Virus record (IMG/VR): IMGVR_UViG_3300032213_002773
Coordinates: 1-46,788 of that record
Length of the DNA stretch: 46,788 nt
From: a virus
Direction: 5' to 3' (one strand)
Shown here: positions 1 to 46,788 of the stretch, one piece after another
How the letters are laid out: each line of letters starts with the position of its first letter
Numbering within the stretch: the stretch's first letter is position 1
Translations under genes and position numbers: made by a program
Notes under the pieces: generated by a model
Databases searched by the model: none
What the model was told of the DNA's origin: nothing
The model's input: the letters and a program-made list of their open reading frames with translations, nothing else

Positions 1-2423
1 CAACAGCAGTAGGCGACGACGTACCAACAGGTAAACCTGTTGAAACAAATAAGCCGAGAGTTAAGAAAAATACACCTGTTAAAAAAGTAGAGGAACAGCA
101 ACAGCAAAAACCGTCAGCAGTAGCCGACGACACGCCACAAACGCAAACAGCAACAGGCGGTGCAGGTGGAGGCGAACCTCCGAACCCACCAAGACGTGGA
201 CGCAAAAAAGTAGAGGAACAGCAACAGCAAAACACGCCACAAACGCAAACAGCAACAGGCGGTGCAGGTGGAGGCGAACCTCCGAACCCACCAAGACGTG
301 GACGCAAAAAAGTAGATTTAAACGAAACCGTCACACAGTTTGTTAAAGACAACGGCAGACCGCCGACAATAAAAGAATTGACTAAGTTGGGCGTAGATAA
401 CAAAGTTGCTACAAAATGGTATCGAGATATGCAAAAAATTAACCAAAAACCAAAACCAACAGCAACAAGTAGCGCGACCAAACCGCCTACAACCGAAACG
501 CCTGTATCTACACCACAGTCTAGATTTGATGCAACTGTTGGAATAAAGCCAGAACAACCGCCTACTACTAGAAAACCGCAATATTGGAGTGCGGAAAAGC
601 CGACATTATTCCCTAATCCGTTTAATAAACCGCCTGTTACTTCTAAAAATGTTCCTCAGAAAACAGTCTACAAAGCACCAGCAGGAACAAGTCGAAGTAA
701 GTTTGCATACAAAACAGCAGATGAAGAAGCAAAATCAACTCTTGACTATATGAAAAAAGCAATAAATCCTAAAAATTGGAACGCAAAAACAGCGTTACAA
801 GTCGCAGGAATTGCAAGTCTACCAGCCGCTACATTATACGGTCAATCTGCTTTTGATAGTTTAGTCAAACAAGACGAAGAGCAAAAGCAAAGAAAAAACA
901 TCAATACAGAATCCCCTTATAAACCTTTTAACTTAAACGCTAAAAGAGAATATGAACAAAACATTTCAACACCAGCGTTCAACTTAGTTAAAGAAGGTTA
1001 CAGTCCTGCTCAAATTTATGAAATGGCAAAACGAGAAGGCTGGGATGATAACGATGCTGTTAGTCTTAAAAGAGCCGCAGAATACCATATCTCACAAAGT
1101 GAGCAAAAGCAAACAGACACAGACACTCTCCCATCAGACGTGCAAGCGGCGCAAGACGAGGTTAGAAACACTGTTGACGGCGGTGGTAACGGCGGTGGTG
1201 ACACAAGTACCGACGAAGACCAACAGTATATGAACGAAATAGCACCGTTTATCCAACAAGGCGGAACGTCGCAAGATGTATACGAAACAGTGCTTCAAAA
1301 CACAGGCGACCCACAAAAAGCAGCGAAAGCGGCGCAAGTCGCACAAAGTCTTGGTGGAGGTGATTATACCACAGGAGGCGCTTCAACAGCAGGTGACGGA
1401 GGCGATTCAACAGACTACGCTTCTGACGCTGACTTTAACGCTTACAACGAGTACAATCAGATGGTTAGCAAAATGGGAACTGATGTTATGACACCGAGTG
1501 AAAGCAAGATGATTGAAGACCAAGCCAGACGTACGGTTGATGAAGTAACCAAACAGGTTGAACGTGCAAGACGACAAATTTTGGGCGACCAAAATATGAA
1601 AGAGCAAGCGTTGCTTGATGATGCAAGAGTTTCAAAACAAGCGTTGGAAGATAAATACTTCCAACAATATATGCAGGCTCGTCAAAACATGGCAAATCGT
1701 GGTTTGTTGAACTCTGGTATGACACAAGACTCAATGGTTAGATTAGGTATGGCGAAGACACAAGAACTCGGCAACCTCGAAAAACAAAGACAACAAACTA
1801 TGAGAGAATACACAAACAACGCACAAAAAGCCATGAATCAACTACAAGACCAATACGGCGACAAAATGGACTTCAACGCAGTTCAGCAAAAAGTCAGAGA
1901 AAACTACTTGAAAGAGCGTGACAAGTCGTTTGACTCCAAACTCAAAGCACTTGACCGTTCGATTGATAATAATGCGGCGCAACAAAGAATCGACAACGCA
2001 CTTACATTGAAAAAAGCACAACTTCTGCAAAACGCACAAAAAGAAATTCGTAGAGCGTCCGAAGCGGCTCGTAGAATCGGTATTCAGGGTGAAAGACTTA
2101 AACTTGATTGGCAGAAACACACTCTAAACGGAAAACTTAAATACGCTAATCTTGTTTCCCTAAACGATTACAGAGCAAAATCGCTAGCAAACTTCCAAGA
2201 TAAAACGTACGCAACAGCCTTAACAAGTCAGTACAAACAACGTGCAATTAGACTTGGTAAACTAGAAACTCAGTTGTCAAAAGAGTCAGGCGAGGCTAAG
2301 ATAAACAGTATTAAAACGGAAATGGGCAACTTACAAACAGAAATGCTTGTGATAGACGCAGGTCTTGGGCAAATTACAGGTCTGACTGTACAAGACGCGG
2401 CTAACCAAGTTAAAAACAAATAA
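1..2423 (+). CDS. Giant internal virion protein, C-terminal part (5' end missing here)
   Basis: The frame is open from base 3 to the TAA at 2421-2423, so this is the last ~806 residues of a protein whose first 1070 codons are at 43579-46788. It starts with a Pro/Gln/Lys/Gly linker carrying a duplicated 34-residue unit. A helix-turn-helix-like stretch follows (FVKDNGRPPTIKEL, near base 340), then a Pro/Thr-rich disordered part, a short hydrophobic stretch near base 800-850, and a Gly/Asp/Thr-rich part near 1170-1430. From about base 1470 to 2300 it is almost purely helical, rich in Gln, Lys and Arg, and probably a long coiled coil. Place (after fibres, before another giant protein and holins) and size fit a DNA-ejection or internal virion protein; no enzymatic motif was seen. 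The function is inferred. A tape-measure role is less likely because no long-tail genes were found. Confidence 0.8.
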   Translation, partial: TAVGDDVPTGKPVETNKPRVKKNTPVKKVEEQQQQKPSAVADDTPQTQTATGGAGGGEPPNPPRRGRKKVEEQQQQNTPQTQTATGGAGGGEPPNPPRRGRKKVDLNETVTQFVKDNGRPPTIKELTKLGVDNKVATKWYRDMQKINQKPKPTATSSATKPPTTETPVSTPQSRFDATVGIKPEQPPTTRKPQYWSAEKPTLFPNPFNKPPVTSKNVPQKTVYKAPAGTSRSKFAYKTADEEAKSTLDYMKKAINPKNWNAKTALQVAGIASLPAATLYGQSAFDSLVKQDEEQKQRKNINTESPYKPFNLNAKREYEQNISTPAFNLVKEGYSPAQIYEMAKREGWDDNDAVSLKRAAEYHISQSEQKQTDTDTLPSDVQAAQDEVRNTVDGGGNGGGDTSTDEDQQYMNEIAPFIQQGGTSQDVYETVLQNTGDPQKAAKAAQVAQSLGGGDYTTGGASTAGDGGDSTDYASDADFNAYNEYNQMVSKMGTDVMTPSESKMIEDQARRTVDEVTKQVERARRQILGDQNMKEQALLDDARVSKQALEDKYFQQYMQARQNMANRGLLNSGMTQDSMVRLGMAKTQELGNLEKQRQQTMREYTNNAQKAMNQLQDQYGDKMDFNAVQQKVRENYLKERDKSFDSKLKALDRSIDNNAAQQRIDNALTLKKAQLLQNAQKEIRRASEAARRIGIQGERLKLDWQKHTLNGKLKYANLVSLNDYRAKSLANFQDKTYATALTSQYKQRAIRLGKLETQLSKESGEAKINSIKTEMGNLQTEMLVIDAGLGQITGLTVQDAANQVKNK
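131..315 (+). repeat. Tandem duplication with 102-bp period inside the giant virion gene
   Basis: Bases 131-213 and 233-315 are identical as far as I can compare by eye. A shorter matching stretch (GTAGAGGAACAGCAACAGC) occurs at about 86-107 and 208-227. The unit is 34 codons, so the frame is kept. It encodes a Thr/Gln, Gly-rich and then Pro/Arg-rich linker ending in RRGRKKV. Such a repeat can also confuse assembly so close to the window end. Confidence 0.85.
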
Positions 2424-2434
2424 GAGGTGATGAT

Positions 2435-5400
2435 ATGAGTCGATTAAACCAAACGGAAATTGTAAATAGAGCCAGCCGTACTTATAAAGCCAACCCGTCG
2501 GTTTACACAACCTCGTCTTCATCTACCCAAAATCAGAAAAAAGAACCGTGGTGGCAAAAGACGCTTAATTTTATCGCCAGACCACAGCGAGCCATAACAG
2601 GCGCGTTAGCAAATATCACTGACAAAAACCCAAACACTACCCTTTTAGGTGGTGTTTGGGGCGGTTTGTCAGGTCGTGAGCGCAAAGATTTCGACGAGTT
2701 TCTTAACAATGTTGATTGGAAGCAACGAGAAGCAGGACAGCCGTACAGTATTTTTGGGACAAAAGGCAGGCTTGACTTGTTTGACCTTGTTAATTTTGGC
2801 GGTAATGTTGCATTAGACCCTTTGACTTGGGCGACTCTTGGAGGTTCGTCTATCGTAAAGTCTGGCGCACGTGCAATGGCTGATGAAGCCGTAAAACAAG
2901 CCGCTAAAGAAGGTGTAAAACTATCAGGCACAAAGTGGTTAAAAGGCAGTGCTAACCGAATGGTAGGCGATGCGCCTGACTTAATTGAAGAAGCCATTAA
3001 AAACAGACTGAGAAGAGGCTCAGGTGCTAGACCGACAAAAGAAGTTTTAGACGATATTGCGCTACAAGCGTCAAAAAAAGCAGAACTTGCAAAAAATGAA
3101 ATTTATAATGCAGGTAAAGCGGCTCGTTTGCGTGACCAAAACGCTCTAATTAACTTTGACGTTCCGTTTACCAACATTAGCAAATCGTTCGGTAAAAAAC
3201 CAAGTTGGTTACAAAAAGTAGACAAAACAATTACTGAACCGCAAATTGCAGGAACAGCGAATATGTTTAGTAAAGTCGGTGGAGAAGCGGCTACACCAGA
3301 AGAAATTACTAAACTGTTACAAAACCGTTATGAAAAAAAAGACTTGTCGAACCTGACAATGCAAGAGTTGAACGACTTGCAACAGTTAGACAAGTTTGTA
3401 TACAAAACAGCAGACGACGCACCTTTTGGTGACGCAGTACCTTCGTCGTTCTCTGAACAAGCCATGAACCATTTAGGTAATTATAAGTTTCAACAAGGTT
3501 CAGGAGGTACGTCTAAGTTAGGTGACTTGTTTAGACCTCATAACCCGTTTAACGCACGAACAGTGTTTGCAAACTCTGACCCACTGCTTAACAGGTCAGC
3601 AAGCCAATATGCAGACACAAAGAATCAAATACTAGGTAGAACAAGACAGGTTGAAAAAGACTTAGAAGGTATTACAAAAGCGACACAAGGTTTATCAAAA
3701 GAAGAGTTATACGCTATCCCTTATGCAATAGAAAAAGCATTTCCAGACGTGTATAAAGACCTTGACACCTATTTAACTAAAACGGTTGGAACGACAAAAA
3801 ACAAAAAGACTATTGAAGATGTTGCTCAGTTTATAAGCGATAGACAGAAATACTACGGCGGTTTTGAGTTGTCGTCAGGTTTAAGACAGTCTGTAAGAGA
3901 GAATTACTTTCCTCATATTCAAAACTTTGACGAACTTGAAAAAGCAGGTTTGCAAGAAAGAATACAAAAGTATCTAAACGACCCGACAATCGGAAAGTTT
4001 CTACAGCAAAGCGCAAACAACCCGTACGCGCAATCTCGTAAGTCGTTTGACACGCTTGCAGAAGTTGACAACGAAGTTGCAAAGTTAAAAAATGATTTGT
4101 CGAGCGTTCCTCCTAACTCGCCAGAATACGCAGAATTGTCAGAAAAAGTACAAACACTTGAACTTTTGTTTAAGCGCGACCCAATTGAAGTGTTTGAAAA
4201 ACGTGCTAAAACCGCAGTACGTTCGTCTGCTATGAAAGCACTTTTAGACCAATACAAACTTGACGGTGTGATTTTAACACTACCAGACGCAAAAGACCTG
4301 ACAAAAGAAATGACAGAAAAAGGATATAAACTTCTTACAAACAGGGAAGCACAAGCAATCGGTGTAAAAGACATTATCAAAACAACTGACGACGTGGCTG
4401 AGGGTGCTGAGGAAGTTGTTAAAAAAGGTTCGTTAGAAAAGATTGCAATTCATCAAGATTTGTACGACTTGCTAAAAGAGTCCCCTAGATTTTCTCAACG
4501 TGAAGCGGTTAACCGAGCAGTCGAAATGACCAACGTAGTAACAAACATTTTTAAAACGCTTTACACGTCGCTTGTACCTAAGCATTACTTTAACAATCTA
4601 GTGGGTAACGTCTTTAATAACACAATGGCAGGTGTCGGTGCAAGTTCTTACTACCAAGCAGGAAAAATTATGCAAAAAATGCGTAGTGGTACACTTACTG
4701 CAAAAGAACAGAAACTTGTGGACTTTGCTCTTGATGAAGGTATTTTGAACCAAACGTCTTTTGCCGACCTTGTTCGACCAGAAATTTTAAGAAAAGGAAA
4801 TAGAAGGGTTGATGAAAAGTACGCTTCGTTCTATAATAAGATAGACACATTAAATCAAAAAATTGTAGACAACGCTGTTGCAAAGAAAATGCGTCAGTAC
4901 GTAGGCGACCCGTCAGATAACATTACTCGTCTGGCACACTATATTCACATATACAACTCAACAAGAAGCGTCAAACTTGCGTCTGAATCGGTTCGTAAGC
5001 ATTTGTTTAACTACAACGAAATTACAGGCGCGGATAGACTTGTAAAAGTAGTCCTCCCGTTCTGGAATTGGATGAAAAATAACATTCCTCTGCAAATTAC
5101 AAAGTTTGTTACAGAGCCTCGTATTGCGGCTCAGTGGCAGAGAATACAGGAAGAAAGTTTCGGACAAGACAACGTAGAAAACTACCCAGGTTATATTCAA
5201 GAAGGATTTATGAAAATGCCGTGGGGACAACAAACTTTCTACAATCCAAGAGTACCTGTGCAAGATTTGACGCAATTAGCAGACCCGTTAAAAACGCCTT
5301 TAAATGCTTTAACACCTGTGGCAAAAATGCCTCTTGAGTTTTTCTTTAACAGACAGATATTCTCTGAAAACCCAATCAGTTATGAGAAGATTAAAGATAA

Positions 5401-5587
5401 AGAAGTCGGTTATTGGGGTAATGAACAAGCCTCTGAACAAACCAACAAATACCTTCGTCAAAACCTCGGTATTCTTGGAGATTTGTGGGACGCTCAAAGA
5501 CAACTTGCAGGAGAAGAGAGATACGGCAAAGATTGGCTTAACTTGTTTACAGATACGATGTTCGGAAGCACAAATAAATTACGATAG
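2435..5587 (+). CDS. Second giant internal virion protein (probable ejection protein)
   Basis: 1050 residues, starting at ATG after a strong site (AGAGGTGATGAT), 11 bases after the preceding stop. Residues ~47-130 resemble residues ~245-340 of the other giant virion protein: an ARP..A.T motif, then a YS.F...G.LDL.D.VNF.GN pattern. The middle is helical and charged. Near residues 870-890 is PFWNWMKNNIP, a Pro-Phe-Trp/Trp-Lys-Asn motif that I associate with large phage virion proteins of Gram-positive phages. No signal peptide, protease or lytic motif was seen. Size and position between the other giant protein and the holins match the ejection-protein block of short-tailed phages. The role is inferred from context. 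Confidence 0.75.
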   Translation: MSRLNQTEIVNRASRTYKANPSVYTTSSSSTQNQKKEPWWQKTLNFIARPQRAITGALANITDKNPNTTLLGGVWGGLSGRERKDFDEFLNNVDWKQREAGQPYSIFGTKGRLDLFDLVNFGGNVALDPLTWATLGGSSIVKSGARAMADEAVKQAAKEGVKLSGTKWLKGSANRMVGDAPDLIEEAIKNRLRRGSGARPTKEVLDDIALQASKKAELAKNEIYNAGKAARLRDQNALINFDVPFTNISKSFGKKPSWLQKVDKTITEPQIAGTANMFSKVGGEAATPEEITKLLQNRYEKKDLSNLTMQELNDLQQLDKFVYKTADDAPFGDAVPSSFSEQAMNHLGNYKFQQGSGGTSKLGDLFRPHNPFNARTVFANSDPLLNRSASQYADTKNQILGRTRQVEKDLEGITKATQGLSKEELYAIPYAIEKAFPDVYKDLDTYLTKTVGTTKNKKTIEDVAQFISDRQKYYGGFELSSGLRQSVRENYFPHIQNFDELEKAGLQERIQKYLNDPTIGKFLQQSANNPYAQSRKSFDTLAEVDNEVAKLKNDLSSVPPNSPEYAELSEKVQTLELLFKRDPIEVFEKRAKTAVRSSAMKALLDQYKLDGVILTLPDAKDLTKEMTEKGYKLLTNREAQAIGVKDIIKTTDDVAEGAEEVVKKGSLEKIAIHQDLYDLLKESPRFSQREAVNRAVEMTNVVTNIFKTLYTSLVPKHYFNNLVGNVFNNTMAGVGASSYYQAGKIMQKMRSGTLTAKEQKLVDFALDEGILNQTSFADLVRPEILRKGNRRVDEKYASFYNKIDTLNQKIVDNAVAKKMRQYVGDPSDNITRLAHYIHIYNSTRSVKLASESVRKHLFNYNEITGADRLVKVVLPFWNWMKNNIPLQITKFVTEPRIAAQWQRIQEESFGQDNVENYPGYIQEGFMKMPWGQQTFYNPRVPVQDLTQLADPLKTPLNALTPVAKMPLEFFFNRQIFSENPISYEKIKDKEVGYWGNEQASEQTNKYLRQNLGILGDLWDAQRQLAGEERYGKDWLNLFTDTMFGSTNKLR

Positions 5588-5598
5588 GGGTGGTAAAA

Positions 5599-5781
5599 AT
5601 GGATTGGTTGCTTGATGTTGGAAAAGAATACGGCTTATTTGTTGCACTTGTCGCTTATGTTTTATGGGCAAACCAAAAACGAGAGGAAAGATACATTGAA
5701 ATTATTAACAACCTCTCGGAAGAAATTAAAGGCGATTTGGCTTTTATTAAAAACAAAATTGGTGGTGATAAAAGTGAATAA
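5599..5781 (+). CDS. UviB/BhlA-like holin
   Basis: 60 residues, one N-terminal membrane segment (about residues 8-24, GLFVALVAYVLWA) followed by a charged KREERY motif and an amphipathic helix. This is the layout of the BhlA/UviB holin family of Firmicutes and their phages. I chose the ATG at 5599 over an in-frame GTG at 5590, because AGGGGTGG at 5586-5593 is then well spaced. It opens the lysis group directly after the virion genes. It would make the membrane lesion that releases the endolysin, though the endolysin is encoded on the opposite strand at 6825-7433. Some BhlA-type proteins are bacteriocin-associated, but in this context a holin is likely. Confidence 0.8.
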   Translation: MDWLLDVGKEYGLFVALVAYVLWANQKREERYIEIINNLSEEIKGDLAFIKNKIGGDKSE

Positions 5782-5935
5782 GCAACTGATTATACCTATC
5801 GTAGCACTTGTCGTATTGGTGGCGAAACAAGGTTTTGGTTACGAAATGCCAGATGAAACAACAAATTTGATTACAGACGCAGTATTAGCAATCATCACAC
5901 TCGCAGGGATATTTATGCACCCAAAGGGGAAATAA
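5774..5935 (+). CDS. Small membrane protein, probable second holin or antiholin
   Basis: 53 residues from a GTG start at 5774, which overlaps the UviB-like gene by 8 bases; GGTGGTG lies just upstream. It has two hydrophobic segments, about residues 5-17 (LIIPIVALVVLVA) and 33-48 (ITDAVLAIITLAGIFM), and a short basic tail (HPKGK). The reading frame stays open further upstream, but that part overlaps the UviB-like gene and lacks a ribosome site. Two-segment small proteins of this kind next to a UviB-like protein are usually a holin/antiholin partner. The exact family was not recognised. Confidence 0.65.
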   Translation: MNKQLIIPIVALVVLVAKQGFGYEMPDETTNLITDAVLAIITLAGIFMHPKGK

Positions 5936-5936
5936 T

Positions 5937-6725
5937 ATGTTAAAGAGGTTAGAGCAAGACCTAAAACAACACTATGCTCACCATCGGTTTAACGCAGATA
6001 AGTTTTATCTTGTAGATTTTTCAGACATTCACATCGGGCATAAAGGCTTCGATTCAGAAGCCTTTTCCAAAGCCATTGAGTTAGTAAAACGTACGCCTAA
6101 TATGTATGTGTTTATTGGTGGTGATTCAATTAACCATGCGAACAAAGGCTCGAAGTCGTCACAGTTTGAAGAAAACATGACACCGAGAGAACAGATTAAA
6201 GCGTTAGTCAAGTACCTCGAACCGATTAAAGACCGTATATTAGGCAAAATTGACGGCAATCACGACGGTACACGCTCGCAAGAGTTTAATGACATATCAC
6301 CTATGGAATGGTTCTGTGATACGCTAAATATACGCTATTTTGGCGATTTAGCAATTATTCAGTTAGTTATTGGTCATAATTCATACACACACTACTTTCA
6401 TCACATATCAGGTTCGTCAGGTAAGAAGATGAACATGAACAAGTTGCAGGAAAAGGGCGAGGAATTTAGGTGTGACGTTATCTGGGGAGAACACACGCAC
6501 CGTAGACATTACGCTTCCGAGATTTATGTAGAGGTAAACCCGATACTCAAAAAGCCTGTGGTGCGAGAGCAGTTCTTTGTCAATGCAGGTACGTTCCTAA
6601 ATTGGTCGGGATATGCGAAAACAAAAGGCTACCGCATTAACAAACCGACCTGCAACATTGTAGAAATGTCAGGACTAAAAGGCAAGTGGCAAATCAAAGT
6701 ACATGAGTTAGAACATTTTATGTAA
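5937..6725 (+). CDS. Calcineurin-like metallophosphoesterase
   Basis: 262 residues starting one base after the preceding stop, with AAGGGGAAATAAT as ribosome site. The full two-metal phosphoesterase signature is present: DIH (D30, H32), GGD (D63), GNHD (N108, H109), H156 and GEHTH (H186, H188). The enzyme should hydrolyse phosphodiester or phosphomonoester bonds with two bound metals. The substrate is not evident: it may be DNA (Mre11/SbcD-type), a nucleotide or a cell-wall precursor. No partner ATPase of the SbcC/Rad50 type is nearby. It is the last gene of the plus-strand arm, downstream of two holin genes, an unusual place for a DNA-repair nuclease. Confidence 0.85.
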   Translation: MLKRLEQDLKQHYAHHRFNADKFYLVDFSDIHIGHKGFDSEAFSKAIELVKRTPNMYVFIGGDSINHANKGSKSSQFEENMTPREQIKALVKYLEPIKDRILGKIDGNHDGTRSQEFNDISPMEWFCDTLNIRYFGDLAIIQLVIGHNSYTHYFHHISGSSGKKMNMNKLQEKGEEFRCDVIWGEHTHRRHYASEIYVEVNPILKKPVVREQFFVNAGTFLNWSGYAKTKGYRINKPTCNIVEMSGLKGKWQIKVHELEHFM

Positions 6726-6730
6726 CAAAA

Positions 6731-6762
6731 AACACCCTGCAAACACAGGGTGTTCTTCTTTT
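6731..6762. terminator. Bidirectional rho-independent terminator
   Basis: A 9-bp perfect stem, AACACCCTG (6731-6739) and CAGGGTGTT (6746-6754), with a 6-base loop. On the plus strand CTTCTTTT follows; on the minus strand a run of six T follows. It lies where the plus-strand virion/lysis arm and the minus-strand replication arm converge, so it can end both. Confidence 0.85.
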
Positions 6763-6823
6763 AGCATTTGCAGTTTTGACGACCACAACTTTTGCAGACT
6801 TTACCTTTACCGCCTTTTTTCAT
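6761..6823 (-). CDS. 20-residue Cys-rich microprotein
   Basis: Very short frame MKKGGKGKVCKSCGRQNCKC ending in TAA. It has four cysteines (C10, C13, C18, C20) and six lysines, so a small metal-binding knuckle is possible. Its ribosome site GGAGGTGAG is the last codons plus stop of the endolysin gene (Gly-Gly-Glu-stop), placed 3 bases before the ATG's TAA-T junction. Translation would thus be coupled to the endolysin. Its stop lies on the edge of the terminator at 6731-6762. I consider it a real gene because of the ideal ribosome site and the ordered cysteines. Function unknown. Confidence 0.55.
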   Translation of the reverse strand: MKKGGKGKVCKSCGRQNCKC

Positions 6824-6824
6824 A

Positions 6825-7433
6825 TTACTCACCTCCTAACTTACGTACAATTTCGGCTAACCGATGTACTTCGTCTTTCATTTTTTCGTCTTTTCGTGCA
6901 ATACCTTCTGCGTACTTCTCTTGAAGTATTTTTATAATAGCCTTTGCATCTTCCTTAGACAACAACATACTCAACACCGCCTTCTTGTCGTATTCTTGCA
7001 GTTTAAACTGCTCAATCAATCGAATAAGTAACTTCGTGTACTCTGGGTCGGTTGCGTAACCTGCCAAACGAATTTCGTTACACGCTACTTTGTAGTCAGT
7101 TGTTGCAACAACTTTCTTGTATCTAGACTTCATCAGTAAGTCGTTGTGGTCTTTTACCGAACCTTCAAACGTAGGATACGCTCGGAAGTATGCGTCTACA
7201 TACGTTTCCTTTCCGTTATAAACCTCTCGTGTACGAAAAGACTTCTTATCACCTTTCCACGAACTAAACGCCTTGATACCGAACAAGTTATTTGTTTCCT
7301 TTGTTAGTCCTGACTGCCCCCAACCGCTTTCCAATATTGCCTGTGCAATCGTAAGTGACGGTAGCACTTTCGAGCGAGGGTAGTCGGTTAATGCGTACTT
7401 TGCAACCTCTTTGATAAAGTCAGTCTTTTTCAT
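6825..7433 (-). CDS. Endolysin: endo-beta-N-acetylglucosaminidase (GH73-like)
   Basis: 202 residues. Residues ~5-150 match the glucosaminidase domain of FlgJ and Gram-positive autolysins: QAILESGWG with the probable catalytic Glu at 35, then NNLFGIKA, FRAYPTFEGSVKDH and YATDPEYTKLL. It should cleave the glycan strand of peptidoglycan after holin action. The C-terminal ~50 residues are helical and charged (KYAEGIARKDEKMKDEVHRL) and may bind the wall or oligomerise; no SH3b, LysM or choline-binding repeat is seen. The start overlaps DUF3310 by 14 bases. It is the distal gene of the minus-strand arm, apart from the holins on the other strand. Confidence 0.88.
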   Translation of the reverse strand: MKKTDFIKEVAKYALTDYPRSKVLPSLTIAQAILESGWGQSGLTKETNNLFGIKAFSSWKGDKKSFRTREVYNGKETYVDAYFRAYPTFEGSVKDHNDLLMKSRYKKVVATTDYKVACNEIRLAGYATDPEYTKLLIRLIEQFKLQEYDKKAVLSMLLSKEDAKAIIKILQEKYAEGIARKDEKMKDEVHRLAEIVRKLGGE

Positions 7434-7641
7434 TCTCCTTCACCCCAATCAATTTACTTAGATACCATTGTGCTTTTTTCAAATCTTCCGTTCCGTTCTT
7501 GTGTGGGTATCGGGAAACGTATTTGAGTACGTTTCCCAACAGATAACCTTCAAACTGTTCCTGCGTCATTTTAGCCTGTAAATAGTCGATGGTTTCAATA
7601 CCGCCTTGCGTGTAGTGTGAAGGGTGGTTTACGTTATCCAT
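7420..7641 (-). CDS. DUF3310 family protein
   Basis: 73 residues with the hallmarks of DUF3310, a short phage family often annotated as nucleotide-kinase-like: NHPSHYTQGGIETIDYLQ at the N-terminus, GNVLKYVSRYPHKNG in the middle and DLKKAQWYL near the end. The biochemical role of this family is not settled. The gene overlaps ThyX by 8 bases and the endolysin by 14, so it is translated from the same message. It sits among nucleotide-metabolism genes. Confidence 0.85.
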   Translation of the reverse strand: MDNVNHPSHYTQGGIETIDYLQAKMTQEQFEGYLLGNVLKYVSRYPHKNGTEDLKKAQWYLSKLIGVKENEKD

Positions 7642-8329
7642 CTTTCAACAACTCCTTCAAACTGACAGGGAATTTGCTCTCTGCGAGGTATTTGACCGCT
7701 TTGGCATAGTCTTGTATCTCTTTCTGCGCATCATGCTCTAAACGCTGATTTAGGAAGTGTGCTACACCTGCAAGCGAAGCAGTCCAATACCATCTGACGT
7801 ACAGACCGTATGCAGGTAGGAATAATCGTGCTTGCTCGGCACAAATGCCGACTTCTAACGCTTTCTCGTACGCTTCTAACGACTTCTCAATCAGTTCTTT
7901 TAACGCACCTGTCGCTAACTTAGCACTCTTAGCGTCAGACAGCCATAAAGCGTGTCCAGAGCCTTGCTTGCTGTTCTCAGGTGCGGTTCGCCACTCGGTT
8001 ACGTCAGGAATGTAAAACTCTGGTTGTTCAGTTATATATCGACGTGACGACTCGTTCCATGCTTCCATTGTGTGGTCTGAACCAACCACATACTTCCACC
8101 ATTGTCTTGCGACCATAAGCGGTGCATACACTTCAAACTGTAACATCGCATGACGGAACGGGCTTGTATGACCTTCTCTTGCCAGAAATTTCAGTAATCT
8201 TTCGTCTTTGTCAGAAAATTCTGACGATTCCTTATCATACGACACGCGAGCCGCATTGACAGGCGTTAAATCTGAACCCATAACATCAACTAGCCGAACA
8301 TATCCTTCATTCAGGACTTTCTTCATCAT
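7634..8329 (-). CDS. thyX: Flavin-dependent thymidylate synthase, divergent signature
   Basis: 231 residues. ThyX methylates dUMP to dTMP using FAD, NADPH and methylenetetrahydrofolate. Typical elements: EGHTSPFRHAMLQFEV (residues 52-67), VARQWW (73-78), WNESSRRY (91-98) and the C-terminal half with LFLPAYGLYVRWYWTASLAGVAHFLNQR. The usual RHRxxS signature is replaced by KYVVGS (79-84), and about six residues are inserted before the conserved NE.S.RY. The start is one of two adjacent ATGs at 8329/8326. It overlaps the upstream gene by 23 bases. Together with the class II reductase it supplies dTTP without a host ThyA. Confidence 0.85.
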   Translation of the reverse strand: MMKKVLNEGYVRLVDVMGSDLTPVNAARVSYDKESSEFSDKDERLLKFLAREGHTSPFRHAMLQFEVYAPLMVARQWWKYVVGSDHTMEAWNESSRRYITEQPEFYIPDVTEWRTAPENSKQGSGHALWLSDAKSAKLATGALKELIEKSLEAYEKALEVGICAEQARLFLPAYGLYVRWYWTASLAGVAHFLNQRLEHDAQKEIQDYAKAVKYLAESKFPVSLKELLKDG

Positions 8330-8522
8330 CTAAAAACGCCCCATTCTCCCTCATATATTGGTCTATCAAATCTAGAATCAAGTTAAGATGGTCGTAACTC
8401 ACTGCATAACCCTTGTCAATAAGTGTTTTAAATAAATAGTCCGCAATGTCTTCCGCAGGTGTTGTGTATATTTCTAAAACCGTTATTTGGTCACACTCTT
8501 TACCGCAAATCGGACACTCCAT
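8307..8522 (-). CDS. Small zinc-finger protein
   Basis: 71 residues from the ATG at 8522, preceded by AAGAAAGGTG; an upstream in-frame start would lie deep in the RuvC-like gene. It begins MECPICGKEC, a CxxC knuckle plus a third cysteine, and continues as a helical acidic domain ending DDEESPE. It overlaps the RuvC-like gene by 23 bases upstream and ThyX by 23 bases downstream, so it belongs to the same operon. Function unknown. Confidence 0.65.
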   Translation of the reverse strand: MECPICGKECDQITVLEIYTTPAEDIADYLFKTLIDKGYAVSYDHLNLILDLIDQYMRENGAFLDDEESPE

Positions 8523-9006
8523 CTTCAACACCTTCTTTCTTGTATTTGTGGAAAAATACACCGTGACGAATTGCGTCACGCATATGCAAGTTTGTCGGCT
8601 TTCTCATACAATAATGATTTTTACCTTTCATTTCAAACACGCCCATTTTGACTAAAATCGGGTCGGACACTCTTACTTTGTCTGACGGTGATTGAAATAC
8701 AATTTTAATGTTTCGTTTCCAACACATCATACGCAGATAGCCGATTAGTTGTGGTGTTTCCATTTGTGACCATGTTTGTGCTTTTTGTTTGTGGCTGAAA
8801 AGTCTGAAACTTTCGCACACCACAATATTCGGTTGTTTTAAGACTATCAGTTGTTCGTGTGTTGACCAATAGCCTTCAAGCGATTGACTGTCGGAAGCAC
8901 TAATCGTGCCAAACTCGACGATTTCTCCGTCTTCAAATAAAGCCCAACCTGTCGTACCGCTACCTTCATTATAATTCCCAGATGGGTCTAGTGACAAGAC
9001 CTTCAT
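8500..9006 (-). CDS. RuvC-like Holliday-junction resolvase
   Basis: 168 residues from the ATG at 9006, with GGGGGAATTTTT as ribosome site. The N-terminus KVLSLDPSGN carries the first acidic residue of the RNase H-like fold (D7). GTTGWALFEDGEIVEFGTI is the next strand pair, VVCESFRLF supplies the second acidic residue, and the C-terminal MRDAIRHGVFF resembles the final catalytic helix (HxxDA-type). It should nick branched DNA such as recombination junctions before packaging. It is the first gene after the terminator at 9021-9060. Confidence 0.78.
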   Translation of the reverse strand: MKVLSLDPSGNYNEGSGTTGWALFEDGEIVEFGTISASDSQSLEGYWSTHEQLIVLKQPNIVVCESFRLFSHKQKAQTWSQMETPQLIGYLRMMCWKRNIKIVFQSPSDKVRVSDPILVKMGVFEMKGKNHYCMRKPTNLHMRDAIRHGVFFHKYKKEGVEDGVSDLR

Positions 9007-9020
9007 AAAAATTCCCCCGT

Positions 9021-9060
9021 AGATAAAAATTGAGCGTACAACCAAGATGATTGTACGCCC
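9021..9060 (-). terminator. Rho-independent terminator after the ribonucleotide reductase
   Basis: On the minus strand GGGCGTACAA (9060-9051) pairs with TTGTACGCTC (9041-9032), 10 bp with one G-U pair and a 9-base loop. It is followed by AATTTTTATCT. It lies 41 bases after the reductase stop and before the RuvC-like gene. Confidence 0.7.
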
Positions 9061-9100
9061 TATAAGGAGAGTGTGTATGACACCATTATAGTATCACATT

Positions 9101-11266
9101 TTATCGGATAGGGCAAGCCCCGCCTTCACAATTCTCCGCACCGTCTAGCGTACTTTCGCCTTCGTACTTTTCTAACAACCTGTAGTCGAACGGTTTCATT
9201 GTTGCGACCATTGACTCGTACTGTTCTTTGCTGATGGCTTCATAAGGTGCTAACTGATAAGTACCACCATCGTGTGCCAAAAACGATACGCCTACAAAAT
9301 CGTCCCACTTTTCTGATACAATGCTTTGCGTTCTGTACCATTCGTTTGGTTTTACAGTAATCGTGTTTGACGAGTTGTGTTCTGTGTAAGACTTTTGGAA
9401 ATTAAAGTAGGTGTCAAACTGTTCGCTTACTGTTATGTCGTCTTTTGTACGTTTTGCACCCGACGCAATCGGAAAGTCAATAACCAATGTACGAGCGTTT
9501 TCTAGCGTCTGACCAACCTCTGGGTTAATGTTCCACCCTAACTCTTTCACAACCTCTACAAGAGGGTCATTTGCATTGATTCTGATACGTCTGATGTAGT
9601 ACGGACTGTGTGACCAATGTAGACCTGACGACACACCGCCTGCCAACTGTGAGAGCGTTCCTTCGGGTTTAACTGTTGTAACAAGCAACGGTGAAGGTAC
9701 GCGTAACTCTTTTGCATAGTCGTCTGCTGTTTTTCTGGCAAATTGTCGTAAGTCGCGAAGAGCGGACTCTTCTTTAAACGGACTTATACGAGCCTTAGCC
9801 ACAGCGTCTTTCCAACCTGTCAACGAGCAACCGAGCAATCGGTCACGTTGCTGTACGGCTGACCAATGCGGTAATTCAAGGTCAACCAGCGTCATACGGA
9901 GTCCTGCTCGTGCCGATAGTTGTTGTGCTTTCCACAACTCAACTTCATCAAGTTTGCCGTCTTTCACAAACGCGTCAACGTTAACTGTCGTTAGATTACA
10001 CACGCCGTAACTGTCGAGCAGAATCTCTGCACATGGATTTAGACCTTGTGCGTTTGGTCTACGTCTACTTGCTTCTTCCATGTTGACAAACCCAGGTTCG
10101 CCTTCGCCTCTCATGATAAGAAAAACTAGGTCGAGCATTTTTTGTGACGGTTTTTCTTCAAACGCAATCGAGTTGTTACTCATACGTCTGTGATTTAGAT
10201 GAAAACGACCATCGCCTAATGCTGAAATTTCATCAAACCAAGACGGTTTTACACCAATTTCATCTAGCATATGACCAACTTCGTCATGTAACTCCATATT
10301 CCAAATTCCGTTGATTCCGTATTTTGCTAAGATACATTCCCAATCATTATCGTCACAAAGGAAGATTTCTGCTGTTCTACGGACACCGCCAACAACAACG
10401 TTGTAGCCGATAAGGTTGCCCATGTCGAGAATGTGGATTGGTCTTACTTGACCATCAACAATCGGTGCAAGCGAAGGGTCGAGTTGATTTTTTAGAATTT
10501 TGTCAAACCCTTCAAACATTTCCTGCAACGGTTCGTGTCCTGACGCTGTACCGCCAAATGTTTTTAATCGTTCGCCTCTCGGTCTGACTGAGTTGTACGA
10601 AATTTTGATAGTGTGGACTTGGGCGTATAACGATTCAGTAAGAAGTTTGAAATACCATTTGAGAGCCGATACCCACCCTTCCTTGCTATCGCCCACATAA
10701 ATTTTTGCATAGCCGTTGTCAAGAATCGAAACATCAGTTAACTCCAACCTTTCGTTTGGTGGTAGCGGGTTGTACTCTGAGTGAATAAGTGTTATATCTG
10801 TCCGCACTTTTGGTAGATTTGCGGACATTTCCTTCGTACAACGGAAACCTACGCCCGTGCCTACAAGCAACAGGTAAAACAAATCGCCTAAGTCTTCCCA
10901 TTTTGTAATATTCAGAAAACTACAGTTAAAGTTGCCTAACGGATATTTGTCTGACGCTTTTGTACCGCCAATCCAAAGCGTTCTGCCAGACAAAAACTGT
11001 TTCAGATTAAACATACTGTCGAATAATGCTTCGGCTTCTTTCTGCAAACCTCTGTAGTCCACTTTCATTCCGATTTTTAAATAATGATTAACTGCAAGTC
11101 CTACATTGTAATCAACTGCTCGTTGACACGTTTCTTTCCACGTTTCTCTGCGGTTTTCTTTTTCCAACCACCGAGAGTATGTGCGGTAAAATACGAACGA
11201 TGATAATTGGTTCATGTGTTCTGGTGCGTCTAGGTACTTTGAAATAAATTCGTTAGTTAGTAGCAT
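9101..11266 (-). CDS. nrdJ: Adenosylcobalamin-dependent (class II) ribonucleoside-triphosphate reductase
   Basis: 721 residues from the ATG at 11266, preceded by GGGAG. Length and motifs match the monomeric class II enzyme of the Lactobacillus leichmannii type. C115 (NFNCSF) and C423 (GVCNLTT) would be the redox pair and C412 (NPCAEI) the thiyl-radical cysteine. C713 and C718 in the CEGGACPIR tail would be the shuttle cysteines. GGTASGHEPL is present as in this family. It makes dNTPs from NTPs with vitamin B12 coenzyme and without oxygen dependence, so the host must supply B12. It overlaps the small zinc protein upstream by 14 bases and is driven by the promoter at 11410-11438. Confidence 0.93.
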   Translation of the reverse strand: MLLTNEFISKYLDAPEHMNQLSSFVFYRTYSRWLEKENRRETWKETCQRAVDYNVGLAVNHYLKIGMKVDYRGLQKEAEALFDSMFNLKQFLSGRTLWIGGTKASDKYPLGNFNCSFLNITKWEDLGDLFYLLLVGTGVGFRCTKEMSANLPKVRTDITLIHSEYNPLPPNERLELTDVSILDNGYAKIYVGDSKEGWVSALKWYFKLLTESLYAQVHTIKISYNSVRPRGERLKTFGGTASGHEPLQEMFEGFDKILKNQLDPSLAPIVDGQVRPIHILDMGNLIGYNVVVGGVRRTAEIFLCDDNDWECILAKYGINGIWNMELHDEVGHMLDEIGVKPSWFDEISALGDGRFHLNHRRMSNNSIAFEEKPSQKMLDLVFLIMRGEGEPGFVNMEEASRRRPNAQGLNPCAEILLDSYGVCNLTTVNVDAFVKDGKLDEVELWKAQQLSARAGLRMTLVDLELPHWSAVQQRDRLLGCSLTGWKDAVAKARISPFKEESALRDLRQFARKTADDYAKELRVPSPLLVTTVKPEGTLSQLAGGVSSGLHWSHSPYYIRRIRINANDPLVEVVKELGWNINPEVGQTLENARTLVIDFPIASGAKRTKDDITVSEQFDTYFNFQKSYTEHNSSNTITVKPNEWYRTQSIVSEKWDDFVGVSFLAHDGGTYQLAPYEAISKEQYESMVATMKPFDYRLLEKYEGESTLDGAENCEGGACPIR

Positions 11267-11381
11267 CTTTTTTCTCCCTTCGTTTTTGACAATCCTGTAC
11301 AACTGCGTGATAGATTACGTTAATTCTGATTACATGAGGCTCTCCTTCCTCAATTTCTTTACCGCATAGAGAGCATTTCAT
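11253..11381 (-). CDS. 42-residue zinc-ribbon-like small protein
   Basis: Starts at ATG 11381 with a near-perfect ribosome site, AAAGGAGGTATGTT. The sequence begins MKCSLCGKEIEEGEPHVIRI and later has C31 (VVQDCQKRREKKD); with H16, H25 and C3/C6 it could form one zinc site. The C-terminus is strongly basic. It is the first gene behind a good promoter and overlaps the reductase by 14 bases, so the two are co-translated. Such LIM- or HNH-like knuckles occur in many phage small proteins. Function unknown. Confidence 0.7.
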   Translation of the reverse strand: MKCSLCGKEIEEGEPHVIRINVIYHAVVQDCQKRREKKDATN

Positions 11382-11409
11382 AACATACCTCCTTTGGTGT
11401 TGTCTTACT

Positions 11410-11438
11410 ATTATACCAAAGGTTTCTTATCACTCCAA
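11410..11438 (-). promoter_or_regulatory. Sigma-A-type promoter for the zinc protein and reductase
   Basis: On the minus strand, TTGGAG (11438-11433), a 17-base spacer, and TATAAT (11415-11410) preceded by TGG, an extended -10 element. It overlaps the last codons of the DNA polymerase gene and lies about 29 bases before the start of the small zinc protein. This suggests the nucleotide-metabolism genes have a boost separate from the replication genes upstream. Confidence 0.65.
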
Positions 11439-13414
11439 TAGGTTTCTGTAAATTCCACGTCACAAACAATCGGTATTTTTACGTCAGGCACATCTTCCAT
11501 AATCGCTCTGATTTTAGGTATTATCCAATCTTCATCTGACGGTACTTCAAACTGTAATTCATCGTGTACGCAGAGTATTAACTTGCTTTTTAGTTTATTG
11601 CTTACAAGGAAATCGTCAATCTCAATCATTTTAGTTTTAAGCATATCGGCACACGAACCTTGTATCACATAGTTTGCGGCTTTATAGTACCGCCAACTGT
11701 CAGATAGGTAGTATCTTCGACCATACAAATTCTGTGCGTAGCCTTTGTCATAATACGCTTTCTCAACCGCCTTCTGATACTCGATAACTAATGGAAATGC
11801 GTCGGTGTAACCTTTGTTGAGTGCCTTTGCGTGTTCCATATCAATATCTAACACTTCTGACGCTTTTTTATCACCGCCACCGTAGTTACGCATGAAGTTG
11901 AACATTTTACCGATATTACGCCAACGCTTAAACTCTTTCGGGTCAAGTTCTCGGTAATCAATACCCATCGCTTCGAGTGCTTTAATTGTCGTTGCCGAGT
12001 GGACATCAGTTGCTTCCCACTCTAAATGGTTTTCTTCCATGTACCAAACACCGTCTTTGTTGTAACACTTGAAAGGCATATACGCTCGGCATAGGTTCAA
12101 GTCACCGCCAAAATACATCGTATAATGTGCCTGTACACGCAACTCGACTTGTGAGTAGTCAAGGTAGTACGCACGACCTTTGAACGCTCTACGAGGGTTA
12201 AATACCTCGTTTCCTTGCTCGTCTGTGATGGCTTCCTTTGGAAACTGTTGTGCGTCACCTGAAAAGCGACCTGTGACGGTGTTGTGTGCGTTCATCTGTG
12301 TGTAAAAGCGACCATCGTATTCAGAGTCGTTCATAATCTTTTCAATGTACGTTGACTGCCACTTTTCAAGTCTGCGTAACGTCTTGATAATCTTTGCTAA
12401 CTCGTCACCGTTTGACGCTTGCTTGGTCAGAAACTTTTTGTCAGTTGACTCTGGGCGTTCGCCTGTTATGTCCGTATAAATGTCCTTAATCAGAGCGTGT
12501 TGACCGACTGCAAACTCACGACCTGCCAACTCATGCGACTTGATACGCAAATCTTCAATGTACTGCGACATACGATAGTGTGCTTCTTGCAGGTAACTTC
12601 TATCAACTTCTAATCCAACACGTTCCATTTTGTAAACAACAGGTATTAACTGAAACTCACGTTTGGCAACGTCTTGTTGCTCTTTACTTAACACAACAGG
12701 TGTTGCTTTTCTAACCACTAAGTTGGTTAGAATAACGTCGATAGCAAGGTACGGTAACATAATCTCTAACGGTACATCACGATACGTTGGTTTCGGGTAC
12801 TCACGTTGAAATTGATTGTAGATTTCCATTACCGAACATGGTACATCTTCCGCACCGTCTAACGCTCGTTGCAACCTCGCAAGCGACCAACCAACTGACT
12901 TTAACATAGCCATCAGTATTTTCTTGTCTGCTGACTCCTTTGCTTTTAGCCACGACTTGACTTCCTTCTCATATCGGTCAGATGTTGCGTCAATGTACTT
13001 TTTACCAATCTGTTTGAGTGCCAGACTGTCACCGCCATCTGACGAAGATACTGCTTCAAATATCAGGCGACACAATCCCATTGTATCGCCCCAATTTGTA
13101 ATCTCTAACGGTGCGTTATCTCCACATACATTAGCCATCATGTGCATATCGTAGGTGGTATTATGTGCATAAACACGACTGACCTTCTTTGACCAATTTA
13201 CTAACTCCGATAAAATGGTCGGGGGGAATACGAATACTTTACTATCCCACGCAATCGCACAAAGGAAAGGGCGACTTTTCTTAATGTGCAAACCATCAGT
13301 TTCGGTATCGAACGTGATGTACTGCGGTTTATCACGCTCTAACGCCTCGGTAATCGTGATCGGTGTTAAAGTATACGTGACTTCATATTCTTCATTCGCT
13401 ATCGTTAGTTTCAT
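11411..13414 (-). CDS. polA: Family A DNA polymerase with 3'-5' exonuclease
   Basis: 667 residues, T7-like in size. The exonuclease motifs are intact: FDTETDGL (D36, E38), AHNTTYDM (D89) and YLAIDV (Y222, D226). Polymerase motif A is LDYSQVELR (D419), motif B RNIGKMFNFMRNYG (R499, K503, F507) and motif C VHDE (H617, D618, E619). The Phe at 507 is the E. coli-type residue that disfavours dideoxynucleotides, unlike Tyr in T7. No 5' nuclease domain is present. It overlaps the methyltransferase by 23 bases. It is the replicative polymerase and presumably works with the primase-helicase upstream and host thioredoxin or none. Confidence 0.93.
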   Translation of the reverse strand: MKLTIANEEYEVTYTLTPITITEALERDKPQYITFDTETDGLHIKKSRPFLCAIAWDSKVFVFPPTILSELVNWSKKVSRVYAHNTTYDMHMMANVCGDNAPLEITNWGDTMGLCRLIFEAVSSSDGGDSLALKQIGKKYIDATSDRYEKEVKSWLKAKESADKKILMAMLKSVGWSLARLQRALDGAEDVPCSVMEIYNQFQREYPKPTYRDVPLEIMLPYLAIDVILTNLVVRKATPVVLSKEQQDVAKREFQLIPVVYKMERVGLEVDRSYLQEAHYRMSQYIEDLRIKSHELAGREFAVGQHALIKDIYTDITGERPESTDKKFLTKQASNGDELAKIIKTLRRLEKWQSTYIEKIMNDSEYDGRFYTQMNAHNTVTGRFSGDAQQFPKEAITDEQGNEVFNPRRAFKGRAYYLDYSQVELRVQAHYTMYFGGDLNLCRAYMPFKCYNKDGVWYMEENHLEWEATDVHSATTIKALEAMGIDYRELDPKEFKRWRNIGKMFNFMRNYGGGDKKASEVLDIDMEHAKALNKGYTDAFPLVIEYQKAVEKAYYDKGYAQNLYGRRYYLSDSWRYYKAANYVIQGSCADMLKTKMIEIDDFLVSNKLKSKLILCVHDELQFEVPSDEDWIIPKIRAIMEDVPDVKIPIVCDVEFTETYWSDKKPLV

Positions 13415-14933
13415 ACGCTAACAACACCTTTCCTAATGCGCTTATGACGTTTACTGTAACGGCATTCCCTGCCTGTTTGTATAACTGCGTGTCTGAAAGT
13501 TTTGCCTCAGTCAACTTGTCAAATTGATTGTCTGAAAATCCTTGTAGTCTGAAACATTCGCGCGGAGTAAGTTTGCGAATTTTGTACTCATGGACAACTG
13601 CCTGATGGCAACTTGTTTCAATCGTGTTCGCAATCTGTTTGCCTACACGTCCGCGACGCGTTTCGCTATTCGGCTGCGTGAAATTGATCGAATCGCCTTC
13701 TTCGGCAATTGCATAGCCGGTTTTCGTAGCTTCACGAACGGCAATTTTAGTTTCTGTATTGCCACCACCGTTTGTGTGTAATGTCGGCGACAATCCTTCG
13801 GCGTCGTACACACGCTTCAAGAAATCGTGTCCGTTTACGTCGATTCGTCCGACACACTCAACGTCCGGCTCGATAATACAACCACCACTTTTACAAACGC
13901 CACCTGTAACTGACGCAACTGTTTGTGGCAATCCTTCGGTGTCGTAAACTCTATTTCCTTGTGCGTTTTTATCAACATAGCCTATTTGATTTATTTTTGG
14001 CTCCACAAACTTTGCGGCGTCGGCTCTCGCTTCTAACGTTGGTGAAATTCCTTCGGCACTATAAACACGTCTTTGTCTTTCGTTGCGTGTCAACTCATGC
14101 GTCATGACGTGCGTTCTTTTTTGTTTGCCGACGTCACCCGGACCGATACCGTTACAATACGTTGCCGTCAATGGAAGAGAAATACCGCTGCCGTCGCTAA
14201 ATTGTTGCGACATGGATTTTATTGGTGGATTCTCATTCAGTCTTGCAATCAAGTTAGCCGTCTTTTCCGGCGTCAAATAAAATTTCGGTGCAACTTCGGC
14301 TTCTAAAATATCTTTCAGTCGCTTTTCAACGATTTTGTTTTTAGGAAACGTAAAATTAAACGTTTTTATTCCCAAATCTTTTACACGCTTTTTAGTTTTT
14401 GCCGTAATATCGTTTCCGACAATTTCCCAATCCGAATGTTCGGCGTCACGATTCGCTACAATAAAGATTCGTTCACGGCTTTGTGGAACGCCGAAATACT
14501 TACTGTTTAACACTTGAAAATCAATCGCATAGCCGATTTCGTGGAGAATCTGACACATTGTGTCGAACGTATTGCCTTTATCGTGTGAAAGCAATCCTTT
14601 TACGTTTTCTAACAATAGCCATTTCGGACGCTTTTCAGACGCTATTCGTGCGATTTCAAAGAATAGCGTTCCGCGTGTATCTTCAAAACCTTTTCGGTGT
14701 CCTGCCATACTGAACGCTTGGCAAGGAAAACCACCGACAAGAAAATCATGATCTGGAATATCCTTCTCGTCAATTTTAGTTATATCGCCGTGTAACTCTT
14801 CACCGCCGTATAGCGTTTTATACGACGTCACGGCGTATTTGTCGATTTCGGACGAAAAAACACACTCCATACCAAGTGCGTCCAACGCCGAACGAAAACC
14901 GCCAATCCCTGCAAATAACTCTACATATTTCAT
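13392..14933 (-). CDS. DNA cytosine-5 methyltransferase with repeated target-recognition segments
   Basis: 513 residues. All main motifs are seen: FAGIGGFRSAL (I), PCQAFS with catalytic C71 (IV), ENVKG (VI), QSRERIF (VIII) and GNAVTVNV (X). It transfers a methyl group from AdoMet to C5 of cytosine, probably to shield phage DNA from host restriction. Between motifs VIII and X, residues ~240-445 contain four related units beginning RVYSAEGISPTL (289), RVYDTEGLPQTV (328), RVYDAEGLSPTL (374) and RGRVGKQIANTI (427). This is like multispecific phage methyltransferases. It overlaps the primase-helicase by 4 bases (ATGA). No cognate restriction enzyme is seen. Confidence 0.92.
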   Translation of the reverse strand: MKYVELFAGIGGFRSALDALGMECVFSSEIDKYAVTSYKTLYGGEELHGDITKIDEKDIPDHDFLVGGFPCQAFSMAGHRKGFEDTRGTLFFEIARIASEKRPKWLLLENVKGLLSHDKGNTFDTMCQILHEIGYAIDFQVLNSKYFGVPQSRERIFIVANRDAEHSDWEIVGNDITAKTKKRVKDLGIKTFNFTFPKNKIVEKRLKDILEAEVAPKFYLTPEKTANLIARLNENPPIKSMSQQFSDGSGISLPLTATYCNGIGPGDVGKQKRTHVMTHELTRNERQRRVYSAEGISPTLEARADAAKFVEPKINQIGYVDKNAQGNRVYDTEGLPQTVASVTGGVCKSGGCIIEPDVECVGRIDVNGHDFLKRVYDAEGLSPTLHTNGGGNTETKIAVREATKTGYAIAEEGDSINFTQPNSETRRGRVGKQIANTIETSCHQAVVHEYKIRKLTPRECFRLQGFSDNQFDKLTEAKLSDTQLYKQAGNAVTVNVISALGKVLLAYETNDSE

Positions 14934-17734
14934 ACGCCAACACTTCCTTCTTGTGATAATGGTATTAGTTTTGATTTCGGATATTCGGCACGATATGCGT
15001 CAACCGCCAATCGTAACCGACGTGTAGCCAACAATCCATTCGGATTTACTGTAACTAAAAAATTGGATGATAACTTGTTAACTAACTCTGAAAATTGATT
15101 GCGTTCCAAACCGGAAACTGCTTGCAAGTTACCCATTGGAACAGGCGACACGCTGTTGAGTAATGTTTTAACTACCATCGGACTGCTTTTGCATATAGAC
15201 GCTACAATCTGATTTACCGATTCGTTCGTTTCGTTGTAGGCTCGTCTTTCACGGACGTAATCTCCCAAACGAAACACATTGTTATCGTAATTACGAGTAA
15301 GAAAATCGCTTGCCCAATCCACATGGTGTTTTGTAACAATAGCACTGTTCCAATCATCACTGCAACTAAAAGTAGCACAAGCACAGGCAGTGGCAATTCG
15401 AGCAACTTTCTTCCAACATTCCGCACCAAAGAATTTAATGTCTGTGTCATATTTCTCATTGAGTTCGTTAGCCACTTGAACAATATACTCTTCAACTCCT
15501 TCTTCAAACAATATTTGGTCTGCTGTTCGTGTCCACACCCATTTGATTAAGTTTGCGTACACGTCAGGCTCATAGGCTTCGACTGTCGGTGTGTCTAACG
15601 GTGATGAATCGTGGTCTTTGGTAATAAGCATACACGCGTCAAACCGTGCTATATCTTCATCGCTACCGATTAGGTCGAGCATAACGTGTGTTCCTGTCGG
15701 ATAATCTTTAATATTGACGGATTGACCACTGCTATTCACTCGTGGGTTACTGCACCAAAGCAAACGTGTTTCGGCAGGTGCTTTACCCTTCACAATCTTA
15801 TGCACTGTTGCCATTCGCTCAGAACGCATTGCAGTCAAACTTGCCATGACTTCTCTTGGCATACCTGACAATTCGTCCATCACCACCAGACCTTTATGGT
15901 TACGTGGCACTGTACCCCAATTTATCTTGAAACCGCCTGTTGTCAGTTTGTCAGCACCGCCTAACACACCTGCGGTAGTAGCGCCTTTTAGTGCCATGAA
16001 ATTACCAATCTCCACATACCTCTGAAACATCAGCGCCGTTTCAGTTTTACCTGTTCGACTTTCGCCACAAATAAGAATTTCAGGGTAGCCTTTCATTTCG
16101 CGTCCGTGAAATTTGAATCGCAACGGCGAATGATACATCAAGTCCACTGCATTTGCAATCATGGGGTTAGGTTTAAAAACCTTCGTAAAGTTATGGTGTT
16201 GCTCTGCTCGATTTGCCATGACTTCAAACGGATTACCCTGAAACACTTTTAACTGCTTGGCTATCTCGTCAGTCATTTCAAATGCGTTAATTGCGTTGTC
16301 ACTTTCTTCCACTCGGTCTACAATCATGAATACTCGCTGACCATCTAATGGGTGTGCGTAGGGCTTAAAGAACGCTCGGTATCGCTCACCGTCTTGTAGG
16401 TTCAGTCCCAACGTGTATGCGTACTGTTCGACTGCTCTGTATTCTTCTGTTTCTTCGCTAGGCACATCTGGTGTAAATACAACTTTGTAAACAGGTTTTC
16501 GAGCCTTGACCGTTCTTCTGACTCCTGGACATTTTTGAGGGAGTCCAATAAATTTCTGTATCGCTTTGTCTTGTTGTTGTTCATTTACGTCTACCAACTC
16601 CATAACATCTTTTAGGTTTTCTTCTAACGTCCACCAGCCGCTTTTACCGACAAACGGACAAGTGTGGCAGGGCGAACGCTCTGATGTAAGACTAGGGTTG
16701 TTGCAACACCATTCAATCGCCGTTGGTGTTTGCATTGGACTGTCGTATCTGCTTGACAATAACACACGAGCCGACACTCTACGACCTGCGTAGCGACCTT
16801 CTGCAATGTCCCACAAGTTAATCACAGGATATACGGTATCTTTATCTTCTTTGTGCATATCTTCGTTGTACTTTACTGCGTTTTCGATTCGTTGGTATAA
16901 ATCATCGGCTGTTTGGTTATGCTTGATAACGAAGTCGGTCAGGTCTTTGCTTTCCTTCGTTCCCTCTAACCCCAAATCGACCATGTAGACATCTGCACCG
17001 ACTTCACTCAATATGAAGGCTACTGACCTTGAACCTCTACGACCTGCTTCATCACAATCGTAGCAGATACTAACTTTTCGGTTAGCAAACAAGTTAGCAA
17101 ACACCTTCGGGAAATTACCTTCCCCTGCGGTAACGGTGACTGCGTTGAAACCTAACTGTCTTGCAAGTAATGCGTCGTTTTCGCCTGCACAAAGCAGTGT
17201 ATCACGCTCGTCGGCTATCCAATTATCAAACGGAAATAAAAGCGGTGAAGCACCCTTTTTTGACCGTATTTTAGGCTGTCCGTTAGGCACATAAGTGCGA
17301 ACATCACACAACTGACCGTAGATTGTGATAGGGTACATAATTCCGTCGCCACCGTAGGCAAGACGGTATTTTCTAATGGTTTCGTCAGTTAATTCTCTGT
17401 TATTAAGAAACTCCATCAGTTCAATGTTGTTGTGAAGCAACTTCTGTGCTTCGTCCCACTGCTCTAAGTCTTCGCCTTTTTCAATAGTCTGCACTAACTG
17501 AATGGCTTGCTCGTAACTAACTCCGTAAAACTCAGCAACGAAACCTATCTCAGAAAGACCACCTTTGTCAAACCTGCCTTCTGCCTGACACGTCTTGCAG
17601 TGGAACAGTCTTTTATCTACGTTTACGTGTGCTGACGGATTCCGCTCGTACCCTTTATCGTGTGGAAAAGGGCATAGTACATTCGCCTCACCGTTAGATT
17701 TAACCGAAAGGTTTGTAAATATTTTTTCAAACAC
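14930..17734 (-). CDS. DnaG-type primase fused to an MCM-like AAA+ replicative helicase
   Basis: 934 residues from a GTG start at 17734 (AGGGGGG ribosome site). Domain order: CHC2-type zinc finger (C21, H25, C46, C49); Toprim (E185 in CAGEND, D226 and D228 in YDCDEAG); an OB-fold-like part with a Cys cluster (C343/C344, C356, C359, C402); and an AAA+ core. The core has Walker A GESRTGKT (557-564), an MCM-like KGATTAGV segment, Walker B LVVMDE (616-621), sensor 1 CSNP (N663) and an arginine finger IARFD (R697), as in the MCM SRFD motif. It would unwind DNA and lay primers. The layout is that of T7 gp4, but the helicase is MCM-type, not DnaB/RecA-type. Confidence 0.88.
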   Translation of the reverse strand: MFEKIFTNLSVKSNGEANVLCPFPHDKGYERNPSAHVNVDKRLFHCKTCQAEGRFDKGGLSEIGFVAEFYGVSYEQAIQLVQTIEKGEDLEQWDEAQKLLHNNIELMEFLNNRELTDETIRKYRLAYGGDGIMYPITIYGQLCDVRTYVPNGQPKIRSKKGASPLLFPFDNWIADERDTLLCAGENDALLARQLGFNAVTVTAGEGNFPKVFANLFANRKVSICYDCDEAGRRGSRSVAFILSEVGADVYMVDLGLEGTKESKDLTDFVIKHNQTADDLYQRIENAVKYNEDMHKEDKDTVYPVINLWDIAEGRYAGRRVSARVLLSSRYDSPMQTPTAIEWCCNNPSLTSERSPCHTCPFVGKSGWWTLEENLKDVMELVDVNEQQQDKAIQKFIGLPQKCPGVRRTVKARKPVYKVVFTPDVPSEETEEYRAVEQYAYTLGLNLQDGERYRAFFKPYAHPLDGQRVFMIVDRVEESDNAINAFEMTDEIAKQLKVFQGNPFEVMANRAEQHHNFTKVFKPNPMIANAVDLMYHSPLRFKFHGREMKGYPEILICGESRTGKTETALMFQRYVEIGNFMALKGATTAGVLGGADKLTTGGFKINWGTVPRNHKGLVVMDELSGMPREVMASLTAMRSERMATVHKIVKGKAPAETRLLWCSNPRVNSSGQSVNIKDYPTGTHVMLDLIGSDEDIARFDACMLITKDHDSSPLDTPTVEAYEPDVYANLIKWVWTRTADQILFEEGVEEYIVQVANELNEKYDTDIKFFGAECWKKVARIATACACATFSCSDDWNSAIVTKHHVDWASDFLTRNYDNNVFRLGDYVRERRAYNETNESVNQIVASICKSSPMVVKTLLNSVSPVPMGNLQAVSGLERNQFSELVNKLSSNFLVTVNPNGLLATRRLRLAVDAYRAEYPKSKLIPLSQEGSVGV

Positions 17735-17756
17735 ACACTAGCCCCCCTTTTTTGTG

Positions 17757-17788
17757 GAAAACAAAGCAGGTACAAAACTGTACCTGCT
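17757..17788 (-). terminator. Rho-independent terminator between SSB and primase-helicase
   Basis: A perfect 10-bp stem AGCAGGTACA/TGTACCTGCT (17765-17774 and 17779-17788) with a 4-base loop. On the minus strand it is followed by TTTGTTTTCC. It lies in the 83-base gap between the two genes. The run of T is interrupted, so read-through to the primase gene is likely, lowering its expression relative to SSB. Confidence 0.65.
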
Positions 17789-17817
17789 CTATTTCCCTTT
17801 GCAGTTGTGTACGCCTA

Positions 17818-18294
17818 TTAAAACGGCGATACGTTACTGCTTGGAGTCGGTGCGGAGAAAGGGTCGCTCGGTTGTGCGTTTGTAGGTGCTTCTGCAACAG
17901 TGTAAGCACCGACACGTTCGCGCGTTTTCGTTTCGCCTTGATACGTGTCTTGTTCGTGTTTAATCTGAATGGTGACAGGTTTGAAAAGAATCGCCTGTGC
18001 GAACTCCTGGATTGAACTTACGCTCTTTCCGTTTTCCAAACCGACAGCCTTTGCAACTTGTTGAAATTTCCATTTTGCTTTCTCGGTGTCAACAATGTAG
18101 TCCCAAACTCTGCGTGTTCCAAACTCCTGCTTCACATCATCACGGATAATAAGTGTCACTTTAATCATATCGTTGCCAGAACTAGACTTGGCGATTTCGA
18201 CTTCTTTTATGATTGCTTGATACTTGCCTTCGTCAATCGTTTTGAACTCTTTCTTTTCGTTATTTCCTTCGTTGTGGTTTACTGTTAAAAACAT
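17818..18294 (-). CDS. DUF669-type single-stranded DNA-binding protein
   Basis: 158 residues matching the DUF669 phage family: DEGKYQAIIKEVEIAKSSSGN, then MIKVTLIIRDD and a VWDYIV strand followed by a KWKFQQVAKAVGL helix. The C-terminus is Pro/Ser-rich and ends SNVSPF, similar to the protruding tail of SSB proteins that contacts partners. The family is usually annotated as SSB or as a helper in replication and recombination. It is encoded just before the primase-helicase and after the Sak4-like ATPase. A promoter for it alone was not found. Confidence 0.75.
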   Translation of the reverse strand: MFLTVNHNEGNNEKKEFKTIDEGKYQAIIKEVEIAKSSSGNDMIKVTLIIRDDVKQEFGTRRVWDYIVDTEKAKWKFQQVAKAVGLENGKSVSSIQEFAQAILFKPVTIQIKHEQDTYQGETKTRERVGAYTVAEAPTNAQPSDPFSAPTPSSNVSPF

Positions 18295-18339
18295 GGTGTT
18301 TTACCCCTCTTCAAATAGTGTATTTTTATGATAATCTGA

Positions 18340-18735
18340 TTAGTCTTCTGTGTCAAGAAGTGCGACCAACTGATGAACACATTGTTTTGACACACCGTAC
18401 TCTCGTGCAATGTCTTCGAGCGTTTCGCCTGCTCGACGATGTTGTTCCAACCGCTCAAACGCAAGTTCATTGCGTAGCGAGCGTGTCTTTCTTCTTTGCG
18501 AAATGTCTTTCATTTTTGTGACGTACTTAAAATCTTGCTTCACAACACCTAACTCTTCGTAAAACTCTGTCATACCCCCGAAATAGTAAGTGATTTTGTT
18601 TCTGTAGTACGGGTTTGTGTTGAAAAACCCGTCTAGGTCGATTGTGCTATGCTCTTTGTCAATAAAGGGCTTTGCCTTGTCGATTATTTCTTGCTTGATT
18701 GTCATTCTACGCATTTCTTTTCTGTACGCGTCCAT
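18340..18735 (-). CDS. Helix-turn-helix protein, sigma region-4-like
   Basis: 131 residues from the ATG at 18735 (GGGGGTGATAAT ribosome site). The C-terminal ~30 residues read AGETLEDIAREYGVSKQCVHQL, a helix-turn-helix like region 4 of sigma factors or of homeodomain-like resolvases. The N-terminal part has an FIDKEHSTIDLDGFFNTNPYYRN segment and a basic middle (RRKTRSLRNEL). It is placed 4 bases after the Sak4-like gene. It could be a late-gene regulator, but could equally be a DNA-binding recombination factor. No sigma region 2 is present, so it is not a full sigma factor. Confidence 0.6.
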   Translation of the reverse strand: MDAYRKEMRRMTIKQEIIDKAKPFIDKEHSTIDLDGFFNTNPYYRNKITYYFGGMTEFYEELGVVKQDFKYVTKMKDISQRRKTRSLRNELAFERLEQHRRAGETLEDIAREYGVSKQCVHQLVALLDTED

Positions 18736-18739
18736 ATTA

Positions 18740-19498
18740 TCACCCCCTCACATAGCCTAATTTATTGAAAACCTCTGACCACGCAGGGTTGTAGATAACC
18801 GCAGGCAACGGTTCTCTACCTTTAGGCTGGCGAACGCCTGCTTGATAAATCCCTGCGTTTTGTGTCAACACACCCCGTTTGATTACATCTTCTTCGACTT
18901 TGTTGAACATATAGAAGATACCATCAACGTGTGCCATTACAATATCGGCTGTGTCTTTGCCTTGTAGTTGAATCTTGGTGGACACAACCTGCTCAGTCAA
19001 GTCGTCTTTCACAACACCTTCGTGTGCAATCCACATGACGTGCCTTGACTTATCGCCTCGCTTGGTAATTCCATGCCATACTTTTACAATCGCCAGAAGA
19101 GTGTCACGTAAGTCGCCCCAATCAGCCATAGCACCAAATTTGCCTGGAATCTCACGCTTACGATTCGGTGCGTATTCTTTGGCGACGTATTCTTTGACTA
19201 ACTCTTGCAGGCGACTGATGGAGTCGATAAAAATTAGGTCATAGTCAAAGTCGCCTTCTTTCTCAATGTAACCTCGTTGCACCATTTCCGTGAACTCACG
19301 AAATTGGTTTAGGTTATCAATCGCAACACGGTCAACATTCTTTGCGTCGGCAAGTACGGCAGTACCACCTTCCATGTCGGCAATCAACACCTTGAACTTC
19401 GGGTCGTCTGCGGTACTTGTCTTGCCTGTCTTTGGCTTGCCGTAAAGCAAGCCATGAAACCCTTCTCTTACTTCGGCAGGTTTAGTAATTTTAATCAT
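18740..19498 (-). CDS. Sak4-like RecA-fold ATPase (single-strand annealing)
   Basis: 252 residues. Walker A GKPKTGKT at residues 20-27, Walker B LIFIDS (D92), and MWIAHEG resembling the sensor/L1 region. This matches the Sak4/AAA_24 family of phage RecA-like proteins, which assist single-strand annealing with an SSB. The gene starts within the stop region of the gene upstream (19498 shared). Neighbours are a Cas4/RecB-type nuclease and an SSB, together forming a recombination set. It is shorter than RecA and lacks RecA's C-terminal domain. Confidence 0.8.
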   Translation of the reverse strand: MIKITKPAEVREGFHGLLYGKPKTGKTSTADDPKFKVLIADMEGGTAVLADAKNVDRVAIDNLNQFREFTEMVQRGYIEKEGDFDYDLIFIDSISRLQELVKEYVAKEYAPNRKREIPGKFGAMADWGDLRDTLLAIVKVWHGITKRGDKSRHVMWIAHEGVVKDDLTEQVVSTKIQLQGKDTADIVMAHVDGIFYMFNKVEEDVIKRGVLTQNAGIYQAGVRQPKGREPLPAVIYNPAWSEVFNKLGYVRG

Positions 19499-19764
19499 TA
19501 CACACTCACCTCATCAATAGTTTTTTCTGCTACTTCATAATAGTTAATCTCTCTGATACAGTTTGAGATAGCGTCGTTGAAAATACCAATTTCTGTATCT
19601 GTTTCGTCCTGCAACTCGATTAGATAATCTTTCATAGCTTCTGCTAACTGTTGTACGTCAGTAATATCGTTCTCTTTTGCATACTCATACCAATAGTCGC
19701 CAAACCACAGATTAAACAACCACGTTTCCCAATTTGCCCAACCGTTGTACTTTTTCTCTTCCAC
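19498..19764 (-). CDS. Small phage protein with NWETW motif
   Basis: 88 residues from the GTG at 19764, which is 10 bases from GGAG; an upstream GTG at 19773 leaves no room for a ribosome site. The N-terminus has the sequence YNGWANWETWLFNLWFGD, a Trp-rich motif found in a small phage family of unknown function, then helical acidic segments. It overlaps the nuclease stop. It is encoded inside the recombination group, but nothing in the sequence indicates an activity. Confidence 0.7.
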   Translation of the reverse strand: MEEKKYNGWANWETWLFNLWFGDYWYEYAKENDITDVQQLAEAMKDYLIELQDETDTEIGIFNDAISNCIREINYYEVAEKTIDEVSV

Positions 19765-19765
19765 A

Positions 19766-20719
19766 CTACACACTCTCCTTTGTGAATAATTGTTCTGTTA
19801 GATAATCAACATTAGAACCGTCCATGCCTGCAACACAGATGTTCTGATACGGGCAGTCCCACGAGCAGTCTTTCGTGATGTTACGATACACACGAGCATT
19901 GTCCATGTCGCTCGTTACATCAAGCATTTCAGCAATCGCATTGTCAACCTCGGCTTGATTGCGGTATACTTTCAAACGTCGGAAGAATCGGTTGCCGTCT
20001 GGCGTTTCCTGTGCTTGTAGATAATCAAGCATTTCTCGGTAGTCATTCGGGTCAAAGTCGTTTACCTGAATGGTTCTTAGGTAAAGGTCGTATGTTGTTT
20101 TCTGCGACTTGTTCTGCGACAGTGTGCCGTTTTTAAGCGTGGCTGGCGGTGTCGGGTAGTCTTTCAACACGATGTTGTAGATAAAACCTGCTACATCATA
20201 ACCTAACTGTTGTAACGCCCACCAATATCGGCTAATCTGTCTGTCCATGTCGGCACGTTGCAGGTAACTATCAACACTGCTTGTTGTCTTATGGTCTACG
20301 AACCAAATCTTGCCGTCACGGTCTTTTAATATGAGGTCAATCGTGCCTGTGTAATTAACCGTATCTGTCAAAGGAATTGAGAATTGCAACTCGGTTGCAA
20401 TAACTTGATACTGAGAGTCTGTTCTTGCCCACTGTGCAAAGTAATTCTCGGCTACGTTGTAAGCCAAATCCCACAACTCGTCAATCACTACTTGTTCCAT
20501 ACCTGATGTGTCAGTTTCGTCAAACAATTTTTTCATGGCGGTTAGTGCTTGTGCTTGACTTCCGTTTTTATAAAACTCTTCAAGATACTTGTGAAACATT
20601 GTGCCGAAGAATAACTTGTCGTTCGGTGTTTTTGGTTTTAAGCGTTCGTTCCAACCGTAATTCCACTTTGTTCTACATCTGAGAAAGTCGTTAACTTCTG
20701 TTCCTCTGATTGCTCGCAT
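19766..20719 (-). CDS. PD-(D/E)XK nuclease with Cas4/AddB-type iron-sulfur cysteines
   Basis: 317 residues. RecB-family nuclease motifs: FHKYLEEF (H43), TGTIDLIL (D128), FVDHKTT (D142, K144) and DRQISRYWW (Q161). Four cysteines are arranged as in Cas4 and AddB, one N-terminal (C15) and three C-terminal (C285, C289, C295), and probably hold a 4Fe-4S cluster. It is expected to resect DNA ends, providing single strands for the Sak4-like ATPase. No CRISPR array or cas1/cas2 is nearby, so I infer recombination and not spacer uptake. Its start overlaps the upstream gene by 82 bases. Confidence 0.85.
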   Translation of the reverse strand: MRAIRGTEVNDFLRCRTKWNYGWNERLKPKTPNDKLFFGTMFHKYLEEFYKNGSQAQALTAMKKLFDETDTSGMEQVVIDELWDLAYNVAENYFAQWARTDSQYQVIATELQFSIPLTDTVNYTGTIDLILKDRDGKIWFVDHKTTSSVDSYLQRADMDRQISRYWWALQQLGYDVAGFIYNIVLKDYPTPPATLKNGTLSQNKSQKTTYDLYLRTIQVNDFDPNDYREMLDYLQAQETPDGNRFFRRLKVYRNQAEVDNAIAEMLDVTSDMDNARVYRNITKDCSWDCPYQNICVAGMDGSNVDYLTEQLFTKESV

Positions 20720-20913
20720 ACTTCTTCACTCTCCAATTTAGTTTCATCAATCTCTGCTACTGTTTTTACGTGTTGTCCTCGGCTTGTTTTGTGGTTGAAC
20801 ACCCAAAACTCTACTCTGTAACTGCTTACCCCCATTGAGTAGGAGTAATTTTCTCTTTGGCTTACCCACTCGTCAATGTCCATCAAATGTTTCAACACAT
20901 ACACATTCATCAT
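20638..20913 (-). CDS. Hypothetical protein, first gene of the recombination operon
   Basis: 91 residues from the ATG at 20913, with GGAGGTG seven bases upstream. The N-terminal half looks folded (YVLKHLMDIDEWVSQREN, then VSSYRVEFWVFNHKT). The C-terminal ~40 residues are acidic and probably flexible, and are encoded in the region overlapping the nuclease start. It stands directly behind the promoter at 20959-20987. No family was recognised. Confidence 0.6.
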   Translation of the reverse strand: MMNVYVLKHLMDIDEWVSQRENYSYSMGVSSYRVEFWVFNHKTSRGQHVKTVAEIDETKLESEEVCEQSEEQKLTTFSDVEQSGITVGTNA

Positions 20914-20949
20914 ACACACTCACCTCCTTTCAATACGTTGTCTGTTGAC

Positions 20950-20987
20950 TGTAATACAATATTACATTAAAAAAATTTGGTTGTCAA
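20950..20987 (-). promoter_or_regulatory. Promoter with palindromic operator for the recombination/replication operon
   Basis: On the minus strand TTGACA (20987-20982), a 17-base spacer, TAATAT (20964-20959). The -10 region lies inside a perfect inverted repeat, TGTAATA-CAA-TATTACA (20950-20966, plus-strand reading). The -35 box overlaps the stop codon of the SNF2-type helicase gene. A related arrangement occurs at 24114-24143, which suggests shared control by one DNA-binding protein. Confidence 0.65.
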
Positions 20988-22573
20988 GCATTTTTTTGTA
21001 ATAAATTTTTTATTGCCTTAATTCCTCCTTCGTTTATCAAGTCCGTGATGGATTTTTTCTGTTCGAGAAGCCTGTTGATAAACTCGTCTACGGTGTCCTG
21101 GCATACAAACGATACAATCTGGTGTTTGTGTACATTGTGTTCTGTGGTTGGTGTGATACGGTCTTCGGCTTGCTCGTTGTCGGCAGGATTCCACGCCTTG
21201 TCTGTGAAGATAATCGTTTCGGCACGGTCAAGCGTGAAGCCTGTACCTGCTGAAATAATGTTGCATAGCAATACATCAATCTCACCCCTTTGGAATTGTT
21301 CTGCTATTCGTTGTTTCTCTCTACTATCTATTATACCTGTGATTTTTGCAATTTTACGGTCTTTTGCAAAAATATTTTCTAATTTGTCTAAATAACTTGA
21401 AAACAAGGACATAATCACAACAGGTTCGTTTAGTTCGTACACATATTCCACAAGTGCTTCGGTCTTGGCTGACGGTGCGTCGAAGCCTACAAGCGAAGGG
21501 TCTAAACATAACTGACGTAATCTTGTCAGTTGTGCGAGGATAGACGGTGCGTCAAGTTCAACATCGCCTTCGGAAGTCGAGAAGTAAGACAACATTTCGT
21601 CATAAAGTTTCTTCTGCGGTCTTTCCATTTCACAGTAGAAAGTCGTGTACTGCTTGTCAGGTAGCCATTGCATGACTTCTTTACGCTTGCGTTGCACCGA
21701 TAGCAAACCTGTCATGGTTTGTAACTCTTCCACACGCTTTAGTACAGGCTCGCCTACTTCTGAGTGTCCCATGAAGTTTTGTCCAACCTCAAAATAACGG
21801 TCTGCAAATTGCCAATAGGACGGAAACTTGGTTGGGTACAGGAAGTGAAAGATACCAAAAATATCGACTGCGTGTTTGACTGTCGGCGTTCCTGTCAGAG
21901 CGTACTTACGTTTGGCTTTGATTTTAAAAATCGCTTTTGACTGTGCGGTTTTGTAGTTTCGGAGAAAGTGCGCCTCGTCAACTATAGCCATATCGTACTC
22001 ACACTCTAACCAATGCTTTGCGGTCTTCAAACGGTCTTTAGATATAATCACAACACCGCTATCGTATTTTATTTCCCTGTTGTTTTTTACCACATACGTT
22101 TGTTTTTCGGGATACCACTTCTCAAACTCACGTTGCCAATTAAATATGAGTGAAGCAGGGGCAACGATAAGTGTTTTGTGCGGTTTAAGGTGTTTGATTA
22201 GGTTAATGACTGTCGGTGTCTTACCTGTGCGAGGCTCGTTGAACACGCCTGCACACGTTAACTCTTTCAGATAGTCAATGTCAGCGTTCTGATACTCACG
22301 TAACTGTTCGTGGTACACGTTCGGAAAGGGAAGTGCTTTTACCATCAGCAAGCGGTCTGCTTCCTGTTTTAGTTTCTCCCCCATATGTTGCACCGATTGT
22401 GTACGAACACTCGGAAATTTGTTCCATAACTCACGAAGCGACCACAAGTTGAGAGGTATTTTGAACCCTCGCTTTTTTGAATAAACGGCTTTTAGGTCGT
22501 TTTCAAGCATACGTCGCTCGGCTACAGTCACGTTTGTTGCATAAATAAAATCGTTGGTAAAATCTAACGTCAT
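20984..22573 (-). CDS. SNF2-type superfamily 2 helicase
   Basis: 529 residues. Motif I NEPRTGKT (112-119), motif Ia VAPASLIFNW, motif II DEAH (199-202), motif III ALTGTP, then the second RecA fold with VIMSLFSSYL, LLCNIISAGTGFTLDRA and EQAEDRITPTTE (motif VI-like with Arg). This is the compact SNF2/RapA-like helicase frequent in phages. It may act as an ATP-dependent translocase in replication initiation or fork repair. The ribosome site is AGGAGAG. It has no extra accessory domain. Its upstream neighbour, two bases away, is a zinc-ribbon protein that may be a partner. Confidence 0.88.
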   Translation of the reverse strand: MTLDFTNDFIYATNVTVAERRMLENDLKAVYSKKRGFKIPLNLWSLRELWNKFPSVRTQSVQHMGEKLKQEADRLLMVKALPFPNVYHEQLREYQNADIDYLKELTCAGVFNEPRTGKTPTVINLIKHLKPHKTLIVAPASLIFNWQREFEKWYPEKQTYVVKNNREIKYDSGVVIISKDRLKTAKHWLECEYDMAIVDEAHFLRNYKTAQSKAIFKIKAKRKYALTGTPTVKHAVDIFGIFHFLYPTKFPSYWQFADRYFEVGQNFMGHSEVGEPVLKRVEELQTMTGLLSVQRKRKEVMQWLPDKQYTTFYCEMERPQKKLYDEMLSYFSTSEGDVELDAPSILAQLTRLRQLCLDPSLVGFDAPSAKTEALVEYVYELNEPVVIMSLFSSYLDKLENIFAKDRKIAKITGIIDSREKQRIAEQFQRGEIDVLLCNIISAGTGFTLDRAETIIFTDKAWNPADNEQAEDRITPTTEHNVHKHQIVSFVCQDTVDEFINRLLEQKKSITDLINEGGIKAIKNLLQKNA

Positions 22574-22575
22574 AA

Positions 22576-23286
22576 CTACTCTCCTTTGTAGCCTGCGTTA
22601 CAAGCACGACACACTTTGTACTCTCCAATCTGTTCCATATCGTATCGGTTGCAAGCCAGGCAGTAATCTTTATCGCTTGTACCACAGTCGAAAAAACCTA
22701 CGTCCTCAAAAAACTTACCTACGTGAAGGTCGCCAAACTTTTTCTGATACCGAAGGGCAGGGTAATAAGGCAGTTTTCTTACCTGCTCGTCACCCAAACC
22801 TCGGTACGTGGCAATTTGATTAACTTCCAAATGTTTTTGCAGGGTTTCGACGTTGATAACTTTTGCATAGCGTAACAGTTTGCGTACTGTTTCTTCTATA
22901 GTATTACCGTCAACTCTTGAGTCTGGCGAAAGTCCGAAGTGATTTCGCCAATCGTAGTATTTGTAGTTGCCGTCAATGTAATTCTTGCGTGGTGATAAAA
23001 TGGACAATGGGTGTACTTCGACTTTCAGTGCGTCGAAGGTAATCGGATTCATCTTCTTCGTATCAAGCGCGCCACGCAACACGCCTTTGATAAGGTCAGA
23101 GAAACTTAGGTCTTGGTGTAACTCTTCTGGCAAATCTGCCCATGTAATACCTTTGCTTTCGTCAAACGCCTCTTCTATAAGTTCTACAAAAGTTTTGATA
23201 ACTTGCTTAGCGAGTTTTGGGTTTGTCTGCAAAGCCTTTGTCAGATTCGGTTTGTCGTCGAGTTTGATGTTAAACGAATCAGCCAC
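22576..23286 (-). CDS. Hypothetical protein with C-terminal zinc ribbon
   Basis: 236 residues from a GTG start with TAGGAGGCGATTTTT upstream. The N-terminal ~80 residues are helical, and the middle contains LSPRKNYIDGNYKYYDWRNHFG. The C-terminus ends with two CxxC pairs, CLACNRYDMEQ and VCRACNAGY, a typical zinc ribbon. It is placed two bases before the SNF2-type helicase, so a helicase cofactor or DNA-binding role is plausible. I did not recognise the family. Confidence 0.65.
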   Translation of the reverse strand: MADSFNIKLDDKPNLTKALQTNPKLAKQVIKTFVELIEEAFDESKGITWADLPEELHQDLSFSDLIKGVLRGALDTKKMNPITFDALKVEVHPLSILSPRKNYIDGNYKYYDWRNHFGLSPDSRVDGNTIEETVRKLLRYAKVINVETLQKHLEVNQIATYRGLGDEQVRKLPYYPALRYQKKFGDLHVGKFFEDVGFFDCGTSDKDYCLACNRYDMEQIGEYKVCRACNAGYKGE

Positions 23287-23298
23287 AAAAATCGCCTC

Positions 23299-23754
23299 CT
23301 AAAAAGTCAGTTCGTCGTCTGTAATGTCTACCGCTATTGGTTTTTCCTGTTTAACAGGCTTGTCGAAAGTTTCACGCTTACCCATCATGGTTTCAATAAA
23401 ACCTCTCACCAAATCGCTTATGGTGTTTTGCGAGGTTTCGGATTCTCTAATTAGAAACTCTGCCATATCCACGCTCGTGATTCGCACGGTCAACGGGTTG
23501 TTCAACAAACGTCTAAGTTTGTCCGAGTGTACCGTAACAACACCGTTACCATAAGCGGTGCTTGCTTCGTGATATTCGAGAAGTGCTAACTGAGATTGTC
23601 GTTTAATCAGGTTTATCGGGCTATTGGGGTGTGTGTCAGAACACACCCACGCGTTTTCGCAAAACGGTAAAAATGTTTCGGGGTGATACCGTAACCCTTT
23701 ATGCTTACGCTTCGTACCACAAGCCGTGCATTGGACTCCCAAAACCTCACTCAT
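23299..23754 (-). CDS. Hypothetical zinc-binding protein
   Basis: 151 residues from the ATG at 23754; a GTG at 23763 is also possible. The N-terminus has CTACGTKRKHKGLRYHP followed by FCENAWVCSD, giving four cysteines and a histidine for one zinc site. The C-terminal half is helical with DMAEFLIRES and ISDLVRGFIETMM, and an acidic end (ITDDELTF). It overlaps the upstream gene by 8 bases. Function unknown; the basic zinc knuckle suggests nucleic-acid contact. Confidence 0.6.
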   Translation of the reverse strand: MSEVLGVQCTACGTKRKHKGLRYHPETFLPFCENAWVCSDTHPNSPINLIKRQSQLALLEYHEASTAYGNGVVTVHSDKLRRLLNNPLTVRITSVDMAEFLIRESETSQNTISDLVRGFIETMMGKRETFDKPVKQEKPIAVDITDDELTF

Positions 23755-24016
23755 TTTCGTCACCGTCCGTGTCTTCGCTTACCTCTTCCACTTGCTCGCT
23801 TAGGCTAAAAATCTGTCCGTCTTTCGTGGAAAACAAGTTCTCAGCAATCTCTTCAACCTCGTCAAGCACAAACAGGATACCGTCTGTACTAATATACACT
23901 TCCCCCGAAAGTCTACTAAGGTTGCCAATCTGCCTTAAAACGTCGATTTTTGACACGGGTGCTACACCATCATTGTTGAACGAAAAAATTGTAATTCTTG
24001 TACTCGCGTTACTCAT
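23747..24016 (-). CDS. Small acidic hypothetical protein
   Basis: 89 residues, ribosome site TTGGAGGTAATCAA. It looks like a beta-rich domain (RITIFSFNNDGV, GEVYISTDGILFVLDEVEEI) followed by an acidic tail (EEVSEDTDGDENE). It is the first proper gene behind the promoter at 24114-24143 and so opens the minus-strand DNA-metabolism arm. No family recognised. Confidence 0.55.
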   Translation of the reverse strand: MSNASTRITIFSFNNDGVAPVSKIDVLRQIGNLSRLSGEVYISTDGILFVLDEVEEIAENLFSTKDGQIFSLSEQVEEVSEDTDGDENE

Positions 24017-24046
24017 TTGATTACCTCCAAAATTTTTGATTTCGCC

Positions 24047-24080
24047 TTACCGTTACCGTTACACTACCGTTACCGTTACG
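24047..24080. repeat. CCGTTA tandem array, left copy
   Basis: Plus-strand TTACCGTTACCGTTAC, then ACTA, then CCGTTACCGTTACG: four CCGTTA units in two blocks. On the minus transcript it is leader sequence of the operon starting at 24016. A matching array is at 28655-28675. Confidence 0.75.
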
Positions 24081-24084
24081 TCAT
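24076..24084 (-). other. Two-codon minigene (ATG ACG TAA) behind a strong ribosome site
   Basis: In the leader of the DNA-metabolism operon, AAGGAGAGGAGG is followed after 6 bases by ATG ACG TAA. Overlapping it, an alternative TTG start would give a nine-residue peptide. Either would be translated before the first real gene. It may be an accident of the CCGTTA array. Confidence 0.3.
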
Positions 24085-24113
24085 ACAAGTCCTCCTCTCC
24101 TTAACGTAATACC

Positions 24114-24143
24114 ATTGTAACGTATTACAATTATTGTTGTCAA
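24114..24143 (-). promoter_or_regulatory. Promoter of the DNA-metabolism arm
   Basis: Minus strand TTGACA (24143-24138), an 18-base spacer, TACAAT (24119-24114). Around the -10 box, ATTGTAA-TACG-TTACAAT forms an inverted repeat, and GTAATAC/GTATTAC occur as a wider pair. The same elements are present at the 20950-20987 promoter. Confidence 0.65.
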
Positions 24144-24186
24144 GTGTACTACAATTGAAATTTTTCTCGTTTCACGTGCGTGCGCG

Positions 24187-24235
24187 AAAAAAAAAAAGGC
24201 GCACACAGCGTGTCGTGTGACACGCTATGTGCGCC
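24187..24235 (-). terminator. Strong rho-independent terminator of the amidotransferase operon
   Basis: A 17-bp stem with a single mismatch (24198-24214 and 24219-24235) and a 4-base loop, followed on the minus strand by 11 T (24197-24187). It follows the 71-residue gene at 24249-24464 and insulates the amidoligase region from the DNA-metabolism arm. Confidence 0.9.
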
Positions 24236-24248
24236 GATTGTCTTGCGA

Positions 24249-24464
24249 TTACACGCCTTCGATACGTGTGTTATTGCCTGCTAATTTTGCAAATGGGTTT
24301 GTGTAAGGTACGTCGTATTGCGCCTCGCTATCATGGTCGCCCACGTGGTGAAGAACGTTTGACACGGACAAACCGCCTAACGTAATCGTTAGGCGTTCGT
24401 CCATGTCGTAAAACTCGATTGTGACTGTTCCTGGTCGCATGACAAAGACTTGTTTTACTCGCAT
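24249..24464 (-). CDS. Small hypothetical protein downstream of the amidotransferase
   Basis: 71 residues from ATG 24464, ribosome site GAGAGGGGGTGTAATT; an upstream in-frame ATG at 24509 has no such site. Beta-rich start (VKQVFVMRPGTVTIEFYDM), then an LTITLGGLSVSNVLHHVGDHD segment. It is the last gene before the strong terminator. It could be a small binding partner or substrate of the amidotransferase/amidoligase pair, but nothing in the sequence proves it. Confidence 0.6.
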   Translation of the reverse strand: MRVKQVFVMRPGTVTIEFYDMDERLTITLGGLSVSNVLHHVGDHDSEAQYDVPYTNPFAKLAGNNTRIEGV

Positions 24465-24466
24465 AA

Positions 24467-24535
24467 TTACACCCCCTCTCGTGTGAAGAATCGTTTGACT
24501 TGCCACCAAAAACCGCGCTTGCTAGGCGTTACCAC
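24467..24535 (-). CDS. Possible 22-residue cationic peptide coupled to the amidotransferase stop
   Basis: GTG at 24535 overlaps the amidotransferase stop (GTGGTAA) and the frame ends two bases before the next ATG. The sequence is MVTPSKRGFWWQVKRFF plus TREGV, cationic with two tryptophans. Only GAGAG lies upstream as a weak ribosome site. The tight packing is suggestive, but the frame may be chance. Confidence 0.25.
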   Translation of the reverse strand: MVTPSKRGFWWQVKRFFTREGV

Positions 24536-25578
24536 GGCACTCTCGTGTACTTTTCTGTCGCTTGTTCTAACCCCCTCTCGCATATATCCTGAAAAACCAG
24601 ACGCAGTTCGTCGTATAAAAGCGAGTGGACGTCGTTCGTCCGAATAGCGTCCGTCAAGTCGCGGTAATTGCAACGTCTTACTAGCAACTCGCCTTCCTCG
24701 TATGTTAACCCGAAGTCGATGAGTTCCTGAATCATGTAGTCATCTTCGCGTTGGCGAAAATAATCCCTCGTCGAAGTCGTGGTATACGGGGTTGTGGTCG
24801 AGCCACCGTTAGCAATCGCGTATTTCGAGGCGTTGTGCGTACTGTAAAAGCGACGTTGCGGTGTAAACGTGCTAACCGCAAACTTGCCTGCTGAGTCAAT
24901 GTGAATGATTCGACCTTCCTCGACTCGCATAACCGTGTAATTGTCGCCCAAACCTGCTGACTTGAGTCCGTGTTTGACGATTGCCTCAGTCGAGCCGTAC
25001 ACATACAGGTTGTGCTTCTTGTAATACACCATGTGAATCGGCGAGTCGTTGCGAATGAGCCAGAAGTCTTCGTTTGATTCGAGTATCGAGAACGCGAACA
25101 TACCTTGTACGAGTTGACTCGACTCGACAACCGAGTTGATTGTCAACGTGTCGTCGCTCTGAGCGTATTTTTCGAGCAGTTGAACGGCAACATAACTGTC
25201 AGTTTCAATGTCCGTGTTTGGCAATGACTCGTCATAACGCAACTCGTAATCGTTGTCGAGAACGCCGTTGTGAGCGAGAGCAAACGTCGTCTTGCGTGTT
25301 GCACCGATAAACGGGTGGTTGTTTTGGTTTTTCCATTGTGTTCCTTGCGTTGTCGCACGTGTGTGACCGATAACCGACGTAACGCCTTTCGGAATGTCGA
25401 TAACGAAGTCAGTCGCAGGCACAGCCGCCTTAACCACGCACAGGTGGTTGTTGACGTTGTAAGCAATTCCTGTTGCGTCTGAGCCGCGTACCTGAGCCGC
25501 GACTGCCAATCCTTTTACAAGTCCGTTCGTGTTAATACCTTTGCTACCTCTGTTGATGAATCCGTATAATCCGCACAT
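24529..25578 (-). CDS. Class II (Ntn-type) glutamine amidotransferase
   Basis: 349 residues. Removal of Met exposes Cys2 (MCGLYGF) as N-terminal nucleophile. The rest of the glutaminase site is complete: RGSDATG (R31-G37), GHTRATTQG (71-79), HNG (103-105) and TDS (D127). It should release ammonia from glutamine. It lacks the sugar isomerase domain of GlmS and the synthetase domains of PurF or AsnB. The C-terminal ~75 residues are helical and unassigned, so ammonia must go to a separate acceptor enzyme. The neighbour upstream is an amidoligase, the natural partner. Ribosome site AAAGGAG. Function in the phage is inferred only. Confidence 0.88.
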   Translation of the reverse strand: MCGLYGFINRGSKGINTNGLVKGLAVAAQVRGSDATGIAYNVNNHLCVVKAAVPATDFVIDIPKGVTSVIGHTRATTQGTQWKNQNNHPFIGATRKTTFALAHNGVLDNDYELRYDESLPNTDIETDSYVAVQLLEKYAQSDDTLTINSVVESSQLVQGMFAFSILESNEDFWLIRNDSPIHMVYYKKHNLYVYGSTEAIVKHGLKSAGLGDNYTVMRVEEGRIIHIDSAGKFAVSTFTPQRRFYSTHNASKYAIANGGSTTTPYTTTSTRDYFRQREDDYMIQELIDFGLTYEEGELLVRRCNYRDLTDAIRTNDVHSLLYDELRLVFQDICERGLEQATEKYTRVPW

Positions 25579-25630
25579 AATTTGTCATTTCTCCTTTGGG
25601 TTTGTGTTTTGTGTATGTGTGTTAATGCGA

Positions 25631-25654
25631 AAACCACCCATTAAAGGGTGGTTT
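25631..25654 (-). terminator. Hairpin at the amidoligase stop (weak terminator)
   Basis: A perfect 9-bp stem AAACCACCC/GGGTGGTTT with a 6-base loop, overlapping the amidoligase stop codon. On the minus strand the right arm runs into TTTTCGC. Partial termination would reduce, not abolish, expression of the amidotransferase; it may also only protect the message end. Confidence 0.5.
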
Positions 25655-27224
25655 CCACGAACTCGACATCGTATTGTGAAAGCGGTGTCGGGTCGTCAAG
25701 CGTTGCAAGGTCGGTGTGAAGCATATTCTGCGTGTCGAACGACAGCGACTTTGACGTTGGGTGCGACTCGAATTTGACGATAAAACGTCGCGAATCCTGT
25801 CCGACGACACGAACAATTGACCCTAACTCGTAATAATGTCTGTTGTGACTGTTGTTGCCTATCACAACGAGGCTTTGTCCTAACACAATTTGCTTGGTCG
25901 GCAATGGTTTGAACTTGCGACGAGGCGTTTGCAATCTGTGTAGGTTACGTTGCGTCATGTAATCGTTCAACTCGGTGAAATTGGACACCTTCGCGAGTTT
26001 CACGACGGTTTGCCAGGACAGGTTGTTAACCGCAATGTCCTTGAGGTTCGCGAGTTGGCGCATAACGTCCATGAACTGAACAGACGCAAGGAAAGTATCG
26101 ACGTTTAGTGTACCACGGAACGCACGGACTTCGAGCGTGTGTCTGTGTAGCAGATTTACAATGCGATACTTCTCGCGAGAAGCAGTCGCTAGTTTGTCGG
26201 CAAACGAACGGTTCGTGTCGTCGTCGTTATACACGCCGTAACGGTCAGCCCAACGCTCGTAGTTGTAACGTGAACGACGAGAGAAAGTGAGAATTTGCTC
26301 GTAAAAACGCTCGAACAGGAACACGAAGTTGTCAACCGCTCTTTCGTTTTTGAAAGCCTTCTTGCTAACGTGAATATGCAAGCCGCACGTTTCAGTCTGG
26401 TGTGCGCGGAAGTGATTCGCAAGCGCAAAATCGAACGCTTTCTTGAACAGTTGCTTGTTTTCCGTGATAAACGCAAGTGTCATAGGGTGTGTGACGGCTT
26501 CAAACCCGTAGTTCGTTAGCGAGCCGTCTTCCTTGTTATACGTAATCGGGTAGTCCTCGTACTTCATGTTGTCGTCGAAGAAGTTCGCAACTGCAACACG
26601 ATTTGCCTGTCCCACGTTATTGCGACCATCTATCTCAATCTCACAACCGTAGAAAACTTGCGTGTCGCGTGGTTCACTAGGAAGCATGAAAAAGTACGTT
26701 TCAGGGCGATAATTGTACGGGTGTATACAGCAAGACTCATTCATGTTGAACGACGAATACTCGCAATCGTGTTCGCGGTAGCAGTATCTACACATAAATT
26801 CGTCGCAAGCACCACACTCGCGTTGGTCGTCGGTATGGTGAATCTCGTCGCACGTTTCACACGTGAACCACGAACCGTGGTTGTAATCCTCGACGGAAAT
26901 GTAACCGTGATTCGTAGTCGAGTACGTGTCGTCCTTGTGCCACCACTCGTCGTTGTACGTGTAACGGAAGCGGTCGTCGACAACATCTTCGTGAACCCAA
27001 CCTTCGGTCTTGACGTTACGCTGCGTCCAATAAGCGTGTGTGAAGTGGTCTTCGTGGTCTAGGACGACCTCGCCCCGACGCATATTGAAACTGTACTCGC
27101 AAATACGGAAATGCGCCTTAATGCAATCAGTACACGTAAGACCCTGCTCGGTTTCAAACAGACTTGCTCGTGGTAACACTACGTCGCACGTTTCACACGT
27201 AAACTCAATCGTCTTTTCTGTCAT
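25641..27224 (-). CDS. Amidoligase (COOH-NH2 ligase) with N-terminal zinc fingers
   Basis: 527 residues from ATG 27224 (GGAGA at 8 bases; a GTG at 27233 is too close). N-terminal CxxC pairs (C10/C13 and C31/C34), then a second cysteine-rich module around residues 122-155 (CETCDEI, ECGACDEFMCRYC). The core matches the phage/bacterial amidoligase family Amidoligase_2: YGCEIEIDG (E195, E197), NKEDGSLTNYGFEAVTHP (231-247), CGLHIHVS (H283, H285) and LEVRAFRGT (E365, R367). This is a glutamine-synthetase-like fold that joins an amine or ammonia to a carboxylate with ATP. The last ~90 residues resemble a small SH3/KOW-like barrel (GQSLVVIGN, GSIVRVVG). The substrate is unknown; zinc fingers suggest a protein or nucleic-acid target. 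Confidence 0.82.
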   Translation of the reverse strand: MTEKTIEFTCETCDVVLPRASLFETEQGLTCTDCIKAHFRICEYSFNMRRGEVVLDHEDHFTHAYWTQRNVKTEGWVHEDVVDDRFRYTYNDEWWHKDDTYSTTNHGYISVEDYNHGSWFTCETCDEIHHTDDQRECGACDEFMCRYCYREHDCEYSSFNMNESCCIHPYNYRPETYFFMLPSEPRDTQVFYGCEIEIDGRNNVGQANRVAVANFFDDNMKYEDYPITYNKEDGSLTNYGFEAVTHPMTLAFITENKQLFKKAFDFALANHFRAHQTETCGLHIHVSKKAFKNERAVDNFVFLFERFYEQILTFSRRSRYNYERWADRYGVYNDDDTNRSFADKLATASREKYRIVNLLHRHTLEVRAFRGTLNVDTFLASVQFMDVMRQLANLKDIAVNNLSWQTVVKLAKVSNFTELNDYMTQRNLHRLQTPRRKFKPLPTKQIVLGQSLVVIGNNSHNRHYYELGSIVRVVGQDSRRFIVKFESHPTSKSLSFDTQNMLHTDLATLDDPTPLSQYDVEFVETTL

Positions 27225-27384
27225 TTTGTACACTCTCCTGTTATTGTATAATGTGTGTTACTTGTTTGGGTTGTTGTACACAACCCAGATTACCAGGCGA
27301 ATTGTGATATACGACCATAGCAGAAAATCTGAAACATGGAACTCGAAGACAACCACCCCCTCTCGTGTTTTGTGTGTATGTGTA

Positions 27385-27939
27385 TTATGGCAAATCGACG
27401 AGTCCACCGTCACCATCACGTGCGAACCACTTATCGTCCTTATACACGTAATCGTATACGCCGTACCAAATGTCGTCGATATCGACACCGAAAAACTTAG
27501 CAATTTTGCTCGCGTTTGCGTAGGACAATGCCCAATTGCGCAACGCGACTTGCTTGATAAAGTGTTTACCTACGCCTGTTGCTTGCGCTATTTCGTTATA
27601 CGAATCGTCGATTGTGTGCTTTTTGAAGTTGTGTAACGTGCCTTCGATTGTATGCACTTTGTTCTTGTATAACGTTCGCTCGGCTGTGTAAACCTTGATT
27701 CGTTGCTGTAAATTGTTGTGCAACACTCGATTCTTGTAAGACGCTACGATTGCATCGTTCACTCTGCGCTTTTTCGGCTCGAAAAACGGAAGCGGCGCGT
27801 CCTCTAATACTCGACGAATGTGCAGTTCGCGTTTTACTTTGCGTAACTCTTCTTGCACTTTGTAAAGTTCGTCCGTGTGCTGGCGAGGTGCGTGGGCGGG
27901 TGCGGCTGTGCTGGTGCTGGTTTGTGCTTGTTCTGTCAT
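27385..27939 (-). CDS. HTH (XRE-like) protein with coiled coil
   Basis: 184 residues. A low-complexity Thr/Ala/Pro N-terminus, then a basic coiled coil (DELYKVQEELRKVKREL and later segments), then a C-terminal XRE-type helix-turn-helix: YNEIAQATGVGKHFIKQV, NASKIAKFFGVDIDDIW. It is the first gene of the amidoligase operon and is read away from the repeat-rich non-coding region. It could therefore bind the GTTAC/GTAATAC-type repeats there and at the promoters at 20.9 and 24.1 kb. Regulator or origin-binding protein are both possible. Confidence 0.6.
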   Translation of the reverse strand: MTEQAQTSTSTAAPAHAPRQHTDELYKVQEELRKVKRELHIRRVLEDAPLPFFEPKKRRVNDAIVASYKNRVLHNNLQQRIKVYTAERTLYKNKVHTIEGTLHNFKKHTIDDSYNEIAQATGVGKHFIKQVALRNWALSYANASKIAKFFGVDIDDIWYGVYDYVYKDDKWFARDGDGGLVDLP

Positions 27940-28267
27940 TGTCTACTCTCTCTCTGCCACAGTGGGCGGTTTATTAGCCGTTTCGGCATGGTAAAAGATT
28001 AGCAAAAAAAAGTGTCGGAAGTCTAGACCGAAATTACGAAGTAATTTTAATGTGTGTGTCTGTGTATGGGTGTTACGTATTCGTGTCACTATACGTGTTA
28101 CGTGGGCTGTTTTTGGGGCATTTTTGGCTCATTTTGTAATACACATTGTGTGCGTTACGGTGTGTTACGTAGTGGGTTTTCGACAGTTGGATTTTGGTTG
28201 AGAAAAAAAGTGGGGAAAATGTGTAATACAAGCGTTGTAATACGTATTTGTATATGTATATCTGTAT

Positions 28268-28292
28268 ATATATGTATATTATATACATATAT
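28268..28292. repeat. AT-rich perfect palindrome in the candidate origin
   Basis: Arms ATATATGTATA and TATACATATAT (11 bp) around TTA, within a run of TA-rich DNA from about 28245 to 28315. It is the most easily melted segment of the non-coding region and is flanked on both sides by GTAATAC/GTTAC elements. Confidence 0.7.
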
Positions 28293-28654
28293 TGTAAGTA
28301 AAAAAGTTTTTCCTATGATTCAAAAATAGACCTCTCCCCTGGTAACACACGTTTTGTTACACATATTCTGTAACACGTATAAAACCACCTAAAATATGGT
28401 GGGAATTGGAAAAATTTGGTCGTAAAACACGGGGTGCGCACACACAAATGTGTTACACGACGGAATCGGTGTCACAACTATGCGTTACACGAAGGCAAAC
28501 TCCCAAAAATATGCAAAAAATGGTGGATTTTGGTAAAAAAATCGACTAAAATCTGGCAAAATTGGCAGGATTTGGGTGCGAATTACCGTTTTTTGGGGCG
28601 GGGGGCGGGCGTGGCTGACACGTAGCGAAGTGAAGTGGCAGTCATGAAAAAATA

Positions 28655-28675
28655 TACCGTTACCGTTACCGTTAC
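28655..28675. repeat. CCGTTA tandem array, right copy
   Basis: Plus-strand TACCGTTACCGTTACCGTTAC: three and a half units of the hexamer found at 24047-24080. The two arrays are about 4.6 kb apart and bracket the amidotransferase, amidoligase and HTH genes. Confidence 0.75.
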
Positions 28676-28706
28676 TGTGTAAAAAGAGAGGCTTCGCCAG
28701 GCAAAT

Positions 28707-28751
28707 AAAAAAAAGGCAACACCCACAGAGCCTCAGCCCCGTGAGTGTTGC
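28707..28751 (-). terminator. Rho-independent terminator of the microprotein operon
   Basis: Minus strand GCAACACTCAC (28751-28741) pairs with GTGGGTGTTGC (28726-28716), 11 bp with one wobble, followed by a C and eight T (28714-28707). It is seven bases after the stop of the 26-residue membrane peptide. Confidence 0.85.
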
Positions 28752-28757
28752 GGTTGT

Positions 28758-28838
28758 TCAGCGTGTAAGTAGTAGCAAAGTAGGAAACACAAGATAAAAC
28801 AAGACGATGACGAGCAAAAGCAATCTTAAAATCCACAT
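28758..28838 (-). CDS. 26-residue membrane peptide
   Basis: ATG at 28838 with AAGGAGAG 7 bases upstream. The peptide is one continuous hydrophobic helix (ILRLLLLVIVLFYLVFPTLLL) with an Arg near each end, so it is probably a single-span membrane peptide. It is the last gene of a three-gene unit ending in a strong terminator. It could modulate membrane potential, block superinfection or act as a toxin-like peptide; none of this is shown. Confidence 0.6.
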   Translation of the reverse strand: MWILRLLLLVIVLFYLVFPTLLLLTR

Positions 28839-28860
28839 AACAATCTCTCCTTAGTTAGTA

Positions 28861-28876
28861 GGGGGCTTGCGCCCCC
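28861..28876 (-). ncRNA. Intergenic hairpin with GCAA tetraloop (copy 2)
   Basis: As minus-strand RNA: GGGGGC-GCAA-GCCCCC, a 6-bp all-GC stem closed by a GNRA loop, between the two membrane peptide genes. The same hairpin with the same flank (CCCCCTAC) occurs at 28996-29011. No U-run follows, so it is an RNA stability or processing element more than a terminator. Confidence 0.65.
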
Positions 28877-28879
28877 ATT

Positions 28880-28969
28880 TTATTTTAGGTAGTACGCGAT
28901 GAGCCAAATTCCTTGTAGAACAAACCAGATAAACATCAAAAGCACCAGCAGGAACATTATATTTTTCAT
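28880..28969 (-). CDS. 29-residue membrane peptide
   Basis: ATG at 28969 with AAAGGAGAG upstream. MKN is followed by a hydrophobic helix (IMFLLVLLMFIWFVLQGIWL) with several Trp and Phe, then IAYYLK with a basic end. It is probably a single-span membrane peptide. It follows the 171-residue gene after a GNRA hairpin and precedes the 26-residue peptide after the same hairpin. The pair may act together in the membrane. Confidence 0.6.
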   Translation of the reverse strand: MKNIMFLLVLLMFIWFVLQGIWLIAYYLK

Positions 28970-28995
28970 GTGCTAACTCTCCTTTCAGTGAGGTA

Positions 28996-29011
28996 GGGGG
29001 CTTGCGCCCCC
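28996..29011 (-). ncRNA. Intergenic hairpin with GCAA tetraloop (copy 1)
   Basis: Same 16-base hairpin as at 28861-28876, placed 11 bases after the stop of the 171-residue gene and before the 29-residue peptide gene. The GNRA loop exists only in minus-strand RNA, which fits the direction of transcription. Confidence 0.65.
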
Positions 29012-29021
29012 CTGTGGTTGA

Positions 29022-29537
29022 TTAGGCTTTCACTGATGCGCCAGCCGCACCGTCGTCGCCCTTCTTCTTCTTCGGCTCAGGCTTAGCGAGCATCGGCTTT
29101 CCAGCCGCTTCCCATCTTTTGATAGCCTCTTCCGCCGCTTTCTCGAAGCCGTCGGTGCGAGCGTATGCTACCAATTTGCCGATTGTCGGTACGTTGATGT
29201 TCAAGCGAGGCTTCTTGTCCGCCGCAATCCGTGCATCGTTCGTACGGTGCAGGATGTGTGCAATGCCTTCGGTCATTCTCACGACTTTATTCTCGAACGA
29301 GAGTTCCTTCGACGATAGTGCTGGTGTCGCTGGTGCTGGTGCTGGTGTCGCAGGCGTGGAAGCCTTTTTTCCTTTTCCTTTTGCGGGCGTCGCGGGTGCA
29401 GGTGTCGCGGGTGTCGCAGGTGCAAGTGCGCGGACGGCTGTAGTGAGTTCGGTCATGCTTGCGCCCATTGCGAGCATCATGTTTTCGAGCGCGGCGATAC
29501 GGTCTGCTTGAGTCGGTTTGCGGTTTTCTGTTGTCAT
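29022..29537 (-). CDS. Pro/Ala-rich hypothetical early protein
   Basis: 171 residues, ribosome site GGGAGATTATT. A short N-terminal coiled coil (QADRIAALENMMLAMGASM), then a Pro/Ala/Thr linker with repeated ATPA units and a KGKGKK break (residues ~39-77). A helical domain follows (FENKVVRMTEGIAHILH, TIGKLVAYARTDGFEKAAEEA), then a Lys-rich and Gly/Ala tail. Its base use is GC-richer than that of the virion genes. It is first in a unit with its own promoter, structured leader and terminator. No family recognised; an oligomeric, partner-binding or DNA-binding role is possible. Confidence 0.6.
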   Translation of the reverse strand: MTTENRKPTQADRIAALENMMLAMGASMTELTTAVRALAPATPATPAPATPAKGKGKKASTPATPAPAPATPALSSKELSFENKVVRMTEGIAHILHRTNDARIAADKKPRLNINVPTIGKLVAYARTDGFEKAAEEAIKRWEAAGKPMLAKPEPKKKKGDDGAAGASVKA

Positions 29538-29554
29538 AATAATCTCCCTTTTTT

Positions 29555-29635
29555 GGGACGCTACACGGGCGTCCCGTGATTGTGTGGGCGTGTCGCCCGT
29601 CGAGTGTGTTAACGCACTTGCTTTGTGTGAAGTGC
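29555..29635 (-). ncRNA. Structured 5' leader with three hairpins
   Basis: Three consecutive inverted repeats lie between the promoter and the 171-residue gene: GCACTT/AAGTGC (29614-29635), GGGCG/CGCCC (29586-29598) and GGGACGC/GCGTCCC (29555-29575). The last ends just before the ribosome site. The order suggests control of translation or message stability. Confidence 0.5.
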
Positions 29636-29657
29636 CCCCCGTTCATCTCACACTAAA

Positions 29658-29687
29658 AGAATACCACAAAAAAATGTATAAAGTCAA
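29658..29687 (-). promoter_or_regulatory. Promoter of the Pro/Ala-rich protein and membrane peptide operon
   Basis: Minus strand TTGACT (29687-29682), an 18-base spacer, TATTCT (29663-29658). The distance to the coding start at 29537 leaves about 115 bases of leader with three hairpins. Confidence 0.55.
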
Positions 29688-29736
29688 GTTTTTAATACGT
29701 TTCTCATAAAAGTTTTTTTATACGCTTATTTATATT

Positions 29737-29782
29737 GTCGATTGATTGATTATACATAGATAGGTATAGCAAGTCGATTGAT
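29737..29782. repeat. GTCGATTGAT direct repeats upstream of terminase, candidate packaging site
   Basis: GTCGATTGAT at 29737-29746 and 29773-29782, 36 bases apart, with several GATAG elements between and after (to about 29800). They lie in the 385-base gap between the divergent minus-strand unit and the small terminase gene. Terminase small subunits often bind repeats next to their own gene. The rest of the gap is AT-rich, with a C-rich run at 29846-29870. Confidence 0.35.
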
Positions 29783-29872
29783 AGGATAGACGGGGATAGG
29801 CTCAAAAACGACCACCGTTATTTTACCTACACACGCTTGCAGTTTCCCCCACAGCAACCCCTCCCCAAACTC

Positions 29873-29901
29873 TTCCCAAAAAAGTATTTTTGTAGTACAA
29901 T
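29873..29901 (+). promoter_or_regulatory. Promoter of the packaging/virion arm
   Basis: TTCCCA (29873-29878), a 17-base spacer, TACAAT (29896-29901), then AAAGGGGGAAG as ribosome site for the small terminase ATG at 29923. Only the -35 box is weak, which would fit an activated late promoter. Confidence 0.5.
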
Positions 29902-29922
29902 ACAAACAAAGGGGGAAGCCAT

Positions 29923-30327
29923 ATGCTGTTAGAAATGATAAAATCTTCCAAAGATTACCAAAACTTCACCGAAGAACAAAAAGAAATCACCGCAAGGCTA
30001 GCAACCACGTTCGAGCAACACTCCGAACATACCCTGCACCTGTCCCCGACAGAACTTGCACAAACGCTAAATTTTGGAAACAAACAACTCTGGCAAAATT
30101 TTCTCAACTTAGAGCCGACTAAACAATACATCAGGTCACAAATGGCGTTTAACGCACAGGTCGCACAACGCAAAGCCTTTCAAGCCTTGGAACGCGAAGC
30201 CGTTTCAGGCGACACAAACGCCGCTAAGCAGATTAACGAACTGTCAGGTATCTTAAACAACATTGACACGAACAAAATCATTGTTCTTCATCAGATAGAT
30301 AGGGGGAACACAGGTGAAACAAGATAG
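29923..30327 (+). CDS. terS: Terminase small subunit
   Basis: 134 residues. Position directly before the large terminase and composition fit a small terminase: a helix-turn-helix-like N-terminal half (LSPTELAQTLNFGNKQLWQNFL), a helical oligomerisation part (AQVAQRKAFQALEREAVSGDTNAAKQINEL) and a beta-strand tail (NKIIVLHQI). It would recognise the packaging site and load the large subunit. Ribosome site AAAGGGGG. It overlaps the next frame by 14 bases. The family assignment rests on context and fold pattern. Confidence 0.7.
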   Translation: MLLEMIKSSKDYQNFTEEQKEITARLATTFEQHSEHTLHLSPTELAQTLNFGNKQLWQNFLNLEPTKQYIRSQMAFNAQVAQRKAFQALEREAVSGDTNAAKQINELSGILNNIDTNKIIVLHQIDRGNTGETR

Positions 30328-30511
30328 AAAAGAACATAGAAGAGAGCAGTCCAGACAAGCCCAAGCCCAAGCCTTTGACGAGGGGTATCAGATGGGTTAC
30401 GCACAAGGAAGAAAGGACGGTTACTACCATGCTCTGCGAGAATTGCAAAACAACAAACATAACAACACCGATAGACCAACACCCAAGTTACCTGATATGC
30501 CCGAACTGTAA
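30314..30511 (+). CDS. Small basic hypothetical protein between the terminase genes
   Basis: 65 residues from a GTG at 30314 (AGGGGGA upstream). Very charged and Gln-rich (RKEHRREQSRQAQAQAF), then a DEGYQMGYAQGRKDGYYHAL helix with the GY...G...G repeat pattern common in small phage proteins, then a Pro-rich tail. It overlaps small terminase by 14 bases and the start of large terminase by 83 bases, which is a large overlap; the ribosome site supports it as real. Confidence 0.5.
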   Translation: MKQDRKEHRREQSRQAQAQAFDEGYQMGYAQGRKDGYYHALRELQNNKHNNTDRPTPKLPDMPEL

Positions 30512-31886
30512 CGCAATCGAACTGCAATACATTCCACAACCGTATCAAAAAGAAGCACACCAATTAAAACAAACCAACACTCTGCAAATTGTCGGTTTTT
30601 TCGGCGGCTACGGCTCAGGAAAGTCAAAAACGTCCCTTGCCGAGATTTTTCTACGAGCATTAGAAAACCCAAAAGGCACAGGACTGCTAACCGCACCGAC
30701 CTTGCAACAACTAAAAAGAACCACTTTAAAAACTTTTTTTAACGAAGTCTGCCCACCACCACTAATTGAGAGGTATAATAAAGCAGACGGGGAAATACGC
30801 TTAATAAACGGATTCACGTTTTACACGATTCCCAGCGACGACGAGGAAAAACTACGCTCGATTAACGCAGGACTCGTTCACATGGAGGAGGCGTCAGGTA
30901 TTAAACGGTCAATCTACGACCAACTCCTAACACGTATTCGTGACCCGTACGTGAAAAACAAACTATTCGCAGTCTGCTCTAACCCTGACTTAGGTTGGAT
31001 TAAAGAAGTGTTCGTAGACAACGAAAAACGCAAAAACCCACTACACCCACAGCACGATGATTTTAACCAACACATTACGACGTTTATATGGAAAACCGAA
31101 TTAAACACGTATTTACCACCCGACTTTATCGAAATTAACAAAAAAGGCAAACCAGAGTGGTGGATTAAACGTTACCTATTAGGAAGTTTCGAGCATTCAG
31201 AAGGTATGGTTTATCCGAACTTTGCAAACACAATCACCGAGCCGTTCGACATTCCAAAAAATTGGGAACGATTCGTCGCACTAGACCACGGACTCAGAAA
31301 CCCAACCGCCGTAGTGTTCGGCGCAATCGACCCAGATAAAGGAATTGCGTATATCTACGACCAATATTACGAGCCAAACCGCACCGTACCCGAACACGCT
31401 ACCAAAATTAAGCCAAAAATCGAAGACATTCCGTACGGTAGGTTAAGATTTATGGTAATTGACCCGTCAGCACGAAACAAGACCGACCCTGTAAACGGAA
31501 AGTCGGTACAGGGTTTATACCAAGAGTACGGGCTATTCTTTACAGAAGCCAACAACGCAATCGAAGCAGGGTTGTTAAAAGTAAATTCATACGTTAACAA
31601 CGACAGGTTAAAAATATTCAACACTTGCACCGACATTATTAAAGAAGGCTTAAACTACAAGTTTCCAGAAGTAACGATGGACAACGAGAAAAACCTGGAC
31701 GAAAAGCCTGTAAAACACAACGACCACGCAATGGACGCACTTAGATACGCCCTTATGCGACTACCAGACGACCCAGAATTATTAAAAACCGTTGCCCACG
31801 ACCCACCAAGAAGGTATAATAAGGTTGTTGATGATGAAGACGACGAAAACTATGACAAAAAAGGAGATTTTCTAAGTTATGTCTAA
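30429..31886 (+). CDS. terL: Terminase large subunit with N-terminal zinc ribbon
   Basis: 485 residues from ATG 30429 (AAGGACGG upstream); the frame is open further up, but that part overlaps the neighbour and lacks a ribosome site. Two CxxC pairs (C3/C6, C24/C27) precede the ATPase. Walker A GGYGSGKS (59-66), Walker B LVHMEEA, and CSNPD as motif III. The nuclease half has VALDHGLRNPTAVVFG, FMVIDPSARNKTD and HNDHAMDALRYAL with the usual Asp residues. It packages DNA into the prohead through the portal and cuts it. The zinc ribbon is not part of most large terminases. Confidence 0.92.
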   Translation: MLCENCKTTNITTPIDQHPSYLICPNCNAIELQYIPQPYQKEAHQLKQTNTLQIVGFFGGYGSGKSKTSLAEIFLRALENPKGTGLLTAPTLQQLKRTTLKTFFNEVCPPPLIERYNKADGEIRLINGFTFYTIPSDDEEKLRSINAGLVHMEEASGIKRSIYDQLLTRIRDPYVKNKLFAVCSNPDLGWIKEVFVDNEKRKNPLHPQHDDFNQHITTFIWKTELNTYLPPDFIEINKKGKPEWWIKRYLLGSFEHSEGMVYPNFANTITEPFDIPKNWERFVALDHGLRNPTAVVFGAIDPDKGIAYIYDQYYEPNRTVPEHATKIKPKIEDIPYGRLRFMVIDPSARNKTDPVNGKSVQGLYQEYGLFFTEANNAIEAGLLKVNSYVNNDRLKIFNTCTDIIKEGLNYKFPEVTMDNEKNLDEKPVKHNDHAMDALRYALMRLPDDPELLKTVAHDPPRRYNKVVDDEDDENYDKKGDFLSYV

Positions 31887-32163
31887 ATCTAATGAGTACA
31901 CGTTTTGCTTTAAGGACGGCTCTCTGGTAACGTTTTCGCTGACATTACAAGAGTTTGAGCGTGTGAAAGAGTGTTTTATCTCAAATCGTTCGCACGTTGT
32001 ATTAGACGAGCATATTTTTGCAAAAGATAGTATTTGGTTCATTAAGAAGCGAGAAGAACAACCGACAGATGAACAACCGTCAGCCATTCCAGAGTATATG
32101 GAACAAGACGTGTATGAGTTCTTTCAAAAAGAAAAATTGAACAGAGGTGAGTTTATTGGATAA
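31879..32163 (+). CDS. Small hypothetical protein between terminase and portal
   Basis: 94 residues; ATG overlaps the terminase stop by 8 bases, with AAAGGAG upstream. Beta-rich N-terminal half (YTFCFKDGSLVTFSLTLQEF, SHVVLDEHIFAKDSIWFIKK), then a Pro/Glu tail. It overlaps the portal start. Translational coupling with terminase and portal suggests a packaging or head-assembly helper; no family recognised. Confidence 0.6.
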   Translation: MSKSNEYTFCFKDGSLVTFSLTLQEFERVKECFISNRSHVVLDEHIFAKDSIWFIKKREEQPTDEQPSAIPEYMEQDVYEFFQKEKLNRGEFIG

Positions 32164-34078
32164 GAAAAGCGACGACGCAAAAAAGATTCAGTTTATGTTG
32201 CAACGTTTTCGTAAAGCAGAAAACGCCCTTGCAGATAAACAACGGTTGTGGAGAGAGTTAGACACGTTTGACCGAGGCGAACAGTGGAAAAATGCTTCTA
32301 TTCCACCGTGGATTCCAAAACCTGTTACAAACTACGTTCGATACATTCGCACGTTAAAACGCGCAAACCTAGCAAGCGCAATCAGCAAAGCAACGTTTAT
32401 GCCGACCAACCCACAGTTTGAAGAAGATGTTGTAAGGTTACAAGAAGCCTACGAACACGTATGGGAAAGCGAAAGTGTTTCTCGAACCGTTCGCAGAATG
32501 ATTGACCGTATGCTTTTACAAGGTACGGCGATTGCGTATGTGTACAACGACGACTCTTACGTTGGAGGCGTGTATAAAGAGCCTTTTGACCCACAGAACC
32601 AACTGTACACAGGTAAGATTTGTGTAAAACAAATCCCAATCTTTAACTTCTTCCCAGACCCAGACGCTTACGAGATTGATAAATGTAAATATATTGAGAT
32701 AACGGAAATTTTAACTTTAGCAGAGGTTAGAAATAACCCAGAGTTTAAAAAGTATTGCGAAGAGCAAGGCACAGGTAAAAAACTGAAAGATTTAAAAATC
32801 ACCGCGTTAGGACAATCAGATACCGAAGCAGGCGCAATTCTTGATAGAGATTCTAACCCATTAAATAACGGTATGAACCTGCAAGGTGATGAAATGGTTG
32901 TTTTACACTGCCATTGGGAACGTAAGTACAACGAGCAGGGTCAGTGGGAGTTGAGTTGCACTTACTACATTCAAAACACTGATTTTATTTTGCTAAAGCG
33001 CGAAAACATTCAGCCAAACACATATCCGTTTGCAATGTGCTTAGACGAGTACGAAGAAAACAGTTTGTTTGGAACGTCGATGATTATGGATATTTTTGAA
33101 AACCAAAAGATTTTGAACAAAACAGCACAGACTGCTTCAATTATCGGTGTATTGCACCAAAACCCACAAAAGATTGTTTCGCGAGAAAGCGGTATTAACG
33201 CGGCTGACTTAGCAAAGACAGGCACACTTCCAGGTAAGGTCTGGACTACCAATGCAGACCCACAGAACTCGATTCACACGCTTCAACCACCAGAAATTCC
33301 ACGAGGGTTGTTTGATTTGGAAGACCGATTGAAAAACGACATTCGAGAAATGACAGGTGTTAACGAAGCGTACACAGGTAACTCAGTAGGCTCGTTGACA
33401 ACTTCGACAGGCGTAAACTCACTTATTGAACGTGCTACCATTCGTGACAAAGACAAAATGATTCAGGTAGACGAGTTTATCGAAAAACTTTCCCATTTAA
33501 TTGTGTTGAACATTGTTTATAAATGGAAAGACTCCCGACCACTTTCAGTTAGTTCACCAAACGGAGAGCCAATGTATGCAGAGTTTCAACCGTTTGATGA
33601 TTGGACTGCGGAAAATTTGGAATGGCGCGTAAAATCTAATGTGTACGCAAAAGCACCTGTTACACAAGCAACAAAACGACAACAAGCCGACCAACTCATG
33701 CAGTTGCAAGGTCAGTTCCAATTTAACCCACCTGTCATTACACCAGAAGAATGGATTCAGTTCCAAGATTTTGATATTAAGGAAGATATTTTACGTCGTA
33801 TGCAAGAAGACCGTCAAAAAATGGAACAACAGCAACAAACAGATTTGGCAAAACAAATTACAATGGTGGCTAAGTACGCACATCAGTTAATGATGGAAGG
33901 TATGCCTGCTGAACAAGTAGACGGGGCAATCTATCAGTTTGCAGAGCAAATTATGCAAGAAGGTCAAGCACAAACTGAGGGCGAAGGAACAAGACCTCCA
34001 GACGCACCACAAGAAGCACAAGCACCAGAAGGAATGACAGGACAAATGGCAATGGCGAACATGGCAAGAGGAATGTAA
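32156..34078 (+). CDS. Portal protein
   Basis: 640 residues from the TTG at 32156, five bases after AGAGGTGA; a GTG at 32147 (643 residues) falls inside that site and is less likely. The N-terminal region (RLWRELDTFDRGEQW, PKPVTNYVRYI) and the IFNFFPDPDA and ENSLFGTSMIMDIFENQKILNKTA segments are typical of portals of P22-like and related podoviruses. The C-terminal part is Gln- and Met-rich. The portal forms the dodecameric channel for DNA packaging and ejection. Size is in the range of short-tailed phage portals. Confidence 0.85.
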   Translation: MDKKSDDAKKIQFMLQRFRKAENALADKQRLWRELDTFDRGEQWKNASIPPWIPKPVTNYVRYIRTLKRANLASAISKATFMPTNPQFEEDVVRLQEAYEHVWESESVSRTVRRMIDRMLLQGTAIAYVYNDDSYVGGVYKEPFDPQNQLYTGKICVKQIPIFNFFPDPDAYEIDKCKYIEITEILTLAEVRNNPEFKKYCEEQGTGKKLKDLKITALGQSDTEAGAILDRDSNPLNNGMNLQGDEMVVLHCHWERKYNEQGQWELSCTYYIQNTDFILLKRENIQPNTYPFAMCLDEYEENSLFGTSMIMDIFENQKILNKTAQTASIIGVLHQNPQKIVSRESGINAADLAKTGTLPGKVWTTNADPQNSIHTLQPPEIPRGLFDLEDRLKNDIREMTGVNEAYTGNSVGSLTTSTGVNSLIERATIRDKDKMIQVDEFIEKLSHLIVLNIVYKWKDSRPLSVSSPNGEPMYAEFQPFDDWTAENLEWRVKSNVYAKAPVTQATKRQQADQLMQLQGQFQFNPPVITPEEWIQFQDFDIKEDILRRMQEDRQKMEQQQQTDLAKQITMVAKYAHQLMMEGMPAEQVDGAIYQFAEQIMQEGQAQTEGEGTRPPDAPQEAQAPEGMTGQMAMANMARGM

Positions 34079-34088
34079 AAAAAAATAG

Positions 34089-34118
34089 TTGCATTTTTCA
34101 GATAATTTGTTATATTAT
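34089..34118 (+). promoter_or_regulatory. Promoter before the scaffold and capsid genes
   Basis: TTGCAT (34089-34094) and TATTAT (34113-34118) at 18 bases, or TATATT at 16 bases. It is the only clear promoter inside the virion arm and would raise scaffold and capsid output. Confidence 0.6.
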
Positions 34119-34123
34119 AAGTA

Positions 34124-34188
34124 GATTGGTAAAAGCGGTTGGTGGCGAAGACACTACTAATCAAAATTTCGCAACCCATGCGTAAAAA
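34124..34188 (+). ncRNA. Structured leader of the scaffold/capsid message
   Basis: Right after the promoter the leader can form GATTGGT (34124-34130) with ACTAATC (34156-34162), or alternatively GGTT plus GCGAA with TTCGC plus AACC (about 34138-34175). The two foldings exclude each other. The ribosome site AAAGGAG follows at about 34191. Confidence 0.4.
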
Positions 34189-34205
34189 GGGAAAGGAGAA
34201 TCACT

Positions 34206-35039
34206 ATGTCAGACCCAAACAAGTTGGAAGACTACGCTGAGGACTTTGAGTTTGAAGAAGAAGACTTTGAAGCCGAAGCACCCGAAGAAGAAGTAGTCGA
34301 ACCCGAAGAGGAAGAAGAGTACGAAGAAGAGTATGAGGAAGAGTATGAGGAAGAGTATGAGGAAGAGTATGAGGAAGAAACTCCGCCTGCTAATACGCAA
34401 ACTTCTGAGCAAAATGCTTACTATGCGGAACAACGCAGGCAAAATCTTGTAGAACAACGTGTTCAACAAGAGTTGCAAAAGTTGAAACAAGAAGCACCAG
34501 AGTTTCAAATGGCGCAAATGCTTTCAGAAATGTACGGAATCCCTGTTAACGAACTTCATCAACAACTTCAAGAAAAAAGGTTGGAAGAAGAGGCTAAGCA
34601 AAAGGGTGTCCCGCTCGAAGTTATGAAGCAATTAAACGCCTACGAACAGAATCAATCTCAGTTGCAAGAACAGTTGTACTTCATGCAGTTCCAAAATTGG
34701 CAAAATCGCATTAACGAAGAAGCCAACCAAATGACAAATCAATATCCAATGCTTGACGAGCAGGATATTGAGGAAGCAAAACACTTTTTGTTAGACACGC
34801 TTCAAAATCCCGAAATTCCATTGCAAAATGCTGTGTTTGCACTTCACGGTGATAAAATTGCTTCAAGCCTGAAAGAACTTGCCAAACAAGAGGCGTTAGC
34901 AGAAATATCTGGACGCAAAAGAGGCGGTCTACCGCCACAAGGCAAAGGAACAGTCGAAGGCAGTACACTGTCGGACGAAGAACGCTACATCGCAAAGAAT
35001 ATGGGATTATCAGAAGCAGATTATCTAAAATGGAAATAA
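34206..35039 (+). CDS. Capsid scaffolding protein
   Basis: 277 residues. The N-terminal ~60 residues are almost all Glu/Asp/Tyr, with five EEEY-like repeats encoded by a 12-bp DNA repeat (34311-34370). The middle is a Gln-rich helix. The C-terminus (RGGLPPQGKG, then MGLSEADYLKWK) is a typical scaffold tail that binds capsid subunits. Position between portal and capsid supports this. It is expected to leave the prohead during maturation. No protease motif is seen, so removal without cleavage is likely. Confidence 0.85.
   Translation: MSDPNKLEDYAEDFEFEEEDFEAEAPEEEVVEPEEEEEYEEEYEEEYEEEYEEEYEEETPPANTQTSEQNAYYAEQRRQNLVEQRVQQELQKLKQEAPEFQMAQMLSEMYGIPVNELHQQLQEKRLEEEAKQKGVPLEVMKQLNAYEQNQSQLQEQLYFMQFQNWQNRINEEANQMTNQYPMLDEQDIEEAKHFLLDTLQNPEIPLQNAVFALHGDKIASSLKELAKQEALAEISGRKRGGLPPQGKGTVEGSTLSDEERYIAKNMGLSEADYLKWK
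34311..34370 (+). repeat. 12-bp tandem repeat in the scaffold gene
   Basis: Five units of GAGGAAGAGTAT or near copies (the first two with GAA in place of GAG and one TAC in place of TAT). They encode five Glu-Glu-Glu-Tyr units. Copy number could vary by slippage without shifting the frame. Confidence 0.85.
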
Positions 35040-35057
35040 TAAAGGGGGCAAATTAAA

Positions 35058-35591
35058 ATGGCAATTCAGTATGTAAAATCTGCACTCGCAGAAAGCATCA
35101 TTCCTGTTATAGACAAGCCAATTAAATCAGGTGTATCTCAAAATATTGGAGACCTTGTTTACATTAACGGAAACGAGATTGACGCAGTAACTCTTGCGTC
35201 GAGTCTTGTAACAACAACTGTAACAAATCTTGGAGTTTCGGAAGGTAACAACTTTGAAGGTCTTGGAGTAACACCAAAAGTAGGTAAACTACGTGTTAGC
35301 GGTAACGCTATCTACAAAGCACCTTATGGTGCAGTAGGTGCAGCAGGCGGTTTTACAGCTTTTGAAGGAACTGACGAACAATGGAAAGCTCTTGTTGGAA
35401 CAACAAAAGCAATTGGTAAAAACATTCTTGACGATGCAGGTGTTACTGCTACACCTCCGACTGGAAATTATGCAAGAGGTTTTGTTGTTGATTCCGCAGG
35501 TGCAGTTAAATTAGTAAAAATCACAGACGTAGACAAAAAAGATGGAGTCGTTTATTTTCAATTCCTTCCATCTACTTTGTACACATCTTAA
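35058..35591 (+). CDS. Probable head decoration protein
   Basis: 177 residues, ribosome site AAGGGGGC. Glycine- and valine-rich, beta-type sequence with an SGVSQNIGDLVYINGNEID segment and a KVGKLRVSGNAIYKAP segment, resembling small capsid decoration or stabilising proteins that are often encoded just before the major capsid protein. No enzyme motif. The role is inferred from place and composition. Confidence 0.6.
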   Translation: MAIQYVKSALAESIIPVIDKPIKSGVSQNIGDLVYINGNEIDAVTLASSLVTTTVTNLGVSEGNNFEGLGVTPKVGKLRVSGNAIYKAPYGAVGAAGGFTAFEGTDEQWKALVGTTKAIGKNILDDAGVTATPPTGNYARGFVVDSAGAVKLVKITDVDKKDGVVYFQFLPSTLYTS

Positions 35592-35609
35592 TAAAGGGGG
35601 GAACTGAAA

Positions 35610-36536
35610 ATGTCAGTTAACAGTGGAAATTATGGTCGTTTACTAGAACCTGGTTTGCGTAAGATTTTCTTTGAAACTTACCAAGAGAAGCCAGAACAAT
35701 TCTCGCAAATTTTTAACATAACTAACTCAAGTAAAGCAGTAGAAACTGACCTTCGTATGGGCGGGTTCACTCAATGGAAAACAAAAGCTTCTCTTGACGG
35801 AGTTGAATATGAGAACCCAACAGGTACAGACACAGTGATGTACAAACACGTCACTTATGCAAAAGGTTTCCAATTGGAAAAAGAAATGGTTGACGATGAG
35901 CAATACTCCATCATCAACAAACTTCCAAAAGCACTTGCTCGTGCGGCTCGCGCGACTCTTGAAGAACTTGGTGCTTCCGTTCTAAACAATGCGTTTAGTA
36001 ACGCGGCTAGTCCTTACCAAACGCCTTACAAAGGTGAAGCATTAGTAGGTAATCACGCTCTACTTGGTGGCGGTGTTACTACAAATGCAATCGGTAATTG
36101 GTCGTTGACAGAAGATAATCTTGAAAAAGCACTCAAACTTGCACACGAGCAAGTTGACGAGCGTGGTTTAAAAATTCAAATGAACCCAGACACACTTATC
36201 GTACCTCGTGCGTTGGAGTATGTTGCTGCTCGCATCAACGGTTCGACTCTTTCCACTGTTGCAGGTGGTACAGGTAATGGTACGTTTGCGAAAAACGACA
36301 TTAACGTATTGAAAGGTCGTTTCAAAATCGTTGTTATGGACTACCTAAATGATAGCAACAATTGGTTCTTGATGGATAGCCAAATCGCTCAGTTGAATTG
36401 GTTCTGGCGTGAAAAGTTGTCGTTTAAAAACGAAACAGACTTCGACACAGATGTTGCAAAATACAAAGGTCGTATGCGTTTCTCGTTCGGTTGGTCTGAC
36501 CACCGTGGTATTTTGGGTGCTAACGTAACATCTTAA
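35610..36536 (+). CDS. Major capsid protein
   Basis: 308 residues, strong ribosome site AAAGGGGGGAAC. The sequence has the feel of an HK97-fold shell protein of podoviruses: a VETDLRMGGFTQWKTKASL strand, helical spine (LARAARATLEELGASVLNNAF), TLIVPRALEYVAARI, and the C-terminal KGRMRFSFGWSDHRGILGANV. It follows the scaffold and the decoration protein. No N-terminal delta domain or prohead protease is seen, so cleavage-independent maturation as in T7 or P22 is expected. Confidence 0.88.
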   Translation: MSVNSGNYGRLLEPGLRKIFFETYQEKPEQFSQIFNITNSSKAVETDLRMGGFTQWKTKASLDGVEYENPTGTDTVMYKHVTYAKGFQLEKEMVDDEQYSIINKLPKALARAARATLEELGASVLNNAFSNAASPYQTPYKGEALVGNHALLGGGVTTNAIGNWSLTEDNLEKALKLAHEQVDERGLKIQMNPDTLIVPRALEYVAARINGSTLSTVAGGTGNGTFAKNDINVLKGRFKIVVMDYLNDSNNWFLMDSQIAQLNWFWREKLSFKNETDFDTDVAKYKGRMRFSFGWSDHRGILGANVTS

Positions 36537-36553
36537 TAGATGAGGTGTAGTTC

Positions 36554-36829
36554 ATGGCTAAAAAATCTCCTGCGTGGCAACGTAAGGAAGGTCAAAACTC
36601 CGAAGGCGGTCTAAATGCAAAAGGACGTGCTTCGTACAATAAGGCAACAGGCGGTAACTTAAAACCGCCTGTAAGCCGAGAACAAGCCGCTAAAAGCGAA
36701 AAGTCCGCTTCTCGACGAGAATCTTTTTGTTCCCGAATGGAAGGAATGAAAAGCAAACTCACAAGTGCTAAAACTGCAAAAGACCCTAACTCACGCATTA
36801 ACAAATCCTTGCGTAAGTGGGATTGCTAA
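36554..36829 (+). CDS. Small conserved basic phage protein (DUF6321-like)
   Basis: 91 residues, Lys/Arg/Ser-rich. AWQRKEGQNSEGGLNAKGRA, SYNKATGGNLKPPV, FCSRMEGMK and the end SLRKWDC form a pattern I know from a small protein family next to capsid genes in podoviruses (I believe catalogued as DUF6321). Basic character suggests contact with DNA or capsid interior. Exact function unknown. It is the last gene before the terminator at 36837-36864. Confidence 0.75.
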   Translation: MAKKSPAWQRKEGQNSEGGLNAKGRASYNKATGGNLKPPVSREQAAKSEKSASRRESFCSRMEGMKSKLTSAKTAKDPNSRINKSLRKWDC

Positions 36830-36836
36830 AACAAAG

Positions 36837-36864
36837 ACCCCCTTGCAAAACAAGGGGGTTTTTT
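36837..36864 (+). terminator. Rho-independent terminator after the capsid group
   Basis: Perfect 9-bp stem ACCCCCTTG/CAAGGGGGT with a CAAAA loop and a run of T. Together with the promoter at 34089-34118 it frames scaffold, decoration protein, capsid and the small basic protein as a high-level unit. Confidence 0.9.
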
Positions 36865-36881
36865 AACAGAAGGGTGATAAT

Positions 36882-37055
36882 ATGCAACCAATTACAAAAG
36901 AAGAGCAGTTTTTTGAATTTACCATTAACAAACTTGTTAAAGAACAAAACAACACAAACGAACTACTGCAACAAATCTTAGACAGGCTACCTGTCAAGGA
37001 GGTAGAGAAGGTTGATACTAAGCGATATGATAGCGTTAGTAAACGCAAACGTTGA
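36882..37055 (+). CDS. 57-residue coiled-coil protein
   Basis: ATG at 36882 with AAGGGTGATAAT upstream. MQPITKEEQFFEFTINKLVK, then a Gln/Asn/Leu helix (ELLQQILDRL) and a basic end (SKRKR). It overlaps the adaptor gene by 44 bases; the adaptor's ribosome site AAGGAGG lies inside it. Small coiled-coil proteins at this place can be head-tail or assembly helpers. Function unknown. Confidence 0.55.
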   Translation: MQPITKEEQFFEFTINKLVKEQNNTNELLQQILDRLPVKEVEKVDTKRYDSVSKRKR

Positions 37056-37602
37056 TGATGTAGTAGACACTGTGCCTGTTGTACAGTGGCTTAATGCAGG
37101 ACAAAATAAAATGGCTTCGGAAGCACGAGCGTCTTTTACGCAACTTGTTGCCTCCAACACAAACAGCACGTTCGATTTCCCCGAAAAATACCACGAAATT
37201 CCCGTGCTGTACGCTTGCGCTATGTACATGGCTTCTCAGTCGTCTATTGCTGAAAAAGAGTCATATCTACGCCAATTTGAGGACGGTGTAAAATCGTTTA
37301 TTGAAAACTACGATATTCCTTTAACACAACGTGACGACACAACTACACAGCACTTTACAAAGACGGCGACAGATAAAAACAAGTATTATATTACAAAGCG
37401 CGGTTATTCTGACCGCTCAAACTTAAAAGTTTATTTGAACGGACTGCAAACAACTTTGTTTGAGTTGATAGATAACAACGGCTTTGAGTTGCTTGTTGTT
37501 GTCAATGTTCAAGAACCTGCTGACGGCGATAAAATTACGGCTCGTTGGGAAGACAGACCAGACTTACAAGAACCGCCTTATCCGTGGATGAAAGCGTGGT
37601 GA
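37012..37602 (+). CDS. Head-tail adaptor (tail tubular protein A-like)
   Basis: 196 residues from a TTG at 37012 (AAGGAGG nine bases upstream). Residues 1-100 are helical, with WLNAGQNKMASEARASF and a PVLYACAMYMASQSSIAEKESYLRQFEDGVKSF segment typical of gp6/gp11-type adaptors that bind under the portal. The C-terminal half is beta-rich (KVYLNGLQTTLFELIDNNGFELLV). In T7-like tails this protein joins portal and nozzle. It is followed by the nozzle gene after four bases. Confidence 0.75.
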   Translation: MILSDMIALVNANVDDVVDTVPVVQWLNAGQNKMASEARASFTQLVASNTNSTFDFPEKYHEIPVLYACAMYMASQSSIAEKESYLRQFEDGVKSFIENYDIPLTQRDDTTTQHFTKTATDKNKYYITKRGYSDRSNLKVYLNGLQTTLFELIDNNGFELLVVVNVQEPADGDKITARWEDRPDLQEPPYPWMKAW

Positions 37603-37606
37603 GAAT

Positions 37607-39907
37607 ATGGCTCGACAAGAGATTAACGTAAACGCAGGAGTTCGTGAGTTTGAAGCCTACATGGACTTTTCAGGCGGAATGAATAACAACGCTTCTAACG
37701 AACGTCTTGCTGATAACGAGTTTACGCTAATGCAAAACGTTGATTTGAATAAACGTGGTTCTGTAAAAAAGCGGACAGGTCGAACCGTCGAAATTCCAAC
37801 TGTATTTAGCGGAACAGTCGCCAACCCTTCTGTGCAGGGTGTTTTCTTTTTTAACAGACAAGGTGTTCCAAATCCCGACATGATTTTTGCTGTGTCTGGA
37901 AAACTCTATTACAAACTATCAACAAGTCTTCAACCTGTTGTTCTTGAAATACCAATCACAGGACTTCCTGGCGGTTTTCAAACAGATAGAGTTGTTGAAG
38001 CCGTGCAGTTTTACCAAACACTTTACGTTGCAACAGGAACAAAGTTGGTAAAAGTTGAGTTCAACGCGTCTGGTGGAGGTTATTTCACAGCGTCCGTAGC
38101 AAAACCATACGAGCCTAACTCACAAGAAATTCGTTACATTGGTCTTAACGCACTTCTTGGCTATGCTATGTCAACTACAAACGACTCTTCAATTACGCAA
38201 AGCAGTGGTTTTGAAATAAAAGGTATAATTCCAAAACAAGAGAGTACAGGAAAAACCTTAGTTAATGGTTTAAAGGGAGAAAGAATAAAGTTAGACACGT
38301 ATATCAAACACAACACAGCCCTTGCAAACTATAATTCAGCAAACAATCAGTATCAGTTCTTTTACAGAGTTTCAAATCTGGAAGATATGGAAAAAATTAC
38401 AGTTTCAGAAAAAATAATAAAAAACACAGGTCTAAGAACAGTTTTTACAACAACATCAGAAATACGTCCAGAAACTATCGAAGTGTTTGTAGACGGTGAG
38501 AAACAAATTTTTGGTGGAGATTATATTCTTGCCACAGGTGGTTATGGCTTTGTCATGCAGTATCAAGTAGGAAGCACTTCACACGACGTGACTGTAACAT
38601 ACAGTTGGAAACCAAATTGGTTTAATAGCAACTCTAACTACGCAACTATTGTAGGTTGGGAGTACACAGGCAACTCACCGTCTTTTGTTCTTAAACCTTC
38701 TGTTGCAACAACTTTTGATTTTAAAGTACAAGTTCTTTTTGCAATAGGTGTACAGTCCTCAGAATACGTTTACGAACGTTTTGACGTAAAAACGACAAGA
38801 CAAAAGCAAGACGTGTTTGACGATAGTGCGTACACGTTACACAGTTGCAACCGTATTCGTCTGCATTGGGATAGATTGATGTTATTTGGCGATACAAGCC
38901 AACCGACGCAGATTTATATATCAGAGTTAGGTAACGGTGACTATTACCCTGTAAACAACACACTTCGCTTTGACACAGGTAAACAGGAAGACATTACAAC
39001 TGTGGTTCGTGTGCAGGATTTTCTAACAGTGTTTACACCGACAACTATACACACGGTATCTGGAAAAAGCCCAGACAATTACCAGATTTCTTTAATAAAC
39101 AACGACATTGGTTGTATTGCACCTCTTTCTGCTGTTTTGACAGGTAATGTTATTACGTTTCTTTCCGAAGAAGGTGTTTTTGCCCTTCAACCAAATATGT
39201 TTAAGTTAGAGCAAATGAACGTTGCCAGAGCCGATTTAAACATAAAAGGCGAAGTTCCAAAAGACACAAACGCTTGTGCAATAAACTACGACTCGCAGTA
39301 TTGGCTCTGCTATCCAAACAGAAAAATTATCTATCGCTTTTATTATGAAAGTAAGGTTTGGGTTAAAGATATTTCCGACAAACTAAACTTTGTTCAGTTC
39401 ATTAAAGACGGTGATAACGTCTATAATTTGGCAAAAGACGCTGTGCTGTATAAACATAGTAAAAGTGTATACAAAGACGGAAATTCAGGGTATAATATGA
39501 TTGTCGAGAGTAAATATTTTGACTTGTCAAAATCGTTCAATTTTAAGAAGTTGAAACGTCTTTATATGTTAGCAAGAGCATACAATAACTACGATGTAAA
39601 TTACAACGTTTACGTTTATGCTGACAGTGCGATTGTACTAACACCTGAAACAGGTCAAGCGTCCATCAATCAAGACGATTATGTTGTCTGGACACCTGTT
39701 GTCACGCCAAACGTCAACGTAGTTGGAAGTACGGTGTTTGGACTATGGGAACTTGGTGAAGATGCGTTCGGCGATAGATATTTAGACGTTCAAAAAGCAA
39801 GGATTCAAGGTAAGTGTCGCAGAGTAAAAGTAAGGTTTGAAAACGACCAAGACCAAGAAGTAGAGATTTTCGGTTTCGGTTTAGAGTTCAAACTGAAAAA
39901 GCCGTAA
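37607..39907 (+). CDS. Tail nozzle (tail tubular protein B-like)
   Basis: 766 residues. The N-terminal FSGGMNNNASNERLADNEF and QNVDLNKRGSVKKRTGRT pattern is characteristic of podovirus tail-stem proteins, as are the later HWDRLMLFGDTSQPTQIYIS, GDYYPVN and LTVFTPTTIHTVSGKSP segments. The length matches T7 gp12-type proteins. It forms the lower tail tube and anchors fibres. Directly downstream are the small proteins and fibres. No peptidase motif was seen. Confidence 0.85.
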   Translation: MARQEINVNAGVREFEAYMDFSGGMNNNASNERLADNEFTLMQNVDLNKRGSVKKRTGRTVEIPTVFSGTVANPSVQGVFFFNRQGVPNPDMIFAVSGKLYYKLSTSLQPVVLEIPITGLPGGFQTDRVVEAVQFYQTLYVATGTKLVKVEFNASGGGYFTASVAKPYEPNSQEIRYIGLNALLGYAMSTTNDSSITQSSGFEIKGIIPKQESTGKTLVNGLKGERIKLDTYIKHNTALANYNSANNQYQFFYRVSNLEDMEKITVSEKIIKNTGLRTVFTTTSEIRPETIEVFVDGEKQIFGGDYILATGGYGFVMQYQVGSTSHDVTVTYSWKPNWFNSNSNYATIVGWEYTGNSPSFVLKPSVATTFDFKVQVLFAIGVQSSEYVYERFDVKTTRQKQDVFDDSAYTLHSCNRIRLHWDRLMLFGDTSQPTQIYISELGNGDYYPVNNTLRFDTGKQEDITTVVRVQDFLTVFTPTTIHTVSGKSPDNYQISLINNDIGCIAPLSAVLTGNVITFLSEEGVFALQPNMFKLEQMNVARADLNIKGEVPKDTNACAINYDSQYWLCYPNRKIIYRFYYESKVWVKDISDKLNFVQFIKDGDNVYNLAKDAVLYKHSKSVYKDGNSGYNMIVESKYFDLSKSFNFKKLKRLYMLARAYNNYDVNYNVYVYADSAIVLTPETGQASINQDDYVVWTPVVTPNVNVVGSTVFGLWELGEDAFGDRYLDVQKARIQGKCRRVKVRFENDQDQEVEIFGFGLEFKLKKP

Positions 39908-39919
39908 AGGGGTGATAAT

Positions 39920-40375
39920 ATGGCTCGAATTAGTTTAGGAAACACCTCACCGTTAACTCCGTGGAACAACGGCAACGTTATGACAGCCGAAGATTACAAA
40001 AGGGAACGTGAGATTATTGTAACCGCAATTAACGACAATTATGACCGAGTTGTTGAAGTTGCAAAAGCAGTAGAAGTACCAACGGTGCAAGATTACAGTT
40101 GGACAATAACAGGAAGTGTTTCAAACCCTGTATTCACACTTCCGTCAGGTAAATCCTACGCAACAGGTCAGAATGTATTGCGTGTCGTAGTCGAAGGTTT
40201 TGAGTTGGCAAACACAGATAATTTAAAACAGTTTGAAGAAATCGACTCAACAAGTTTTAGAGTTAACGCTGATTTAAGTGCAGACACAGACGTTTATGCG
40301 TCATGGTCGCAAGTTCGTACAATCAGAACATTTAGTGAAGATATTATCGCATTTAACGTAATGGGGGTGTTTTAA
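39920..40375 (+). CDS. Small tail-associated protein
   Basis: 151 residues, ribosome site AAAGGGGTGATAAT. NTSPLTPWNNGNVMTAEDYKREREIIVTAINDNYDR resembles the N-terminal part of fibre or baseplate-attachment proteins, and the rest is beta-rich. It lies between nozzle and fibre genes and abuts the next gene. It is probably a fibre adaptor; no family was named. Confidence 0.55.
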   Translation: MARISLGNTSPLTPWNNGNVMTAEDYKREREIIVTAINDNYDRVVEVAKAVEVPTVQDYSWTITGSVSNPVFTLPSGKSYATGQNVLRVVVEGFELANTDNLKQFEEIDSTSFRVNADLSADTDVYASWSQVRTIRTFSEDIIAFNVMGVF

Positions 40376-40702
40376 ATGGCTACACCGAAAAAGATTTTGC
40401 AAACAAGAGGAACAGGCAACAAACTTATAACAACAACAGTTAAGACAGTTGTTCAAGAGATTACGCTGTTTAACTACGATTCAAGTTCTATTGTATTCAC
40501 AATTTACAGAACTCCCTCTTCTGATGCAGATAAGTATAAGACAGAAAACAGAATTAGAACAAATGTTACTGTTAGTGCAGGCAACTCCGTCACGTTTAGT
40601 AACTTAAAATGGGTGTTAGACGCAGGAGATACGGTTTCGTTTTCTCCTAGTGACCAAAGCAGGGGCTATGCGGTCTACATTGATGGCGTAGAGTTTGAAT
40701 AA
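40376..40702 (+). CDS. Small beta-rich tail or capsid protein
   Basis: 108 residues; the ATG immediately follows the preceding stop codon, with GGGGGTG upstream. Beta-type sequence: VQEITLFNYDSSSIVFTIYRT, NVTVSAGNSVTFSNLKWVLDAGDTVSFSP. Ig-like or jelly-roll folds with such sequence are common in virion accessory proteins. Function is inferred from place. Confidence 0.55.
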   Translation: MATPKKILQTRGTGNKLITTTVKTVVQEITLFNYDSSSIVFTIYRTPSSDADKYKTENRIRTNVTVSAGNSVTFSNLKWVLDAGDTVSFSPSDQSRGYAVYIDGVEFE

Positions 40703-40729
40703 TAAAACAATTTTAAGGGGGCGATTTTA

Positions 40730-41884
40730 GTGCAATTCAAAAACAATGTAAATTTTAACAAAAAACAACTCAAAAACGCAGTCATTGACACACTTTCTTC
40801 CGCACCATCAAGTCCAACAGAAGGTCAAATTTATTTTAACGATGGTACTGTTACCGCAAATGATATTGGTTTTTACATTCGACAAGGTTCGGCTTGGAAA
40901 AAACTAACTGACCAAAGTATGACAGACCAACAAATTCTTGATGCGGTAAAAAGAGTTGACGGTACAGGAAGCGGTATTGACGCAGATTTGTTAGACGGTA
41001 ATAGTGCAAGTGCGTTTTATCTTGCCACAACTACATTAAACAATATTGCAACAGCAACAGGTAATGTTGGTTTAGGCGGAAACTCTATTACAAATCTAAA
41101 AACAGAAATTGTGACTGACAACACAACAAATGCCGCTACAACGGAATTTGTTACAAGAGCAGTTGCAAACGCTGTTCAAGGTTTGGATATTAAAGGGTCG
41201 GTAACTTATGCTACGGTTTCGGGATTTAGTGCTTGGACGTCTAATAATACAGCAGGAACAATAACTATTAGTGCAAATCCTGCAACAGAGTTAGCACCTT
41301 TTGATTCGAGTAATGCAGTTGTTGTTGGTCAACGAATATTAGTAAAACATTTTACAAGTGCAAATGCTTATTTAAATGGGTTTTATCAAGTAACAACTTC
41401 GGATTTTGCTTCTTCACAAATTGTTTTAACAAGAGTAGATATGCTTTATAACACGTCAATTCAAGCAAACGCATTTGTTTTTGTTGAAAGAGGACTTACT
41501 CTTTCAGACACAGGTTGGGTTCTTACTTCTAATAGCGGAACGGTTGGAACTGACCCGATTGCATTTGTACAGTTTTCGTCAGCAGGAGTAATTGTAACAA
41601 GAGCAGATGGCGGAATAACAAAAGAAGGAAACGAGATTTATGTTGACACAACTCTTATTCCTCGAAAAAAACAATTTACATTTCCTGCGTCAAACACAGC
41701 CGCAAACACACCAATTAGTCTTGGACATAACCTAAATACAGAATTTGTTTCAGTTTCAATTATAGAAATTTCTTCAAAAGAAGTTGTGCTTGCAGACGTG
41801 TCTGTAACGGACGCTATGGCGGTTGCTGTTACTTTTGCAGACGCAGTTAACGCAAACACTTTTAGAGCGGTAATTATTGGATAA
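40730..41884 (+). CDS. Tail fibre protein 1
   Basis: 384 residues from a GTG (AAGGGGGCGATTTTA upstream). N-terminal VNFNKKQLKNAVIDTLSSAPSSP and EGQIYFNDGT are typical of phage fibre N-termini that bind the tail. Then LDGNSASAFYL and TTNAATTEFVTRAVANAV repeats, a Thr/Ser/Asn-rich beta region, and a C-terminal FPASNTAANTPISLGHNLNT domain. It is probably trimeric. It lacks a recognisable depolymerase motif. It precedes the propeller fibre. Confidence 0.75.
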   Translation: MQFKNNVNFNKKQLKNAVIDTLSSAPSSPTEGQIYFNDGTVTANDIGFYIRQGSAWKKLTDQSMTDQQILDAVKRVDGTGSGIDADLLDGNSASAFYLATTTLNNIATATGNVGLGGNSITNLKTEIVTDNTTNAATTEFVTRAVANAVQGLDIKGSVTYATVSGFSAWTSNNTAGTITISANPATELAPFDSSNAVVVGQRILVKHFTSANAYLNGFYQVTTSDFASSQIVLTRVDMLYNTSIQANAFVFVERGLTLSDTGWVLTSNSGTVGTDPIAFVQFSSAGVIVTRADGGITKEGNEIYVDTTLIPRKKQFTFPASNTAANTPISLGHNLNTEFVSVSIIEISSKEVVLADVSVTDAMAVAVTFADAVNANTFRAVIIG

Positions 41885-41887
41885 TAA

Positions 41888-41909
41888 AGGGCAGATTAAC
41901 TTCTGCCCT
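41888..41909 (+). terminator. Intergenic hairpin between the fibre genes
   Basis: Perfect 8-bp stem AGGGCAGA/TCTGCCCT with a 6-base loop, four bases after the fibre 1 stop. No T-run follows (ATCCACAT), so it is more probably a message-stability or processing hairpin than an efficient terminator. Confidence 0.4.
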
Positions 41910-41932
41910 ATCCACATAAAAGGAGTGATTTT

Positions 41933-43558
41933 ATGAAGATACTATCTTCAATAAACAGCACAAACGATTTAGTTTCAAGAAACTTCGTAAACTCTTACGC
42001 AACAACAACAGGAACAAACACATACTCAATTACACTTGTACCGACTCCGAGTTCGCTTTCCTTTTTAGAAGGGCAGGCGATTCGGGTTAAAGTGGGAAGC
42101 ACAAGTAACGGTGTAATTTCGCTAAATGTAAACGGTTTAGGTGCAATAAATGTACTTCTTTCAGACGGAACACAAGCGAACACTTGGCGTTCTGATTCTA
42201 TCTATACGGTGGTGTATAACGGCTCAAATTTTATTCAACAGGGTGAAGGGGGGATAGTTGCAAATAACGCAAGCCCACAAAGCGTAAAGTACGACGAAAC
42301 AATAGCATTAAATGACGTGATTGAGAGTTATTATCGGGATTTTACAACAGGGTTTAACGGTAGTGCTTTTTCAACATCAGGAGTTACTGTTTCAGGCACA
42401 CCTCCTACAAACGGTGCACCAAGCGTTGTTTCTTGGAGTCCAAACGGTTTGTATTTAGCGGTTGGATATTCGACCACTCCTTTTTTTGCAATTTATAAAA
42501 GAAGTGGAGATACCTTAACAAGGCTTCCTGCAACTACAAACGTGTCGGCAGGAACAGCGTCAGAACCTTTATCAATGACATGGAGTTTTGACAGTTCAAG
42601 TTTAGTTGTCTGTTTTGCAACAACTCCGTTTATTTACCATTACAAGCGTTATAGTGGAGATTACTTTTTTCGTGATACTGCTTCAAATGCAGGTAATCCA
42701 ACAATTGTTGATATTGACCCTACAAACACGTATTTGCTTTGTGCAACAACTACTGCACCAACGTCACCAATTCGTATTGTAAAAAGAGGCACACAGGATT
42801 TTACTAATTTGCTTGCGACAGGTGCAGTTGGTTGGGCTGGTGTTAGTATTAACAACACAATGAATGGTCTAACATGGCATCCAAGCGGAAATTATTTTGC
42901 CGCTTTATATAATGAATTTTCCACATATCTTGCCATTTTTACAAAATCAGTGGGTTCAGATACTTTCACTTTAACAAATCGGTTTGAAGTACAAAGTGGT
43001 AATGGTAGCGGTTTTGCTTATACCGCTAAATTTAGTCCTGATGGAAACTTTATTGCTATTGCATATCTAAATGCACCGGTTTCAAACGCAAACATTAGAG
43101 TGTATTCTTTTTCAGAAGGTTCTTTAACACAAGTTTTTTCAGGAGTTAATTTAAGCGGTTATAGGTGCATAACATGGAGTCCTGATAGTAATTATTTTAT
43201 CGCTTCGGGTGTTTTACAAAGTTCAGCAAGTACAAATACTCCAATAATGATAAAGAAAAATGCAAATAATACTTTTACAGTTTGTGACACACCTTCGTCT
43301 GCATTGACTCCAAGTTATCGTTTTACAAGTTGGAGTCCTGATGGAAACTATGTAGCATTAGGCGACTATGCAACTACAAACGCAAATCCCGAAATACGAA
43401 AAGTAGTACCTGCAAACGCACCATACCTATTCCGAAAAGTAACACCATCAACATCAACAGTCGGAACATTTGACAAAGTATACGGTATCGCCAAAGAAAG
43501 TGGCACAGCAGGACAGACTAAAAAAGCAAGTATTCTTGTTAATGGAAATCTGTTATAA
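41933..43558 (+). CDS. Tail fibre or receptor-binding protein with a seven-bladed WD40-like propeller
   Basis: 541 residues, ribosome site AAAGGAGTGATTTT. Residues 1-105 are fibre-like (INSTNDLVSRNFVNS, GQAIRVKVGSTSNGVISLNVNG). From ~165 to 490 there are seven units starting near 165, 214, 258, 312, 365, 412 and 465, each with a WSPDGNY-like turn (VVSWSPNGLYLAV, LTWHPSGNYFAAL, AKFSPDGNFIAIA, ITWSPDSNYFIAS, TSWSPDGNYVALG). This is the signature of a WD40/TolB-type beta propeller. A short C-terminal beta part follows. A propeller in a phage fibre suggests a sugar- or protein-binding receptor domain. It lies directly before the giant virion protein. Confidence 0.8.
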   Translation: MKILSSINSTNDLVSRNFVNSYATTTGTNTYSITLVPTPSSLSFLEGQAIRVKVGSTSNGVISLNVNGLGAINVLLSDGTQANTWRSDSIYTVVYNGSNFIQQGEGGIVANNASPQSVKYDETIALNDVIESYYRDFTTGFNGSAFSTSGVTVSGTPPTNGAPSVVSWSPNGLYLAVGYSTTPFFAIYKRSGDTLTRLPATTNVSAGTASEPLSMTWSFDSSSLVVCFATTPFIYHYKRYSGDYFFRDTASNAGNPTIVDIDPTNTYLLCATTTAPTSPIRIVKRGTQDFTNLLATGAVGWAGVSINNTMNGLTWHPSGNYFAALYNEFSTYLAIFTKSVGSDTFTLTNRFEVQSGNGSGFAYTAKFSPDGNFIAIAYLNAPVSNANIRVYSFSEGSLTQVFSGVNLSGYRCITWSPDSNYFIASGVLQSSASTNTPIMIKKNANNTFTVCDTPSSALTPSYRFTSWSPDGNYVALGDYATTNANPEIRKVVPANAPYLFRKVTPSTSTVGTFDKVYGIAKESGTAGQTKKASILVNGNLL

Positions 43559-43578
43559 TGTGATAAAGGAGTGATAAT

Positions 43579-46500
43579 ATGAGAAAACCTTATCAAGAGT
43601 CAAAATTTGGAAAAGTTTACACAAACTCAACACCGCTTATGTTGCAGTCAAATATGCCTAAACAATCTCTTGGGTATAACGCAAACGGGCGTATAGACAA
43701 AAACACCACACACGACGCTCAGTTATTTGGAAATCCTAATAGTTATATTTCGCCTAAAAACAAAGGTTACGGTAGTTTTAACTCTGGTTACTACTACAAC
43801 GCACTTGGTTTAGGTCAGCAACTTGCAGACGCTAGAAAAAGCCCACAAGCCCAACAAGAGTTTAACGATAGATATTGGGGCGGTCTTCAAGGTATGGGTG
43901 CTAACAGCACTCCACAAATGCGTAGAAAAACAGGGCTTCTTGATTATGCAGAAAATATATTTAATCACCGACAAAAACAAAATTCTTTGTTAGGTTCTTA
44001 TGGACAGCCTAAGCGAGAAACGCTTGGGCAAGGTTTGGTTAATAATTTTGTTAATAAACCAGCACAAACCTCTAGTAACCTTTTTAAAGTTGCCTCTCCG
44101 TTTGTTAAACGTCTTCTTAATAAAACAATTACTGAACCATTAACACAACCTGTAGAAGACGCGCAGGCGTTGTCAGGTTTTATGCAAAAAAATATAATGC
44201 CAACTGTTACAAAAACCGACTCTGCTTTAGACCTTCTGGACACGTTGTCGGGAGGAAGGTTAGGTTACAATAAAGCAAAAGAAAACATAGCAGACACTAT
44301 GGAATACGGTGTTGCTAGACCGATTAACGCCTTTACAAGCACTACAAGAGCGTTAACAGACAACAGCGTTTCTTCACCAGCCCTACGAACGTATAAGAAT
44401 CTCTCAGCACCGTTCTTAGGTTATATGAGAGCACCTGGTTATGAAAACGTTGACTTTGGCGAAACTCAAAAAAATATAGGTTGGGAACAACAAAAAGCAG
44501 ACGCGCCTAGAAATTGGTATAGTCCTTTTGTGGACGCTATCCGAGGAAGAGAAGGACAACTTGACTTGTATGATGTTGTAAACTTTGCAGGAAATAACCC
44601 AGACATTCCTGTTGGACTTTTTGCAAAACCAGGGCAGTTAGCGGCTAAGGGTTTTATAAAAGGTGTAGAAGGTGTTGAAAAAGCAGGTCAAGCCACTACA
44701 TCACTTGTTAAAAAGTTAGGCACGTCTGAAAGTCCGATAAATTTGCTTAATAATCAAAGAGGTACTGTTAATTTTAACCCAGAAGCAGACAGCACTCTTG
44801 ATAGAATGGGTTTTAGAACAACTAGACCTGCTGTAGACTCTGAGCAAGGCAGGCGGTTAGAAAAAATAGCAAAGTTACAAGACAAAAAAGCCGCTTTAGA
44901 AAGAGAATTGAAAACATATGATAAAACAACACAAGCAAAAGAGTATGTTGAAACCCAAACCAAAATTAACAGTACAACCACAGCAATATCAAGAGAGGAA
45001 CAAAAATTAGCGTCAGCAAGTGTTCGTATACCAGAGGCTTTGTCCCAAACACCTGTTAAATTAGACAAAAAACAGTTAGAAGACGTTAATCTGTTTTTAC
45101 AAGCGGTGGAAAGCGGAAAAATCAAACCTGCTAACGGTAAATATTTTACAGCAAAAGACATTGAAGATTTTATAACAACAACACCGTCGGTAAATAAAAG
45201 TTTTGGTCTTACAAAAGGTGATAAAACTTTAGGAGAAGAAATTGTTAACGCTTTCCAAAACGACCCTAATTTTAAAGGTTTGTCAGTTGATAAAGAAAAA
45301 GCCTTATCTTATTTAAAACAACAGTTTGATGGAAAAGGTTGGGTAGACGCATCAGGTAAATTCCGCAAATACACAGATTTAATGCTTGAAAGAGTCTACG
45401 ATAAAATTGCACAAAAAGGAGTGTATCAAACAAGTAAAGCGGCTGAGGAAGCGGCGTTACAAGCAAAAACAGCCGCCGAACAAATGTTTATACACGCTGT
45501 GCAAACAGGTAAAATTTCACCAACATCAGGAAGGTTTATAAAACCTGTTACAAGTGTTAACCCTGCAAAAGTACAAAGAAAAATGCCTGGTGAGAGAACG
45601 TATAGAGAGTTGCAAGGAGAGCGTAAAGTTGGAAAACAAGAACCTCAACAAGTCCGTGTAAAAAAAGCACCTTCAAAATTTGAACAACAACAGGTGGACG
45701 AAAATTCTAACTATGTGTTAAACGAGTTAAAAAACCCTGATAGCGAAATTGCAAAAGCCGTAAACATAGGGGACGTTGAGGCTGTTAAACAAAGAATTGC
45801 AAGAAAAATCGGAGGTTTTAGAGATTTAGAAATTGCTAACAAGGTTGTTGAAAAACTAAAAGAACAGGGTTTGTTTAAACCTATTAAAACAACATCAACG
45901 GCTGTTCCGAGTGTGCCAAAAAAACTAACTAAAAAACAACAAATGGAACAAGATAAGAAAAATAGAGAAGAGCGTGAGCAAGCACAAGCGCAAGCAGCAA
46001 TGGAACGTGCGCGTGAACAGCAAAGAAAAATTGCTGAAATAAACAAAATTCGTAAAACAGCCGCAAATCAAGAAGTAAAAGACAAACTTAGCGCTTTAGC
46101 AAGCAGAGCGCAAAACCTTCCTGGAAATAGACTAAAAAGTATCGTGTCGTCTGTAAGACGTGCAAAGGAAGAAGAAACAGACATTAAATCAGGGTTCTAC
46201 GAAAGAGAAATGTCAGAGAAAGATAAACTTCTTTCTCGTATTCAAGAAAGTTTAACCGACTTAAAAGAAGAAGTAGAAATTACCAAACTAAGTTGGTACG
46301 ATAAAGAAATAACAAAAATCAAAGCCGAGTTAGACAAACTTGAAGAAATAGAAAAACAAAAAAACCCTTCATATAGAACGCCTAAAAACGAACCTCTTTC
46401 AGAAGATTTTACTCTTGCAAACAGTAACCTAACGGACAGAGAAAAAAGTTTAGGTAAACTACTCACACGTTCTATTGAAGCACAACCTGGCGTAAATTAC

Positions 46501-46788
46501 AGTAGGTCAAGCCTGTACAAAATGCTTGCAGACGAATACAAACCTAAAGAAATAGACAACGTTTTTGAAGAGTTAAAAAATAGAGGTTACATCAAAAAAG
46601 ACGGTACAGTTGTAAAAACTCCGTCTGGTCGAACAATAAGAGAAAAGCCAGCCGTAGACCAAGCAGACCAAACACCTGCACCAAAAGAAACAATCTCAAC
46701 CGCAGTACCAACCGCCAAAGAGGCAGGTAGACGCAAAGTAGCAGTTAACGCAACAGGTAAAAGAACAGTGTCGAAAGAAAAGCCAGCC
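43579..46788 (+). CDS. Giant internal virion protein, N-terminal part (open at window end)
   Basis: 1070 codons from ATG 43579 (AAAGGAGTGATAAT) with no stop before the window end; continues in the frame at 1-2423. Residues ~245-340 share a domain with the second giant protein (VARPINAFTSTTRAL, then YSPFV...GQLDLYDVVNFAGN). Two similar units, VESGKIKPANGKYF and VQTGKISPTSGRFI, occur around 515 and 650. Residues ~780-960 are long charged helices. Near ~965-1030 a winged-helix-like part (SRSSLYKMLADEYKPKEIDNVFEELKNRGYIKKDG) may bind DNA. Thr/Pro/Lys linkers close the window. The last in-frame codon ends at 46788, yet the left end continues from base 3, so the sequences do not join in frame without one more base. 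Confidence 0.8.
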   Translation, partial: MRKPYQESKFGKVYTNSTPLMLQSNMPKQSLGYNANGRIDKNTTHDAQLFGNPNSYISPKNKGYGSFNSGYYYNALGLGQQLADARKSPQAQQEFNDRYWGGLQGMGANSTPQMRRKTGLLDYAENIFNHRQKQNSLLGSYGQPKRETLGQGLVNNFVNKPAQTSSNLFKVASPFVKRLLNKTITEPLTQPVEDAQALSGFMQKNIMPTVTKTDSALDLLDTLSGGRLGYNKAKENIADTMEYGVARPINAFTSTTRALTDNSVSSPALRTYKNLSAPFLGYMRAPGYENVDFGETQKNIGWEQQKADAPRNWYSPFVDAIRGREGQLDLYDVVNFAGNNPDIPVGLFAKPGQLAAKGFIKGVEGVEKAGQATTSLVKKLGTSESPINLLNNQRGTVNFNPEADSTLDRMGFRTTRPAVDSEQGRRLEKIAKLQDKKAALERELKTYDKTTQAKEYVETQTKINSTTTAISREEQKLASASVRIPEALSQTPVKLDKKQLEDVNLFLQAVESGKIKPANGKYFTAKDIEDFITTTPSVNKSFGLTKGDKTLGEEIVNAFQNDPNFKGLSVDKEKALSYLKQQFDGKGWVDASGKFRKYTDLMLERVYDKIAQKGVYQTSKAAEEAALQAKTAAEQMFIHAVQTGKISPTSGRFIKPVTSVNPAKVQRKMPGERTYRELQGERKVGKQEPQQVRVKKAPSKFEQQQVDENSNYVLNELKNPDSEIAKAVNIGDVEAVKQRIARKIGGFRDLEIANKVVEKLKEQGLFKPIKTTSTAVPSVPKKLTKKQQMEQDKKNREEREQAQAQAAMERAREQQRKIAEINKIRKTAANQEVKDKLSALASRAQNLPGNRLKSIVSSVRRAKEEETDIKSGFYEREMSEKDKLLSRIQESLTDLKEEVEITKLSWYDKEITKIKAELDKLEEIEKQKNPSYRTPKNEPLSEDFTLANSNLTDREKSLGKLLTRSIEAQPGVNYSRSSLYKMLADEYKPKEIDNVFEELKNRGYIKKDGTVVKTPSGRTIREKPAVDQADQTPAPKETISTAVPTAKEAGRRKVAVNATGKRTVSKEKPA

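Follow-up and report, generated by a model that had tools for sequence, protein, structure and literature searches.

Toprim primases in phages are usually partnered with a helicase of the DnaB/RecA fold. In the well-known replication machines, the DnaG-type primases go with 5′–3′ DnaB-type rings and the archaeo-eukaryotic primases (AEPs) with 3′–5′ MCM rings. A viral contig raises the question of whether a DnaG-type primase can be built onto an MCM-type helicase, and whether this is an independent way to make a primase–helicase, as the original prediction had it. The window is the whole 46,788-nucleotide stretch analysed (IMG/VR record IMGVR_UViG_3300032213_002773), and its features in question are as follows.

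14930..17734, minus strand: whole ORF of a DnaG-type primase plus MCM-type helicase, 934 aa, GTG start (ORF list, Pfam, PDB profile search and AlphaFold2 (AF2) model)
16835..17734, minus strand: DnaG-type primase module, residues 1–300 (AF2, Foldseek, VIA-align)
17492..17686, minus strand: CHC2 zinc finger, residues 17–81, with C21, H25, C46 and C49 (Pfam PF01807, 30.6 bits)
16934..17191, minus strand: Toprim domain, residues 182–267, with E185, D226, D228 and D264 (Pfam PF13155, 23.5 bits)
16280..16834, minus strand: MCM N-terminal tier, OB-like with candidate Zn cysteines, residues 301–485 (VIA-align and Cys counts)
15245..16279, minus strand: AAA+ motor and helical lid, residues 486–830 (PDB profile search, AF2 model, Foldseek, VIA-align)
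16043..16066, minus strand: Walker A GESRTGKT, residues 557–564 (K563 in 59/59)
15872..15889, minus strand: Walker B LVVMDE, residues 616–621 (E621 in 59/59)
15644..15646, minus strand: R697, arginine finger of the ARFD motif (59/59, a count biased upwards)
14930..15244, minus strand: C-terminal helical/winged-helix-like tail, residues 831–934 (model secondary structure; outside the structural alignments)

A G-rich ribosome-binding-like stretch at 17742–17747 lies by the GTG start. The CHC2 zinc finger and the Toprim domain predicted at the N-terminus both exceed their Pfam curated cut-offs, CHC2 by 30.6 versus 24.9 bits (residues 17–81) and Toprim_2 by 23.5 versus 22.1 bits (residues 182–267). 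The AF2 model of residues 1–310 has a mean pLDDT of 93.3. The best Foldseek match of the primase half is Aquifex DnaG 2au3 (E 3.5e-16), and VIA-align superposes this half on 2au3 with Z 21.4 (rmsd 3.0, 211 aligned), on the B. subtilis DnaG RNA polymerase domain with Z 20.5 (rmsd 3.4, 205 aligned) and on gp4 of the T7 replisome, 5ikn_D, with Z 19.2.

Neither Pfam at E ≤ 10 nor our own AEP HMM finds an AEP primase domain in the protein. Its primase shares the Zn-binding and RNA polymerase domains with bacterial DnaG but is covalently tied to a helicase and lacks the DnaB-binding C-terminal domain, for which there is no match in Pfam (E ≤ 10) or NCBIfam (E ≤ 1). Since the MCM module occupies the place of that domain, it is a DnaG-type primase rather than bacterial DnaG proper.

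The C-terminal half scores 30.3 bits with Pfam MCM (PF00493; cut-off 23.3) over residues 526–669, so the HMM search finds both the MCM and the Toprim domain above cut-off. Pfam MCM alone is weak evidence, because the model also matches in 14/14 control genomes, among them bacterial ones (E. coli and B. subtilis, for example). Mg_chelatase scores lower here, with 17.7 bits under a cut-off of 20.3. Among the matches of a BFVD search, from which many whole-model matches of long proteins with rmsd > 20 were set aside, are DUF3987 and MoxR-like viral models.

These Mg_chelatase, control-genome and MoxR-like matches are what could be expected if the C-terminal half were another helix-2-insert AAA+ of the Mg-chelatase/ComM/MoxR type, MCM-like in its AAA+ core only. 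We consider this very unlikely on the evidence of the profile and structure searches. A profile of the 59 aligned relatives run against the PDB sequences hits DnaG 2au3 (E 1.8e-27), T7 gp4 (4.7e-12) and MCM 4fdg (6.7e-12); among the matches listed (60 of 82), all are DnaG/T7-type primases or MCMs and the motor region has only MCMs. The whole-protein AF2 model has a pLDDT of 89.2 and a pTM of 0.77, and its best 50 of 634 Foldseek matches in the PDB (E ≤ 0.001) are all MCM.

The best VIA-align superposition puts model residues 299–830 on residues 102–607 of 6mii_E (451 residues, Z 29.5, rmsd 5.6), while the sequence identity to solved MCMs is 10–16% by Foldseek and VIA-align. This match takes in the MCM N-terminal tier (residues 299–485), and to our knowledge the Mg-chelatase-type ATPases have no such tier. 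The OB-like part and Cys cluster claimed in front of the motor are borne out, as residues 301–485 superpose on this tier and C343/C344, C356, C359 and C402 are located there.

The motifs named in the original prediction are all present, GATTAGV at 584–590, LVVMDE at 616–621 and ARFD at 696–699, with ARFD and the motif after Walker A resembling those of MCMs. By secondary-structure assignment, the model strands 592–596/602–606 and 641–644/650–653 lie where the MCM helix-2 insert and pre-sensor-1 hairpins are expected. Position 646 is K or R in 56/59 aligned sequences.

In the structure-prediction check set beforehand, no RecA/DnaB or D5-like fold appeared among the PDB matches listed, and the model matches solved MCMs over residues 299–830. 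D5, VirE, DUF927 and DUF3987 folds are absent from the best 50 of 634 PDB matches. Likewise, no SF3/VirE AAA+ domain is among the matches listed for Pfam, the PDB profile search and Foldseek.

A T7 gp4-like primase–helicase with a DnaB/RecA-fold motor has hardly any probability left. The N-terminal half does match the T7 gp4 primase in profile and structure, and such a motor is the habitual partner of phage Toprim primases, but the gp4 matches are confined to the primase part (profile positions 84–243), the motor superposes on MCM in the model and the contig has no DnaB_C match. Hence the profile searches and the predicted structure confirm that one ORF combines a DnaG-type primase (about residues 1–300) with a full MCM-type helicase of N-terminal tier, AAA+ motor and lid (about 299–830).

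The alignment holds 59 sequences, with 58 of 80 loci hand-picked for long matches. The CHC2 ligands are retained in 58/59 (C21), 55/59 (H25), 58/59 (C46) and 58/59 (C49), and the Toprim residues E185, D226, D228 and D264 in 59/59 each. The MCM AAA+ core residues K563 of Walker A, E621 of Walker B, N663 of sensor 1 and R697, the arginine finger, are also at 59/59 each, the R697 count being biased upwards because the ARFD motif served as a search pattern too; the patterns by which relatives were collected favour conservation at R657–P664 and E693–D699. The candidate Zn cysteines of the N-terminal tier are kept in 48/59 (C356), 49/59 (C359) and 48/59 (C402).

Judged from coding sequences, every module of the fusion is shown to be under purifying selection, with dN/dS of 0.05–0.15 in 10 of 12 module comparisons and saturation in the other two. 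The window protein keeps both the metal-binding active-site residues of the primase and the ATPase residues of the helicase, and all 12 catalytic or zinc positions examined are intact in 57/59. These data also bear on a reading in which the primase module, like that of animal Twinkle, has no activity and only helps the ring to load or oligomerise. The actinobacterial phage relatives lean that way, since the last CHC2 cysteine is lost in 3/3 examined and Pfam CHC2 does not match them at E ≤ 1. We hold an inactive module to be quite unlikely in the window protein, as the Zn and Toprim residues examined are all intact in it and in 57/59 aligned relatives, and for the primase module two of three pairs are unsaturated and give a dN/dS of 0.09–0.10.

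The original prediction spoke of a primase–helicase in one phage protein. The single ORF stands, but it is not the peculiarity of one phage: matches covering ≥80% of the protein come from 45 named phage records, and in a survey of relatives for split or fused forms, 112/129 distinct helicase ORFs are fused to a DnaG-type primase. Phages isolated on laboratory hosts, Bacillus phage BSP7 and Microbacterium phage Krampus for instance, belong to the family, whose members often go by 'DNA primase' or 'DNA primase/helicase' in public database entries. The DnaG–MCM fusion is thus a widespread conserved phage family.

No primase was detected in 11/129 helicase ORFs. Five of these (L018, L098, L099, L109 and L115) start at the first bases of their locus and are probably truncated, L110 and L121 (as two pieces) are split over several frames, and the count includes L091, a distant protein of a haloarchaeal virus. 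This leaves L096 and L105 as the only apparently genuine helicases without a fused primase, and their records have no Toprim_2 match.

Six relatives carry an AEP instead of the DnaG-type primase on the phage-family MCM helicase, namely Bacillus phage vB_BboS-125, one B. velezensis plasmid and four viral contigs. Their helicases score 466–487 bits against an HMM built only from the DnaG-type aligned relatives, whereas archaeal and archaeal-virus MCMs score 22–71 bits against the phage helicase HMMs. The vB_BboS-125 primase matches DNA_primase_S with 40.8 bits.

The first tree has 73 rows, with 54 of 101 DnaG-type ORFs (every second ORF and the named phages), six AEP members, seven without primase and six of nine outgroup proteins. 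The trees leave out the window's own row and L001–L004, for which L013 and L016 (58–59% identical) stand in. With archaeal outgroups, the AEP members group as a single clade within the DnaG types with supports of 95 and 98, and they do so also without outgroup (94 and 97). Removal of two long-branched rows puts them outside the DnaG types with a support of 37. As the placement shifts between trees, we claim an exchange and not its direction.

The claimed independence therefore holds in one respect and fails in another. It stands against T7 gp4, which has a non-MCM helicase fold. It fails against the AEP–MCM proteins, which have a common helicase lineage with the DnaG–MCM ones by HMM and trees. 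Because of this common lineage, the novelty we claim from these comparisons is an exchange of unrelated primases, DnaG and AEP, on one shared MCM chassis.

Among known systems, T7 gp4 and Twinkle similarly join a CHC2 and Toprim primase, at the N-terminal side, to a ring helicase within a single chain, but their helicase has the RecA/DnaB fold while that of the window protein is an MCM-type AAA+. Their polarity and threaded strand are opposite to those expected for an MCM-type ring. The archaeal and eukaryotic MCMs share the N-terminal tier, the AAA+ motor with MCM motifs and the lid; the window protein is very divergent from them (10–16% identity) and carries its own primase.

The BcMCM type, AEP–MCM fusions of Bacillus phages and prophages (McGeoch and Bell 2005, Samuels 2009 and Sanchez-Berrondo 2012, as cited in excerpts of PMC4538821 and PMC5862659), also has the primase N-terminal and the MCM helicase C-terminal, and, judged from vB_BboS-125 and its relatives, shares the phage helicase module, but its primase is AEP/PriS-type and not DnaG-type. 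BcMCM has 3′–5′ helicase, primase and polymerase activities according to an excerpt of PMC4538821. Phage vB_BboS-125 is probably of the BcMCM type; a PDB search with its protein finds MCMs and no BcMCM chain. A bacterial mobile element likewise encodes an MCM-like helicase, SCCmec Cch, but the excerpts of PMC7581432 and PMC5862659 describe no fused DnaG-type primase for it.

The literature consulted, which leaves out the Kazlauskas 2016 survey (NAR gkw322), yielded no published description of the DnaG–MCM fusion. In the window, the gene is flanked by SSB-like and PolA genes within a replication module.

11411..13414, minus strand: family A DNA polymerase (phrog_17, 1.4e-93)
17818..18294, minus strand: ssDNA-binding-protein-like gene (phrog_378, 1.6e-25)
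18740..19498, minus strand: Sak4-like recombinase (phrog_124, 6.4e-34)
19766..20719, minus strand: exonuclease (phrog_1218, 2.9e-61)
20984..22573, minus strand: DNA helicase, with counterparts in related phages labelled DEAD/DEAH-box or UvsW helicase (phrog_62, 1.4e-93)

DnaB_C has no match in the contig, a virus record of unstated completeness, or in 14/14 related records. Another role is that of an initiator: the MCM ring would open the phage origin, a host DnaB would then take over and the fused primase would lay the first primers only. Mobile elements do have origin-specific helicases, such as SCCmec Cch2 in an excerpt of PMC7581432, and the C-terminal tail is winged-helix-like in the model. 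On the other side, the adjoining PolA and SSB-like genes of the phage's own fit an autonomous fork, and a general, not loader-specific scan of the ORFs picked out no gene for a helicase loader. We regard the initiator role as unlikely.

Instead, by sequence, model and analogy, the ORF very probably encodes the phage's own primase–helicase, an MCM-like ring with a fused and exchangeable primase module that would prime the excluded strand. Six subunits would form the ring and, in the manner of MCMs, move 3′–5′ along the leading-strand template with the N-terminal tier in front. Being attached to this leading tier, the primase would be placed where the other strand is peeled off and could supply the phage DNA polymerase A with RNA primers on the excluded lagging strand. 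MCMs travel on the leading-strand template, from which we infer that this primase, in contrast to that of T7 gp4, would work on the excluded strand.

Such geometry would be the reverse of T7 gp4, whose primase acts on the strand leaving the ring, and would resemble the eukaryotic CMG with Pol α–primase at its N-terminal face. The module would be exchangeable in that relatives have an AEP on the same helicase. The wider reading is evenly poised in our judgement: a self-contained phage primosome of CMG-like geometry, in which a DnaG-type primase on the leading face of a 3′–5′ MCM ring primes the excluded strand, reversing the T7 and bacterial arrangement, and in which DnaG and AEP replaced one another, the primase and helicase types being separable in evolution.

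In summary, the fusion looks like the replication engine of the phages carrying it, and its family breaks the usual DnaG/DnaB versus AEP/MCM pairing inside one polypeptide. It offers a single-protein system in which to study the way a primase gets hold of the strand left outside the ring, whereas work on this problem otherwise relies on the CMG–Pol α complex with its many subunits. The AEP-bearing sister group on the same helicase is a natural exchange experiment.

The window, 46,788 bases long, is an entire virus record. The ORF lies at 14930–17734, where the original prediction had placed it, and reads on the minus strand from a GTG start through 934 residues. Its N-terminal part has a CHC2 zinc finger and a Toprim_2 domain, both exceeding the Pfam cut-offs, and a profile of 59 aligned relatives matched both Aquifex DnaG (E 1.8e-27) and T7 gp4 primase (4.7e-12). 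Residues 1–310, modelled separately with AlphaFold2 at a mean pLDDT of 93.3, had DnaG, T4, T7 gp4 and Twinkle chains as their best PDB matches in Foldseek. With VIA-align, the primase model scored Z 21.4 against Aquifex DnaG (rmsd 3.0, 211 residues aligned) and Z 19.2 against the T7 replisome gp4 (rmsd 3.3, 192 aligned), while other kinds of Toprim protein begin at Z 10. The profile matches and the DnaG-like model bear out the predicted CHC2 and Toprim parts.

Among the relatives, E185, D226, D228 and D264 are invariant (59/59) and C21, C46 and C49 are kept in 58 of 59. The final CHC2 cysteine is missing in all three of L009, L010 and L012, loci of Microbacterium and Arthrobacter phages, and this loss may alter their zinc finger.

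For the helicase half, the Pfam MCM score of 30.3 bits exceeds its cut-off (23.3), but this match is insufficient by itself because the same model fires in each of 14 control genomes, bacterial ones among them. The profile of 59 relatives matched MCM at 6.7e-12, and every one of the 60 listed of its 82 matches was MCM or a DnaG/T7-type primase. The full-length AlphaFold2 model (mean pLDDT 89.2, pTM 0.77) matched MCM chains in all 50 PDB matches listed. Residues 299–830 superpose on 6mii_E over 451 residues (rmsd 5.6, Z 29.5), so the match takes in the N-terminal tier besides the motor, and residues 486–830 alone superpose on an MCM motor tier over 303 residues (rmsd 3.0, Z 27.4; both by VIA-align). 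The alternative of a RecA/DnaB or unrelated AAA+ fold did not appear in the structure-model comparison, and the helicase is of MCM type as first proposed.

The neighbours of the gene form a replication module by PHROG matches, all on the same strand. To the right in the window lie genes for terminase, portal, capsid and internal virion proteins, so the window is from a tailed phage.

Features of the window
Upstream of the primase-helicase, same strand: exonuclease, Sak4-like recombinase and SSB-like protein genes
13392–14933, same strand: DNA methyltransferase gene, its start overlapping the primase-helicase stop by four bases
Downstream, same strand: PolA, ribonucleotide reductase and thymidylate synthase genes
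130–316: an 85-base sequence in two identical copies, 102 bases apart, both in frame within an ORF running off the left end and coding a repeated Pro/Gly/Gln-rich peptide
24047–24079 and 28660–28675: repeated GGTAAC units, possibly binding sites or origin elements
24529–25578 and 25641–27233: a gene resembling glutamine amidotransferase, and one for a 530-aa protein whose sole match is phrog_16683 (function unknown)
34299–34378: 12-base tandem repeat adjoining structural genes and coding an acidic stretch

The fusion is widespread. By tblastn 96 phage records matched, 45 of them with coverage of at least 80%, including Paenibacillus larvae phages SV21 and API480, Weizmannia phage Youna2, Bacillus phages BSP7 and BSTP and many Microbacterium phages; Arthrobacter phage Wollypog covered 79% of the protein. 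The weaker partial matches, in Gordonia phages and most plasmid matches, are to the primase only. A relative is encoded in 254 of 309 pattern-matched stretches of viral contigs, the best 80 of which were kept. With HMMs built here, the DnaG module lies in the same chain in 112 of 129 distinct helicase-bearing ORFs, and both modules are nearly complete in 106 of these 112 (92 viral contigs, seven named phages, six genome contigs and the window). Fourteen genome-contig loci were confirmed, with a primase-only match in seven and the helicase fused in the other seven. Of these seven, four are in Clostridia MAGs, and there is one each from Nealsonbacteria, Spirochaetia (truncated where the contig ends) and an Acidobacteriota MAG.

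L096:3886-5718 and L105:7527-9680 encode same-family MCM helicases without fused zinc finger or Toprim, and Toprim_2 matched nowhere on either record. Many relatives are already annotated 'DNA primase/helicase' in public records. Two other labels look wrong (L007:5941-8958; L006:5959-8805), namely 'DNA primase small subunit' for the Youna2 protein, which has Toprim at 42.2 bits and no AEP (archaeo-eukaryotic primase) match, and 'DNA directed DNA polymerase' for the Manatee Spring phage protein.

MCMs in bacteria are reported to have been recognised in bacteriophages and mobile elements (PMC5862659); the same paper discusses AEP-MCM and cites the survey of Kazlauskas et al. 2016. We found no description of the DnaG-MCM fusion in the literature searched, and that survey may mention the architecture.

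The primase has been exchanged on this helicase. With tblastn, the match between the window protein and Bacillus phage vB_BboS-125 is confined to the part from residue 443 onward; the N-terminus of the vB_BboS-125 protein is an AEP (DNA_primase_S, 40.8 bits) and its helicase an MCM (49.7 bits). This architecture, in which the same MCM helicase is preceded by an AEP instead of the DnaG module, recurs in a B. velezensis plasmid and four viral contigs. The six loci with it are L011:4426-7506, L090:4924-8016 and L092-L095, and Toprim_2 had no match in the AEP records searched (vB_BboS-125, L092 and L095). The AEP-type helicases score 466–487 bits with the HMM from the DnaG-type members, against 22–71 bits for nine archaeal or archaeal-virus MCMs with the helicase or AAA+ HMM. 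Hence, judged by sequence scores, the DnaG-MCM and AEP-MCM proteins are of one divergent phage MCM lineage with different primases. The AEP members form one clade, nested among the DnaG types in two of three trees but not in the third. At least one primase exchange on the common helicase is needed, and it may have run in either direction.

The fusion gene is constrained and similarly placed. Comparing the window with its three closest relatives, dN/dS was 0.05–0.15 in 10 of 12 module comparisons, the other two being saturated at synonymous sites, and 57 of 59 relatives keep every one of the 12 catalytic or zinc residues tested. A similar module surrounds the gene in related phages: Youna2 has helicase, nuclease, RecA/Sak4-like ATPase and DUF669-type genes and BSP7 a comparable set, SV21 has an SSB gene, and both Krampus and Wollypog carry RecB-like and RecA-like genes. 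DnaB_C had no match in the window or in any of 14 related records, so the fusion protein is the sole recognised candidate for the replicative ring helicase, insofar as the contigs are complete.

BcMCM, an AEP-MCM protein, is reported to have 3′–5′ helicase, primase and polymerase activities (PMC4538821), which makes activity of the DnaG-MCM fusion plausible. The parts of the fusion protein are present and intact, and their mode of action would follow that of the known families. MCM rings travel 3′–5′ along the leading-strand template with the N-terminal tier ahead. The ring of the window protein would move likewise, and given this direction, a DnaG-type primase joined to the N-terminal tier would prime the excluded strand.

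Follow-up and report, generated by a model that had tools for sequence, protein, structure and literature searches.

A conserved glutaminase and amidoligase gene pair of phages and mobilizable elements, predicted to amidate carboxylates

Introduction

The viral DNA of IMG/VR record IMGVR_UViG_3300032213_002773 that was analyzed here (the window, 46,788 nucleotides) contains a gene for a glutaminase (GATase) next to a gene for an amidoligase with cysteine-rich modules. The initial annotation of this locus considered the pair a possible new modification system, with an unusual zinc-finger architecture, that releases ammonia and attaches it, or another amine, to a carboxylate of a macromolecular target. 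What such a pair may do, and whether it is indeed new, are the questions addressed below.

Results

Organization of the locus

The four ORFs of the putative operon are all open at the coordinates listed in Table 1. The amidoligase start is an ATG at position 27224, with a GTG at 27233 being a possible alternative. Megablast of the region against phages produced no match.

Table 1. Features of the locus (positions in the window)
Feature	Position	Strand	Basis or remark
HTH-containing protein, 184 aa	27385..27939	-	first gene of the operon; weak HTH matches
Amidoligase (P0002), Amidoligase_2, 527 aa	25641..27224	-	PF12224 above cut-off; 70/70 aligned members match PF12224
Amidoligase catalytic domain, residues 184-430, glutamine synthetase/GCS-like (predicted)	25935..26675	-	model, Foldseek, VIA, invariant residues
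Zinc module 1 (C10, C13, C31, C34), LIM-like	27123..27197	-	Cys kept in 58-62/70 members; N-terminal profile matches LIM proteins
Zinc module 3 (C122, C125, C145, C148, plus C137, C140)	26781..26861	-	family alignment
Class II (Ntn) glutamine amidotransferase (P0001), 349 aa	24529..25578	-	GATase_6 match, invariant residues, GlmS 1xff alignment
Glutaminase core, approximately residues 1-225	24904-25578	-	C-terminal ~120 aa lies beyond the core
71-aa ORF	24249..24464	-	last gene of the operon; matches no family
Intrinsic terminator, 17-bp stem and T tract	24198..24235	-	strong; closes the operon

The two outer genes had been grouped with the pair by the initial annotation, which saw a possible substrate or carrier in the 71-residue protein. 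Neither this gene nor the HTH gene has a relative in any of about 190 loci of the pair, and both are missing from the sister phage. Judged by this survey, they are not conserved partners of the pair, and the carrier idea is left unsupported since no relative of the 71-residue gene was found in these loci.

The glutaminase and the amidoligase belong to the predicted families

The GATase matches Pfam GATase_6 (47 bits at E 3e-12; the cut-off is 27) and contains every motif ascribed to it (Cys2, RGSDATG, GHTRATTQG, HNG and D127). In an alignment of 146 sequences, C2, R74, N104-G105 and D127 are invariant. While a search of PDB sequences with the single sequence of P0001 at 1e-3 returned no match, the family profile finds and aligns to GlmS (1xff). 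We take C2 to be the nucleophile, N104-G105 the oxyanion pair, and R74 and D127 the counterparts of the GlmS residues that bind the α-carboxyl and α-amino groups of glutamine. The protein thus has the features of a class II glutamine amidotransferase, i.e., a Cys after the Met, an oxyanion Asn-Gly, and glutamine-binding Arg and Asp, and the reading of it as a complete enzyme of this class is borne out. Neither Pfam nor NCBIfam reveals an acceptor domain within it, as had also been claimed, and the adjacent amidoligase is predicted to be its likely acceptor partner.

The amidoligase was assigned to its superfamily by a match to PF12224 just above the cut-off (23.1 bits against 22) and a much stronger one to PHROG 16683 (E 7e-40); all of the 70 aligned members match PF12224 at E <= 0.01. 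The GCEIEID, HIH and LEVRAFR motifs noted before are present, and E195-x-E197, E242, H283-x-H285 and E365-x-R367 are invariant in 70/70 aligned amidoligases. A structural model had a mean pLDDT of 82, with most of the catalytic domain above 90. Foldseek with this domain retrieved glutamine synthetase (GS), YbdK, PafA and Dop, and VIA comparison gave Z 12.5 against YbdK and Z of about 12 across YbdK, GmaS, glutamate-cysteine ligase and GS; the sequence identities to YbdK, glutamate-cysteine ligase and GS are 8-14%. The modeled catalytic domain is therefore of the GS/GCS fold, and it carries the conserved GxExE, HxH and ExR of Amidoligase_2. The invariant residues resemble the metal/ATP set of GS (E129-x-E131, E212 or E220, H269-x-H271 and E357-x-R359). 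In the alignment with 1lgr, which begins by placing residue 188 on 122, E195/E197 would fall on E129/E131. A search of PDB sequences with the amidoligase profile returned LIM proteins only and no solved PF12224 structure, and a demonstrated reaction was found for no PF12224 member in the accessible literature. The general chemistry proposed for the two genes, a glutaminase serving an amidoligase, is supported at the level of prediction.

The N-terminal zinc modules appear LIM-like

The two cysteine-rich modules described earlier, each a complete CxxC...CxxC, are both confirmed (modules 1 and 3 in Table 1). The norm among relatives is three such modules, the middle one being degenerate in the window amidoligase, which keeps 2/3 of the C4 sites and C42; the additional cysteines of module 3 are rare in the family. 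As judged from the alignment, the zinc architecture is thus the rule among relatives and not a rarity. Zinc itself may not be essential, since the window modules are partly degenerate and those of the sister phage more so.

A profile of the N-terminal region matches LIM proteins (E 4e-6), and 10/70 amidoligase relatives match Pfam LIM; the window amidoligase itself does not, and Foldseek with the zinc region alone gave no significant match. Because the modules appear LIM-like, a protein or peptide partner is favored over nucleic acid. Of the two kinds of target suggested initially, the protein thus gains from these comparisons and the nucleic acid loses.

The two genes form a conserved unit

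Across the IMG/VR and GTDB loci that were kept, a same-strand GATase was found less than 300 bp downstream of 145/165 amidoligases (68/84 for viral loci, 77/81 for genomic ones), so the survey of co-occurrence called for at the outset favors the pair. One locus, L002, was scored “upstream” in this count owing to an overlapping stop-to-stop ORF; its annotated GATase begins 6 bases past the amidoligase stop. Control loci selected by terminase contained no GATase (0/26). By a Mantel test, distances between the amidoligases co-vary with those between the GATases (r 0.646, 0/2000 permutations). An amidoligase lacking a recognizable adjoining GATase occurs in C. difficile phage AR1086-1. With pairing and gene order conserved to this extent, the amidoligase and GATase genes are evidently a real unit.

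While a single-sequence amidoligase scan of IMG/VR found nothing, a five-sequence profile retrieved at least 577 relatives, and the pair together with the zinc modules recurs in well over a hundred loci. Copies in Ruminococcus adjoin relaxase, resolvase, integrase and DUF960 genes. The closest named relatives of the window phage by terminase are Paenibacillus larvae podoviruses, a kinship that is consistent with a Gram-positive host. The pair diverges fast (39% versus 83% for terminase) and, on these comparisons, is optional cargo within the phage's own lineage.

Discussion

The locus described here is an ordinary, if divergent, member of a widespread family. The amidoligase occurs in hundreds of phage contigs and genomes of gut bacteria, and most examined copies adjoin a glutaminase. 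Phages and mobile elements commonly carry the pair, which others had already predicted: its published discussion goes back to Iyer 2009, according to PMC10580990 and PMC11318856, and the idea of a new system has to be given up.

On balance, we favor, with moderate confidence, a two-component, glutamine- and ATP-dependent enzyme that amidates carboxylates and that phages and mobilizable elements carry as accessory cargo. In such an enzyme, the class II glutaminase would liberate ammonia, with free L-glutamine as the source. The amidoligase, with its GS/GCS fold, would phosphorylate a carboxylate using ATP-Mg, and the ammonia would attack the phosphorylated carboxylate to yield an amide. The LIM-like modules would most likely hold the target and/or dock the glutaminase, bringing the two proteins into contact. 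This target is probably a protein of the host (or of the phage) or else a molecule that bears a peptide. The pair would act against or upon the host. A more specific version, which we put forward tentatively, is a glutamine-fed protein-amidating or tagging system that phages share with mobilizable elements. Its LIM-like modules would choose host proteins and its PafA-like GS-fold ligase would modify them, for takeover of the host or for its protection against rivals.

The target might instead lie in the cell envelope, the pair amidating or decorating stem-peptide carboxylates of peptidoglycan precursors and so blocking adsorption of competing phages. Gram-positive walls do have carboxylates that are amidated by host glutamine-dependent enzymes, and the terminase kinship with P. 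larvae podoviruses fits such a host. A role of this kind was proposed for phiEco32-like and RIO-1-like podoviruses (PMC5498523, PMC10580990, PMC11318856), and the amidoligase and GATase components of the podovirus “peptidoglycan modification cassette” are present in the window. However, the cassette of these proposals is larger, with COOH-NH2 ligase, ATP-grasp and GGCT in addition to GATase and amidoligase. GGCT (PF06094) had no match in the record, which may be a fragment, while the control was positive; neither ATP-grasp nor GGCT is among the Pfam families listed (25/36) for the 31 other window proteins. PF14395 (COOH-NH2 ligase) had no match in the record either, but this result carries no weight, as the control was silent too. 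The Pfam profile detected GGCT in 4/38 related records; a regular-expression hunt for GGCT neighbors, which found none, was accordingly too strict. LIM-like modules would, moreover, be unusual for an enzyme of wall precursors, and we regard an envelope target as possible but rather doubtful.

The pair alone may also be compatible with reverse use, the amidoligase adding glutamate or another amine via a carboxyl and the glutaminase-fold protein removing it, a writer and an eraser like PafA and Dop. Both of these were retrieved by the fold search with the ligase, and the free-glutamine recognition residues kept by the GATase would be satisfied by a γ-glutamyl-amine as well, but a standard glutamine-binding glutaminase that is strictly adjacent and co-inherited suits ammonia supply at least equally, and we think the writer and eraser arrangement unlikely. 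Still less probable is a metabolic role, with the pair making a small amide metabolite or aiding nitrogen handling in infected cells: host growth on nitrate or ammonium was reported to be raised by a chronic phage whose gene set is related (PMC10945688), but the account given there concerns the whole phage and not single genes, and N-terminal interaction modules, fast divergence and presence on mobilizable elements better fit a macromolecular target. That the pair amidates carboxylated bases of DNA or tRNA, with the zinc modules binding the nucleic acid, appears very improbable. The record does encode a C5-cytosine methylase and nucleotide-synthesis genes, and zinc modules are able to bind nucleic acid; however, the zinc-region profile matches LIM protein-interaction domains, and no base-carboxylating enzyme is among the Pfam families listed (25/36). 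The favored carboxylate-amidating enzyme offers a testable unit of two genes with known active sites and one predicted inactivating point mutant, and its LIM-like interaction modules hint at targets.

Comparison with known systems

GS, YbdK and glutamate-cysteine ligase share the catalytic fold and the metal/ATP residue pattern with the amidoligase; we know of no LIM-like modules in them. PafA, the Pup ligase, acts in protein tagging. Both it and Dop are likewise GS-like in fold (E 2e-4 to 6e-4 by Foldseek), but no Pup-like partner was found here, and the donor is probably glutamine-derived ammonia. MurT (a Mur ligase) and GatD (a class I GATase) come from other families than the present proteins. 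In outline they are similar to the present pair, a ligase with a separate glutaminase, acting in amidation of peptidoglycan Glu (PMC3267633).

The closest published parallels are Amidoligase_2/GATase neighbors in phages, namely ORF23/ORF25 of the LUZ24-like UFV-P2, those of the OM43 phages MEP401/402, and gp105-gp106 of mycobacteriophage Marvin (PMC3890496, PMC10580990). These are the same two families as in the window, adjoining or nearly so. In UFV-P2 and Marvin, the amidoligase is upstream, as it is here, and Marvin gp105 also has a Cys-rich N-terminal part, although the Marvin and window proteins are only ~25% identical. The LUZ24-like cassettes carry extra COOH-NH2 ligase, ATP-grasp and GGCT genes, and the middle zinc module of the window amidoligase is degenerate. 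The copies in Ruminococcus and in the human fecal scaffold MT839723 have the same order as the window, Cys-rich modules, amidoligase and then GATase, with amidoligases 28-37% identical to that of the window (tblastn).

The window phage and the four-gene operon

The window, one single IMG/VR virus record, belongs to a phage whose nearest named relatives by large terminase comparison are the Paenibacillus larvae podoviruses (38% identity), and its other gene products include a Glucosaminidase-family lysin, ThyX, a B12-dependent ribonucleotide reductase, DNA polymerase A and a C5-cytosine methylase. Exact GTAACG iterons lie on both sides of the four-gene operon (24048-24079 and 28655-28675; chance expectation 0) and are also present in a sister phage (L006:5343-5360); these are possibly operator or origin sites.

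Genes of the leftward operon, in gene order, and its terminator
Feature	Position	Strand	Operon gene
HTH protein	27385-27939	-	1
Amidoligase P0002	25641-27224	-	2
Glutaminase (GATase) P0001	24529-25578	-	3
71-residue ORF	24249-24464	-	4
Strong terminator closing the operon	24235-24198	-	

Co-inheritance and apparent mobility of the pair

With a five-sequence amidoligase profile, IMG/VR yielded at least 577 relatives and GTDB genomes yielded 480, Ruminococcus being the majority among the best 80 of the latter. In the kept loci, which are the best matches and thus describe near relatives rather than all of PF12224 (Amidoligase_2), a same-strand GATase starts less than 300 bp downstream of 68 of 84 viral and 77 of 81 genomic amidoligase copies, which bears out the initial annotation's view of the two genes as a pair; in seven of the loci without that GATase, the contig stops too soon to hold one. 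None of 26 control loci chosen by terminase has a GATase, the sister phage being the only terminase locus with one. Amidoligase and GATase distances correlate (r 0.646 over 50 non-redundant pairs; maximum of 2000 permutations 0.204), which is no proof of contact. These comparisons show the two genes to be co-inherited. The HTH and 71-residue genes had no relatives among about 190 loci compared, so the 71-residue product, initially proposed as substrate or carrier, is not upheld as a partner.

Tandem amidoligases occur at five loci (L009, L022, L023, L035 and L146), and in the sister phages another amidoligase-like gene, shorter than the first, lies close to the terminase (L006:4005-4847, L167:531-1370). 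The related amidoligase of C. difficile phage AR1086-1 (L004:5737-6849) has neither CxxC modules nor a neighbouring GATase; the gene after it reads like a nucleotidyltransferase.

Gene order in the sister contig (L006/L166) is that of the window. Identity is 39% in the amidoligase and 52% in the GATase, compared with 77% in the downstream 236-residue gene and 83-84% in the terminase. No amidoligase is seen in seven other contigs of the phage lineage, some of them fragments, and locus L174 shares flanking genes and holds different genes in the slot. The pair is cargo rather than core in this lineage. The early-region slot of this related phage (L174:2700-9300) carries other cargo, one protein of which reads like RadC.

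Ruminococcus copies look mobilizable, since their neighbours include a relaxase, a resolvase, an integrase and a DUF960 protein, whose gene is directly upstream in 54 of 80 loci (L085-L164). Several Ruminococcus genomes within this set have more than one amidoligase copy, and mycobacterial plasmids NZ_CP025548.1 and NZ_CP065286.1 also carry amidoligase-family genes.

Catalytic and putative zinc-binding features

P0001 matches Pfam GATase_6 with 47 bits, and its C2, R74, H88, N104, G105 and D127 do not vary across 146 aligned sequences, in agreement with its initial description as a complete class II glutaminase. The family profile aligns with the GlmS glutaminase domain 1xff, where R74 and D127 fall on residues that, by established GlmS biochemistry, clamp free glutamine. 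P0001 is expected to act as a glutaminase. The Marvin GATase (L003:7361-8260) has a Cys-rich C-terminal module of its own, and 44 of 149 GATases contain at least two CxxC motifs.

P0002 scores barely above the PF12224 cut-off, and all 70 aligned family members match PF12224. In its structure model (mean pLDDT 82), the catalytic domain (residues 184-430) matches glutamine synthetase, YbdK, GmaS, glutamate-cysteine ligase, PafA and Dop, and E195, E197, K231, D233, E242, H283, H285, N357, E365 and R367 never vary among the 70 aligned amidoligases; its identification as an amidoligase thus stands. Correspondence with glutamine synthetase residue numbers is presumed from established knowledge and the aligned ranges of the structure comparison.

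The rarity that the initial annotation suggested for the zinc architecture is not supported: three C4 sites are the family norm, of which P0002 keeps sites 1 and 3 and has mostly lost the middle one, with further loss in the sister phage. Pfam LIM is matched by 10 of 70 aligned amidoligases, the N-terminal region profile matches LIM proteins (E 4e-6), and LIM tandems rank first, not significantly, in a Foldseek search with this region modelled alone. We read the region as LIM-like interaction modules, which would favour a protein or peptide partner. This reading may be unreported, since a text search of one literature collection found no paper combining "LIM domain" and "amidoligase".

Proposed function

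Amidoligase and GATase genes are already in print together for LUZ24-like phages (PMC3890496), phage tf (PMC3517423), RIO-1-like phages (PMC5498523), and OM43 phages and Marvin (PMC10580990), so the pair is not the possible new system that was initially suggested. Published proposals for its role are surface change against superinfection, secondary metabolites and nitrogen metabolism; none of the accounts consulted demonstrates the reaction.

Beyond the folds and residues, which are shown, we infer that glutamine hydrolysis at C2 of P0001 would yield ammonia, which would reach P0002 directly or by diffusion; ATP would activate a carboxylate at the E195/E197/H283/E365 site for conversion to the amide, and the LIM-like region would hold the target or a partner. 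Among rival accounts, wall modification is the likeliest, followed by a writer/eraser pair and a metabolic role, with nucleic-acid modification the least likely. The pair is genuine, probably an active two-part enzyme of phages and mobile elements, predicted to amidate, and its P0002 component has the same ExE / HxH / ExR spacing as glutamine synthetase.
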